A DNA stretch of 45,476 bases from Pseudodesulfovibrio sp. (GTDB taxonomy: Bacteria; Desulfobacterota; Desulfovibrionia; Desulfovibrionales; Desulfovibrionaceae), in contig NZ_JAQUWN010000015.1 of assembly GCF_028692895.1 (NCBI RefSeq), positions 1 to 45,476 on the forward strand. The letters are read 5' to 3'. A model generated the notes under the pieces. The model had not been told where the DNA came from and searched no databases. It saw only the letters and a list, made by a program, of their open reading frames with translations. The position numbers and the translations under genes are program-made. Each line of letters starts with the position of its first letter. Position 1 is the stretch's first letter. Shown here piece after piece: positions 1 through 45,476 of the stretch.

Positions 1-215
1 CCACCCAGGGGCGCGGCCAGGAGCTTGGCCAGGTAGTATCCGGCAAAGGCGCTGCCCAGCCAGGCCCCGCTGATGCGCGCATCCAGGCTGGCCAGGGGCA
101 CCACGAACGAGAAGAGCGCCACCCCCAGGGTGGCCAGGAATCCGCTCGCCAGGATGGCGGCCACCGCCCTGCGCCGGGCCGGGCCGCCGCCCGGATGCTC
201 CTGTCCAGTCTCCAT
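1..215 (-). CDS. MFS-type transporter, N-terminal fragment
   Basis: Reading the minus strand from the ATG at 215 gives an open frame of 71 codons that runs off the left edge of the window. After a short polar, Gly/Arg-rich N-terminus, a hydrophobic helix (starting AAILASGFLATLGVALFSF) is followed by a turn and a second hydrophobic stretch with SAFAGYYLAKLLAAPLGG. This is the usual pattern of the first two helices of a major facilitator superfamily permease, with the AAPLGG run leading into the conserved cytoplasmic loop. The substrate cannot be told from this fragment. It is divergent from the aldehyde dehydrogenase gene at 462. The frame call rests on translation only; no strong ribosome binding site was seen. 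Confidence 0.55.
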   Translation of the reverse strand, partial: METGQEHPGGGPARRRAVAAILASGFLATLGVALFSFVVPLASLDARISGAWLGSAFAGYYLAKLLAAPLG

Positions 216-383
216 CCGCCGAATCCCTCTTGTTGCCGGTCGATCGTCACCCCGCCGCGCGCGGTCCGCCCGTTGCGGGAGGTTCCGGTATAGCCCTCGC
301 CCGCCCTTCCCGTCAAAGGCGGCGGGCGGCTTTCCCGCGTCGCCCTCCGCCCCTTCGCGCCGGCCGACGGCATTATGTCCATA

Positions 384-412
384 TTGACATAGTAGTGGGT
401 TGGACCTATCCA
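384..412 (+). promoter_or_regulatory. possible sigma-70 promoter for the aldehyde dehydrogenase
   Basis: A perfect -35 hexamer TTGACA (384-389) is followed after 17 nt by TATCCA (407-412), which matches only half of the -10 consensus. It lies about 50 nt upstream of the ATG at 462, in the most AT-rich part of the 216-461 intergenic region. The weak -10 keeps this tentative. Confidence 0.3.
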
Positions 413-461
413 GAGTTTTTTCAGAGCCTGTCCGAAAACGCTCCATCTCCACGGAGGCCAT

Positions 462-2084
462 ATGAGCACCGAACAGCAACTTCTCGCCGCCTTTCCCGTC
501 AAGGGCGGCCTCCCGGACGAATACACGGCCGTCATCCCCAAGGACTATCCCCGCTATCTCATCGACGGCGAGCTGCTCGAATGGGACGGCGAGATGCAGG
601 ACATCCATTCCCCCATCGAGATCAACGACAACGGCGAGTTCTCGCCGCTGCCCATCGGTCGCTGCCCGGTGCTGGACGCGGACGCGGGCATGCGCGCCCT
701 CAAGGCCGCGTCGGCCGCCTACGACAACGGCATGGGCCGCTGGCCGACCATGGGCGTGGCCGACCGCATCCGGCACATGGAGGGCTTCGCCGCCCGCCTG
801 GCCGGGGTCCGCGACGAGGTCGTCCGGCTGATGACGCTCGAAATCTGCAAGCCCCGGCGCGAGTCCGAGATCGAGTTCGACCGGACCGTCGAATACATCG
901 ACAACACCCTCTCCGCCCTCAAGGACCTGGACCGGTCCTGCTCGCGCATGGTCATCGACGGCGGCATCTACGCCCAGATCCGCCGCGCGCCGCTGGGCCC
1001 GGTCCTGTGCATGGGCCCGTACAACTATCCGTTCAACGAGACCTTCGCCACCCTGATCCCGGCGCTGGTCATGGGCAACACGGTCATCGTCAAGACCCCG
1101 CGCATGGGCAAGCTCCTGCTCTCGCCCATCCTTGAGGCCCTGCGCGACAGCTTCCCGCGCGGCGTGGTCAACGTGCTCTTCGGCGACCGGCGGGTGGTCC
1201 AGCCCATCCTGGAGGCGGGCGGGGTCAACGTCCTGGCCTTCATCGGGTCCAGCGGCGCGGCCGACGCGCTCCGGCTGCTCCACCCCCATCCGCACCGGCT
1301 GCGCTGCGTGCTCGGGCTGGACGCCAAGAACCCGGCCTTTGTCCTGGAGACCGCCGACATGGAGCTGACCGCGCGCGAGATTCTCTCGGGCAGCCTCTCC
1401 TTCAGCGGCCAGCGCTGCACGGCCATCAAGATCGTCTTCGTGCACCGCAGCCGGGCCGAGGAGCTGCTCTCCCGCCTGGACGAGGGCATCGCCGGGCTCA
1501 AGGTGGGAATGCCGTTCGAGGCCGGGGTCAACATCACGCCCATGCCCGGCAAGGGCAAGATCCAGTACCTGACGGACCTGGTGGAGGACGCCGTGGCCAA
1601 GGGCGCGCGGGTGGTCAACGCGGGCGGCGGCGCATCGGGCCGGACCCTGTTCCACCCGGCGCTGCTCTACGACGTCAAGCCGTCCATGCGCGTGTACCAG
1701 GAGGAGCAGTTCGGCCCCGTGGTGCCGGTGGTGCCCTTTGACGACGAGCGCGAGCCCGTGGAGTATCAGGTCAATTCCAAGTACGGCCAGCAGATGAGCA
1801 TTTTCGGCAGCGATCCCGACCAGGTGGCCCGGTTCATCGACCCCATGGTCAACCAGGTCTGCCGGGTGAACATCAACAGCCAGTGCCAGCGCGGGCCGGA
1901 CACCTTCCCCTTCACCGGACGCAAGGACTCGGCCGAGAGCACCCTCTCGGTCAGCGACGCCCTGCGCTGCTTCTCCATCCGCACGCTGGTGGCGGCCAAG
2001 GGCACCGAGGGCAACAAGGAGCTGATCTCGCGGATACTCCGGCAGCGCAGCTCCAACTTCCTGACCACGGATTACATCCTGTAG
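462..2084 (+). CDS. gapN: NADP-dependent non-phosphorylating glyceraldehyde-3-phosphate dehydrogenase-like (ALDH family)
   Basis: A 540-residue aldehyde dehydrogenase superfamily protein. GapN enzymes oxidise glyceraldehyde-3-phosphate directly to 3-phosphoglycerate, making NADPH and bypassing ATP formation. Visible motifs are the Asn of PYNYPFN (about N188), the catalytic Cys of SGQRCTA (about C319), the cofactor-domain stretch VMGNTVIVKTP, the EEQFGPVVPV motif, and GPDTFPFTGRKDS near the C-terminus, which resembles the plant and bacterial GapN signature. The general-base Glu normally found in an ELGGK motif is not present: the matching segment reads LGLDAKNP. The protein is about 50 residues longer than typical GapN, at the N-terminus and C-terminus. 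A strong ribosome binding site (GGAGG at 453-457) fixes the start. It stands alone, convergent with the diguanylate cyclase. GapN is the best guess; another phosphorylated-aldehyde dehydrogenase is possible. Confidence 0.75.
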   Translation: MSTEQQLLAAFPVKGGLPDEYTAVIPKDYPRYLIDGELLEWDGEMQDIHSPIEINDNGEFSPLPIGRCPVLDADAGMRALKAASAAYDNGMGRWPTMGVADRIRHMEGFAARLAGVRDEVVRLMTLEICKPRRESEIEFDRTVEYIDNTLSALKDLDRSCSRMVIDGGIYAQIRRAPLGPVLCMGPYNYPFNETFATLIPALVMGNTVIVKTPRMGKLLLSPILEALRDSFPRGVVNVLFGDRRVVQPILEAGGVNVLAFIGSSGAADALRLLHPHPHRLRCVLGLDAKNPAFVLETADMELTAREILSGSLSFSGQRCTAIKIVFVHRSRAEELLSRLDEGIAGLKVGMPFEAGVNITPMPGKGKIQYLTDLVEDAVAKGARVVNAGGGASGRTLFHPALLYDVKPSMRVYQEEQFGPVVPVVPFDDEREPVEYQVNSKYGQQMSIFGSDPDQVARFIDPMVNQVCRVNINSQCQRGPDTFPFTGRKDSAESTLSVSDALRCFSIRTLVAAKGTEGNKELISRILRQRSSNFLTTDYIL

Positions 2085-2110
2085 TCCCCGCCCTGCGAGG
2101 GACGGGAATT

Positions 2111-2180
2111 GGGCGGCGACTCGGGGGAGGCCGCCCTGTTCCTTGCCGGTCCGGTTGAGGCGGCGGCGCGCCGCAACCGG
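2111..2180. terminator. possible hairpins between convergent genes
   Basis: The 103-nt gap between the convergent stops at 2084 and 2188 holds two GC-rich inverted repeats: GGGCGGC (2111-2117) with GCCGCCC (2130-2136), and CCGGTTG (2151-2157) with CAACCGG (2174-2180). Neither is followed by a T run, so intrinsic termination is only a possibility. Confidence 0.3.
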
Positions 2181-2187
2181 CGGGGGA

Positions 2188-3768
2188 TCACGCTTCGGGG
2201 GACAGCTCGGCGCACTGTACCTGGTCCCGGCCATTGCTCTTGGCCCGGTACAATGCCTGGTCCGAGGCCTTCAACAGGGCCTCCAGCAACGCCTGGCCGG
2301 ACTCCTTCCACATCCGCTCGCCTGTCGAGAAGAAGGCGACGCCCACGCTGATGGTCACCTTGATGGCGTCGCCGTCGCAGCTTGTCGTCGTGGACCGAAC
2401 CTCGTTGCACAGCCGCTCGGCCAGGCGCCTGGCGCCTTCCAGATCCGTTTCGGGGAGCAGGATGGCGAATTCCTCGCCGCCGTATCGTCCGATGATGTCG
2501 CTGGCGCGCAGGACCTTGCGGAACGTCGACGTCACGTTTTGCAGCACGAGATCGCCGGCGATGTGGCCAAACGTGTCGTTGACCTTCTTGAAGTGGTCGA
2601 TGTCGATGAGCAGGAACGGCAGGTTGCCGCCGTACCGGACGACCCGGTTGATTTCGATCATGCAGGAGTCCATGAAAAAACGCCTGCTGCACACCTGGGT
2701 CAGGGCGTCCAGCGACGCCATCTTGTGCAGCGCCTTCATCAGGCGCTTGTTCTCCGTGATGTCGTAGAGCAGGACGGCGAAGCCGAGGTCGTTGCCGCGT
2801 GACGAGAGAATCTTGGTGGCGGACACGCTGAAATGGATCGTGTCGTCGCGGTAGCGGAGCTCGACCTCCGTGGGGGCGTCGCCCGCCGTCGTGATCCTGT
2901 CCATGAACCCGTCGCGTTCTTGCAGCACTTCGCGGGCGCCGAGGCCGATGGAGGCCTGGGTCAGCTCCGGCAGCACCTTGCTCGCGAACTCGTTGAAGTC
3001 GGCGATGTTGAAATCCTTGTCCAGGACCAGAACCGGCGTCTGCATGGTCTCGAAGACCTTGGTCCTCGCGATGGGGGCGATGTTGAACATCATCATCCGC
3101 GCCATGGCCAGGGAGAAGGCCGGTATCGGAAGCGCGAGATAGAAAGGGATCATATCGATGCCGGGCAGCGTGACGCCCAGTTGTTCCAGCGCGTTGCCGC
3201 ACCAGGGGATGATGGAAGCGAGGAAAATGACGTTCGCCTGCCTCTTGCGGTATCCCTTGGACTTTCGCGTCATGTCGAAAAAGAGGACGACGCCGGCCAG
3301 GCTCAGCGCCTGCGCATAGGCGAATTGCACATAGTACCAGGCTCCCTTCGCAAAGGACGCGACCGGGAAAGAACCGCTGACGTCCACGTCGAACTTACTG
3401 TAATATAAATGATATTCATTGGTAGTGTAGAACAGGACAAGGGTGATGGCGGGGATGGTGAACAGCGAGGCGTGGAGGAGCCGGCTTTTGATCCGGTACT
3501 GGTTGTATTCGAAGGCGAAGAGAAACCAGAACACGGGTATGAAGGGAATGCCGAGGTATTCGATTTTCAGTGCGAAGAAGATGCTTTCGGCGGAATTGCC
3601 GGACAGTTCCAGCATGTAGCCGAGCGAATAAATGAAGACGCTCGCCATGAAAAAAACGAACGGTCTGCCGCCTGCCGTCTTGATGATCCGCAAGGAATAG
3701 CAGATGAGGCTCAGTATCCCCGAGCAGGAAAGGCATAAAAACAGTATCCCGACAAATCTCAGCGTCAT
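2188..3768 (-). CDS. membrane diguanylate cyclase (7TM - PAS - GGDEF)
   Basis: 526 residues. The first about 225 residues are seven strongly hydrophobic segments in the pattern of the 7TM sensor domain found at the N-terminus of bacterial histidine kinases and cyclases. A PAS-like domain follows (about 235-345, with PVLVLDKDFNIADFNEFAS), then a GGDEF domain (about 355-515). The active-site motif is GGEEF (430-434), and the inhibitory I-site RxxD is intact as RASD (421-424), exactly five residues before it. The metal-binding LIDIDHFKKVND and the DALTQVCSRRFF segment are present. An active, product-inhibited enzyme making cyclic di-GMP is therefore expected. There is no EAL domain. It is a single gene upstream of which lie the end and terminator of the glycogen operon. 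Its signal is unknown. The coding GC content is slightly lower in the membrane part than in its neighbours. Confidence 0.88.
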   Translation of the reverse strand: MTLRFVGILFLCLSCSGILSLICYSLRIIKTAGGRPFVFFMASVFIYSLGYMLELSGNSAESIFFALKIEYLGIPFIPVFWFLFAFEYNQYRIKSRLLHASLFTIPAITLVLFYTTNEYHLYYSKFDVDVSGSFPVASFAKGAWYYVQFAYAQALSLAGVVLFFDMTRKSKGYRKRQANVIFLASIIPWCGNALEQLGVTLPGIDMIPFYLALPIPAFSLAMARMMMFNIAPIARTKVFETMQTPVLVLDKDFNIADFNEFASKVLPELTQASIGLGAREVLQERDGFMDRITTAGDAPTEVELRYRDDTIHFSVSATKILSSRGNDLGFAVLLYDITENKRLMKALHKMASLDALTQVCSRRFFMDSCMIEINRVVRYGGNLPFLLIDIDHFKKVNDTFGHIAGDLVLQNVTSTFRKVLRASDIIGRYGGEEFAILLPETDLEGARRLAERLCNEVRSTTTSCDGDAIKVTISVGVAFFSTGERMWKESGQALLEALLKASDQALYRAKSNGRDQVQCAELSPEA

Positions 3769-4108
3769 CGCGTTGCCCCGGAGGGTCTCGCCGTTGGTCG
3801 ATCCGCTTGACGCGGGCGCTGCGGGCGTGCGTCCCGTTGCGTCCGCCGCCGTTTCCGATCAATCGGCCGGGCCGCCTGCTTGAAGGTGTCGCAACCCTCT
3901 GGCGGCCTGCATGGCCATTCCCGGCGGTTGGGAACTCAAGTGGTTGCCCGTTTTTTTGCAAATGGCGGCCCCGCGCCGCGCTGTCCGGTCCGGGAAACGC
4001 TTCCCTGGTGCGCCGCCGCATGGTTTTGCCGTTTTCTCGGGTGAACTCCATGCGCCAAAAACAAGGCGGCCGACGCGCGGCCGGCCGCCTTTTCTTGTCT
4101 GGGGAGGG
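3769..4108. other. gene-free gap between glycogen operon and diguanylate cyclase
   Basis: 340 nt with no convincing coding frame. It must hold the minus-strand promoter of the cyclase gene, but no clear -35/-10 pair was recognised. Its right end holds the terminator of the glycogen operon (4061-4096). Confidence 0.5.
4061..4096 (-). terminator. intrinsic terminator of the glycogen operon
   Basis: GGCGGCCG (4065-4072) pairs with CGGCCGCC (4082-4089). Read on the minus strand, 13 nt past the stop at 4109, the stem is followed by TTGTTTTTGG. The plus side is followed by TTTTCTTG, so it could act in both directions. Confidence 0.75.
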
Positions 4109-7100
4109 TCAGCTCCACCGGATGAGACGGGGTTCGTACTTGTTGTTCAACCCCGGATGGACCGGAATCACCCTGACGCCATACCGCAGGGGGCCTGGGT
4201 GCGTCGGTTCGTAGCCAGCCTGGTATTCCAGGGTGTTGCCCTCGGTGTGCTTGAGCACCATGGGCACGCAGCCGATGACCGCCTCCTCGTTGGGCGTGGC
4301 GGCGATGAACTCGGCCAGTATCTCCTCGGTCAGGAGCTGGCCCCGGTCCACCTTGGCCCGGATGGTCAGCCGGTTGCCCAGCTTGAACACGTCGCCCGAG
4401 ATGCCCTCCACGCTGACCTCCTTGATGGTCACGGTGGAGAACCGGCCGGGGATGCGCTTCTTCCATTCGGCCACCTCGCGGGAGAGCTCGAAGCGGGACT
4501 TGGCGCGACGCTTGGCCATGGCCATGGCGGGCAGGTACATGTCCCGGATGTAGTCGTTGACCATCCGGTGGGTGCCGTACTGGATGAAGGCCGTCTTCAT
4601 GGCCTCCTTCATCCGGTGTATCCAGGAGTGGGGGATGCCGTCGCCCGGGCGGTCGAAGAACTCCGGAACCACCTCGGTCTCCAGGGTGGCGTAGAGGTTG
4701 TCCGCGTCCACGATGTCCTGGCTGACCTGGTTTTCGTAGACCAGTCCGCTGCCCACTGCCCAGCCGTTCCTGCCGTCAAAGGCTTCGTCCCACCAGCCGT
4801 CCAGGATGGAGCAGTTGGGAACGCCGTTGACCGCCGCCTTCATTCCGCTGGTGCCGCTGGCCTCCATGAGCCGCGTCGGGTTGTTCAGCCACACGTCCGC
4901 GCCGGAAACCAGCAGCCGGGCCAGCCGTATGTCGTAGCCCTCCAGGAATATGACCCGGCCCAGGAAGTCGTCCTGCTTGGCCAGGCGGCAGATCAGGTTG
5001 ATGTAGCTCGCGCCGATGGTGTCGGCCGGGTGGGCCTTGCCCGCAAAGATGACGTTGACCGGCCGCTGCGGGTTGCAGAGGATTTCCTTGATCCGCTGGA
5101 GGTTGTGGAAGAGCAGGGTGGGCCGCTTGTAGGCCGTGCACCGCCTGGCGAAGCACAGGGTCAGGTGGTCCGGGTTCAGGGCGTCCAGGAAGGCGCGCAG
5201 CCGGTTGGGCGGCTCGCCCTCGCGGGTCCACTGACCGGAGATGGAGCGTCGGACCTCCTCGTAGAGCCGGTGCTTGAGGGCGACGTGGGTGTCCCAGAGC
5301 ATGCGGTCGTCCAGGGTGTCGAGGCAGCCCCAGTCCTGGCCGTCGGCCAGGGACCGGTGCACCGAGATGCGGCAGGAGGACTCGATGTCGCGGCGCATCC
5401 GCTCGTCGAGCCAGGAGGGAATGTGCACGCCGTTGGTGACGTGGCCCACCGGCACCTCGCCGAGCAGGAACCCGCGCCACAGGTCCATCCACATCCGGCG
5501 CGACACGTCGCCGTGCAGCCTGCTGACGCCGTTGCGGTAGCAGGAGAGCTGGAGGGCGAGCACGGTCATGTTCAGGTGGTCCGCCTCCTCGGCGTAGATG
5601 TGGCCGAGATTCCAGAGGGCGTCCCAGGGTACGCCCATCTGGTCGGCATAGCCCCGGAAGTAGTTCTCGACCAGCGAGCGCTGGAACCGCTCGTTGCCCG
5701 CCGGGACCGGGGTGTGCATGGTGAATACCGTTGAGCCGCGCACGATTTCCTTGGCCGTGGCGAAATCCACGCCCTCGGTCTGCATGAGCTGGCGGATGCG
5801 CTCGAAGAGCAGGAAGGCGGAGTGGCCCTCGTTCAGGTGGTAGAGGGAGGGCTCGATGGACAGGGCCCGGAGCATCCGGATGCCGCCCACGCCGAGGACG
5901 ATCTCCTGCTCGATGCGCCCCTTGGACGAGGGCTCGTAGAGCTTGGAGCAGATGTCGCGGTCGGTGCGCGAGTTCTCGGTGATGTCGGTGTCGAGCAGGT
6001 AGAGGGTGGCGCGGCCCACATGGACTTCCCATATCTGGGCCTGGACCGTGCGGCCAGGCAGCTCCACGGCCACCAGGATCTTCTCGACCCCGCCGTTGTG
6101 CACCGGGGTGATGGGCATGGCCGCGAAGTCGTTCTCGCGGTATTCCACCACCTGCTCGCCGTTGCCGTTGATGCGCTGGTGGAAGTAGCCGTTCTTGTAG
6201 AGCAGGGAGATGCCGACAAAGGGCAGGTTCAGGTCGCTCGCGGACTTGATGTGATCGCCCGCCAGCAGCCCGAGGCCGCCGGAGTAGATCGGGATGGACT
6301 CGTGCAGGCCGAACTCCATGGAGAAGTAGGAGACCGGATTCTTCCAGGTAATGCCCTGGATGTCGGCCTTCGCCTTCTGGGCCATGTAGTCGTCGAACCG
6401 CTCCAGGACCGAGGCGAAGCGGCCCATGAACTCGTTGTCCTCGGCCACCTGGTTCAGGCGGGTGGCGTCCATGGTGTCCAGGAACAGGACCGGGTTGTGG
6501 CCGCAGCGGTGCCAGCGGTCCTCGTCGATCCACTCGAAGAGCTCCTGGGAGTCGCGGTGCCAGACCCACCAGAGGTTGTTGGCCAGGTCGCGCATTCGGC
6601 CGAGGGAGGGCGGCAGCTCGGTGATGACGGTGAAGGGCCGGAGCCGGGGCTGGGTGGTGTTGACGCCGGAGAAGCTGATCTCGCCCGCCGGGGCCCGGGT
6701 CATGCGCTGCACGCCCGCGATGCGCTCGGTGCGGATTTCGGCCGCAGCGTCGTAGGCCTCCAGGTAGCGGGGGTAGAAGTTCTCCCAGGACGCCTCCTCG
6801 GCGATGCGCCGGGTCTCGGCGCTGCGGTAGGCGCGCTCGTCCGGGGTCCAGCGGGTGAAGGTGACCAGGTGCTCCGCCAGCTTGGCGCGGGCGATCTCGT
6901 AGCTGTCCTCCAGCCGGTTCAGGACGTGGACGCCGGGGTGGCCGCCGGGGTGCTTGCCCATGACCCACTGGCCGAACCCGGCGCGGTCGGCCGTGACCGT
7001 GGGCACGGAAAAGGCCGCGCTCTCCATGGGGGTGTAGCCCCACGGCTCGTAGAACGAGGGGAAGACCGTCAGGTCCATTCCGGCCAGGGCGTCGTAGTAT

Positions 7101-8350
7101 TCCAGGTTGAGCACGCCGTCGTTGCCGTCCAGGTAGACCGGGATGAAGATGACGCAGCAGTGGTTGTCCGTGGTGTTGTCGAGCTTGAGCTCGCGGCAGC
7201 GGCGGACGATGGGGTCCTGCTCGGCGTCGCCCAGGTGGTGGGTGGCGATGCCCGCGTATTTCTCGATGTTGTACTGCTCGGTCCTGAGGCGCTTGCGGGT
7301 CTCGTCGCTGAAGCCCGCGTAGCCGGAGGAGACCAGGAGGAATGCGACCACGGTGACGTCGTTGTCCGTCTCGGCGAGCTTGCGGTCCGCGTCGCCCAGG
7401 GCGTCGAGGAGCAGGTCGATGCCCTTGTTGTGGAATTCGTATCGGCCGCTGGTGGCCAGCAGCAGCGTTTTTTCGGGCGTGAGCGGGCGGTCCAGGAACC
7501 GGGCGGCCAGGTCCACGAGCCGGGCCCGGGCCTCGGTGCGGGTGGCGGCCACGATGTCGGGCTCGGCGAAGCCCTCCAGGTTGAAGCCGTTGACCGTGAC
7601 CACGGCCGGGTTGGTGCCCAGCAGGTTGGCGGCCTCGCGCTGGGTGATGTTGGACACGGTGGTGAAGCAGTCGGCCTCGCGGGCGGACACGGACTCCATG
7701 GAGTGCTTGGCCGTGACGCCATAGGCCTTGGCCTCCTGGCTGGGCTCGATCTCCTCCAGCCGCTCGTAGATGTCCACCCCCGCGCCGGACATTGCCCGGC
7801 CGAGCATGGTGGCGTGGGTGGTCAGCACCGTGGAGACGGACGGCGCGTGCTTCTTGAGGAAGAGCACGCCCGCGCCGGACATCCACTCGTGGAAGTGGGC
7901 GAAAACGTCGGCCGTCTCGGCCGCGTCGTCGCCGAATTCCTTGATGATCGTGGCCGCCGCCGAGCTGAACAGGACCGGCTCGATGTAGTCCCAGGCCCCG
8001 GCCATGGAGTCCACGCCGAAGTCGTTCCAGAACTGGAAGAGGAGTTTGTCCGGCTCGGGAAAGGCGTTCTGGAAGCCGATGAGCAGGACGTAGGGCTGGC
8101 CGGGGATGTCCCAGCGGCCGAATTTGGTCTCGATGCCAGCCGCCTTGGCCCTATCCAGGGCCGGGGCGAGTTCCTCGGGGGCGTCGCAGGGCTCGAACCC
8201 GGGGTTGCGGTCGAGCAGCGGGCCCATGGCTACGTATCGGCCCTCGAAGGCCGCGACGGCTTGCGCGGCCTTGCTGCTGATGACGGTGAATATCCCGCCC
8301 ACCTTGTTGCAGACTTCCCAGGACACTTCAAACAGCCAACGGGTTTCCAT
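4109..8350 (-). CDS. fused GT3-type glycogen synthase and GT35 alpha-glucan phosphorylase
   Basis: One uninterrupted frame of 1413 residues with two enzyme modules. Residues 1 to about 560 resemble the GT3 (eukaryote-like) glycogen synthase family: the N-terminal WEVCNKVGGIFTVISSKA nucleotide-sugar loop, TTHATMLGR, and the E-x7-E motif in FYEPWGYTPMESAAF. Residues about 575 to 1413 are an alpha-glucan phosphorylase of the short type with the DUF3417-like lead domain (DLANNLWWVWH); the pyridoxal-phosphate lysine is in EASGTSGMKAAVNG (about K1171), followed by LDGWWDEAF. GT3 enzymes extend glycogen from UDP- or ADP-glucose; GT35 removes glucose as glucose-1-phosphate. So one polypeptide appears to carry both synthesis and breakdown. 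The ATG at 8350 has an AGGAG 8 nt upstream; longer in-frame extensions overlap the GH57 gene and are not coding. It is the last gene of a four-gene operon and starts 14 nt after GH57. No stop or frameshift separates the modules. Confidence 0.87.
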   Translation of the reverse strand: METRWLFEVSWEVCNKVGGIFTVISSKAAQAVAAFEGRYVAMGPLLDRNPGFEPCDAPEELAPALDRAKAAGIETKFGRWDIPGQPYVLLIGFQNAFPEPDKLLFQFWNDFGVDSMAGAWDYIEPVLFSSAAATIIKEFGDDAAETADVFAHFHEWMSGAGVLFLKKHAPSVSTVLTTHATMLGRAMSGAGVDIYERLEEIEPSQEAKAYGVTAKHSMESVSAREADCFTTVSNITQREAANLLGTNPAVVTVNGFNLEGFAEPDIVAATRTEARARLVDLAARFLDRPLTPEKTLLLATSGRYEFHNKGIDLLLDALGDADRKLAETDNDVTVVAFLLVSSGYAGFSDETRKRLRTEQYNIEKYAGIATHHLGDAEQDPIVRRCRELKLDNTTDNHCCVIFIPVYLDGNDGVLNLEYYDALAGMDLTVFPSFYEPWGYTPMESAAFSVPTVTADRAGFGQWVMGKHPGGHPGVHVLNRLEDSYEIARAKLAEHLVTFTRWTPDERAYRSAETRRIAEEASWENFYPRYLEAYDAAAEIRTERIAGVQRMTRAPAGEISFSGVNTTQPRLRPFTVITELPPSLGRMRDLANNLWWVWHRDSQELFEWIDEDRWHRCGHNPVLFLDTMDATRLNQVAEDNEFMGRFASVLERFDDYMAQKAKADIQGITWKNPVSYFSMEFGLHESIPIYSGGLGLLAGDHIKSASDLNLPFVGISLLYKNGYFHQRINGNGEQVVEYRENDFAAMPITPVHNGGVEKILVAVELPGRTVQAQIWEVHVGRATLYLLDTDITENSRTDRDICSKLYEPSSKGRIEQEIVLGVGGIRMLRALSIEPSLYHLNEGHSAFLLFERIRQLMQTEGVDFATAKEIVRGSTVFTMHTPVPAGNERFQRSLVENYFRGYADQMGVPWDALWNLGHIYAEEADHLNMTVLALQLSCYRNGVSRLHGDVSRRMWMDLWRGFLLGEVPVGHVTNGVHIPSWLDERMRRDIESSCRISVHRSLADGQDWGCLDTLDDRMLWDTHVALKHRLYEEVRRSISGQWTREGEPPNRLRAFLDALNPDHLTLCFARRCTAYKRPTLLFHNLQRIKEILCNPQRPVNVIFAGKAHPADTIGASYINLICRLAKQDDFLGRVIFLEGYDIRLARLLVSGADVWLNNPTRLMEASGTSGMKAAVNGVPNCSILDGWWDEAFDGRNGWAVGSGLVYENQVSQDIVDADNLYATLETEVVPEFFDRPGDGIPHSWIHRMKEAMKTAFIQYGTHRMVNDYIRDMYLPAMAMAKRRAKSRFELSREVAEWKKRIPGRFSTVTIKEVSVEGISGDVFKLGNRLTIRAKVDRGQLLTEEILAEFIAATPNEEAVIGCVPMVLKHTEGNTLEYQAGYEPTHPGPLRYGVRVIPVHPGLNNKYEPRLIRWS

Positions 8351-8364
8351 GTTTTGATCTCCTG

Positions 8365-9570
8365 TTATTCCCGGCCGTTGCCGTTGCGGTTGTTGACGGT
8401 CAGGGCGAGGTCGTTGAGGACGTTCATGTAGGTGATGAACGCCTGGTGCGGGGTTTCGTAGGGGTTGAAGTACTTGTGCACGTCGCCGTCCGAGAACCAC
8501 TTGGTGCACATGTAGTAGAAGTGGTCGCTGGTCAGCAGCTCGCGCCAGGTGGCGATGAGCTCGTCGTCGCCGGTGTCCAGGACCTTGTCCTCCAGGGCGT
8601 AGGCCAGCTCGGCTGCCTGGTCCTGCATGGAGTTGCCGAGCCAGGCCGAGACGTCGCGCTCCAGGTCGGCCCAGGAGGTGAAGTAGGGCACGTCCAACTG
8701 GGCCATGGGGTCCAGGTCGGCCGCGGCCTCGGCCGGGGTGCGGAAAATGAAGTCCGGGTGGGCGAGGATGGCGCGCGGCAGGCTGCGGAAGAACTCGAAG
8801 ATGCCGGTGTCCGCCCACTGGTGCTCGCCGATGGTCTCGTAGTCCATGAAGAGGTTGACGATGTCGCCGTTGCCCGCGATGGCGTGGACCCAGCCCGCGA
8901 ACTTGTCCGCGTCGACCGGCCATTCGTCCCAGCCCCGGTCCGAGAAGCGGAAGGCCACGTCGTCGGAGAGGCGGTAGTTCTTGAGCAGGGCCTTGAGCCT
9001 GGTGCAGCCGGCGGGCTGGTAGACGTAGTTGGGCGAGCGCCAGCCCAGGACCTGGTCCGCGCCCTCGCACAGGATGTTCTTGTACCCCATCCGCTCCACT
9101 TCGAGGGCGAGGTCGTTGCTGTAGATCAGCTCGGTGTTGCGGAAGGTCACGGGCTTCTTGCCGAAGAACTCCTCCAGCACCTTGGCGTGCATCCTGACCT
9201 GCCGCCGGAACTCCTCGCGGGAGAAGAGGAAGGACAGGGAGTGGTAGTGGGTCTCGCCGATGAACTCCACGCACCCGGTCTCGGCCAGTTCGCGGAAGGA
9301 GTCCAGCACCTCGGGGCAGAACTCCTGGAACTGCTCCATGGCCACGCCGGTGATGGCGAAGGAGATGCGGAAGTCGCCCCGGAACTCGTTGATGAGGTCG
9401 AGCATCATCCGGTTGGCCGGGAGATAGCACTTCTCGGCCACCTTGCGCAGGATGTCGCGGTTGGCGTCGTCGTCGCGGTAGTGGTGGCTCACTCCCATGT
9501 CGAAGAAGGAATAGCCCTTGTTCAGGCGCATGGGCTGGTGCACCTGGAAATAGAAGCAGACAGGGATCAC
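8365..9570 (-). CDS. GH57 family glycoside hydrolase / glucanotransferase
   Basis: 401 residues starting at GTG (9570), preceded by GGAGG six nt upstream and overlapping the stop of the glycosyltransferase by 4 nt (GTGA), so the pair is probably translationally coupled. The GH57 signature regions are clear: HQP (11-13), FIGETHYHS (103-111), the nucleophile region FRNTEL (E147), and the acid/base region FMDYETIGEH (D243). Family members are alpha-amylases, 4-alpha-glucanotransferases or branching enzymes. The length is close to the short GH57 amylase-like group, and the context of synthase, phosphorylase and debranching enzyme points to trimming or branching of glycogen. There is no signal peptide, so it should act in the cytoplasm. 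The exact reaction cannot be told from sequence alone. Confidence 0.85.
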   Translation of the reverse strand: MIPVCFYFQVHQPMRLNKGYSFFDMGVSHHYRDDDANRDILRKVAEKCYLPANRMMLDLINEFRGDFRISFAITGVAMEQFQEFCPEVLDSFRELAETGCVEFIGETHYHSLSFLFSREEFRRQVRMHAKVLEEFFGKKPVTFRNTELIYSNDLALEVERMGYKNILCEGADQVLGWRSPNYVYQPAGCTRLKALLKNYRLSDDVAFRFSDRGWDEWPVDADKFAGWVHAIAGNGDIVNLFMDYETIGEHQWADTGIFEFFRSLPRAILAHPDFIFRTPAEAAADLDPMAQLDVPYFTSWADLERDVSAWLGNSMQDQAAELAYALEDKVLDTGDDELIATWRELLTSDHFYYMCTKWFSDGDVHKYFNPYETPHQAFITYMNVLNDLALTVNNRNGNGRE

Positions 9571-10853
9571 TGCGCACCTCCGGTCAGTTGCCGGTAGACG
9601 TCCAGCACCTTGGCCGCCGCCCGGTCCCATTGGATTTTCTTGAGGCTGCGCCGCCCGGCCTCGACCAGCTTTTGCGCTCGCTCCTTGTTGCCGAGGATGT
9701 CGAGAATCTCCCAGGCCAGCCGGTCCACGTCCCAGAAGTCGATCTTGACCGCGTCCTCCAGGACCTCGGCCACGCCGGACTGCTTGGAGACGATGGAGGG
9801 CACGTCGTAGACCATGGCCTCCAGCGGGGTGATGCCGAAGGGCTCGGACACGCTGGGCATGACGTAGAGGTCGCTCATGGCGTAGATGCGCTCCACGTCC
9901 GCGCCACGGACGAAGCCGAGGAAGTGGAACTTGTCGGCCATGCGCAGCTCGGCCATGCGCTCCACCATGCGCGGAAACATGTCGCCCGACCCGGCCATGG
10001 CGAAGCGGACGTTGGGGTTGCGCTCCAGGACCTTGGCCGCCGCCTCCACGAAATAGTCCGGCCCCTTCTGGAAGGTGATGCGTCCCAGGAAGAGGACCAG
10101 CTTCTCTTTGAACGGCTTTTGGATGCGCATCTGGCCGATGCGCCGCTCCTTGGAAACGGCGTTGTGGACCACGGTGACCTTGTCCGGCGCGATGCCGTAG
10201 CGGCGGACGATGGTGTCCTTGGTGAAGTGGCTGACCGCGATGATCCGGTCCGCCGCCTCGAAGCCCGCGCGCTCGATCTCGTAGACCTGCTGGTTGACGT
10301 GCTCGCCGCTGCGGTCGAACTCCAGGGCGTGGGCGTGGACCACCAGGGGCTTGCCCGAGACGCGCTTGGCCTCCATGCCCGCGGGCGCGGTCATCCAGTC
10401 GTGGGAGTGGATGACGTCGAACTTCTCGCTGTTGGCCAGGTGCGCGGCCACCAGGCCGTAGCGCACGATCTCGGCCATGAGGTTCTCGCCGTAGCCCCCC
10501 GCGAAGTCGTTGGAGAGCTCGCCCATGATCTCCCTTGCGGAGATGGTCTCGGTCTTCTCCAGCAGGGACCGGTACTGCTTCTCCGTCAGGTAGGGCCGAA
10601 GCGGCGAGAGCACCTCCAGCACGGAGACCCGCTCCTGGAGTTCGAGGATTTCGGCGACGCCCACCTTGGCCCGGACGCGGTTGGCGCCCACCAGGGAGAG
10701 GTGGCGCCCCTCCTCGTCGGAGTCGAGCCGGGGCAGGACGAAGAGGATGTCGGCGCCGAGGCTTGCCAGGCCCTTGGTCAGGCCGAGGCACGCGGTGCCG
10801 AGTCCGCCGGAGATGTATGGCGGGAATTCCCACCCGAACATGAGTACTCGCAT
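9567..10853 (-). CDS. GT4-family glycosyltransferase, glycogen-linked
   Basis: About 428 residues, GT-B fold. The N-terminal MRVLMFGWEFPPYISGGLG motif carries the Gly-rich loop typical of starch/glycogen synthase-like and GT4 enzymes; HSHDWMTAPAG lies in the acceptor domain, and the C-terminal donor domain has FLGRITFQKGPDYFVEAA and the E-x7-E pattern in SEPFGITPLEAM. It probably transfers glucose from a nucleotide sugar to an alpha-glucan or a primer, next to the GT3 module two genes downstream. I prefer the ATG at 10853, which places the methionine directly before the first beta strand, 2 nt after the upstream stop; a GTG at 10859 overlapping that stop by 4 nt is an alternative. Second gene of the glycogen operon. 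Confidence 0.82.
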   Translation of the reverse strand: MRVLMFGWEFPPYISGGLGTACLGLTKGLASLGADILFVLPRLDSDEEGRHLSLVGANRVRAKVGVAEILELQERVSVLEVLSPLRPYLTEKQYRSLLEKTETISAREIMGELSNDFAGGYGENLMAEIVRYGLVAAHLANSEKFDVIHSHDWMTAPAGMEAKRVSGKPLVVHAHALEFDRSGEHVNQQVYEIERAGFEAADRIIAVSHFTKDTIVRRYGIAPDKVTVVHNAVSKERRIGQMRIQKPFKEKLVLFLGRITFQKGPDYFVEAAAKVLERNPNVRFAMAGSGDMFPRMVERMAELRMADKFHFLGFVRGADVERIYAMSDLYVMPSVSEPFGITPLEAMVYDVPSIVSKQSGVAEVLEDAVKIDFWDVDRLAWEILDILGNKERAQKLVEAGRRSLKKIQWDRAAAKVLDVYRQLTGGAQ

Positions 10854-10855
10854 GG

Positions 10856-12814
10856 TCACTTTTCACTCAGGAGTTTGTTGAGGCGCACGGCCTCGGCCAC
10901 GGACCAGGCCTGGGCGATGGTGCCCTTGGGCTGGTGGGGCGGGTTGCCGGTATAGAGCTCGGGCACCGAGGCGATGCCGAAGTTGTCCGGAAAGGCGCGC
11001 AGAATGGGCCTCAGGTAGACGCGCAGGAATTCCCTGGCCCCGTCCTTGTCCTCGGCCTGGCGCAGCAGCGCCTCGCCGAAGTGCCCGGCCAGCCAGGGCC
11101 AGACCATGCCCTGGTGGTAGGCGGAGTCCCGCTCGTTGGCGTCGCCCCGGTAGAAGGGCGAGTAGCGCGCGTTGCGCGGGGAGAGGGTGCGCAGGCCGAA
11201 GGGCGTCAGCAGGTGGGCCTGGACCACGCTGATGACCGCGCGCATCTGCGCGGTGTCGAGCATGGAGTGGGGCAGGGAGATGGCGAAGATCTGGTTCGGG
11301 CGGATGGAATGGTCCTGGCCGTGCTCGTTCACCACGTCGCTCAGGCAGTTGTCGTCGCTGTTCCAGAACCGTTTGACGAAGTTGTTCGCCAGGACGTCGG
11401 CCGCGCCCCCGGCGCGGTCGGCCAGTTCGGCGTCCACGTCGGCGGCCAGCTCCTGGAAGCAGCGCAGGGCGTTGTACCACAGGGCGTTGATCTCCACGGC
11501 CGCGCCGTGGCGGGGGGTGACCGGCCGCCCGTATGCCTGGGCGTCCATCCAGGTCAACTGGGTGTAGGCGTTGCCCGCGTGGAGCAGGCCGTCGCCGTCC
11601 AAGCCGCAGAGGTTGACCCGCCCCTCCAGGTGGGCCAGGACGATGTCGCTCAGGGCGGGGTAGAGCCTTTCCATGACGAAGCGTCGGCTGCCGCGGGCCT
11701 TCAGGTACTGCTGGACGGTCCAGAAGAACCAGAGGGAGGCGTCCACCGAGTTGTAGGCAAGGTGGCTCGACGCCTGGTCCAGGTAGTTGGGCAGGAGCCC
11801 GTCGCGCGCCAGCCCGGCGTAGGCGGCCATGACCTCCTCGCCGAACTTCATCCGGCCTGAATGGAAGGCCAGGCCTGGCAGGGCGATCATGGTGTCGCGC
11901 CCCCACTCGCCGAACCAGTGGTATCCGGCGATGACCGAGGCGAACCCGTCCTGGTTGCGGATCAGGAACTGGTCCGAGAAGTACTTGAGCCAGCGGACCT
12001 GCTTGCTGCGGTCCTTGCAGGCGGCGAAGAGGGCCTCGCGCCGCTCCGTCTCCTTTTTGCGCAGCCGCTCCAGGTTGCCCGTCTTCTCCACCGAGGCGGC
12101 GAAGATGACCGGCTTGCCCTTCTGCAGGGTGAGCTCGAACACGCCGGGCGAGAAGAGGTCCTCCTGGTAGTCGAAGCCCCGGGCGCGTTCCATCAGGTAT
12201 TCGATGTTGTACGTCCACTTGGGGCCGGGGAAGAATTCCGAGGCGCGGTTGGTGGCCATGTAGAGCGGAGGCATTCCCTCGTAGGGCTGGATCTTGCGTC
12301 CGTTTTTTTCGGGATAGGACTTGGGGCGCAGGAACATGTTCTCGCGCGTCAGGGTGTGGATGTCGCGATAGGCCAGCAGGGGGCGGATGCGCAGGGTGGG
12401 CTTCACGTTGCCCTCGACCATCTCGTAGCAGACCAGGACGGTGTTCTCCCCGTGGACCGCCAGGATGGACTCGCGCACGAGCACGTCGCCGATGCGGTAG
12501 GTGATGGAGGGGCAGAGGCCCTGCTCGAAGCATTCCACGAACTGGTGCCCCGTGGGGTGGTATACGCCGGGGTATTTGTTGGTGGAGAGGTGGAACTCCT
12601 TGCCGTTGTGGAGCAGGGAGGTCTCCAGCTTGGAAAGGAGGACGAAGCGCCCCTTGGGCTGTTCGAGGGCCGCCACCAGCAGGCCGTGGTACTTGCGGGT
12701 GTGGCAGCCTATGGCCGTGCTCGACGCGTATCCGCCGAGGCCGTTGGTGTCGATCCACTCCTTGCGGGTCGCCACTTCGGTGTTGATGCATTCGTCTCTG
12801 GGAATTCGAATCAT
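10856..12814 (-). CDS. archaeal-type glycogen debranching enzyme (amylo-alpha-1,6-glucosidase)
   Basis: 652 residues in two parts. The N-terminal beta-rich domain opens with WIDTNGLGGYASSTAIGCH and TRKYHGLLVAA, the signature of the GDE_N domain. The C-terminal (alpha/alpha)6 domain has WFGEWGRDTMIALPGL, which contains the catalytic acidic segment of this family, and the closing RDSAYHQGMVWPWLAGHF. The enzyme hydrolyses alpha-1,6 branch points left after phosphorylase action, in the cytoplasm. The ATG at 12814 is chosen because MIRIPRDEC aligns with the family start and has a weak GGTGGA just upstream; an upstream start at 12865 would add a His-rich segment without support. First gene of the operon; the promoter region is the palindrome-containing gap to its right. 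Confidence 0.88.
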   Translation of the reverse strand: MIRIPRDECINTEVATRKEWIDTNGLGGYASSTAIGCHTRKYHGLLVAALEQPKGRFVLLSKLETSLLHNGKEFHLSTNKYPGVYHPTGHQFVECFEQGLCPSITYRIGDVLVRESILAVHGENTVLVCYEMVEGNVKPTLRIRPLLAYRDIHTLTRENMFLRPKSYPEKNGRKIQPYEGMPPLYMATNRASEFFPGPKWTYNIEYLMERARGFDYQEDLFSPGVFELTLQKGKPVIFAASVEKTGNLERLRKKETERREALFAACKDRSKQVRWLKYFSDQFLIRNQDGFASVIAGYHWFGEWGRDTMIALPGLAFHSGRMKFGEEVMAAYAGLARDGLLPNYLDQASSHLAYNSVDASLWFFWTVQQYLKARGSRRFVMERLYPALSDIVLAHLEGRVNLCGLDGDGLLHAGNAYTQLTWMDAQAYGRPVTPRHGAAVEINALWYNALRCFQELAADVDAELADRAGGAADVLANNFVKRFWNSDDNCLSDVVNEHGQDHSIRPNQIFAISLPHSMLDTAQMRAVISVVQAHLLTPFGLRTLSPRNARYSPFYRGDANERDSAYHQGMVWPWLAGHFGEALLRQAEDKDGAREFLRVYLRPILRAFPDNFGIASVPELYTGNPPHQPKGTIAQAWSVAEAVRLNKLLSEK

Positions 12815-12870
12815 GATCCACCGCCTGTGATGATGTGTGGTGCGGACTGAACGGGATAAGACCACTTAGT

Positions 12871-12914
12871 TTTAGATAGGAAAAGGATGTCCCTTGCAAG
12901 GGGAAATTGCAAGG
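12871..12914 (-). promoter_or_regulatory. candidate promoter and operator of the glycogen operon
   Basis: A perfect 8-bp inverted repeat, CCTTGCAA (12892-12899) and TTGCAAGG (12907-12914) with a 7-nt spacer, sits about 80 nt upstream of the debranching enzyme start. On the minus strand TTGCAA of the proximal arm could be a -35 element, followed after 17 nt by TCTAAA (12876-12871). A regulator bound to the repeat would cover that -35. The repeat is seen directly; the promoter role is inferred. Confidence 0.4.
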
Positions 12915-13075
12915 ATTCGGTTATAATTATGCGAAGAAAGCCCCGGTGTGCAACGAATTGCCCGGACCCGGCGGAGGCGGGCGCCGCGCGGAAATCCGGC
13001 CCGCATGTGCGCCCCATGCCACGTCCGCCCGGCCGATATGCGGGGGTGCGTATAAAATTTATTTTTGTCACGGGG

Positions 13076-13104
13076 TTGCCAATGGCGCGAATCGAGATGA
13101 TAAA
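13076..13104 (+). promoter_or_regulatory. possible sigma-70 promoter of the His-rich gene
   Basis: TTGCCA (13076-13081, five of six to consensus), 17-nt spacer, GATAAA (13099-13104, four of six), ending about 42 nt before the ATG at 13147. Confidence 0.4.
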
Positions 13105-13146
13105 TAGGGTAGAGCCTGACTGGAACCTCAAACAAGGAGAGCGGCC

Positions 13147-13443
13147 ATGTGCAAGACCTGCGGTTGCACCACCGGCAAGGACAAGCGGGCGCACCAGCAC
13201 GCCCACGGCAAGGGCGGCGACCACGAACACGTGCATGAGCACGAGCACGCCCACGTGCACGAGCACACCCACGAGGACGGCGTCACCCATACCCATGAGC
13301 ACACCCATACCCACAGCCATGAGCACGGCCACGCCCACGAGCACGGCGAAGGCGGCGAGCACGTGCACGAGCACGGCTCCCACAGCCACGACGCGGGCCA
13401 CGCCCACGAAGACGGCGACGGGCACAACCACAGCCACGGCTGA
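13147..13443 (+). CDS. histidine-rich metal-binding protein with HypB-like N-terminus
   Basis: 98 residues, of which 32 are His. It starts MCKTCGCTTG, the MCxxCGC motif found at the N-terminus of the hydrogenase nickel-insertion GTPase HypB, and continues as His-X repeats (H16 to H97) rich in Glu, Ala, Thr and Gly. There is no GTPase domain, signal peptide or membrane segment. The family-based expectation is that the CxxCGC site and His tract bind nickel or zinc, so a cytoplasmic metal store or chaperone is likely; sulfate reducers need nickel for hydrogenases. AAGGAGA upstream supports the ATG at 13147, and a terminator follows, so it forms a one-gene unit. The repeated DNA follows the His codons and is probably expansion within the gene. 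The exact metal is not known from sequence. Confidence 0.75.
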   Translation: MCKTCGCTTGKDKRAHQHAHGKGGDHEHVHEHEHAHVHEHTHEDGVTHTHEHTHTHSHEHGHAHEHGEGGEHVHEHGSHSHDAGHAHEDGDGHNHSHG

Positions 13444-13452
13444 TCCCACGGC

Positions 13453-13489
13453 GGGCGGCGCAGGACTTTTTCCCCGCCGCCCTTTCTTT
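13453..13489 (+). terminator. intrinsic terminator of the His-rich gene
   Basis: GGGCGGCG (13453-13460) pairs with CGCCGCCC (13475-13482) and is followed by TTTCTTT. It starts 10 nt after the stop codon. The remaining 13490-13764 shows no gene; it has a T8 run at 13688-13695 after a GC-rich imperfect hairpin, possibly a second termination site, and no clear promoter. Confidence 0.7.
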
Positions 13490-13764
13490 CGCCCACGCCC
13501 CGGCCGCGCAGGACCGTTCCCGACGCGGCGATCCCCCCTCCCGCGCATTTCCCGTCCCCTGCCGCGTCCTGTGGCCGACGGGCAAAAAATCATCGCCAGA
13601 TCGGTGCGGCCCGCCGTATTGCTGAATCCTCCGGGTGCGCTCCGCGCGGGCGGCCGTCCTGTCCTTTCCGGACGCCCGGACCGCGTATTTTTTTTCAGTT
13701 CACTGGAGAAATGTGCGGCGATGTGTGCTAACAATAGGGCCGAACAAACAGGGGGGACAGCGCT

Positions 13765-14664
13765 ATGCATTTGAAAAACATTCTGAAATGTTTCCCGCTG
13801 ATCGTCGTGCTGCTGGGTTGCGCGGCATGGACGCCGGCCTCGGCCGCTTCTTCGGACCTGGACGGCGTCAAGGCGCGCGGCGAGCTCCGTCACCTCGGCA
13901 TTCCCTACGCCAACTTCGTCACCGGCCAGGGGGACGGGCTGAGCGTCGAGCTCATGCAGCGCTTCGCCGCGCATCTGGGGGTGAAGTACCGCTTCGTGCC
14001 TTCGGCCGGGTGGGACGAGGTGTTCGGCGAGCTGACCGGCTCCCGGGTCCGGCCCCGGGGCGACGGCGTGGAAGTCCTGGGCCGGGCCGAGATCCGGGGC
14101 GACGTCATCGCCAACGGCCTGACCGACCTGGCCTGGCGGCGCAAGGTCGTCGATTATTCCGACCCCACCTTCCCCACCCAGGTCTGGTGCATCGCCAGGG
14201 CGGACTTTCCGGCCAAGCCCATCGCCTTCTCGGGCGACATCGGCAAGGACATCGGGGCGGTCAAGGCGCTGCTCAAGGGATACCACGTCATGGGCAAGAA
14301 CGGGACCTGCCTGGCTCCGGGGCTCTACGGCATCGAGGCCGCAGCGGCCCGCGCCACCAGCTTCCCCGGCAGCCTCAACGACATTGCCCCGGCCATCATC
14401 AAGGGGGACGCGGATCTGGCCCTGCTCGACGTGCCCGACTCCCTGGTCGCCCTGGAGAAATGGCCGGGCAAGATCAAGGTCCTGGGGCCCATCTCGCCCG
14501 AGCAGGCCATGGGCGTCGGGTTCCGCAAGGACTCCCCCCGGCTGCGCGAGGCCTTCAACGCGTTTTTCGCCCGGCTCAAGGCGAGCGGCGAGTACCGCAT
14601 GATGGTGGCCAAGTACTATCCGGCGGTCTTCGGCTATTACAAGGCGTTCTTCGAGGGCCGCTAG
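13765..14664 (+). CDS. periplasmic solute-binding protein, family 3 type
   Basis: 299 residues. The N-terminus has a signal sequence; the LLGC at 16-19 could be a lipobox, while ASA before residue 29 could be a signal peptidase I site, so lipoprotein versus soluble is undecided. The mature part follows the family 3 (amino-acid type) binding protein pattern: an early strand GELRHLGIPYANF, ELMQRFAAHLGVKYRFVP, the second-lobe region LALLDVPDSLVALEKW, and a C-terminal helix region FNAFFARLKASGEYRMMVAKYYP. No permease or ATPase gene is adjacent. Instead a sensor kinase starts 25 nt downstream, suggesting the protein is a ligand receptor for signalling rather than an importer subunit. GGGGGG upstream of the ATG is the ribosome binding site. 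The ligand is unknown. Confidence 0.78.
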   Translation: MHLKNILKCFPLIVVLLGCAAWTPASAASSDLDGVKARGELRHLGIPYANFVTGQGDGLSVELMQRFAAHLGVKYRFVPSAGWDEVFGELTGSRVRPRGDGVEVLGRAEIRGDVIANGLTDLAWRRKVVDYSDPTFPTQVWCIARADFPAKPIAFSGDIGKDIGAVKALLKGYHVMGKNGTCLAPGLYGIEAAAARATSFPGSLNDIAPAIIKGDADLALLDVPDSLVALEKWPGKIKVLGPISPEQAMGVGFRKDSPRLREAFNAFFARLKASGEYRMMVAKYYPAVFGYYKAFFEGR

Positions 14665-14689
14665 GCCCGTCGGCGCGGGGAGGGACGGG

Positions 14690-17383
14690 TTGCTCCGGAG
14701 AAACGTGATCGTGGCGGCGGCCGTCATCCCGCTGGCCGCCCTGCTCATGTACATGGTCTGGGGAAACTACTCTTCCCAGGTCAAGCTGCAGCAGGCGGCC
14801 AAGGAGCGTTTCGCCGAATTCTCGGCCAGGGAGGCCTCTTCCCTGGCGCATTTCCTGATGGACCGCCGTAACGACATCGAGGACCTCTCCTCCAGTCGGG
14901 AGCTTCTGGCCTATTACGAGAACAAGGGACTGGGCATGTCCAAGGAGTACGGCCTGTGGGCCAGCCAGGTGGCCATCGCCGAGCTGCTGGACCGGTTCGT
15001 GCGCCGCAAGACAATGCACGGCAAGCGCCTCTACCGGCGGATGGCCTATGTGGACGAGGACGGCAACCTCCTGGCCGACGACCAGGGCGTTCCCGAAGAC
15101 CCGACCTGCTGTACTGTGGCCGTTCCGGCCGTGCTCGACTCCGCCTCGGCGGCCATCCGCCTGGAGGACGAGGACGGGGTGCGCCGGATGGCCTTCTACC
15201 TGCCCTTCGTCTTCCGGAGCAAGCGGGTGGGCACCCTGGTGGCCTGGCTGAACACCGAGGCCATTCTTTCACTCGTCATGGAGGACCTGGGCCGGCGGCG
15301 GGAGCACTGGTTCAACTACCTGGTGTTCGGCCCGTCCCTGTACTCCCCGCTGCACACGGTGCCCGCGCCCCTGGCCCGGCTGGCCGCCTCGGGCTGGCCG
15401 CAGCGGCCCGGCGAGGTGGTCGCCCGGGTCCTGCCGGTGGACACCGGCGAGGACATGGCGTTCCTGGCCGTCCGCTCCGAGGTGGCGGGAACGGATTTCA
15501 GCCTGCTCAGCCTCGCGTCCGAGCCCAAGCTGCTGGGAACCCTCAGCCCGGGCGAGCTGCTGGTCTACACCATCCTGCTGGCCCTGCTCCTGCTGGGCGG
15601 AGCCGCGACCATTCTCTGGTCCAGCGCCCGCAACCTGGTCCTGGGGGCCAAGGTGGAGGAGGCGGGACGCCAGGCCCTGCGCATCGAGGAGAAGAACCGC
15701 CAGTTGGAGGAGGAGGTGACGGCCCGCAAGGCGGCGGAAGCGGCCCTGCGCGAGAACAACGACGCCCTGGAGGAGCGGGTGGGCAAGCGGACCGCCGCCC
15801 TGGAGGATCAGGCCCGCGCCCTGAGCCGGGAGGTCGCGGAGCGGCGCGAGGCCGAGTCGATCATGCGCTTCATCTTCAACAACACCCACGACGCCATCAT
15901 CATCCACGACCTGGAGGGCAAGGCCCTCGACGTCAACGAGCGGATGCTCGAACTCTACCGGATGAGCCGGGAGGAGGCCCTTTCGCTGGACATCCCCGGC
16001 GATATTTCCGGGCCCGGCGTTACGCCCGGGGAGGTGGAGACGATCTGGAAGCGGGTGGTCGGCGGCGAGAGCGTGACCCGCGAATGGGTCGCCCGGCGGC
16101 CCGAGGACGGCCACCTCTTCGACGTTCTGGTCAGCCTGAACCGCATCGACATGGGCGGCAAGGCCGTAGTCTTCGCCAACGTGCATGACATCTCCGAGGA
16201 GAAGCGACGCCTGAACGAACAGCAGGAGCACCAGGAGTTCCTGAACACCATCTTCGAGGGCATCGGCGCGGCCATCTTCGTCTTCGACCCCGGGACGGGG
16301 AAGACCGTGGACTGCAACGTGGTCGGCGAGCGGCTGCTCTCCATGACCCGCGAGGAGATTCTGGACGCCTCCTGCAAGGCGCACATCCAGTTTTCGGGCC
16401 AGGCCGCACAGGACCTGCTCTGCCCCGAGCGGCACGACCGCAACGAGTATGAGGAGGGGGCGCTGGCCCTTTCCGACGGCACCTCGCTGCCCGTGTCCCT
16501 GCACTCCTTCGACATCCTCATCGGCGGCAAGGAGCACATGGTCCAGGTGGTCTTCGACATCGCCGAGCGCAAGACCCTGGAGCGCAAGCTGAACATCGCC
16601 CAGAAGCTGGAGTCCCTGGGCCAGCTCGCCTCGGGCATCGCCCACGAGATCAACACGCCCATCCAGTACGTGGGCGACTCCATCCATTTCGTCAAGGACG
16701 CCCTGGAGGACATGTTCAATCTGGTCGGCCTGTACGAGGGCGGCGCGGAAAAGGCCGGGGCCGTGGAGGAGCAGCGGGAGGAGATGGACTACGAGTTCGT
16801 GCGCGAGGAGATGCCCAAGGCGTGCGACCGCGCCCTGGATGGCGTGCGGCGAGTGGCCACCATCGTCCTGGCCATGAAGAACTTCTCCCATCCCGGCGAG
16901 GAGGAGGCCCGGCCCGTGGACATCAACCGGGCCATCGAGAACACGGTCATCGTCACCCGCAACGAGTGGAAGTACGCCGCCGACCTGGAGACCCGCCTCG
17001 CCCCCGACCTGCCCCTGGTCACCGGCTTCCCCGGCGGCCTGAACCAGGTCCTGCTCAACATCATCATCAACGCGGCCCACTCCATCGCGGGCAACGAGGC
17101 CACCGGCGACAAGGGGCTGATCACCGTGGCCACGTCCGTCGACGGCTCGTTCGTCGAGGTCCGCATCACGGACACCGGATGCGGGATTCCCAAGGAGAAC
17201 CTGCCCAAGATCTTCGACCCCTTTTTCACCACCAAGGAGGTGGGCAAGGGCACGGGCCAGGGGCTGGCCATCGTCCACGACATCGTGGTCGAGAAGCACG
17301 GCGGCACCATCGACGTGGAGTCCGAGGTGGGCGTGGGCACGACCTTCATCGCCCGCCTGCCCATCGACGGCCCTCCCGCCTAG
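14690..17383 (+). CDS. membrane sensor histidine kinase with two PAS domains
   Basis: 897 residues. A first membrane helix (about 7-24) and a second (about 289-310) enclose a 260-residue periplasmic sensor region, which resembles a Cache-type domain only by size and position. A coiled coil follows (about 320-390), then two PAS domains (about 391-505 and 515-628), a HisKA-like domain with phosphoacceptor H652 in GIAHEINTPIQY, and an ATPase domain with N box (LNQVLLNIIINAAHSIA), G1 DTGCGIP (828-834), F box FDPFFTTKE and G2 GKGTGQGLAI. All catalytic boxes look intact. There is no receiver domain, so the partner regulator is elsewhere. The start is a TTG with GGGGAGGG five nt upstream. It probably forms an operon with the binding protein before it. 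The stop is only 6 nt from the convergent fliD stop, leaving no room for a separate terminator. Confidence 0.87.
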   Translation: MLRRNVIVAAAVIPLAALLMYMVWGNYSSQVKLQQAAKERFAEFSAREASSLAHFLMDRRNDIEDLSSSRELLAYYENKGLGMSKEYGLWASQVAIAELLDRFVRRKTMHGKRLYRRMAYVDEDGNLLADDQGVPEDPTCCTVAVPAVLDSASAAIRLEDEDGVRRMAFYLPFVFRSKRVGTLVAWLNTEAILSLVMEDLGRRREHWFNYLVFGPSLYSPLHTVPAPLARLAASGWPQRPGEVVARVLPVDTGEDMAFLAVRSEVAGTDFSLLSLASEPKLLGTLSPGELLVYTILLALLLLGGAATILWSSARNLVLGAKVEEAGRQALRIEEKNRQLEEEVTARKAAEAALRENNDALEERVGKRTAALEDQARALSREVAERREAESIMRFIFNNTHDAIIIHDLEGKALDVNERMLELYRMSREEALSLDIPGDISGPGVTPGEVETIWKRVVGGESVTREWVARRPEDGHLFDVLVSLNRIDMGGKAVVFANVHDISEEKRRLNEQQEHQEFLNTIFEGIGAAIFVFDPGTGKTVDCNVVGERLLSMTREEILDASCKAHIQFSGQAAQDLLCPERHDRNEYEEGALALSDGTSLPVSLHSFDILIGGKEHMVQVVFDIAERKTLERKLNIAQKLESLGQLASGIAHEINTPIQYVGDSIHFVKDALEDMFNLVGLYEGGAEKAGAVEEQREEMDYEFVREEMPKACDRALDGVRRVATIVLAMKNFSHPGEEEARPVDINRAIENTVIVTRNEWKYAADLETRLAPDLPLVTGFPGGLNQVLLNIIINAAHSIAGNEATGDKGLITVATSVDGSFVEVRITDTGCGIPKENLPKIFDPFFTTKEVGKGTGQGLAIVHDIVVEKHGGTIDVESEVGVGTTFIARLPIDGPPA

Positions 17384-17389
17384 GCCCGG

Positions 17390-19114
17390 CTAGTCGAGGG
17401 AGGCGACCATGCTCTCCAGCAGGGACGACTGGCTGTCGTAGGTGGCGAGCAGGGCGTCCAGGGCCGCGTACTTGCGCGTCAGCGACGTCTCCAGGATGTC
17501 CAGGCGCTCTTCTTCATTGTAAATCTGGTTGTCCAGGCTGGTGGAAATCTCCTCGTAATGGTCGATGAGGATGGTCAGGGTGCCGGTCTCGCCGTCGGTC
17601 ATGTCGTCCAGGGCGTCGGAGAGGGCGCCGACGATCCCCTGCTTGACCCGCGCCGAGCCCCCGTAGTCGCCGTCCGCCTCCTCGGCCACGGAGAGGTAGA
17701 GGCCCTTGGCGCTCGTCCCCGTGCCGGTGATGGTCCAGCCGTCGATGAGCGCGTCCTCGCCGTCGATGGTGGCCGAGACGATCTCCCCGCCCGAGATGGT
17801 GTATCGCACGTCGTGCTCCCCCGCCGGGGTCACGGTGTCGATGACCGAGATGACCTGGAAGTGCTCGCTGTCGGACTCGCCCGTGCCCCGCGCCGCGAAG
17901 AGCGCGGCCACGGCCGCCGGGTCGTTGTCCAGGGCGTCCTCCAGCTCGTCCTCGTCGAGGAGGATCTGGCCGTAGGTGTCCGAGCCCTCGTCCGTGTCCG
18001 TGGCGAAGCCGATCTGGGAGAGGGCGCTGTAGTAGTCGCCGCCCTCGTCCTCGTCGTAGGTCAGGAACCCGAGGGCGCTTGAGGAGACGATGGACTTGAT
18101 CTGGTTGTACATCATGTCCAGCGTGCTGCTGTTGATGGTGTATGTGTCGTCGTCCCCGTCCTCGGATTCCGAGACCCGGCCGGTGAGCAACTGGATGTCC
18201 AGGATGATCTGGTTCAGCCCCTCCACGAACTCGGTGATGGTGTCGTACATGCCGTCGGCGTCGTAGTCGACGGCGACGCGCACGCCTTCGCTGTCCGTGG
18301 TCTCCTTGAGGTCGAAGGTCAGGCCGTCCACCACGTCGTCGATGGAGTTGTCGCTGCGTTCGATCCACTGGTCGGCCGCGGACGGAAATCCGTCCACTTT
18401 GACCTGGGCGTTCTGGGCGGTCTGGGTGTTGGTGAACCCGGCGGCGCTCATGCCGGAGAGCGAGCCGGTGTCCAGGACGGAGATGGCGTTCTCCTCGCCC
18501 ATGTCCGAGCTTTTCAGCACGAAATAGTAGCTGCTGCCGTCGTACATCAGGGAGGCCTCGAACTTGTCGCGGGCGTCCAGGCTGCCGTTGACGGTGGAGA
18601 CCAGCCCCTCCAGGGTGGTCCCTGCCGAGACGTCGATGGAGATGGTCTCCCCCTGGTGCTCCACCTGCAGGGTGGTGGCCGAGGCGGCGACAACGTCCTC
18701 CTCCGAGCCGTAGCCCTGGGCGTCGGCGACCCAGATGTCGGCCTGGGCGAGCTGGTTGACGATGATGGTGTGGATGCCGACCTCGGCGTCGCTGTCCGCG
18801 GTGACGGCGACCTCGCCGTCGCCGGTGACGGTGGCGTCCATGGAATAGAACTCGTCCAGTTCGTCCATGTCGTCCAGGGTGTCGTTGAAGTCGTCGATCT
18901 CGTCGCCGATCTGCTCCAGCAGGTCGATGACGTAGTCGTTCTCCTCCTGCTGGGCCTCGTAGTCCTCCAGCTTGTAGCTCTGGGAATCGATGATGGCGTC
19001 GATGATCTCCGAGAAGTCCGTGCCGTTGCCCAGGCCGGAGAAGGTGACCGAGCCCGAGGTGGAGACCGGCTCGTAGGCCGAGATGTCGCTCGAAACCGAG
19101 GTGATGTATCCCAT
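17390..19114 (-). CDS. fliD: flagellar filament cap protein FliD (HAP2)
   Basis: 574 residues. The N-terminal FliD_N region contains FSGLGNGTDFSEIIDAIIDSQ; the middle part has the conserved FliD_C blocks such as GLTFDLKETTDSEGVRVAV and a SALSQIGFATDTD block with ILLDEDELEDALDNDP; the C-terminus is a coiled-coil rich segment ending RKYAALDALLATYDSQSSLLESMV. This matches FliD, which caps the filament and folds flagellin as it is added. The protein is strikingly acidic. It is the last gene of the minus-strand flagellar operon, 9 nt after flgL. Confidence 0.93.
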   Translation of the reverse strand: MGYITSVSSDISAYEPVSTSGSVTFSGLGNGTDFSEIIDAIIDSQSYKLEDYEAQQEENDYVIDLLEQIGDEIDDFNDTLDDMDELDEFYSMDATVTGDGEVAVTADSDAEVGIHTIIVNQLAQADIWVADAQGYGSEEDVVAASATTLQVEHQGETISIDVSAGTTLEGLVSTVNGSLDARDKFEASLMYDGSSYYFVLKSSDMGEENAISVLDTGSLSGMSAAGFTNTQTAQNAQVKVDGFPSAADQWIERSDNSIDDVVDGLTFDLKETTDSEGVRVAVDYDADGMYDTITEFVEGLNQIILDIQLLTGRVSESEDGDDDTYTINSSTLDMMYNQIKSIVSSSALGFLTYDEDEGGDYYSALSQIGFATDTDEGSDTYGQILLDEDELEDALDNDPAAVAALFAARGTGESDSEHFQVISVIDTVTPAGEHDVRYTISGGEIVSATIDGEDALIDGWTITGTGTSAKGLYLSVAEEADGDYGGSARVKQGIVGALSDALDDMTDGETGTLTILIDHYEEISTSLDNQIYNEEERLDILETSLTRKYAALDALLATYDSQSSLLESMVASLD

Positions 19115-19123
19115 GACGGCCCC

Positions 19124-20320
19124 CTAGATGTAGTTGAGCAGGCTCATCTTGATGATGTCCGAGGAGGAGGAGAGCACGGCCTCGTATACGTAGTTGGCCT
19201 GCTCCAGCTCGACCACGAGCTGCGCGGAGTCGGCGTCCTCGATGCCGCTGATGTTGTTGGCGGTCACGGACTTGACCACGGATATGGCGCTGCCGATGTA
19301 GGTGGTCTTGTTCTCCCGCGCGCCGATGTCGGCGGCCGCTGTCTCCACGTTCTCGTGGGCGTCGCCGAGCTTGGCCAGGCAATCGGCCACGCCGTCGTAG
19401 TCCCCGTTTTCCAGGTAGACGATGCAGTCGCTGATGGTTTCGAAGAGGTTGTCGCCGTCGTAGGCGAGGCCGGTGGAGCCGTCCACGCCGCCGAAGATTT
19501 CGCCGCCCACGGAGTTCATGTCCACGTCGGTGCTCTCGGAGATGGCCACGGACATGGCGTTTTCGCTGCCGGTGTAGACCACGGCCTCCCGCAGGTGGAA
19601 CTGCGTGCCGTTGCCGTCGTCGTCGGCGGCGGTGACGGCGGCGCCGCTCGCCAGCTCCGCCTGGGCCGCGCCCAGGTCGAGGGTGGTGTCGCCGGCGGCC
19701 AGGGTGGCGGTGGTCCAGGTCTCGCCGTAGTCGGTGGAGTAGCTGTAGGTCAGCTCGTCCGTGCCCACGGCCCCGTCGCTGTCGAAGCGCACGGCGATGG
19801 AGGAGTCCAGTTCACCGGTGAGGCTGACGAAGTCGGCCCGGGTCAGGGAGTCGTTGGGCAGGGTGACACCCAGCCCCTTCTCGTAGGGGGCCTCGCCCGA
19901 GTCGTCCCCGCCGAAGACGTAGTCCTGGGCCGAGAACTTGGTGTTGGCGATGGTCATCAGGCTGTCGAGGTAGCCCTCCATCTCGATGGCCATGGCCTGG
20001 AGCTGCACGGCGGTGTAGGTCTCGGTGGAGCCCTGCTCGGCAACTTCCTTGGCTGCGGTGATCTGCTCGCTGGCCTGGGACAGGGCTTCGTCGGCCAGGG
20101 AGAGGTGCTCGCCGCAGACGGTGCAGTTGTCCGAGTAGCCGGACAGGGCGCTGTTGTAGGCGCGCAGCTCGATGACCTTGCCCATGCCCGTGGGGTCGTC
20201 CGAGGGTCTGTTGAGTTTCTTCTGCGAGCTGGTCATGCTGTTCAGCTCCGCGATGTCGCTCAGGGCGGCGTTCATCTGCAGGAGCGACTGGGAGTATATC
20301 TGGGAAGTGCTGATCCGCAT
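19124..20320 (-). CDS. flgL: hook-filament junction protein FlgL (HAP3)
   Basis: 398 residues. The N-terminus MRISTSQIYSQSLLQMNAA and the KKLNRPSDDPTGMGKVIELR block are typical of FlgL and of the flagellin D0/D1 coiled coil; the C-terminal coiled coil has the matching ENKTTYIGSAISVVKSVTAN block. The middle (about 130-300) is a variable domain of beta-strand-like, Asp/Gly-rich sequence. FlgL joins the hook-filament zone to the filament. It lies between flgK and fliD with short gaps (14 and 9 nt). Longer than the minimal FlgL of about 300 residues because of the middle domain. Confidence 0.92.
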   Translation of the reverse strand: MRISTSQIYSQSLLQMNAALSDIAELNSMTSSQKKLNRPSDDPTGMGKVIELRAYNSALSGYSDNCTVCGEHLSLADEALSQASEQITAAKEVAEQGSTETYTAVQLQAMAIEMEGYLDSLMTIANTKFSAQDYVFGGDDSGEAPYEKGLGVTLPNDSLTRADFVSLTGELDSSIAVRFDSDGAVGTDELTYSYSTDYGETWTTATLAAGDTTLDLGAAQAELASGAAVTAADDDGNGTQFHLREAVVYTGSENAMSVAISESTDVDMNSVGGEIFGGVDGSTGLAYDGDNLFETISDCIVYLENGDYDGVADCLAKLGDAHENVETAAADIGARENKTTYIGSAISVVKSVTANNISGIEDADSAQLVVELEQANYVYEAVLSSSSDIIKMSLLNYI

Positions 20321-20334
20321 GGGTCCCTCCTGTC

Positions 20335-22356
20335 CTAGACCATGTCCAGGATGGTGTCGAAAAGGGTCTGGGTCACGGAGATGATCTCCGCCGCCGCCTG
20401 GTAGGCCTGCTGGTGCTTGGTCAGGTCGATGAGCTCCTCGTCCACGTTGACCTCGCTGGCCGAGGCCTGCTGGTTGTAGAAGTAGTCGGAGGCGGTGGCG
20501 GCGTAGACCTGGCGGACCTCCGCCGAGGACGCGGCCGAGCCCGCCGAGGCCACCAGGGAGGCCAGTGCGCTGCTCAGCGAGGTCTCGGAGCCGCCCACGG
20601 CCACGGGCTCCTCGGCCAGCTCGAAGATGGCCGAGGCCGCGTCGTTGCTTCCTGTGGCCACCAGGCCGTCGTCGCCCACCACGCCCGCGTTGATGTGCGA
20701 GACGTCGGACGCGATGGCGCCGTCCACCGCGATGTCGGACGCGCCGGACCCGCTGAAGTAGGTGTTGAGTCCCAGGGCGGCCAGGAGGTTGGAGGCGTCG
20801 CCCGTGATCTCGAATTCGTAGTCGCCGGTGGCCGCGATGACGAGCTGGTTGTCGCCGTTGATGGAGGCGGTGACCTCGCCGGTGGCCAGGAAGGCGGCGT
20901 TGACGTGATCCGCCACGTCCTGGAGGGAGTCGGAGGGATCGACGGAGACCAGGACCGAGGAGGCCAGGGCGCCGTCGCTGTCGTAGGTCTGGATTTCCAG
21001 TTGGTCGGAGGTGATCCTGTCGCCGTAGGCCAGGCCAGCGTTGCTCAGGGCGGCGGCGGTGTCGTCCACGGAGTAGCTGCCGGTCAGGGCGGAGTGGTGC
21101 TCCAGGCCCGCGCCCGTGGAGTGGACCGAGTTGACCTCCCAGACCAGGGCCTCGGTGAACTCGTCCAGGTCGTCCAGGGTGGGGATTACGGTGTCGTCGC
21201 GGGAGCTGAACAGGCCCGCCAGGCTGCCGCTCGACGTCCGGCCGTCCACGCTGGAGCCGGACGCGTCGGTCATGGGCGTGATGTTCTGGAGCGAGCCGTC
21301 GGAGGACTCCCAGTAGAGGCCGGTCTTGGCCACGATGGTGTAGCGGTCGCCCGCCATGTGGTCCTGGGCGCCGTCCTCGAACCAGATGGATACGCCCGCG
21401 ACCTCCACGGCGGCGTCCTCGTCCCCGGCCGTGTAGAGCATGGTGTCGCCGTCCTCGTCCTCCACCCAGGTCTCGCCGCCGTCCAGGGAGACGCGGAACT
21501 GGGCCGCGCCGTCCGCGCCGCCGGTGACGAAGTCGATGAGGATCTCCTCGCTGGACGCGCCCGAGTAGGCGATGGAGCCGTCGTAGTCCGAGGCGCGGAG
21601 CAGGGACTGCGTCGCCTTGGCCTGGCCGTAGACGAGGTCGTGGGTCTGAGTGCCGTCCACCAGGGTGTATCCCTCCTCCGTCTGGATGAAGACTTCGCCG
21701 TTTTCCTTGTACTGGACGTCCACCCCGATGATGGCGTTGAGCTCGCGGATGAGCTGGTCGCGCTGGGAGATGGAGTCCTGGTCGTCCGGGTTGGCCACGA
21801 TGGAGGCGTTCAGGTCGGCGATGTCGCCGATGATCTGGTTGGCGCTCTTCACCTGGTCCCGGATTTCGTCGTTGATGGTGTCCGCCACCTCGCCGAGCTG
21901 CCCGGCGGCGGTGTTCAGGGCGTAGGCCAGGGTCTCGCTCAGGCCGAGGAGTTCCTCGCGGGCCGACTCGGAGTCCGGGTCGGTGACCAGGCCGTTCCAG
22001 GCGTCGAAGAAGTCGCTCAGGATGGCGGAGAGGGTGTTGTCCTCGTCGCTCTGGTTGAGCAGTTCGTCGAGCTGGGAGAGGTACTCGTAGGCCGAGCTCT
22101 CCTTGGCCAGGTCGGCGGAGGCGTCCAGGTACTGGGCCTCGATGAAGGCGTCGAGGGTCGACTGGATGGAGGTGATGTCCGCCCCGGTCCCCACGCTCAG
22201 CCCGCTGATCGTGATGGAGCTCGTGCTCTCGTATACCGTGACGGTCTTCTGGTAGCCCTCGGTGTCCGCGTTGGCGATGTTGTTGGACGCGTTGTCGATG
22301 GACACCTGGGCGTTGGTCAGGGCCCGGGAGGCTATGGAGTAGAGATTGCTGAGCAT
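20335..22356 (-). CDS. flgK: hook-filament junction protein FlgK (HAP1)
   Basis: 673 residues. The N-terminal rod-type motif ALTNAQVSIDNASNNIANAD and the GYQKTV that follows are diagnostic, as is the C-terminal block SEVNVDEELIDLTKHQQAYQAAAEIISVTQ. FlgK forms the first ring between hook and filament. The large central part, with QKDSISQRDQLIRELNAIIG-like heptads and beta-rich domains, is normal for the family, which varies from about 450 to 700 residues. It precedes flgL in the operon; the ATG at 22356 is 25 nt after the flgE stop. Confidence 0.93.
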   Translation of the reverse strand: MLSNLYSIASRALTNAQVSIDNASNNIANADTEGYQKTVTVYESTSSITISGLSVGTGADITSIQSTLDAFIEAQYLDASADLAKESSAYEYLSQLDELLNQSDEDNTLSAILSDFFDAWNGLVTDPDSESAREELLGLSETLAYALNTAAGQLGEVADTINDEIRDQVKSANQIIGDIADLNASIVANPDDQDSISQRDQLIRELNAIIGVDVQYKENGEVFIQTEEGYTLVDGTQTHDLVYGQAKATQSLLRASDYDGSIAYSGASSEEILIDFVTGGADGAAQFRVSLDGGETWVEDEDGDTMLYTAGDEDAAVEVAGVSIWFEDGAQDHMAGDRYTIVAKTGLYWESSDGSLQNITPMTDASGSSVDGRTSSGSLAGLFSSRDDTVIPTLDDLDEFTEALVWEVNSVHSTGAGLEHHSALTGSYSVDDTAAALSNAGLAYGDRITSDQLEIQTYDSDGALASSVLVSVDPSDSLQDVADHVNAAFLATGEVTASINGDNQLVIAATGDYEFEITGDASNLLAALGLNTYFSGSGASDIAVDGAIASDVSHINAGVVGDDGLVATGSNDAASAIFELAEEPVAVGGSETSLSSALASLVASAGSAASSAEVRQVYAATASDYFYNQQASASEVNVDEELIDLTKHQQAYQAAAEIISVTQTLFDTILDMV

Positions 22357-22381
22357 GGGGGGACCCTCCGGTTCGCCGGGG

Positions 22382-23923
22382 TTAGCGCTTCATGCTGATG
22401 GCCGTGGACAGCAGGGTGTCCGCCGTGGTGATGACCTTGGAGTCCGCCTGGTAGGCCGCCTGGAGGATTATCAGGTTGGTCAGCTCGGTGGCGGTGTCCA
22501 CGTTGGACTGCTCCAGGGCGTTGGCCACGGTGGTGCCGAACCCGGCGGACCCGGCCGTGCCGATGATGGCCTGGCCCGATTCCGTGGTGGCCGAGTAGAG
22601 GTTGCTGCCCTCGAAGTTGAGCCCCTGGAGGTTGGTGAAGTCGGCCAGGGCGAAGGTGTAGAGGTCCACGGTCTGCCCGTTGGTGTAGGTGCCGGAGAGC
22701 ACGCCGTTTTCATCGATGGACACGTCCACCAGGGTGCCGGGCGCGTATCCGTCCTGGAGCAGGTTGTAGGTGGCCGATGAGTCGCTGTAGCTGGTGGTGG
22801 CCGTGGTGCTCAGGACCGAGTTGTTGAAGGTCGGCAGGTCGTCCGGGTCGCTGGCGCCGATGTCGGCCAGGCTGGTGATGGTCGCGGTGTTGGACCAGCC
22901 GGAGCCGGTGGAGAAGTCGGTGTTGGTCAGGCCGATGTTGAAGCCGATGTCCTGGTCCGTGTCCGAGCCGGTGAAGTTGGCGGAGAGGAGCGGATTGCCC
23001 TCGCTGTCGAAGTCGGCCAGGGTCCAGTTGGACATGTTCATGGCGTCGGCCGTGCCGCTGTTGCTCAGGGTGAAGGCCGTGGTGGAGATGAGCTGGCCCG
23101 AGGTGTCGAAGGTGATGGTCCCGGCCATGAGCAGCCCGGCCGCGCTGGTGGTGTTCAGGTCCGAGCCGTTGTAGGTCCGCTGGTCCTCGGACGGGTCGCA
23201 GGTGACGAGGTATTCCCAGACGATCTTGTCGTCGTCCGTGGTGACCCTGTCGAAGTACACGGTCAGGTCGTGGGCCGAGCCGTTCTCGTCGTAGACCGTG
23301 ATGCTCACCGAATAGGAATAAAGGGAGTCGCCGATGGGCGGGTCCTGGGCGCCGTCGTAGTAGGCGAAGAGCGCGGAGTACGGGTCGGTGGAGGAGGTGG
23401 CGTTGTCCGTGGAGGTGGAGTCGAGGTTCAGGTAGAGCGAGACCTCGCTGGTGGCGCTGGGCGGCGACTGGGACTGGTCGAGCTGGATGTCGGTCAGGGT
23501 GCCGGAGATGGAGCTGTTCTCCATGGCCCACCCCTGGACGCGGTCGCCGTGGGAGTCCACGAGGTAGCCTTCGGTGTCGAAGGAGAAGTTGCCCGCGCGG
23601 GTGTAGTAGGTGCTGCCGGTGTCGGGGTCCACCACGATGAAGAAGCCGTCGCCGTTGAGGGCCACGTCGGTCACCGAGTTGGTGGACTCGTATGAGCCCT
23701 GGGAATAGTCGGTGCAGACCGTGGCCACGGCCACGCCGTTGCCCACCTGGTCGGCGCTGCCGCCCGCGTACACGGTGGAGTAGAAGACGTCCTCGAACTG
23801 GATGGACGAGCCCTTGTAGGCGGTGGTGGTGGAGTTCGCCAGGTTGTTGCTGACCACCGAGGTGGCCTGGCTCTGGGCCTGGAGGCCGGAGATGCCGGTG
23901 TACATGGAACCGGTGATGCTCAT
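22382..23923 (-). CDS. flgE: flagellar hook protein FlgE
   Basis: 513 residues. The N-terminus MYTGISGLQAQSQATSVVSN with NLANSTTTAYK is the flagellar rod/hook signature; ALNGDGFFIVVDPDTGSTYYTRAGNFSFD is the FlgE/FlgF/FlgG core; the C-terminus ALEQSNVDTATELTNLIILQ is the conserved coiled coil. FlgE polymerises into the hook. The middle is an Asp/Ser/Thr-rich domain of about 300 residues. GGAGC upstream of the ATG at 23923 is the ribosome binding site. It follows flgD, which supplies the hook cap, with a 23-nt gap. Confidence 0.94.
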   Translation of the reverse strand: MSITGSMYTGISGLQAQSQATSVVSNNLANSTTTAYKGSSIQFEDVFYSTVYAGGSADQVGNGVAVATVCTDYSQGSYESTNSVTDVALNGDGFFIVVDPDTGSTYYTRAGNFSFDTEGYLVDSHGDRVQGWAMENSSISGTLTDIQLDQSQSPPSATSEVSLYLNLDSTSTDNATSSTDPYSALFAYYDGAQDPPIGDSLYSYSVSITVYDENGSAHDLTVYFDRVTTDDDKIVWEYLVTCDPSEDQRTYNGSDLNTTSAAGLLMAGTITFDTSGQLISTTAFTLSNSGTADAMNMSNWTLADFDSEGNPLLSANFTGSDTDQDIGFNIGLTNTDFSTGSGWSNTATITSLADIGASDPDDLPTFNNSVLSTTATTSYSDSSATYNLLQDGYAPGTLVDVSIDENGVLSGTYTNGQTVDLYTFALADFTNLQGLNFEGSNLYSATTESGQAIIGTAGSAGFGTTVANALEQSNVDTATELTNLIILQAAYQADSKVITTADTLLSTAISMKR

Positions 23924-23946
23924 GTCAATGCTCCTTTTTCAGGTGG

Positions 23947-24630
23947 TCAGTTGGTTGCGTAGGTGACGTCGGACATGTTGACCGTGCGGCCGTCGGAGAG
24001 CGTCAGCAGGACCCCGTCGTCCGTGGTCTCGATGCCGGTGACGGTGCCCGTGGTGGTCGTGGAGACGTCGATCTCGTCGCCGTCGCTGTCGTAGGCGGTG
24101 AAGAGGATGGTGTAGGTGCCGTTGGCCACGGTCTGGCCGTCGGCGCCGGCGCCGTCCCACTGGAAGGTGTGGCTGCCGGTCTCGACGTCGGTCATCTCCA
24201 TGGTGCCTACGATGTTGCCGTCGGAGTCGTAGACGTTGGCGACGATGGCGGCGGCGTCCTCGTCCAGGGTGAGGTAGATGTAGGAGGCTTCGCCGTCGCT
24301 CACGCTCACGGTGTGGCCGGTGGCCTCCACTTCCTTGCCCAGGTAGTCCAGGCCGCTGGTGGAATACAGCGTGGACATGACGTCGGAGAAGTCGCCCAGC
24401 TTGTCGTCGATGCTGGTCAGTTCGTCGAGCTGGGAATACTGGGTGAGCTGGTTGACCATCTCCACGTTGTCCATGGGCTCGGTGGGGTCCTGGTACTGAA
24501 GCTCCGTGACCAGCAGGGTCAGGAAGTCCTCCGAGGTCAGCGTGGCGCTGCTCGTGCTGGCGGTCGCGGTCGTGTCCGAGGACGACGAAAGCAGCGACTC
24601 GTAGTAGCTGGTGGAGTCGACGGTGCTCAT
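23947..24630 (-). CDS. flgD: hook assembly scaffold protein FlgD
   Basis: 227 residues from the ATG at 24630, which overlaps the stop of the sigma factor gene by 4 nt (ATGA). The N-terminal block SEDFLTLLVTELQYQDPTEP with MDNVEMVNQLTQYSQLDELTS is diagnostic of FlgD, which caps the growing hook and is lost when the hook is complete. The C-terminal half has the Ig-like FlgD domain (FQWDGAGADGQTVANGTYTI) and an extra 30-residue beta tail. Translational coupling to the sigma factor gene is likely. Confidence 0.92.
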   Translation of the reverse strand: MSTVDSTSYYESLLSSSSDTTATASTSSATLTSEDFLTLLVTELQYQDPTEPMDNVEMVNQLTQYSQLDELTSIDDKLGDFSDVMSTLYSTSGLDYLGKEVEATGHTVSVSDGEASYIYLTLDEDAAAIVANVYDSDGNIVGTMEMTDVETGSHTFQWDGAGADGQTVANGTYTILFTAYDSDGDEIDVSTTTTGTVTGIETTDDGVLLTLSDGRTVNMSDVTYATN

Positions 24631-25205
24631 GAGGCGTTCCTCCGTGTTTCGGGGGCGGCTTCGTGGCCGGGCGGGGGCGCGGCGGCGCCGTAGTGGGCGC
24701 GGAGCCGGGCCAGGGCCTGGAACTTCAGGCTGCGCACCGTGCGGGTGGTGATGTCGAGCCGGATGGCCGTCTCGCCGGTGGAAAACCCGTCGCGGAAGAG
24801 CAGGGTGATGATCTCGGCCTGGCGTCCGGTCAGGACGCCCGCGGGCAGGCTGAAGGCCGGGGGCGTCTCCTCGGCGCGGTCCAGGGCCTCTTCCTCGCCC
24901 AGGACGAATTCCATCCAGCGCAGGTTCTTTCTGTAGTAGTCGATGGCCGTGGTGCGGCAGATGATGTTCAGCCAAGTGATGAAGGAGCTCTTTTCCTTCT
25001 TGTACTTGGAAATATAGTCGTACTTGAATATCTTCATGGCCACTTCCTGGTAGATGTCGTCTACTTCGGAAGGGTGAAGATCGATATTCTGGCTTTTGAC
25101 GAAGTCGTTGATGAGCTTGAATATCAGTTTAGAGTATTTGCTGAACAACACATTGTATGATGCTTCATCGTGAACTTCATTGATATCGAGTGTAATGTTG
25201 CTCAT
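24627..25205 (-). CDS. small sigma-70-family RNA polymerase sigma factor in the flagellar operon
   Basis: 192 residues from ATG 25205, with AGGAGG five nt upstream. Region 2 is visible at about 18-95 (DDIYQEVAMKIFKYDYISKY, then SSFITWLNIICRTTAIDYYRK), and region 4 at about 125-172 with a helix-turn-helix (LTGRQAEIITLLFRDGFSTG, TAIRLDITTRTVRSLKFQAL). Regions 1 and 3 are absent, as in ECF sigma factors. It is not FliA: the length and the region 4 sequence differ. Codon use shifts from AT-rich in the first third to GC-rich at the end. The stop overlaps the flgD start, so the factor is made together with hook proteins; it may direct its own operon or flagellin. No anti-sigma gene lies next to it. 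Confidence 0.82.
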   Translation of the reverse strand: MSNITLDINEVHDEASYNVLFSKYSKLIFKLINDFVKSQNIDLHPSEVDDIYQEVAMKIFKYDYISKYKKEKSSFITWLNIICRTTAIDYYRKNLRWMEFVLGEEEALDRAEETPPAFSLPAGVLTGRQAEIITLLFRDGFSTGETAIRLDITTRTVRSLKFQALARLRAHYGAAAPPPGHEAAPETRRNAS

Positions 25206-25228
25206 ATTTGCCTCCTGGTGCGTATTGA

Positions 25229-25243
25229 GCAACGTGGATGCCA
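25229..25243 (-). promoter_or_regulatory. candidate sigma-54 promoter of the sigma factor-flgDEKL-fliD operon
   Basis: On the minus strand TGGCATCCACGTTGC gives GG and GC separated by exactly 10 nt, one base off the TGGCAC-N5-TTGC consensus. The predicted start near 25217 would leave a leader of only about 12 nt beginning at the AGGAGG (25211-25216). The match is good, but the short leader makes it uncertain. Confidence 0.45.
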
Positions 25244-25469
25244 GAAAATATTAGCAACATTGAAAGTAATATTTTATTTTATTCGCTATTTGTAAAACAT
25301 ATGTAAGTTTTATTGATGTAAAGTGTACGCTGTTTTATGTTGTGTTAATGAAACTTGATGAAGAAAGTGATGGTGCTGGCGTTCGCCTGGATGAGCGGGC
25401 GGCGGTGAGGAGGGAGGAATCTTCCCGCTGGGGTGCAACGAAGGAGAGGGGCGGGACGATTATATACGC

Positions 25470-25498
25470 AGGGCCGGCCCGGGAGCCGGGCCGGCCCT
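25470..25498 (-). terminator. strong hairpin downstream of flagellin
   Basis: A perfect 13-bp inverted repeat (25470-25482 and 25486-25498) with a 3-nt loop, 18 nt past the flagellin stop. No T run follows on the minus strand, so it may stabilise the abundant flagellin mRNA as well as end it. Confidence 0.65.
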
Positions 25499-25516
25499 GG
25501 TTGGAAGGCTGTGGCC

Positions 25517-26374
25517 CTATCCGATGAGGGACAGCGCCATCTGCGGAAGCGAGTTGGCCTGGGACAGCATGGCCACCGCGGACTGCGTGATGATCTGCTG
25601 CTTCGTGTAGTTGGTCATTTCCGTGGCCACGTCCACGTCGGAGATCTGGGACTCTGCGGACTGCTCGTTGTCGGCCTGGGTCTCCAGGTTGGAGATGGTG
25701 GCCGAGAGGCGGTTCTGCATGGCTCCCAGGTTGGCGCGGATCTTGTCCTTGGACACGATGGCCGCGTCCAGGGCCTCCAGGGCGGCCTGGGCCAGGGCCT
25801 GGGTGGAGACGGCGCGCCCGGCGCTGCCGGAGGCCGCGCCGAGGCCGACGCCGAAGGCGGACGCGGTGCTGGTGTCGATGACCACGTTGTACTTGTCTTC
25901 GGCCGAGTCGTTGCCCGTGCCGAAGTGGACGGTCAGGCCGGTGCCGGAGAGGTTGCCGTTGAGCAGGTGAATGCCGTTGAAGTCCGTGGCGGCGGCGATG
26001 CGGGTGATCTCCGAGGCCATGGCCTGGTACTCGGAATCGATGATCAGCCGCTGGGCGCTGGTGTACGTGCCGGTGGCGGCCTGCTCGGCCAGCTCCTTCA
26101 TGCGGATGAGCTTCTCATCGATGACGGAGAGGGCGCCGTCGGCAGTCTGGATCATGGAGATGCCGTCGTTGGCGTTGCGGACGCCCTGGTTGATGGTTGA
26201 GATGTCCGACCGCATCAGTTCGCGAACGGCGAGCCCCGCGGCGTCGTCCGATGCGGAGTTGATGCGGAGTCCCGAGGACAGGCGTTCGGTGGACTTGCTC
26301 AGCGCGTTGTAGGAAGCGTTGAGGTTCAGCGACGCGTTCGCGGCCATCTGGTTGTGATTGATGATCAGGGACAT
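25517..26374 (-). CDS. fliC: flagellin
   Basis: 285 residues from ATG 26374. The N-terminal D0/D1 part (SLIINHNQMAANASLNLNAS, then ALSKSTERLSSGLRINSASD) and the C-terminal part (AQISDVDVATEM-like SQISDVDVATEMTNYTKQQI, then MLSQANSLPQMALSLIG) are textbook flagellin. The variable middle is short, about 90 residues, so this is a minimal filament protein; there is no surface D3 domain. No signal peptide, as expected for type III export. AAGGAGG (26380-26386) fixes the start and lies inside a small hairpin (separate entry). It is a single-gene unit upstream of the hook operon. The symbol is by family; species with several flagellins may name it otherwise. Confidence 0.94.
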   Translation of the reverse strand: MSLIINHNQMAANASLNLNASYNALSKSTERLSSGLRINSASDDAAGLAVRELMRSDISTINQGVRNANDGISMIQTADGALSVIDEKLIRMKELAEQAATGTYTSAQRLIIDSEYQAMASEITRIAAATDFNGIHLLNGNLSGTGLTVHFGTGNDSAEDKYNVVIDTSTASAFGVGLGAASGSAGRAVSTQALAQAALEALDAAIVSKDKIRANLGAMQNRLSATISNLETQADNEQSAESQISDVDVATEMTNYTKQQIITQSAVAMLSQANSLPQMALSLIG

Positions 26375-26375
26375 A

Positions 26376-26391
26376 CTTTCCTCCTTGAAAG
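26376..26391 (-). promoter_or_regulatory. CsrA-type hairpin over the flagellin ribosome binding site
   Basis: On the minus strand CTTTCAAGGAGGAAAG folds into a 5-bp stem (CTTTC with GAAAG) with the hexaloop AAGGAG. This loop holds the ANGGA core recognised by CsrA and is also the Shine-Dalgarno sequence, one nt-pair away from the ATG at 26374. CsrA is known to repress flagellin translation in some bacteria. Binding here is inferred. Confidence 0.45.
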
Positions 26392-26488
26392 TTTGTGCAT
26401 CCATGCGTGTCCGGACCCCCATGGCCCGAACGGTTTGCCCACTTATACGGAGGAAGGTGGCCGAAACGTTCACGGGGAAAATTTTACC

Positions 26489-26504
26489 TGGGAAAAAAGT
26501 TGCA
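26489..26504 (+). promoter_or_regulatory. candidate sigma-54 promoter of the regulator-TonB receptor operon
   Basis: TGGGAAAAAAGTTGCA has GG (26490-26491) and GC (26502-26503) exactly 10 nt apart and a perfect TTGCA -12 element; the -24 element deviates at two positions. Expected start near 26515 gives a 110-nt AT-rich leader to the regulator ATG at 26628. No sigma-70 promoter in the gap was convincing. Confidence 0.4.
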
Positions 26505-26627
26505 TCGACTGTATATGAAAGTGCTGACGATCTTTATGTATCTTAATGTTTTTTACATTTATTTATGAAAAAGTTGTTTCAATTCTTATTCTGAATACCT
26601 ACCTTTGTCAGTATAAGGAGGACGCTT

Positions 26628-27338
26628 ATGAACGAAATACTGTTGATCGACGACGACCCGGAGCTGGGCGAACTGTTGACCAGCTACCTGGGCGGCGAGG
26701 GGTTTCACCTCGATGTGGCCCATGACGGGGAACGCGGCCTGAAACTGGTCGAGGAGCGGGAATACCGGCTCGTCCTGCTGGACGTGATGCTGCCGGACAT
26801 GAGCGGGTTCAACGTCCTTTCCGCCCTGCGCGCCGCCTCCCTGGTGCCCGTGGTCATGCTCACCGGCCGGGGCGAGGAGATCGACCGCGTGGTCGGGCTG
26901 GAGATGGGCGCGGACGACTACGTGGCCAAGCCCTTCCCCCTGCGCGAGCTGCTGGCCCGCATCCGGGCCGTGCTGCGCCGCTACTCCGCCGCCGCGGCCG
27001 AGGACGGCGAGGCCCAGGCCCGCCCCGCCAAGCGCAACATCGAGCTGGGCGAGGTGGTCATCAACCGGGGCGCGCGCCACCTCTCGCTGTGCGGGCGCGA
27101 CGTGCACCTGACCTCCACGGAGTTCGACCTGGTGGAGCAGCTCGCCCTGAACGCGGGCAGCGTGGTGGAGCGCACGGCCCTGATGGAAAAGGCCCTGGGC
27201 CGGGGCGAGGATTTCGACGACTACGTGCTCAACGTCCACATGAGCAACCTGCGCAAGAAGCTCGGCGACGCCCTGGTCATCAAGACCATTCGCGGCCGGG
27301 GCTACCTGCTGGCCCAGCCCCAGGGGTCCGCCGCATGA
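26628..27338 (+). CDS. OmpR/PhoB-family response regulator
   Basis: 236 residues. The receiver domain (1-118) has the acidic cluster DDD at 8-10, the phosphoacceptor D52 in LVLLDVMLPDMSG, T79 in VVMLTG and K101 in DYVAKPF. The C-terminal winged-helix domain (about 135-230) contains LTSTEFDLVEQLALNAGSVV, DDYVLNVHMSNLRKKLGD and TIRGRGYLL. It should bind DNA as a phosphorylated dimer. AAGGAGG precedes the ATG. Its stop overlaps the receptor start by 4 nt (ATGA), and the kinase three genes on is its probable partner. The receptor gene itself is a plausible target. Confidence 0.9.
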   Translation: MNEILLIDDDPELGELLTSYLGGEGFHLDVAHDGERGLKLVEEREYRLVLLDVMLPDMSGFNVLSALRAASLVPVVMLTGRGEEIDRVVGLEMGADDYVAKPFPLRELLARIRAVLRRYSAAAAEDGEAQARPAKRNIELGEVVINRGARHLSLCGRDVHLTSTEFDLVEQLALNAGSVVERTALMEKALGRGEDFDDYVLNVHMSNLRKKLGDALVIKTIRGRGYLLAQPQGSAA

Positions 27339-29257
27339 GCATCCGGCGGGCAATGGCGGCGCCCGGATGGATTCTTGCGGCGGCCCTGGCCCTGTGCTGC
27401 CTTCTCTCGCCCCGCGCCGTCCGCGCCGACGAGCCGGACGGGAGCGACATCCAGGAGCTGATGGATATCCGCGTGACCACGGCGTCGCGCCGGGCCGAGC
27501 CCCTGAGCCGGGTGGCCGGGGCGGTGACCGTGCTTACGGAGGAGGACATCTTCCACTCCGGGGCGACCTCGCTGCCCGAACTGCTCCGGCTGGCGCCGGG
27601 CGTCCAGGTCTCGCAGATGGACACGGGCATGTGGGCCGTGGGCGTCCGTGGCTTCAACGGTCGACTCAACAGCAAACACCTGGTCCTCATCGACGGGCGG
27701 CCCATCACCTCGCCCGCCACGGCCGACGTGGACTGGGGCAAGGCCGTGCCCATCGGCCTGGTCAAGCGCGTGGAGGTGGTGCGCGGCACCTGGACCCACC
27801 TCTGGGGCGCGGACTCCTTCACCGGCGTCATCAACGTCATCACCAAGAACGCGGAGGAGACCCAAGGCGGCCAGAGCGTCACCCTGGCCGGCACCACCGG
27901 GGCCGAGCAACTGGTCCGCTACGGCGGGACCATGGGCGATTCCGGGTTCTACCGCGCCTACGTGGGCGGCGAATACCAGACCGGCAATTGGGTCACCGGC
28001 GACGGCGACGGCCGGGGCTCCACCGACTGGCGGCGGGAGCGGGCCGGGGTGCGCATGGACTGGGAGAACGCCTACACCGACGCCTTCTCCCTCCAGGGCG
28101 CCATGGTCGCGTCGAGCATCCGCGACAACGCCTCGGGCGATCACCAGGTCTACCAGCCGCATACCCGGCGCAACTACAACGGCTACGCCCAGCTCGTCTG
28201 GGACCGGGCCACCGGCCTGGACTCCGGGCTCAAGGCCCGGACCTCCTTCACCCGCGACGCCGTGTCCGTGTCCGACCTCTCCGGCGGCTCCAACGCCCTG
28301 GACGCCGAGCTCCAGCAGGCGGTGGAGCAGTGGGGCCGCCACCGGTTCACCTGGGGCGCTGGCTCCCGCTACATCTGGTACGACATCGAAAACGGCGACT
28401 TCGCCTCCTTCGAGCCCCGGCAGCGGGATTCGTTCACGTCCAACGCCTTCGCCCAGGACCGGATCACCCTGTTGGACGACACCCTCTACTTCATCCTGGG
28501 CACCAAGCTCGACTACTTCGGCCGGGGCAACGTGGAGTTCCAGCCCACGGCCCGGCTGCTCTACACCCTGGACAACTCCGAATACTGGCTGGCCGTGTCG
28601 CGGGCGGTGCGCGCGGACAACGAATGGATTCGGAGCGGCGGCTACGTCTTCGACCACCACGGGACCGGCTTCGCGGTCAGCCCGTCCTCGGACCTGACCA
28701 CCGAAAAGCTCGTCGCCTACGAGGCGGGCTACCGGCAACGCCTCTCGAACGACCTGCGTTGGGACGTCTCGCTCTACTCCAACCGGTACAGCGAGCTGGC
28801 CATGCTCGAACTCGACCCCGTGGCCAGGACGGCCACCCTGGTCAACTCCCTCTCCGGCGCGTCCTACGGCATGGAGGCCCAGGTCAACTGGACCGTGACC
28901 CCGTGGCTGGGCCTGGTCCCGTCCGTGAGCACCGTGTATCAGGACATCTACGGCCTGCACTCGCCGCCCCAGGGGGACTCCGTGCCCGACCGGGGCCTGA
29001 CCACCGAGTGGAAAACGCAGATCCTGACCAAGCCCCTGAAGGACGTCGGCCTCGACGTGCTCGTGGGCTACCTCGACGGCCCGAGCGGCCAAGACTCCCA
29101 TCCCGACTACCTCCTGCTGGAAGCGCATGGCTCCTGGAAGGTCTCCGAGAGCCTCATGCTGGAACTCATCGCCCGGAACCTGGGAGGATCGCGCCGCCAA
29201 TATTCCACGCTGCGCATCGGTCCGAGCGTCGACCTGCGGGTGACGTGGAACTTTTAA
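27335..29257 (+). CDS. TonB-dependent outer-membrane receptor
   Basis: 640 residues from the ATG at 27335, which overlaps the regulator stop; frames opening further upstream lie inside the regulator gene. A signal peptide ends near VRA at residue 32. The plug domain (about 45-155) has MDIRVTTASRRAEPLSRVAG, the AVTVLTEEDI and LPELLRLAPGVQVSQ blocks, GVRGFNGRLNSKHLVLIDGR and VEVVRG with WGADSFTGVINVIT. The rest is a 22-strand barrel-type sequence ending in Trp-Asn-Phe, with the terminal Phe that outer-membrane proteins use. A clear TonB box was not picked out. The substrate is unknown; no siderophore or cobalamin genes are nearby. The coupled YfiR-like protein and kinase suggest that the receptor also reports on its ligand or on the outer membrane. 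Confidence 0.88.
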   Translation: MSIRRAMAAPGWILAAALALCCLLSPRAVRADEPDGSDIQELMDIRVTTASRRAEPLSRVAGAVTVLTEEDIFHSGATSLPELLRLAPGVQVSQMDTGMWAVGVRGFNGRLNSKHLVLIDGRPITSPATADVDWGKAVPIGLVKRVEVVRGTWTHLWGADSFTGVINVITKNAEETQGGQSVTLAGTTGAEQLVRYGGTMGDSGFYRAYVGGEYQTGNWVTGDGDGRGSTDWRRERAGVRMDWENAYTDAFSLQGAMVASSIRDNASGDHQVYQPHTRRNYNGYAQLVWDRATGLDSGLKARTSFTRDAVSVSDLSGGSNALDAELQQAVEQWGRHRFTWGAGSRYIWYDIENGDFASFEPRQRDSFTSNAFAQDRITLLDDTLYFILGTKLDYFGRGNVEFQPTARLLYTLDNSEYWLAVSRAVRADNEWIRSGGYVFDHHGTGFAVSPSSDLTTEKLVAYEAGYRQRLSNDLRWDVSLYSNRYSELAMLELDPVARTATLVNSLSGASYGMEAQVNWTVTPWLGLVPSVSTVYQDIYGLHSPPQGDSVPDRGLTTEWKTQILTKPLKDVGLDVLVGYLDGPSGQDSHPDYLLLEAHGSWKVSESLMLELIARNLGGSRRQYSTLRIGPSVDLRVTWNF

Positions 29258-29258
29258 G

Positions 29259-29801
29259 ATGGTCCGATCCCGCGTCCAGGCCACCTTCCTGCTCTCCTTC
29301 GCGCTCCTTCTGGCGCTCGCCCTGCCGTCTTCACCGGCCCTGGCGGGCGGCCCGGCCGCGACCGATCCCGACCAGCTCGAAGCCCTGTTCGTCCAGCGCC
29401 TGACCCGCTACGTGACCTGGCCCGAGGCGGCCCGGCCCGGACCGGACGGCCCGGTCATCGTGGCCGCCACCGACGCCCGGCGGCTCAGGCCCTACTTCGC
29501 CGACCTGCCCCCGGGCCGGTTCCGCCTGGTCCAGTGGCCCGCCGACGAATTCCACGTCCTGATCGTCAACGGCGCGCCCGGCCGCGAGGCCGCCGCCATC
29601 CTCCGGCGCGCGGCCGGACGCCCGGTCCTGACCATCGGCCAGGGCCCGGAAAGCCTGCGCCTGGGCGCGGTCATCGCCTTCCGCCGCGTGGGCGGGCACA
29701 TCCGGCTGGAGGTCAACCCGCGCGCCGCCGCCCGGTCCGGCCTGTCCATCAGCTCGCGCCTGCTGTCCATCGTCCGCATCTACGGGGGGGCCTATGAGTG
29801 A
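29259..29801 (+). CDS. YfiR-like periplasmic protein (DUF4154 family)
   Basis: 180 residues with a signal peptide (cleavage near ALAGG, residue 30). The body fits the YfiR family: LEALFVQRLTRYVTWPEAAR, LTIGQGPESLRLGAVIAF, then GGHIRLEVNPRAAARSGLSI and SSRLLSIVRI at the end. In Pseudomonas, YfiR is a periplasmic inhibitor of the cyclase YfiN and acts through YfiN's CHASE8 sensor domain. Here the neighbouring sensor is a histidine kinase. The start at 29259 is one nt after the receptor stop, and the end overlaps the kinase start by 8 nt, so the three are surely one operon. The residues VTWP near the N-terminus of the mature protein are the family hallmark. Confidence 0.8.
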   Translation: MVRSRVQATFLLSFALLLALALPSSPALAGGPAATDPDQLEALFVQRLTRYVTWPEAARPGPDGPVIVAATDARRLRPYFADLPPGRFRLVQWPADEFHVLIVNGAPGREAAAILRRAAGRPVLTIGQGPESLRLGAVIAFRRVGGHIRLEVNPRAAARSGLSISSRLLSIVRIYGGAYE

Positions 29802-31284
29802 TCGCGCCATCACCCCCCTGGGACGCAAGATCATGGCCGCCATCCTGGGCTCCACCCTGATAGCCCTGGCCCTGGCGTTCCTCCTTCACCTGGGCCCCAC
29901 CGTCTACGCCTTCCGGCAGGAAGTGGCCGCCCGGGTCTCGGCCCAGGCCGAACTCATGGCCGCCTCCCTGGCCGCGCCCGTGGACTTCGACGACGCCCAG
30001 GCCGCCACCGAAAACCTGGCCACCCTCTCCCTGGTGGGCAACGTGCGCGGCGCCGCCGTCTACCCGGACGAAGGCCCGCCCCTCGCCGTCTACGCCCAGG
30101 CCCCGGAACGCCTGGCGTCCGACCGGGCCGTCTGCCGCTTCGGCCTCTCCTCCCTGCGCGTCGCCTGTCCCATCCCGGCCCAGCGGCCCGGCGCGGTCCT
30201 GGTCATGGAGGTCACCCTGGAAGACCAGTGGAACCTGCTGCGAGACGCCTTCCTCATCGGCCTGGCCATCCTGCCACTCATCCTGGTCTTCAGCTACCGC
30301 CTGGCCGGACGGTTCCGCCACAAACTCGGCGACCCCCTGGGCGCACTCACCGCCGCCGTGCGCGACATCTCACGCAACAAGGACTTCACCCGCCGCGTCG
30401 ACTACCGGAGCGACGACGAGATCGGCCTGCTTGTGGCCGAGTTCAACGCCATGCTCGACCACATCGAAGACCGCGACGCCCGCCTCAACCAGCACCGCGA
30501 ACAACTGGAACGCACCGTGGACGAGCGCACCGCCCAACTGCGCGAAAAACAACGGGAACTTCTGCGCAACAACCGGCTGCTCAAGGCCGAAATCCGCAAG
30601 CGCGTCCGCGCCGAAATGATCCGCGAGGAGGTCGAACGCATTAACCGGCACGACCTCAAGTCCGGCCTGAGCCTGGTCATCGGCTACCCCGAGCTGCTCC
30701 TGAACGGGGGCGGCCTCAACCCCGAACAGGAACAATACGTCAAGCGCATCCGCTCCGCCGGTTACCGCATGCTCGACATGATCCGGAATCAGCTCGACAT
30801 CTTCAAAATGGAAAAAGGTTTCTACGCCCTGAAAAAGGCCGACGTGGACCTCGTCGAGCTCCTCTGCGACCTCGAAGAGGAATTCCTCCCCCAACTCCGC
30901 ACTTCCGGCGTCACCCTCGAAATGCTCCTCGACAACCGCGAAGTCGAAGGCCGCGAGGAATTCATCGTTCAAGGCGAACGCCAACTCCTGCGCGCCCTGC
31001 TGCGAAACCTCATCCTCAATGCCATCGAAGCCTCCAACCCCGGCCAACACGTCACCGTCATCCTCGACGGCTCCGGCCCCAAACGCGTCACCGTGGCCAA
31101 CCCCACACCCGTCCCCGAAGAAGTCCGCCCGCGCTTCTTCGCCAAATACGTCACCCACGGCAAAGAAAACGGCACCGGACTCGGCACCTACTTCGCCGCC
31201 CTCATCGCCCGTACCCACGGCGCCGATATCGCCATGCACACCAGCCAGGCCGACGGCACCGCCGTCAACGTCGTGTTCCGGTAA
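29794..31284 (+). CDS. sensor histidine kinase with YfiN-like CHASE8-HAMP input
   Basis: 496 residues. A membrane helix (about 13-33), a periplasmic domain of about 115 residues (AELMAASLAAPVDFDDAQAA with LATLSLVGNVRGAAVY, the CHASE8 pattern of YfiN), a second helix (about 152-170) and a HAMP domain (about 171-226, ending DDEIGLLVAEFNAMLDHIE) come before a coiled coil. The kinase core has phosphoacceptor H286 in INRHDLKSGLSLVIGYP and an N box in LLRNLILNAIEAS. The G1 box is atypical: VTVANPTPVPE replaces DxGxG, and the G2 box is NGTGLGTYFA, a pattern seen in a defined group of kinases with HDLK boxes. Likely partner: the regulator at 26628. Likely periplasmic inhibitor: the YfiR-like protein just before it. 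Codon use is as in its neighbours. Confidence 0.85.
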   Translation: MSDRAITPLGRKIMAAILGSTLIALALAFLLHLGPTVYAFRQEVAARVSAQAELMAASLAAPVDFDDAQAATENLATLSLVGNVRGAAVYPDEGPPLAVYAQAPERLASDRAVCRFGLSSLRVACPIPAQRPGAVLVMEVTLEDQWNLLRDAFLIGLAILPLILVFSYRLAGRFRHKLGDPLGALTAAVRDISRNKDFTRRVDYRSDDEIGLLVAEFNAMLDHIEDRDARLNQHREQLERTVDERTAQLREKQRELLRNNRLLKAEIRKRVRAEMIREEVERINRHDLKSGLSLVIGYPELLLNGGGLNPEQEQYVKRIRSAGYRMLDMIRNQLDIFKMEKGFYALKKADVDLVELLCDLEEEFLPQLRTSGVTLEMLLDNREVEGREEFIVQGERQLLRALLRNLILNAIEASNPGQHVTVILDGSGPKRVTVANPTPVPEEVRPRFFAKYVTHGKENGTGLGTYFAALIARTHGADIAMHTSQADGTAVNVVFR

Positions 31285-31286
31285 GC

Positions 31287-31420
31287 ACGGCAAGGGAAGG
31301 CCTCCGGCGGCGCTTGCCAGCGGGGCCGCCTCGCCGGCGGGGCGTCTCCGACGGCCAGGGCGCTGCCCTGGACCCGGCAGGGACGAAGCCCCTGCACCCC
31401 CATCTCCGCTGCGCGGGCGA
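31287..31420 (+). repeat. dispersed intergenic repeat, copy A
   Basis: Directly after the kinase stop. Shares with copy B (31821-31936, opposite strand) the blocks ACGGCAAGGG, GCCTCCGGCGGC, CCAGGGC-N3-GCCCTGGACCCG and TCTCCGCT in the same order, with diverged filler. The CCAGGGC / GCCCTGG arms (31355-31361 and 31365-31371) form a conserved 7-bp hairpin. Confidence 0.65.
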
Positions 31421-31476
31421 GTAGCGTGGGGGTGGGAGTTGTTGGCGGGAGGATCGGCGGGCGGCGGCTGATCGGC

Positions 31477-31546
31477 GTCCGCGAAGACTCGAACGGTCCG
31501 CTTTCGCCCTCCGGGACGAAAACGGACCGTTCGAATCTTCGCGGAC
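31477..31546. repeat. 30-bp inverted repeat with two wobble positions
   Basis: Arms 31477-31506 and 31517-31546 are complementary over 30 bp except two positions. The loop CCCTCCGGGA can pair further (CCC with GGG). The two mismatches read as G-U pairs in a minus-strand RNA but as C-A in a plus-strand RNA. Confidence 0.75.
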
Positions 31547-31675
31547 ACTAGCCCACGCCGTGTGAACTGCTTGGTGAAGACTTGAAAAGCTTGTCGTTAC
31601 GGCGTCTGAGACATTGGCAGAAGCGAGTTTCTTGATTTGAAGACTTGTCCTTTTCTTTTCCCCTAAAAACACCCC

Positions 31676-31751
31676 GGCTGGGGCCGAGGGGGCGGCGGGC
31701 GGTGTTCCGGCAAGCCGTACGTACTTCCAGCCGCCCCCTTCGGCCCCAGCC
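31676..31751. repeat. large imperfect inverted repeat, possible terminator
   Basis: A 21-nt arm (31676-31696) matches a 22-nt arm (31730-31751) with a single bulged base, enclosing a 33-nt loop that contains the palindrome GTACGTAC (31717-31724). The minus-strand RNA would continue into GGGGTGTTTTTAGGGG after the stem, a T-rich stretch, so it could end transcription coming from the gene at 31955. Confidence 0.6.
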
Positions 31752-31820
31752 GTTAACCGGCAGGGCGGGGGTGAGCGGGCAGTCCGTCCCCGCGGGCGTG
31801 AGTCGCCTTATTGAGCTATG

Positions 31821-31936
31821 CCCCCGCGAAAGCGGAGAGTGGATTCCAAAGGCTCGCCTTTGGCGGGTCCAGGGCCGCGCCCTGGTCTCCCCGAAGGGGC
31901 CCCCGGAGGGCCGCCGGAGGCATTCCCCTTGCCGTA
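31821..31936 (-). repeat. dispersed intergenic repeat, copy B (inverted)
   Basis: On the minus strand, about 18 nt after the stop at 31955, the same ordered blocks as in copy A are found, including the CCAGGGC (31869-31875) and GCCCTGG (31879-31885) hairpin arms. Each of the two convergent genes therefore carries one copy right behind its stop codon. Confidence 0.65.
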
Positions 31937-31954
31937 TCCTGCGCCGCCGCGCGC

Positions 31955-32905
31955 CTACACGCCGCAGCGCAGGTCGGGCATGCCCATGGAGAGGCCGGGC
32001 AGGTGTGGTTCGGCGAAGAGGGGGGTGAGTTCCATATCGATGCTGACGGGCGGCTGATCGGGGAGTTGTCGGATGCGGGCGATGCCGCCGCCGAATTCGA
32101 TGGTCATGGGGATGATTTCCCGTTCGCTGTCGCCGCAGAGGCTTTCGCGGAATTCGGGGGTATAGCGGGTGACGGCGCCGTCGGGGCTGACGGCTTTGAC
32201 GGTGGTGAGGGTGGTGACGACGCGGGCTATGGAGCCGTCGTCGTGGAAGAGCAGGGAGTTGACGTCGCCGTTGACGCCCACGGCGTCGGGGTCGAAGGCG
32301 GTGATTTGGCCTGCGGGGGTGGTGACGGGGGTGGGTTTGGCGGGTTCGACGGAGCGCAGTTTCCCTTTGGGGGAGAAGCTGACGCCCATGCGGGCGCGGA
32401 TGCCTCCGGCGGGTGTGGCGACCATGACGGATTCGTCGGGCCAGAGGGTGACGGAGCGCAGCGCGCCGTCGGGGTAGAAGCCCAGGCCGATGACGTGGGC
32501 GGTGATTTGTCCTGCGGGTGTATTCAGGGTGACGGGTTTGGAGAAGCCTTTTTCGTCTTCCTGGGCCCAGTAGCCGGAGAGTTTGCCGTTGAGGGGGAAG
32601 ACGCGGTTGATGGTTCCGGCGGGGTGGAAGGTGACCAGTTCGGCGGGGATGGGCCCGGCGGGGGTCTTGACGACGGTCTGGTTCTCCAGGGGCAGGGATT
32701 TGAGGGCGCCGTCGGGGTGGAAGGTGACGGGCAGGACTTCTTTTTTGCGCAGGTCGTCGGTGGAGAACTGGGGCACGAGTTCGCCCAGCGGGGTGGCGAG
32801 GGGGCTGGCGGACGCGGCGGTGCAGGCCTGGGGCGAGCCGTCGGGGAAGCGTTCCATGTGGCGGGTGCAGTGCAGGACGCCGTAGGGGGTGGAGACATCT
32901 GGCAT
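31955..32905 (-). CDS. conserved beta-repeat protein of unknown function, nif-linked
   Basis: 316 residues, no signal peptide, no membrane helix. The sequence is built from repeats of about 35-45 residues with the pattern hydrophobic-F/Y-x-P-x-G-x-hydrophobic-K/R-S/V, such as VTFHPDGALKSLPLE, VTFHPAGTINRVFPLNG, LGFYPDGALRSVTLWP, VSFSPKGKLRSVEPA, LLFHDDGSIARV, each followed by a TPAG-x-I turn. The layout recalls MORN-like or WG-like beta repeats, but I cannot assign a family. I have a faint memory of similar clostridial proteins of unknown role. It begins 4 nt after a 42-codon peptide gene, and together they follow the homocitrate synthase under a sigma-54 promoter, so expression during nitrogen fixation is likely. 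A scaffold or binding role is a guess only. Confidence 0.7.
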   Translation of the reverse strand: MPDVSTPYGVLHCTRHMERFPDGSPQACTAASASPLATPLGELVPQFSTDDLRKKEVLPVTFHPDGALKSLPLENQTVVKTPAGPIPAELVTFHPAGTINRVFPLNGKLSGYWAQEDEKGFSKPVTLNTPAGQITAHVIGLGFYPDGALRSVTLWPDESVMVATPAGGIRARMGVSFSPKGKLRSVEPAKPTPVTTPAGQITAFDPDAVGVNGDVNSLLFHDDGSIARVVTTLTTVKAVSPDGAVTRYTPEFRESLCGDSEREIIPMTIEFGGGIARIRQLPDQPPVSIDMELTPLFAEPHLPGLSMGMPDLRCGV

Positions 32906-32909
32906 GGCG

Positions 32910-33038
32910 TTACCTCGCGGTGAGGGAGGGGGGCGCGGCGTGTGTCGCGGCCGGGGTGGCGGAGGGCGGCGCGGGCAGGGTCTGGGCGGTGCCGGACAGG
33001 AGGCAGAGCCAGAGGAGCGCGAAGGCGAGTTTTTTCAT
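32910..33038 (-). CDS. 42-residue peptide with signal sequence
   Basis: The ATG at 33038 lies in the sequence TGATG, sharing one base with the stop codon of the homocitrate synthase gene. The frame opens MKKLAFALLWLCLLSGTAQT, a near-ideal signal sequence (two Lys, hydrophobic core, small residues at a probable cleavage site), followed by only about 22 residues rich in Pro, Ala and Thr, and a TAA. The next gene starts 4 nt later. A mature peptide of this size has no recognisable domain. It could be an exported peptide, a small membrane protein, or a leader that couples translation of the next gene. An old frameshift that cut a signal peptide from the 316-residue protein is an alternative, but tight TGATG and TAA-N4-ATG junctions fit real genes. 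Confidence 0.55.
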   Translation of the reverse strand: MKKLAFALLWLCLLSGTAQTLPAPPSATPAATHAAPPSLTAR

Positions 33039-34159
33039 CAGCATGGCATATCCTTTCCGGCGGAGCGGGCGAGCCGGGCGAATTCGCCGGGAGTCAGGGG
33101 GCGGCGCAGGCGGTGGGCGTGTTCCCTTACCGCGCGGAGAAGGGTCGGGATGTCGTGGTCCTGGCGCGCCAAACCCGTCTGGTCCAGGGCGTCGGCGATG
33201 GCGGCGCGGCCGCTTTTGCCGCCCACGGCGACGGTTCGGCAGGCCCCGACCCGATTCGGGTCATAGGGTTCGAAGAGGGCCGGGGATTTGGTGAGCGCGT
33301 GGGCGTGAATGCCCGATTCGCAGGCGAAGATATCCTTGCCCGCAACGGCCTTTGTCCTCGGGATCGGTATCCCGGCAGCCTGAGAAACGGTGTCGCAGAG
33401 GTTGCGGATCGCTTCGGTGCGGTACGCATGTTCGGCCTCCTTTCTGAGAGTAATGTGCGCGGCCAGTTCCTCGGTGGCGGCGATGCCGGAGCGTTCGCCG
33501 ATGCCGAGCACGGAGGCGTCGGCGTAGTCCGCGCCCGAGGCCAGGGCGGTGGCCGCGTTGGCGGTGGCCATGCCGAAGTCGTCGTGGCAGTGCACGGCCA
33601 GGTCGGTCTTTGGCAGCTCGGCGCGGAAGATGCTGACGAGGTTGGCCATATCGAGGGGGGTGAGAATGCCCAGGGAGTCGGCCAGGCGGATGCGCGACGC
33701 GCCCATGTCGGCGGCCAGGCGGGCCGCTTCCAGAGAGAAGGCGAGGTCCGCGCGGGAGACGTCCTCCAGCCCTACGGAAATGTAGGAAATGCCCATGAGC
33801 CTGGCGGTGAGCACGGTGGAGGCCAGCCGTTCCTTGAGGGTGTCGCGGTCGGCGTCCAGCCGTTCGGCCATGTGCAGTTCGGACACGGGCACGCCGATGT
33901 TGACGCGGTTGACGCCCAGGGCGGAGGCCGCGCGGATGTCGCGTTCGCGGCAGGGGGTCCAGACGCTGAGGTGGGTCCGTCCGCAGCGCGGGCGGATGGT
34001 CCGGATGAAATCCCCAAGCCCGTCCTGGCCCACCCAGCCGATCTCCAGCTCGTCCACGCCCAGGGCCAGCAGGCCGTCGACGATGGCCTCCTTGGCCGGG
34101 CCGGAGAAATAGGCTCCGAAAAGTTGCGCTCCTTCTCTCAGTGTCGTGTCGATCAGCAT
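33038..34159 (-). CDS. nifV: homocitrate synthase, NifV-like
   Basis: 373 residues of the DRE-TIM (HMGL-like) family. It condenses acetyl-CoA with 2-oxoglutarate to homocitrate, the organic part of FeMo-cofactor. Seen are the N-terminal metal-binding DTTLREG (D4, R8), the metal ligands H190 and H192 in VHCHDDFGMATAN, the GIGERSG loop, and GIHAHAL in the C-terminal part. There is no leucine-type LeuA regulatory domain, matching NifV length. The family loop normally reads GERxGN; here it is GERSGI. GGAG lies 8 nt before the ATG at 34159. It is divergent from nifH and has its own sigma-54 promoter. A related synthase such as isopropylmalate or citramalate synthase is less likely because of the setting. 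Confidence 0.85.
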   Translation of the reverse strand: MLIDTTLREGAQLFGAYFSGPAKEAIVDGLLALGVDELEIGWVGQDGLGDFIRTIRPRCGRTHLSVWTPCRERDIRAASALGVNRVNIGVPVSELHMAERLDADRDTLKERLASTVLTARLMGISYISVGLEDVSRADLAFSLEAARLAADMGASRIRLADSLGILTPLDMANLVSIFRAELPKTDLAVHCHDDFGMATANAATALASGADYADASVLGIGERSGIAATEELAAHITLRKEAEHAYRTEAIRNLCDTVSQAAGIPIPRTKAVAGKDIFACESGIHAHALTKSPALFEPYDPNRVGACRTVAVGGKSGRAAIADALDQTGLARQDHDIPTLLRAVREHAHRLRRPLTPGEFARLARSAGKDMPC

Positions 34160-34201
34160 GTGTTTTCTCCAGCCGTTGGTTGTTGCTCCGTCTTATATGA
34201 A

Positions 34202-34216
34202 GCAGAAACGGTGCCA
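34202..34216 (-). promoter_or_regulatory. sigma-54 promoter of the nifV operon
   Basis: On the minus strand TGGCACCGTTTCTGC matches the -24/-12 consensus, with GG and GC exactly 10 nt apart and a perfect TGGCAC. Transcription would start near 34190, about 30 nt before the nifV ATG. Confidence 0.75.
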
Positions 34217-34286
34217 ATGTTGGTTTTCCAGTTTATCCTATTTAAATCATTGACTTTATGAGCGCAACCCTGGTCGCGGCAACCTG

Positions 34287-34352
34287 CATACACTTTTGTG
34301 GGAAACTACACCTTTGTGGTTCCGCAGGGTGTTTTCCTACACATCTTGTCGG
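34287..34352. promoter_or_regulatory. candidate upstream activator sites shared by nifV and nifH
   Basis: Three copies of TACAC-N3/4-TTGTSG start at 34289, 34307 and 34338. Two of them contain CAC-N4-GTG dyads. There are also two TGT-N8-ACA motifs (34297-34310 and 34330-34343). The classical NifA site TGT-N10-ACA was not found. The position, 70-130 nt from both sigma-54 promoters, suits enhancer-binding protein sites. Confidence 0.4.
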
Positions 34353-34390
34353 TGATTCATTGGTATCGAATTTAAATTAAACTTCTGTAA

Positions 34391-35311
<921 letters not shown>

Positions 35312-35382
35312 CCTCGGCCGGGCGAATTACAAACGAAATTAATCAATTCAAAACGATATCAATCAAATAGGAGATCACTGAA

Positions 35383-35736
35383 ATGATGATCATGATTCGA
35401 GCGATTGTTCGGCCCGAGAAAGCGGACGACGTGCTGGCCGCCCTGATGGACAACGGTTTTCCCGCCGTCACCAAGTTCTCCGTGGCTGGTCGCGGCAAGC
35501 AGCGCGGCATCAAGATCGGCGAGGTCACCTACGACGAGATCCCCAAGACGATGCTCATGAGCGTGGTCAACGCCGCCGACAAGGACTTCGTCATCAACAC
35601 GATCATGGACGCCGCCCGCTCCGGCGCCAAGGGCGCCTTCGGCGACGGCAAGATCTTCGTTTCCGACGTGGATGACGTCTACACCATCAGCTCCGGCGTC
35701 AACGAGACCGCCGCAGCCAGCGAGGGGGCCGCGTAA
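35383..35736 (+). CDS. nifI1: nitrogenase-specific PII-like regulator NifI1
   Basis: 117 residues, GlnB superfamily. MIMIRAIVRPEKADDVLAAL is the first beta-alpha unit; the T-loop region VAGRGKQRGIKIGEVTYDEIPKT is the form specific for NifI1 and lacks the uridylylated Tyr context of GlnB; GAKGAFGDGKIFVSDVDDVY closes the nucleotide site. In methanogens NifI1 and NifI2 form a complex that blocks the MoFe protein when ammonium is present, and 2-oxoglutarate relieves it. It ends in a short Ala-rich tail. The first of two adjacent ATGs is used, AGGAG nine nt upstream. The stop overlaps the nifI2 start (TAATG). Confidence 0.93.
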   Translation: MMIMIRAIVRPEKADDVLAALMDNGFPAVTKFSVAGRGKQRGIKIGEVTYDEIPKTMLMSVVNAADKDFVINTIMDAARSGAKGAFGDGKIFVSDVDDVYTISSGVNETAAASEGAA

Positions 35737-36110
35737 TGAAGGAAGTCATCGCAGTGGTGCGCATGAACATGATGAACAAGACCAAGGCCGCCCTCACCAA
35801 GGCCGGTGTGGACGCCTTCTTCGCCCACGAGGCGCAGGGGCGCGGCAAGGGGTTCGTCAATGCGAGCATCCTCTCCGGCGTGGAGAAGGGCTACGAGGAA
35901 GCGGCCGAGGTGCTGGGCGAGAAGGGCAAGCTCTACGCCAAGCGCGTCGTGACCGTGGTCGTCCCCGACGACATGGTCGAGGACGTCGTGGAGGCCATCA
36001 TGACGGTCAACCGGACCGGCAAGCCCGGCGACGGCAAGATCTTCGTACTGCCCATCGGCGACGCCGTGCGCGTCAGGACCCATGAAACCGGTGAAAAGGC
36101 GATTGTCTAG
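35736..36110 (+). CDS. nifI2: nitrogenase-specific PII-like regulator NifI2
   Basis: 124 residues, the second PII-like subunit of the nitrogenase switch. MKEVIAVVRMNMMNKTKAAL begins the fold; the T-loop (AHEAQGRGKGFVNASILSGV with a longer, Glu/Lys-rich stretch after it) is the NifI2 type; TGKPGDGKIFVLPIGDAVRVRTHETG matches the C-terminal nucleotide-binding part. It shares one base with the nifI1 stop, so the two subunits should be made in equal amounts. 26 nt separate it from the nifD ATG. Confidence 0.93.
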   Translation: MKEVIAVVRMNMMNKTKAALTKAGVDAFFAHEAQGRGKGFVNASILSGVEKGYEEAAEVLGEKGKLYAKRVVTVVVPDDMVEDVVEAIMTVNRTGKPGDGKIFVLPIGDAVRVRTHETGEKAIV

Positions 36111-36136
36111 CGCCGCTTTTGAAGGAGACAGCATAC

Positions 36137-37774
36137 ATGGCTAAGACGAAAAAGCTCGTGCAGCTCAAGCCCACCGACATCAAGGAAGAGCTTCTCGCGA
36201 AGTATCCTCCCAAGGTGGCCCGCAAGCGCGCCAAGCAGATCATGATCAACGAGGCCACGGGCAGCGGGACTGCTCCCGAGATTATGGCCAACGTCCGGAC
36301 CATCCCGGGCATCATCACCATGCGCGGCTGCACCTACGCAGGCTGCAAGGGCGTCATCATGGGCCCCACCCGCGACATCGTGAACATCACCCACGGCCCC
36401 ATCGGCTGCGGCTTCTACTCCTGGCTCACCCGCCGCAACCAGACCGATCCGGGTCCCGACGGCGACAACTACATGCCCTACTGCTTCTCCACGGACATGC
36501 AGGATCAGGACATCATCTTCGGCGGCGAGAAGAAGCTCGCCGCCGCCATCCAGGAAGCCTACGACCTCCTGCACCCCAAGGGCATCTGCGTTTTCGCGAC
36601 CTGCCCGGTGGGCCTCATCGGCGACGACATCCACGCGGTGTCCAAGAAGATGAAGGAGAAGTTCGGCGACTGCAACGTCTTCGCCTTCTCCTGCGAGGGC
36701 TACAAGGGCGTCTCCCAGTCCGCCGGCCACCACATCGCCAACAACCAGGTCTTCACCCACCTGGTGGGCGAGAGCGACAAGGAAGAGGAAGGCGAGTTCA
36801 AGGTCAACCTGCTCGGCGAGTACAACATCGGCGGCGACGCCTTCGAGATCGACCGCATCTTCCACAAGTGCGGCATCACCTGCCTGTCCACCTTCTCCGG
36901 CAACTCGTCCTACGACCAGTTCGCCCGGGCCCACCACGCCGACCTGAACCTGGTCATGTGTCACCGGTCCATCAACTACGTGGCCGACATGATGGAGACC
37001 AAGTACGGCATCCCGTGGTTCAAGGTGAACTTCATCAGCGCCAACTCCACGGCCAAGTCCCTGCGCAAGATCGGCCAGTACTTCGGCGACCCGGCCCTGA
37101 TCGACCGCATCGAGGCCGTCATCGCCGAGGAAATGCCCGCCGTGGAGGCCGCCCTGGCCGAGCACAAGCCGCGCACCGAAGGCAAGACCGCCATGCTTTT
37201 CGTCGGCGGCTCCCGCGCCCACCACTACCAGGACCTGTTCGGCGAGCTGGGCATGAAGACCCTGTCCGCCGGTTACGAGTTCGCCCACCGCGACGACTAC
37301 GAAGGCCGCCAGGTCATCCCGGACCTGGTCCCGGACGCCGACTCCCGCAACATCGAGGAGATCGAGGTTACGGCCGATCCCAAGCTCTACAGCCCCCGCA
37401 AGACCGAGGCCGAGATCAAGGCCCTGGAGGATTCCGGGTTCGAGTTCAAGGACTACGAAGGCATGAACACCCAGATGGACGAGGGCTCCATCGTCATCGA
37501 CGACCTCAACCAGTACGAGGCCGAGAAGCTGGTGGAGCTCTACAAGCCGGACATCTTCTGCGCCGGCATCAAGGAAAAGTACTCCATCCAGAAGTGCGGC
37601 GTGCCCATGAAGCAGTTGCACAGCTACGACTACGGCGGACCCTATGCGGGCTTCAAGGGCGCGATCAACTTCTACGCGGAGATCGACCGGCTCGTGAACA
37701 GCAAGGTCTGGTCCTACACGAAGTCCCCCTGGCAGAAGTCCCCCGAACTCATCGGCACCTTTGTGTGGGAATAA
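36137..37774 (+). CDS. nifD: nitrogenase MoFe protein alpha chain NifD
   Basis: 545 residues. P-cluster ligands C65 (MRGCTYAGCKG), C91 (GPIGCGFYSW) and C156 (ATCPVGLIGDD); FeMo-cofactor ligands C275 (LNLVMCHRSINY) and H495 (KQLHSYDYGG); substrate-site residues Q194 and H198 in GVSQSAGHHIAN; R100 in WLTRRNQ. About 50 extra residues lie between the cofactor Cys and His compared with Azotobacter, the insertion seen in clostridial and sulfate-reducer NifD. All ligands are intact, and the ligand set with HSYDYGG and the nifE/nifN/nifV context supports a molybdenum enzyme. The ATG at 36137 has AAGGAGA nearby; a TTG at 36119 would start before the ribosome binding site and is rejected. Confidence 0.96.
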   Translation: MAKTKKLVQLKPTDIKEELLAKYPPKVARKRAKQIMINEATGSGTAPEIMANVRTIPGIITMRGCTYAGCKGVIMGPTRDIVNITHGPIGCGFYSWLTRRNQTDPGPDGDNYMPYCFSTDMQDQDIIFGGEKKLAAAIQEAYDLLHPKGICVFATCPVGLIGDDIHAVSKKMKEKFGDCNVFAFSCEGYKGVSQSAGHHIANNQVFTHLVGESDKEEEGEFKVNLLGEYNIGGDAFEIDRIFHKCGITCLSTFSGNSSYDQFARAHHADLNLVMCHRSINYVADMMETKYGIPWFKVNFISANSTAKSLRKIGQYFGDPALIDRIEAVIAEEMPAVEAALAEHKPRTEGKTAMLFVGGSRAHHYQDLFGELGMKTLSAGYEFAHRDDYEGRQVIPDLVPDADSRNIEEIEVTADPKLYSPRKTEAEIKALEDSGFEFKDYEGMNTQMDEGSIVIDDLNQYEAEKLVELYKPDIFCAGIKEKYSIQKCGVPMKQLHSYDYGGPYAGFKGAINFYAEIDRLVNSKVWSYTKSPWQKSPELIGTFVWE

Positions 37775-37789
37775 GGAAGGATAACAGAC

Positions 37790-39166
37790 ATGGCATTACT
37801 CAGACACACCCCCGTTGAAGTGATGGAGCGCAAGGCGCTGACCATCAACCCGGCCAAGACGTGCCAGCCCATCGGCGCCATGTACGCCGCCCTGGGCATC
37901 CACGGCTGCCTGCCGCACTCCCACGGCTCGCAGGGCTGCTGCGCCTATCATCGCTCGGCGCTGACCCGGCACTACAAGGAGCCCGTCTCCGCGTCCACCA
38001 GCTCGTTCACGGAAGGCGCGTCCGTCTTCGGCGGCCACGCCAACCTGCTCCAGGCGATCAACAACATCTTCACGGTCTATGACCCCGAAGTGATCGCCGT
38101 GCACACCACCTGCCTGTCCGAGACCATCGGCGACGACCTGAACCAGATCTTCGACAAGGCGCGAAAGGAGGGCAAGGTGCCCGAGGGCAAGACCCTGCTG
38201 GGCGCCGCCACCCCGAGCTACGTGGGCTCCCACGTCACCGGCTTCTCCAACATGGTCAAGTCCATGGCCATGCTGGCCGAGCCCACCGGCAAGAAGACCC
38301 ACAAGGTCAACGTCATCCCCGGCTGGGTCGAGCCATCGGACATGGCCGAGATCAAGCGGTTGGCCGCGCTGGTCGGCGTTGACATCACCCTGTTCCCGGA
38401 CACCTCCGGGGTGCTCAACGCGCCCCTGACCGGCGAGTACAAGATGTTCCCCGACGGCGGCGTGACCATCAAGGAGCTCAAGGCCTGCGGCGACGCCATG
38501 GGCACCCTGGCCCTGGGCGAGTGGTGCTCGGCCGACGCGGCCCGCTGGCTCGACGCCAAGTGCAAGGTGCCCTGCACCGTGCTCGACATGCCCTTCGGCC
38601 TGGCCGCCACCGACCGGTTCATCGACGTGCTGCGCACCGTGGCGGGCGTCCCGGTTCCGGACGCGGTGGACTACGAGCGCGGCCAGTTGGTCGACATGAT
38701 CTCCGACATGCACCAGTACTTCTACGGCAAGCGCGTGGCCCTCTGGGGCGACCCGGACCAGCTCATCTCCATGTGCGAGTTCCTGGTCTCGCTCGACATG
38801 CAGCCCGTCTACGTCGTCACCGGCACCCCGGGCAAGTCCTTCGAGCGGCGGATCAAGGACATCTGCAAGGACCAGCCCTTCGAGGTCAAGGTCAAGGCCA
38901 AGGGCGACATGTTCCTGATGCACCAGTGGATCAAGAACGAGCCCGTGGACCTGCTCATCGGCAATACCTACGGCAAGTACATCGCCCGCGACGAGGACAT
39001 TCCTCTGCTCCGGTGGGGCTTCCCCATCCTGGACCGCCAGGGCCATCAGTACTTCCCGACAGTCGGCTACAAGGGCGGCCTCCGGTTGCTCGAAAAGATG
39101 TTGGACCTGCTCCTGGATCGCAAAGACCGCGATTCCTCCGAACAGGCGTTCGAGCTCGTCCTGTAG
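37790..39166 (+). CDS. nifK: nitrogenase MoFe protein beta chain NifK
   Basis: 458 residues. P-cluster ligands C25 (AKTCQPIGAMYA), C50 (HGSQGCCAYHR) and C108 (VHTTCLSETIGDD) are present. The N-terminal about 50-residue extension of Azotobacter NifK is missing, as is usual in this nitrogenase group. The C-terminal GFPILDRQGHQYFPTVGYKG block is conserved. It pairs with NifD in the alpha2-beta2 enzyme. 15 nt after nifD; followed by a strong stem-loop that separates the structural genes from the assembly genes. Confidence 0.96.
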   Translation: MALLRHTPVEVMERKALTINPAKTCQPIGAMYAALGIHGCLPHSHGSQGCCAYHRSALTRHYKEPVSASTSSFTEGASVFGGHANLLQAINNIFTVYDPEVIAVHTTCLSETIGDDLNQIFDKARKEGKVPEGKTLLGAATPSYVGSHVTGFSNMVKSMAMLAEPTGKKTHKVNVIPGWVEPSDMAEIKRLAALVGVDITLFPDTSGVLNAPLTGEYKMFPDGGVTIKELKACGDAMGTLALGEWCSADAARWLDAKCKVPCTVLDMPFGLAATDRFIDVLRTVAGVPVPDAVDYERGQLVDMISDMHQYFYGKRVALWGDPDQLISMCEFLVSLDMQPVYVVTGTPGKSFERRIKDICKDQPFEVKVKAKGDMFLMHQWIKNEPVDLLIGNTYGKYIARDEDIPLLRWGFPILDRQGHQYFPTVGYKGGLRLLEKMLDLLLDRKDRDSSEQAFELVL

Positions 39167-39176
39167 CTTGAAAAGT

Positions 39177-39211
39177 CCCCGCGGCGGAGACCTTCCCCCT
39201 CCGCCGCGGGG
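39177..39211 (+). terminator. intercistronic stem-loop after nifK
   Basis: A perfect 13-bp stem (39177-39189 with 39199-39211) and 9-nt loop, 10 nt after the nifK stop. No T run follows, so it is more likely a partial terminator or an mRNA-stabilising/processing element that keeps nifHDK message above that of the downstream genes. Confidence 0.6.
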
Positions 39212-39281
39212 CCCAAACCCGGCCCGGGCCCGGCCGCCCGCCCCCGGCGGCCCGACCCGAAAAACCCAAGGATGAAGGCGC

Positions 39282-40454
39282 ATGACACCGACCGCCGTCT
39301 CATACGAGTCCCACCCCTGTTTCGGCATGACGTCCCGCAGCAAGGTCGGCCGCCTCCACCTGCCCGTGGCTCCGCGCGCCAACGCGCGCATCCGCTTCGC
39401 CCCCGGGGCCAAGGCCGCTCCGGCCATGCTCCCCGAGGAGGCCGTCTCCTGGCTGGAAGGCGAGCTTTCGGCCGGGGGGACCCCGGTCGGCATCGTGGGC
39501 ATCACCGGCCCCGGCGACCCCATGGCCACGCCCGACGCCACCCTGCGCACCCTCCGGATGGTGCGCGGGCGGCACCCCGAAATTTCCCTGTGCCTGACCA
39601 CCGTGGGCATCGGCGTGGAGCGCTATGCCGAGGCGCTCAAGGCGGTGGGGCTCTCCCACGTCACCCTGCTGGTGGACGCCGTGGACCCGGCCGTGGCCGA
39701 AGGCCTGTACGCCTGGATTCGCCCCTCCACCAGGACCATGCCACTGCCCGCCGCGGCCAGGGTGCTGGTGGACGAGCAGACCCGTGCCGTGAAGGCCCTC
39801 AAGGCGGCCGGTGTGGCCGTCAAGGTCAACACCACGGTCTATCCCGGCCACAACGCCGACCATGTGGAGGCCATCGCCAAGACCATGGCCGGGCTGGGCG
39901 CGGACATCATGGCCGTGGTCCCGTTCTGGCCCGGCAAGGAGGGCGGCGAGTTCCCGGCCACGCCGGACATGGACCTGCTGGCCCGGGTGCGCGACCAGGT
40001 CGCGCGCCACATCAATCTCATGCCTTCCTGGGAGGAGTGCGGCGAGGTCGTTTCCGGCCTGGAGAAGCGCCGGTCCCAGGGCGGCGTCTCCGCGACACTG
40101 CCCCGCCCGACCGGGGAGCGGCCCAACGTGGCCGTGGTCAGCGCGAACGGTATCGACGTGGACCTGCACCTGGGCCAGGCGGCCAGGGTGCTCATCTACG
40201 GTCCGCGCGAGGACAGGCTGCCCTGCCTGCTCGAGGTGCGCGACGCGCCGGATGCGGGCACGGGCGCCGCCCGCTGGCAGGAACTCGGCGAGCTGCTCGC
40301 CGACTGCTTCGTCCTCCTGGCGGCCAGCGCCGGGCCGAGCCCGCGCGAGCTGCTGGCCCGCGGCGGGCTGACGGTCATGATTACCGATGGTGAGATCGCC
40401 CCCACCGTGGACGTTCTCTACGGCGGCGGGAAAGGCAAGAAGTGCAAGAAGTAA
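39282..40454 (+). CDS. NifB paralogue lacking the radical-SAM cysteines, with NifX-like C-terminal domain
   Basis: 390 residues that align with the NifB at 43926 over nearly the whole length: HPCF (11-14), GRLHLPVAP, GITGPGDPMATPDAT (NifB: GIAGPGDPFANPAET), LSHVTLLVDAVDPAVAEGLYAW, VKVNTTVYPG, and a C-terminal NifX-like domain with VDLHLGQA and APDAG. Yet the CxxxCxxC loop aligns without a gap and every Cys is changed: C30, C34, C37 and C43 of NifB correspond to A33, I37, A40 and A46; C19 corresponds to V22 and C257 to W250. H11, C13, C104 and C253 are kept. So the radical-SAM cluster cannot form in the normal way, while the fold, the SAM-contacting GPGDP motif and the NifX-like domain remain. 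The frame is intact with normal codon use, so this is not a decaying pseudogene. Possible roles: cluster carrier, NifB partner or NifX/NafY-like chaperone. The tail GKGKKCKK is odd. Confidence 0.85.
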   Translation: MTPTAVSYESHPCFGMTSRSKVGRLHLPVAPRANARIRFAPGAKAAPAMLPEEAVSWLEGELSAGGTPVGIVGITGPGDPMATPDATLRTLRMVRGRHPEISLCLTTVGIGVERYAEALKAVGLSHVTLLVDAVDPAVAEGLYAWIRPSTRTMPLPAAARVLVDEQTRAVKALKAAGVAVKVNTTVYPGHNADHVEAIAKTMAGLGADIMAVVPFWPGKEGGEFPATPDMDLLARVRDQVARHINLMPSWEECGEVVSGLEKRRSQGGVSATLPRPTGERPNVAVVSANGIDVDLHLGQAARVLIYGPREDRLPCLLEVRDAPDAGTGAARWQELGELLADCFVLLAASAGPSPRELLARGGLTVMITDGEIAPTVDVLYGGGKGKKCKK

Positions 40455-40481
40455 AACACGACATCACGAGGAGTTGAAGAA

Positions 40482-40784
40482 ATGGCTGTACCCCAGAGAA
40501 TGATCATTTGCTGCCAGTCCTTCCGCGCCGCGGGCGACAAGAAGGGCATCTGCCACAAGCAGAGCGAGGGATTCCTCCAGTACATCGAGGAGGAGATCCT
40601 GGATCGCGGCATGGACGCGCTGGTGGTGGCCTCCACCTGCCTCAAGCAGTGTGAAAACGGCCCCATCATGGTTGTCCAGCCCGACAACTACTGGTTCAAG
40701 GGCGTGGATTCCGAGGAAGCCATCGATGCGATTTTGGACGGCCTCGAAGACGGCGAAGCCTGCGCCGACTACCTGCTGTCCTAG
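40482..40784 (+). CDS. thioredoxin-like [2Fe-2S] ferredoxin
   Basis: 100 residues. Cysteines at 10, 11, 24, 53 and 57 (IICCQSF, KGICHKQ, STCLKQCENGP) match the spacing of the clostridial 2Fe-2S ferredoxin, whose ligands are at 11, 24, 56 and 60. That family folds like thioredoxin, is dimeric, and has been reported to bind the MoFe protein. In this operon it may carry electrons to or protect nitrogenase, or deliver clusters or electrons to NifB-type assembly. GAGGAG precedes the ATG. It starts 27 nt after the NifB paralogue, to which it may be functionally tied. Confidence 0.87.
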   Translation: MAVPQRMIICCQSFRAAGDKKGICHKQSEGFLQYIEEEILDRGMDALVVASTCLKQCENGPIMVVQPDNYWFKGVDSEEAIDAILDGLEDGEACADYLLS

Positions 40785-40802
40785 GCGAAAGAGAGTCGCC
40801 CG

Positions 40803-41117
40803 ATGCCCGAAGCCGCCGTCATCCGTTCCTCAAGCGCAGCCTGCCCGCGTCCCCTGGCGCGGCGCGGCGGCCCGGAACTGATGCCGAACAACGGTCGGGG
40901 ACGCATCCCGGCCGCCCGCACCGTCGACAGGACTGTGGTCGGCGAGCGCACGGGGCGGTTGACGCACTCCACGGCTGAAGGCGGTCCCGCCGCTCCCTTC
41001 GGGGAGGTCCGGCGGGGCCAGGGCGGGGGCGGAACGCGCCGGGAAGCGGGTCCGGAGCCCGCGCTCCCCGAAGGCGCAAGGACCATATATCCCCAAGTCC
41101 CGGCTCGCCGGGCGTAA
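40803..41117 (+). CDS. doubtful small ORF between ferredoxin and nifE
   Basis: A 104-codon frame with GAGAG upstream of its ATG fills the gap almost exactly. The product is Arg/Gly/Pro/Ala-rich with no recognisable motif, signal peptide or membrane helix. Its third codon positions are less GC-rich than those of the nif genes on both sides, and it overlaps strong hairpins. I think it is more likely untranslated leader or spacer than a gene, but its position leaves it open. Confidence 0.2.
   Translation: MPEAAVIRSSSAACPRPLARRGGPELMPNNGRGRIPAARTVDRTVVGERTGRLTHSTAEGGPAAPFGEVRRGQGGGGTRREAGPEPALPEGARTIYPQVPARRA
40986..41016 (+). other. two-part RNA hairpin upstream of nifE
   Basis: CTCCC (40993-40997) and GGGAG (41002-41006) close a TTCG tetraloop; around it CCCGCCG (40986-40992) pairs with CGGCGGG (41010-41016) across a 3-nt bulge. 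No T run follows, so it looks like an mRNA processing or stability element rather than a terminator. Confidence 0.5.
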
Positions 41118-41142
41118 CCGACTGTTCCAAAAGGGGGAAGCC

Positions 41143-42534
41143 ATGACGGAAACGACAACCATACTCGAAGAGAGAAAGGACCAGATCCACCTCACCGGCC
41201 AGGGCGCCATCGACATCGCCTGCAACCGGGAATCGCTGGCCGGGGCCGTGAGCCAGCGCGCCTGCGTCTTCTGCGGATCGCGCGTGGTCCTGTATCCCAT
41301 CGCCGACGCCCTGCACCTGGTGCACGGGCCCATCGGCTGCGCGGTCTACACCTGGGACATCCGTGGCTCGCTCTCCAGCGGCCCGATGCTGCACCGGCTC
41401 TCCTTTTCCACCGACCTCCAGGAGACCGACGTGATTTTCGGCGGCGAGAAGAAGCTCGAAGCCGCCCTCATCGAACTCATCGACCGCCACCACCCCAACG
41501 CGGCCTTCGTCTACTCCACCTGCATCGTCGGCATCATCGGCGACGACGTGGAGGCGGTCTGCCGCCGGGTCGGCGAGCAAAAGGGCATCCCGGTCCTGCC
41601 GGTCCAGTCCGAGGGGTTCAAGGGCAACAAGCGGGCCGGGTACGAGGCCGCGTGCAAGGCCATGTTCAAGCTGGTCGGCACCGGCGACGTCGGCGACGTC
41701 CCGCCCGTTTCCGTGAACATCCTGGGCGACTTCAACCTGGCGGGCGAGATCTGGATCATCCGCGACTATCTCGAACGGATGGGCGTCCAGGTGGTGGCCA
41801 ACATCACCGGCGACGGCCGGGTGGCCGACATCCGCCGCTGCCACGGCGCGGCCCTGAACCTGGTGCAGTGCTCCGGCGCGACCATGGAGCTGGCCAAGAT
41901 GATGGAGGAGCAGTACGGCACGCCGTTTGAGCGCGTCTCCTACCTCGGCATCGAGGACATGGCCGAATCCCTCTACAAGGTGGCCGACTTCTTCAAGGAC
42001 AAGGACCCCGGCATCGTCGAGCGCACCCAGAAGCTGGTCAAGGAGGAGCTGGAGAGGCTCATGCCCGAGCTGGCCCGCTACCGCAAGGACCTGGAGGGCA
42101 AGAAGGTCGCCATGTACGTGGGCGGCTCCTTCAAGGCCTTCTCCCTGGTCAAGGCGTTCCGCCACCTGGGCATGAAGGTGGTCATGGTCGGCTCTCAGAC
42201 CGGCACCAAGGAGGACTACGCCGAACTGGAGCAGATCACCGATCCCGGCACGGTCATCATCGACGACGCCAACCCGCTCGAACTCTCCCACTTCATCAAG
42301 GAGAAGGACGTGGACGTGTTCGTGGGCGGGGTCAAGGAACGGCCCATCGCCTACAAGCTGGGCGTTGGCTTCTGCGACCACAACCACGAGCGCAAGGAGG
42401 CCCTGGAGGGGTTCGTGGGCATGCTCAACTTCGCCCGCGAAATTCACTCCTCGGCCATGTCCCCGGTCTGGCGGTTCGCGCCCCGTCGCGCCAACCGCAT
42501 CGCCGCCGAAAAGAAGGAGGCCGTCAATGAGTAG
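41143..42534 (+). CDS. nifE: FeMo-cofactor assembly scaffold subunit NifE
   Basis: 463 residues, a NifD homologue. With NifN it forms the tetramer on which the NifB product matures into FeMo-cofactor. Conserved cluster-binding Cys are in RACVFCGSR (C41, C44), HGPIGCAVY and YSTCIVGIIGDD. QSEGFKGNKRAGYEAACKAM replaces the NifD GVSQSAGHHIA site, as expected for NifE. GGGGGAAG precedes the ATG. It overlaps nifN by 8 nt, which should couple the two subunits. Confidence 0.95.
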   Translation: MTETTTILEERKDQIHLTGQGAIDIACNRESLAGAVSQRACVFCGSRVVLYPIADALHLVHGPIGCAVYTWDIRGSLSSGPMLHRLSFSTDLQETDVIFGGEKKLEAALIELIDRHHPNAAFVYSTCIVGIIGDDVEAVCRRVGEQKGIPVLPVQSEGFKGNKRAGYEAACKAMFKLVGTGDVGDVPPVSVNILGDFNLAGEIWIIRDYLERMGVQVVANITGDGRVADIRRCHGAALNLVQCSGATMELAKMMEEQYGTPFERVSYLGIEDMAESLYKVADFFKDKDPGIVERTQKLVKEELERLMPELARYRKDLEGKKVAMYVGGSFKAFSLVKAFRHLGMKVVMVGSQTGTKEDYAELEQITDPGTVIIDDANPLELSHFIKEKDVDVFVGGVKERPIAYKLGVGFCDHNHERKEALEGFVGMLNFAREIHSSAMSPVWRFAPRRANRIAAEKKEAVNE

Positions 42535-43900
42535 CGCCGCCATCATCCGGAAGAAGCCCAATTTCGTCTCCACCACCAACGCCTGCAAGCTCTGCACGCC
42601 CCTCGGGGCCTCCCTGGCCTTCCGGGGCGTGGAGGGGGCCATACCCTTCCTGCACGGCTCCCAGGGCTGCGCCACCTACATGCGGCGCTACATCATCTCC
42701 CACTTCCGCGAGCCCGTGGACATCGCGTCCTCGGCCCTGGGCGAGAAGCAGGCCATCTACGGCGGCGGGCCCAACCTCAAGAAGGGCATCCTCAACGTGA
42801 TGAAGAAGTACGAGCCCGCCCTGGTCGGCATCGCCACCACCTGCCTGACCGAGACCATCGGCGACGACGTGCCCCGCGCGCTTCTCGAATTCAAGAACGA
42901 ATTCGGCGACCTGGACCTGCCCGAGACCGTCTACGTCAACACCCCGAGCTACAGCGGCACCCACATGGACGGCTGGCACGGCGCGGTCCGCTCCCTGGTG
43001 ACACAGCTCTGCACCGGGAAGACGCCGGACAACGGCCGGGTCAACATCCTCCCGAGCCTGGTCTCCTGCGAGGACGTCCGCCACCTCTTCGACATCTGCC
43101 GCGACTTCGGGATCAAGGCCACCATCCTGCCCGACATCTCCGAGACCCTCGACGGCCCGGCCCTGGAGGACTACGTCAGGATTCCCACCGGCGGCACGCC
43201 CATCAGCGAGATCAAGGAGATGTCCGGCGCCCGCGCGACCATCGAGTTCGGCCGCTGCATGCCCCCCCAGTCCGGCGGAACCAGCCTGGAGGACCGCTTC
43301 GGCGTGCCCAACCACCGCATCGGCCTGCCCATGGGCCTGCGCGAGTCCGACCGCTTCTTCGAGACCCTGGAGGACGTCTCCGGCACGCCCATGCCCCGGC
43401 GCTACGAGCTGGAGCGCGGCCGGTTGGTGGACGCCTACGTGGACGGCCACAAGTACATTTTCGGCAAGCGGGCCGTGGTCTACGGCGAGGAGGACCTGGT
43501 GGTCGGGCTGACCGCCTTCCTGTCCGAAATCGGCGTGGACGTGGTCCTGGCCGGCACCGGCGCGCGCAGGAAGGGGCTCTCCGAGGCCATCGCCCGGGTC
43601 ACCGACGGCGTGGCCCGCATCGCTCCCGAGGTGCGCGAGGGCGTGGACTTCCACGACATCGCGGCCGAGGCCGGAACCCTGGCCCCGGACCTGCTCGTGG
43701 GCCATTCCAAGGGCTACCGGTACGCCAAGGAGTGGAACGTGCCGCTCGTCCGGGTGGGCTTCCCCATCCACGACCGTTTCGGCGGCCAGCGCACGCCGAC
43801 CCTCGGCTACAAGGGCGCGCTCACGCTCTTCGACCGCGTGGTCAACGCCGTGCTCGAAAAGAAGCAGTCCGATTCCCCCATCGGCTACGGATACCTCTAA
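42527..43900 (+). CDS. nifN: FeMo-cofactor assembly scaffold subunit NifN
   Basis: 457 residues, a NifK homologue. N-terminal NACKLCTPLGASLAFRGVEG and LHGSQGCATYMRRYIISHF, then TTCLTETIGDDVP, are the NifN cluster-binding region; the C-terminus has VGFPIHDRFGGQRTPTLGYKG. The ATG at 42527 lies inside the end of nifE with GGAGG nearby; frames opening at 42365 read within nifE and are rejected. No NifB or NifX domain is fused to this NifN. Ends 25 nt before nifB. Confidence 0.94.
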   Translation: MSSAAIIRKKPNFVSTTNACKLCTPLGASLAFRGVEGAIPFLHGSQGCATYMRRYIISHFREPVDIASSALGEKQAIYGGGPNLKKGILNVMKKYEPALVGIATTCLTETIGDDVPRALLEFKNEFGDLDLPETVYVNTPSYSGTHMDGWHGAVRSLVTQLCTGKTPDNGRVNILPSLVSCEDVRHLFDICRDFGIKATILPDISETLDGPALEDYVRIPTGGTPISEIKEMSGARATIEFGRCMPPQSGGTSLEDRFGVPNHRIGLPMGLRESDRFFETLEDVSGTPMPRRYELERGRLVDAYVDGHKYIFGKRAVVYGEEDLVVGLTAFLSEIGVDVVLAGTGARRKGLSEAIARVTDGVARIAPEVREGVDFHDIAAEAGTLAPDLLVGHSKGYRYAKEWNVPLVRVGFPIHDRFGGQRTPTLGYKGALTLFDRVVNAVLEKKQSDSPIGYGYL

Positions 43901-43925
43901 ACCGGAAGGATTTCAGGAGACCGCC

Positions 43926-45194
43926 ATGATAAAGGATACCACCCGCCACCCGTGCTTCAACAAGGAATCCGCCGGTAGCTGCGGCCGCGTCCATCTCCCG
44001 GTCGCGCCCAAGTGCAACATCCAGTGCAACTACTGCAACCGCAAGTACGACTGCGTCAACGAGTCGCGCCCCGGCGTGACCAGCGGGGTGCTGAAGCCCT
44101 TCCAGGCCGCCGAATACATGCACAAGGTCCTGGAGAAGGAGCCGCGCATCACCGTGGCGGGCATCGCCGGTCCAGGCGACCCCTTCGCCAACCCGGCCGA
44201 GACCCTGGAGACCATGCGCCTCATCAACGCCGAGCACCCCGGACTGCTCTACTGCCTGTCCACCAACGGCATGGGCATCCTGCCGTACCTGGACGACATC
44301 GCCGAGATCGGCGTCTCCCACGTCACCATCACCATCTCGGCCGTGGACCCGGCCATCGGCGCCCGGATTTACGCCTGGGTCAAGGACGGCAACGTGGTCT
44401 ATCGCGGCGAGCAGGGCGCGGCTCTGCTGCTGGAGCGCCAGATAGCGGCCATCAAGGGCCTCAAGGAGCGCGGCGTCACCGTCAAGATCAACTCCATCGT
44501 CATCCCCGGCGTCAACGATCACCACATCGTGGAGGTGGCCAGGGTCTGCGCCGGGCTGGGCGCGGACATCCAGAACATGATCCCGCTCAAGCCCACGGCC
44601 GACACCCCCTTCGCCCACCTGCCCGAGCCCGGAAGCGAGACCGTCCTGCCCCTGCGCAAGGAGGCGGGCAAGGTCATCGCCCAGATGACCCACTGCCGCC
44701 GCTGCCGCGCCGACGCCGTCGGCCTGCTCGGCGACGACCAGTCGGCCGCCCTGTGCGGCGCCCTCCAGGCCTGCTCCAAGCTCAAGCCCCTGGAGGCCAA
44801 CGCCTCGAAGCCTTACGTGGCCGTGGCCACCCGCGAGGGCATGCTCGTCAACCAGCACCTGGGCGAGGCCAAGTCCTTTCAGATCTGGGGCGAGGCCGAG
44901 GGCGGCATCTACCGGCTCATCGGCGAGCGCCCGGCCCCGGACGCGGGCTGCGGCCCCAAGCGCTGGACCAGCCTGGCCGCCACTCTGCACGACTGCCGCG
45001 CCGTGCTCTGCGCCGCCGTGGGCGAGACGCCCAGGCTCATGCTGGAGGAGCACGGCATCGCCGCCCACGTGGTGGACGGCTTCATCCAGGATTCCCTGCG
45101 CGCCGTGTTCACCGGCGGAGACCTGCGCCTGTTCAAGGGACGCCGCGCCGGAATCGGCGGGGCCTGCACCGGCACCGGCGGCGGCTGCGGCTAG
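43926..45194 (+). CDS. nifB: FeMo-cofactor biosynthesis radical-SAM protein NifB with NifX-like domain
   Basis: 422 residues. It fuses two [4Fe-4S] clusters and inserts carbide from SAM to make NifB-co. The radical-SAM motif is C30-x3-C34-x2-C37. Other Cys expected to hold the precursor clusters are C10, C19, C43, C110, C257 and C260 (HPCF, SAGSCGR, YDC, LLYCLSTNGMG, THCRRC). GPGDP (83-87) is the SAM-contact motif. From about residue 300 a NifX/NafY-like domain follows (VAVATREGMLVNQHLGEAKS). The protein ends in a Gly/Cys-rich tail (GGACTGTGGGCG). Last gene of the nif operon, with CAGGAG before the ATG. It is the intact counterpart of the paralogue at 39282. Confidence 0.96.
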   Translation: MIKDTTRHPCFNKESAGSCGRVHLPVAPKCNIQCNYCNRKYDCVNESRPGVTSGVLKPFQAAEYMHKVLEKEPRITVAGIAGPGDPFANPAETLETMRLINAEHPGLLYCLSTNGMGILPYLDDIAEIGVSHVTITISAVDPAIGARIYAWVKDGNVVYRGEQGAALLLERQIAAIKGLKERGVTVKINSIVIPGVNDHHIVEVARVCAGLGADIQNMIPLKPTADTPFAHLPEPGSETVLPLRKEAGKVIAQMTHCRRCRADAVGLLGDDQSAALCGALQACSKLKPLEANASKPYVAVATREGMLVNQHLGEAKSFQIWGEAEGGIYRLIGERPAPDAGCGPKRWTSLAATLHDCRAVLCAAVGETPRLMLEEHGIAAHVVDGFIQDSLRAVFTGGDLRLFKGRRAGIGGACTGTGGGCG

Positions 45195-45209
45195 GGCCGG
45201 ATATCGGCA

Positions 45210-45476
45210 CGATGGCTGCGTTGCCGCGCTTCGGCCGGACCCTTGCGCAGGAGGACTGCGCCGCGGCCCCGGCCGAAGCTTGCGCCTTGCCCTCGCACCG
45301 ATCTCCGGCCCTAGCCGGGATCGGAGGGGCGCGCTGGCTGAGATGGTCGCGATGGCTGCGTTGCCGCGCTTCGGCCGGACCCTTGCGCAGGAGGACTGCG
45401 CCGCGGCCCCGGCCGAAGCTTGCGCCTTGCCCTCGCACCGATCTCCGGCCCTAGCCGGGATCGGAGGGGCGCGCTG
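45210..45476. repeat. tandem repeat, 140-bp period, right after nifB
   Basis: The 127 bp at 45210-45336 recur without change at 45350-45476, where the window ends; 13 nt separate the copies. Each unit contains the inverted repeat GCTTCGGCCGG ... CCGGCCGAAGC, an inner GCGCAG / CTGCGC pair, and a second dyad (CCGAT-CCGGC with GCCGG-ATCGG). No coding potential was accepted. More copies may follow outside the window. Confidence 0.85.

Follow-up and report, generated by a model that had tools for sequence, protein, structure and literature searches.

A NifB-derived pseudoenzyme in the nif operon of Pseudodesulfovibrio and its relatives, a candidate metallocluster carrier

NifB, the NifX-like carriers and additional nifB copies

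How NifB-co and FeMo-co pass from one to another of the proteins NifB, NifEN and NifDK is a subject of current interest. In NifB of M. thermautotrophicus the 8Fe K-cluster is ligated by C18, H31, C115, C260 and C263, and in the Methanotrix thermoacetophila enzyme a flexible plug loop bears C62 and E65 (PMC9692996). The histidine that binds this cluster (H43 in M. acetivorans NifB) is distinct from the histidine of the HPC motif (PMC7145814), which is one of the six fingerprint motifs that have been set out for NifB; a Klebsiella NifB without its NifX-like domain stayed active (PMC5715403). In a cryo-EM handover complex, H35 of the NifB-co carrier NifX ligates an apical iron of NifB-co (PMC13128457), and H121 of NafY is the key FeMo-co ligand, within a motif said to be common to NifX and NifB (PMC8496260). 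NafY and NifY, the FeMo-co chaperones of apo-NifDK, bind the cofactor-less MoFe protein (PMC6016461). The NifY of A. vinelandii does not have the histidine (PMC13128457), whereas the Rahnella NifY-type protein does.

Additional NifB-like proteins have been described in two settings. The Paenibacillus NifB3 and NifB4 are, like the protein analyzed here, extra copies of NifB; they are non-essential, and some of them lack a motif or the NifX-like domain. Unlike that protein, the two-domain Paenibacillus copies keep Cx3Cx2C and the other motifs, and two NifB3 proteins lack both Cx2CRxDAxG and the NifX-like domain (PMC8287671). In Pseudodesulfovibrio methanolicus, nifB_1 and nifB_2 were reported in a nif cluster together with ferredoxin and P-II genes; both are called nifB, and the passages concerned make no mention of a missing catalytic site (PMC11505543). 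Compared by description, they are probably the same gene pair as the one treated below, which comes from the same genus. Among the matches listed in a search of titles and abstracts, drawn largely from papers other than subscription ones, none dealt with a NifB-like protein lacking the radical-SAM cysteines or gave a function for one, in agreement with the initial annotation, whose author knew of no such function.

A NifB paralogue without the radical-SAM cluster site

The window, i.e., the whole stretch of 45,476 nucleotides of Pseudodesulfovibrio sp. DNA analyzed here, carries two NifB-like genes (Table 1). The product of the first, at 39282..40454, had been annotated as a NifB paralogue devoid of radical-SAM cysteines, with an intact NifB in the same operon, and BLAST and MAFFT comparisons bore this out: the two proteins share 32% identity over 394 alignment columns (BLAST, E 5e-70). 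With Pfam, the 39282..40454 protein matched Radical_SAM at 38.9 bits and Nitro_FeMo-Co at 25.9 bits, the latter just below the cut-off of 26.3, and its score with the NifB model TIGR01290 was 159.5 bits, far from the cut-off of 343.65. An AlphaFold2 model computed with 44 relatives as input had a mean pLDDT of 86 and a pTM of 0.71, being poor at residues 253-270 and at both termini, and the best Foldseek matches to it were solved NifB structures (6y1x, 7bi7, 7jmb and 7jma). The protein is like NifB in its barrel fold, its NifX-like C-terminal domain, its ancestry and its operon; it is unlike NifB in the catalytic motifs.

Table 1. Features of the pseudoenzyme gene and of its neighbours (coordinates in the window; fractions refer to the relatives described in the text).
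Feature	Position	Strand	Observation
nifK, upstream neighbour	37790..39166	+	Adjoining upstream gene in 76/80 named-record loci
NifB-derived pseudoenzyme	39282..40454	+	390 aa; degenerate radical-SAM barrel, then NifX/NafY-like C-terminal domain
C13, counterpart of M. thermautotrophicus C18 (bridging K-cluster ligand; PMC9692996)	39318..39320	+	102/126 relatives
H26, counterpart of K-cluster H31 (H43 in M. acetivorans)	39357..39359	+	51/60 family rows, 6/66 further relatives
Degenerate cluster loop, residues 33-40, then 11-residue deletion	39378..39401	+	Ala, Ile and Ala in place of the three NifB cysteines
GPGDP, residues 76-80	39507..39521	+	D79 kept in 117/126 relatives
C104, counterpart of K-cluster C115	39591..39593	+	50/60 family rows, 2/66 further relatives
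W250, where NifB has K-cluster C260	40029..40031	+	Cysteine in 0/126 at this column
C253, counterpart of K-cluster C263	40038..40040	+	52/60 family rows, 3/66 further relatives
NifX/NafY-like domain, residues about 282-383	40125..40430	+	Mean column conservation 0.73, barrel 0.56 (126 relatives)
H296, counterpart of NifX H35 and NafY H121	40167..40169	+	126/126 relatives
C342, invariant cysteine in NifX-like domain	40305..40307	+	126/126 relatives
Lysine-rich C-terminal tail	40431..40451	+	At least 3 Lys/Arg among last 12 residues in 124/126 relatives
2Fe-2S ferredoxin, downstream neighbour, 27 bp off	40482..40784	+	NCBIfam fdxn_Clost 48.6 bits, cut-off of 150 not reached
Intact NifB, catalytic copy	43926..45194	+	TIGR01290 388.4 bits, above 343.65; Cx3Cx2C, HPC and Cx2CRxDAxG present

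The cysteines C30, C34 and C37 of the operon NifB correspond to A33, I37 and A40, as the initial annotation had it, and C19 and C257, which it also gave as replaced, correspond to V22 and W250. The annotation had further read C43 as replaced by alanine in a gapless alignment across the cluster loop; this reading did not hold, since 11 residues are missing immediately behind the third cysteine position in the BLAST alignment and in that of MAFFT. The deletion removes C43, i.e., the plug-loop cysteine that corresponds to C62 of the M. thermoacetophila enzyme (PMC9692996), as well as the loop glutamate of NifB. The survival of H11, C13, C104 and C253, of GPGDP and of the NifX-like C-terminal domain was confirmed by the alignments. 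Of the six fingerprint motifs (PMC5715403) only HPC, which contains the bridging K-cluster cysteine, is found in the protein, and this motif is present in 48/126 relatives. ExRP, AGPG and TxTxN are absent, and occur in 14, 25 and 1 of the 126 relatives, respectively (TxTxN is also missing in the true NifB of the window and in 16/48 NifB rows), and Cx2CRxDAxG, which provides the K2 ligands, is found neither in the protein nor in any of the 126 relatives, C253 being what remains of its two cysteines. As it lacks CxxxCxxC, the site of the cluster on which radical-SAM chemistry depends, this protein would not be expected to be catalytic.

The 126 distinct relatives were those left after repeats and fragments had been dropped (60 rows from the family of the window and 66 others, some of them also of that family); they were drawn from open frames, so that broken copies would escape. 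CxxxCxxC was found nowhere in the sequence of any of the 126, whereas all 48 NifB rows have it. The plug-loop cysteine is likewise missing from all 126, and a lone cysteine at one of the three radical-SAM positions is seen in 11 of them, two cysteines in none. The first sorting of relatives from NifB partly used the presence of CxxxCxxC, and it was repeated by BLAST score alone: among 106 NifB-like frames, all 65 that were nearer to the 39282..40454 protein lacked the motif and all 41 nearer to NifB carried it. The 66 further relatives, which were sorted by profile score, lacked it without exception. This split between the family and NifB is far beyond chance. A sequencing error or frameshift was ruled out as the source of the loss, which is common to 126 relatives from many assemblies.

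A slot between nifK and the ferredoxin gene

In the window, nifV on the minus strand is followed on the plus strand by nifH, nifI1, nifI2, nifD, nifK, the gene at 39282-40454, the 2Fe-2S ferredoxin gene, nifE, nifN and nifB; apart from nifB, nifV and the ferredoxin gene, these genes were named by their sequence and by comparison with the annotated cluster of N. vulgaris. The position between nifK and the ferredoxin gene is thus as first annotated. The gap ahead of nifE (40785-41142) has 358 bases, and about 480-510 in many relatives. Rfam models at their gathering thresholds gave no match in the window, and the sigma-54 promoter pattern occurred 10 times where 7.0 were expected, a chance level that was reached in 15/100 shuffles.

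The gene is widespread. Among 36 genomes of the genus of the window, 29 have it, in one case as a fragment at the edge of a contig; NifB alone is present in 2, and both are missing from 5. With the family profile, 61 of 297 genomes of the order gave a row scoring 399 bits or more, the next row (377 bits) being a NifB, and 153 of the same draw gave any match at 1e-60; among 395 genomes of the phylum, 14 gave a row above 400 bits, out of 59 with a match at 1e-90, and three of the 14 were read. A scan of genome contigs yielded 153 relatives, of which 80 were kept as named loci, from Pseudodesulfovibrio, Humidesulfovibrio, Halodesulfovibrio, Desulfobulbaceae, Desulfocapsaceae, Desulfurivibrionaceae, Desulfarculaceae and the cable bacteria Electrothrix and Electronema. 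Nine genera or more of the family of the window have the gene, which also occurs beyond that family, cable bacteria included. The NifB-like proteins of this slot that lack CxxxCxxC form an old family.

The ferredoxin gene adjoins downstream in 79 of the 80 named loci, the remaining one (L096) ending at a contig edge, and nifK fails to adjoin in only four, one of which begins at a contig edge (L116) while in three the gene lies apart from nifK (L138, L157 and L164). Since nifE, nifN and nifB lie kilobases off, or outside the stretch read, at many of the loci, it is nifK and the ferredoxin gene that are the steady partners. The three loci in which the gene and the ferredoxin gene stay together away from nifK would fit a protein that works together with the 2Fe-2S ferredoxin next to it, in electron transfer or in protection, and acts on NifDK rather than on its cofactor. 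We regard such a role as very improbable, given that the ferredoxin gene also follows nifK in 13 clusters that do not have the gene, and that a search for known electron-transfer features in the protein found none. In these 13 clusters (L066, L067, L077, which is that of N. vulgaris, L166, L169, L172-L176, L179, L185 and L206) the ferredoxin gene comes directly after nifK, and neither the pseudoenzyme gene nor a NifX-like gene is present in the stretch read; in two more (L177 and L181) nifK is followed by nifE. In a Rahnella nif cluster, the place after nifK is taken by nifT and a NifY-type gene, the name NifY being given by position.

The slot has other occupants as well. In genus g15 (L178 and L196) it holds a copy that has CxxxCxxC, CxxC, the cysteine of the plug loop and the K histidine and lacks HPC and a counterpart of C115. 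In genus g10 (L070 and L193) the copy has CxxxCxxC and none of the K ligands, which is the opposite loss to that of the protein of the window; both g10 copies score slightly nearer to the family profile than to that of NifB (275 vs 257 and 272 vs 250 bits). These CxxxCxxC-bearing copies were counted apart, outside the 126. At L191 and L197 the copy has no CxxxCxxC and a degenerate N-terminus. In genus g55 (L180 and L199-L203) the slot contains a free-standing NifX-like protein of 113-120 aa, with the histidine in an HLG motif and no barrel, in all six clusters read, out of 11 g55 genomes with a match; the profile scores of the L180 protein were 137 bits for the slot family and 96 bits for NifB.

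A tree of 72 rows was built without the cluster loop. Its rows were hand-picked. Of the 126 relatives, 48 were chosen and 45 remained, since L053, L138 and L145 have no GPGD anchor and dropped out; two short NifB rows were excluded. All slot proteins of this tree fell on one side of NifB, with a support of 100/100, and the CxxxCxxC-bearing copies and those of genus g43 lay outside the 45 other slot rows. The tree of the NifX domain (108 columns) had weak deep support, separated NifB as one group from the rest at only 71/66, and left the NifX-only proteins among the slot proteins; the longer tree was preferred. The simplest account of these trees would be that a duplicate of nifB settled in the slot and passed the NifX-like domain on to all its descendants, the NifX-only form having perhaps arisen through loss of the barrel. 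Because the order of the deepest forks is not firm (88/51), it is uncertain how many times the radical-SAM site was lost. In the 72-row tree the Desulfobulbaceae and Desulfocapsaceae relatives branch within those of Desulfovibrionaceae, which suggests a transfer of the nif operon between orders.

The retained cofactor histidine, the K ligands and candidate functions

Residues 277-390 alone matched the NafY core (1p90) with E 0.0029, and H296 was aligned with its HFG histidine. The match to NifX (9ian), in which the HFG histidine was aligned as well, was not significant alone, at E 0.1 with an unrelated human zinc-finger protein next at E 0.6. H296 was also aligned with the HFG histidine of the NifX-, NifY- and NifB-type proteins of Rahnella, so that the protein has the NifX-like domain and the cofactor histidine (HFG or HLG) that characterize the NifX/NafY family. 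W332 is kept in 126/126 relatives, and the third residue past H296 is His or Gln in 124/126, whereas it is Glu in 44 of the 45 local NifB rows that have a residue in this column. Although it shares with NifX the domain family (by a weak match) and the place of the histidine, the protein differs from it in the barrel that stands in front of the domain and in the tail, which is lysine-rich, whereas the C-terminus of NifX binds a positive patch of NifE (PMC13128457). The NifX model TIGR02663 did not match the protein, and the Rahnella control genes, at 92 and 81 bits, also remained below its cut-off of 112; in 35 genomes of the group neither NifX nor NafY was recognised, the best TIGR02663 match being 30.6 bits. 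From NafY and NifY the protein differs in its N-terminal part, which is the degenerate NifB barrel and not a NafY-type N-terminal domain.

Our preferred reading, to which we give a probability of about 0.55, is that the 39282..40454 protein is a NifB pseudoenzyme that acts as a metallocluster carrier or chaperone of the NifX/NafY type. It would carry NifB-co or FeMo-co, or hold apo-NifDK ready for insertion. Like H35 of NifX and H121 of NafY, H296 would bind the cofactor, NifB-co or FeMo-co, at an apical iron. The carrier would dock on apo-NifDK (or NifEN) through its degenerate barrel and basic tail, in the manner of the N-terminal domain of NafY, and the cofactor would then be handed over to NifDK or NifEN. 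In the subgroup of the window, the barrel, with four of the five K-cluster ligands, may offer a second, temporary berth for a cluster. This reading is suggested by the retained cofactor grip, by the place of the gene close after nifK, as with the NifY-type gene of Rahnella, by the binding of NafY and NifY to the cofactor-less MoFe protein, and by the finding of no NifX or NafY in the 35 genomes; it is supported by the six g55 clusters that keep only the NifX-like domain in the slot, by the invariance of H296, W332 and C342, by a NifX-like domain better conserved than the barrel, and by the single clade that the slot proteins form against NifB. Against it stand the 13 clusters that have neither the pseudoenzyme gene nor a nif-linked NifX-like gene, on account of which the gene would be an aid rather than a requirement, or its task would be covered by the NifX-like domain of NifB itself. 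In addition, the N-terminal domains of NafY and NifY are not homologous to the barrel, so that docking is proposed by analogy only, and PF02579 proteins encoded outside the operon could carry the cofactor instead. The weak match to NifX and a dN/dS above that of all seven nif neighbours also speak against it. Four further PF02579 (NifX-like) matches lie outside the nif operon in the genome of the window, at least one of them with HFG. Two non-nif PF02579 matches of this genome are at G000:C33:970-3368 (L079 and L080, the second having HFG), with a ferredoxin-bearing ATPase-like frame nearby. A simple substitution for a lost NifX is not supported, as the clusters without the gene are also without NifX.

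A catalytically dead copy can regulate its active partner when both are encoded in the same operon. The protein could in this way pair with NifB, NifEN or NifDK and limit the flux of NifB-co or occupy a docking site, much like the placeholder or antagonist roles suggested for NifY and NafX, which have been raised for NifX-like proteins without the histidine (PMC13128457). Such a regulator or competitor appears unlikely, because the histidine is kept in all 126 relatives, unlike in A. vinelandii NifY and NafX, and because nifK and the ferredoxin gene, rather than nifB, are the constant neighbours of the gene. Of the three roles offered in the initial annotation, that of carrier or chaperone is therefore favoured, as it is the cofactor histidine and not the K ligands that is kept in 126/126 relatives, and the loss of the K ligands in most relatives makes cluster donation less likely as a role of the family as a whole; regulation of NifB is neither supported nor excluded, and the gene is tightly linked to nifK and the ferredoxin gene.

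Some of the surviving residues had been said to match ligands of the precursor cluster. Some are indeed K-cluster ligands, whereas H11 is the HPC histidine and no ligand; the true counterpart of the K histidine is H26, which survives likewise. The five K-ligand positions correspond to C13, H26, C104, W250 and C253, so that four of the five ligands are retained, and all four are found together in 45/126 relatives (45/60 rows of the family of the window and 0/66 further relatives). The barrel could thus hold a fused 8Fe precursor on these four residues and pass it to NifB or NifEN, as a donor or parking site. That 45 of the 60 family rows keep all four while the radical-SAM positions drift freely fits this idea, which we nevertheless find improbable, and conceivable for a subgroup only: the other 15 family rows have lost at least one ligand, none of the further relatives keeps the set, the fifth ligand is a cysteine in none of the 126, and C253 lies in a part of the model with low confidence. 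As a function of the whole family, donation of the K-cluster was rejected, the ligands being absent in most further relatives.

The selection acting on the gene was estimated by NG86, with dS rough in these GC-rich genomes. In 12 pairs dN/dS was 0.09-0.44, and in all 12 it exceeded the values for nifH, nifD, nifK, the ferredoxin gene, nifE, nifN and nifB. In the closest 40 of 703 pairs (dS < 1.2) it was 0.12-0.96, and the five values above 0.5 all involved row L051; in the highest pair, L051 with L055 (0.96), the barrel gave 1.18 and the NifX-like domain 0.48. The gene is under purifying but loose selection, loosest in the barrel of some lines. The claim that a catalytically dead copy is kept under selection in the nif operon is thus upheld, and of the two signs of decay named beforehand, random stop codons did not appear (no internal stop in 29/29 genus rows), while selection proved to be purifying and yet looser than on all seven nif neighbours. 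In the order-wide search, four rows showed one stop, which was not seen for the same genes in other searches and is probably the final stop. A recent pseudogene is ruled out by the intact frames and the dN/dS values, with the caveat of the one near-neutral pair.

A relic of a nifB duplication, on its way out and of no important function, would account for this faster evolution in 12/12 pairs, for the pair near neutrality, for the absence of the gene from 13 related nif clusters, and for the loss of the radical-SAM and K sites and, at six loci, of the whole barrel. We hold this to be quite improbable, since internal stops are lacking, dN/dS is well below 1 in most pairs, residues of the NifX-like domain are invariant and the neighbours are stable over several families.

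A broader form of the carrier reading may be put forward tentatively from these comparisons. Independently of NifX, NafY and NifY, a nitrogenase cofactor carrier would have arisen from a NifB duplicate, and catalysis would have been lost differently from genus to genus: in one line the radical-SAM site went, in another the K ligands went and the radical-SAM site stayed, and in a third perhaps the whole barrel was lost, while the NifX-like grip was kept; in the Pseudodesulfovibrio type, the dead barrel might hold an 8Fe precursor on the four K ligands, which would make it a two-berth relay to NifDK. The pseudoenzyme gene is a candidate for the step in which the cofactor moves between the assembly proteins, and this natural separation of the halves of NifB offers a probe for the role of the NifX-like domain and for K ligands that hold a cluster without a radical-SAM site. 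Such genes should not be counted as second catalytic copies of nifB; a second nifB is counted in what is probably this operon in PMC11505543.

Two further observations concern NifB-like sequences. In the six relatives of genus g38 (L057 and L059-L063), the degenerate loop carries an insertion with cysteines, which reads CACG in five rows and CACG or CACGQ-like in all six rows shown, with H26 replaced by Leu and C253 by Asp in all six and C104 kept in five. In G005 and G010, a further NifB-like protein (L071, about 7965-8936 on the plus strand, and L072, on the minus strand; frames of 324 and 306 aa), for which no other nif gene was matched within the 14-16 kb read, has HPC, CxxxCxxC and a C-terminal CxxC, together with a different plug loop and no NifX domain.
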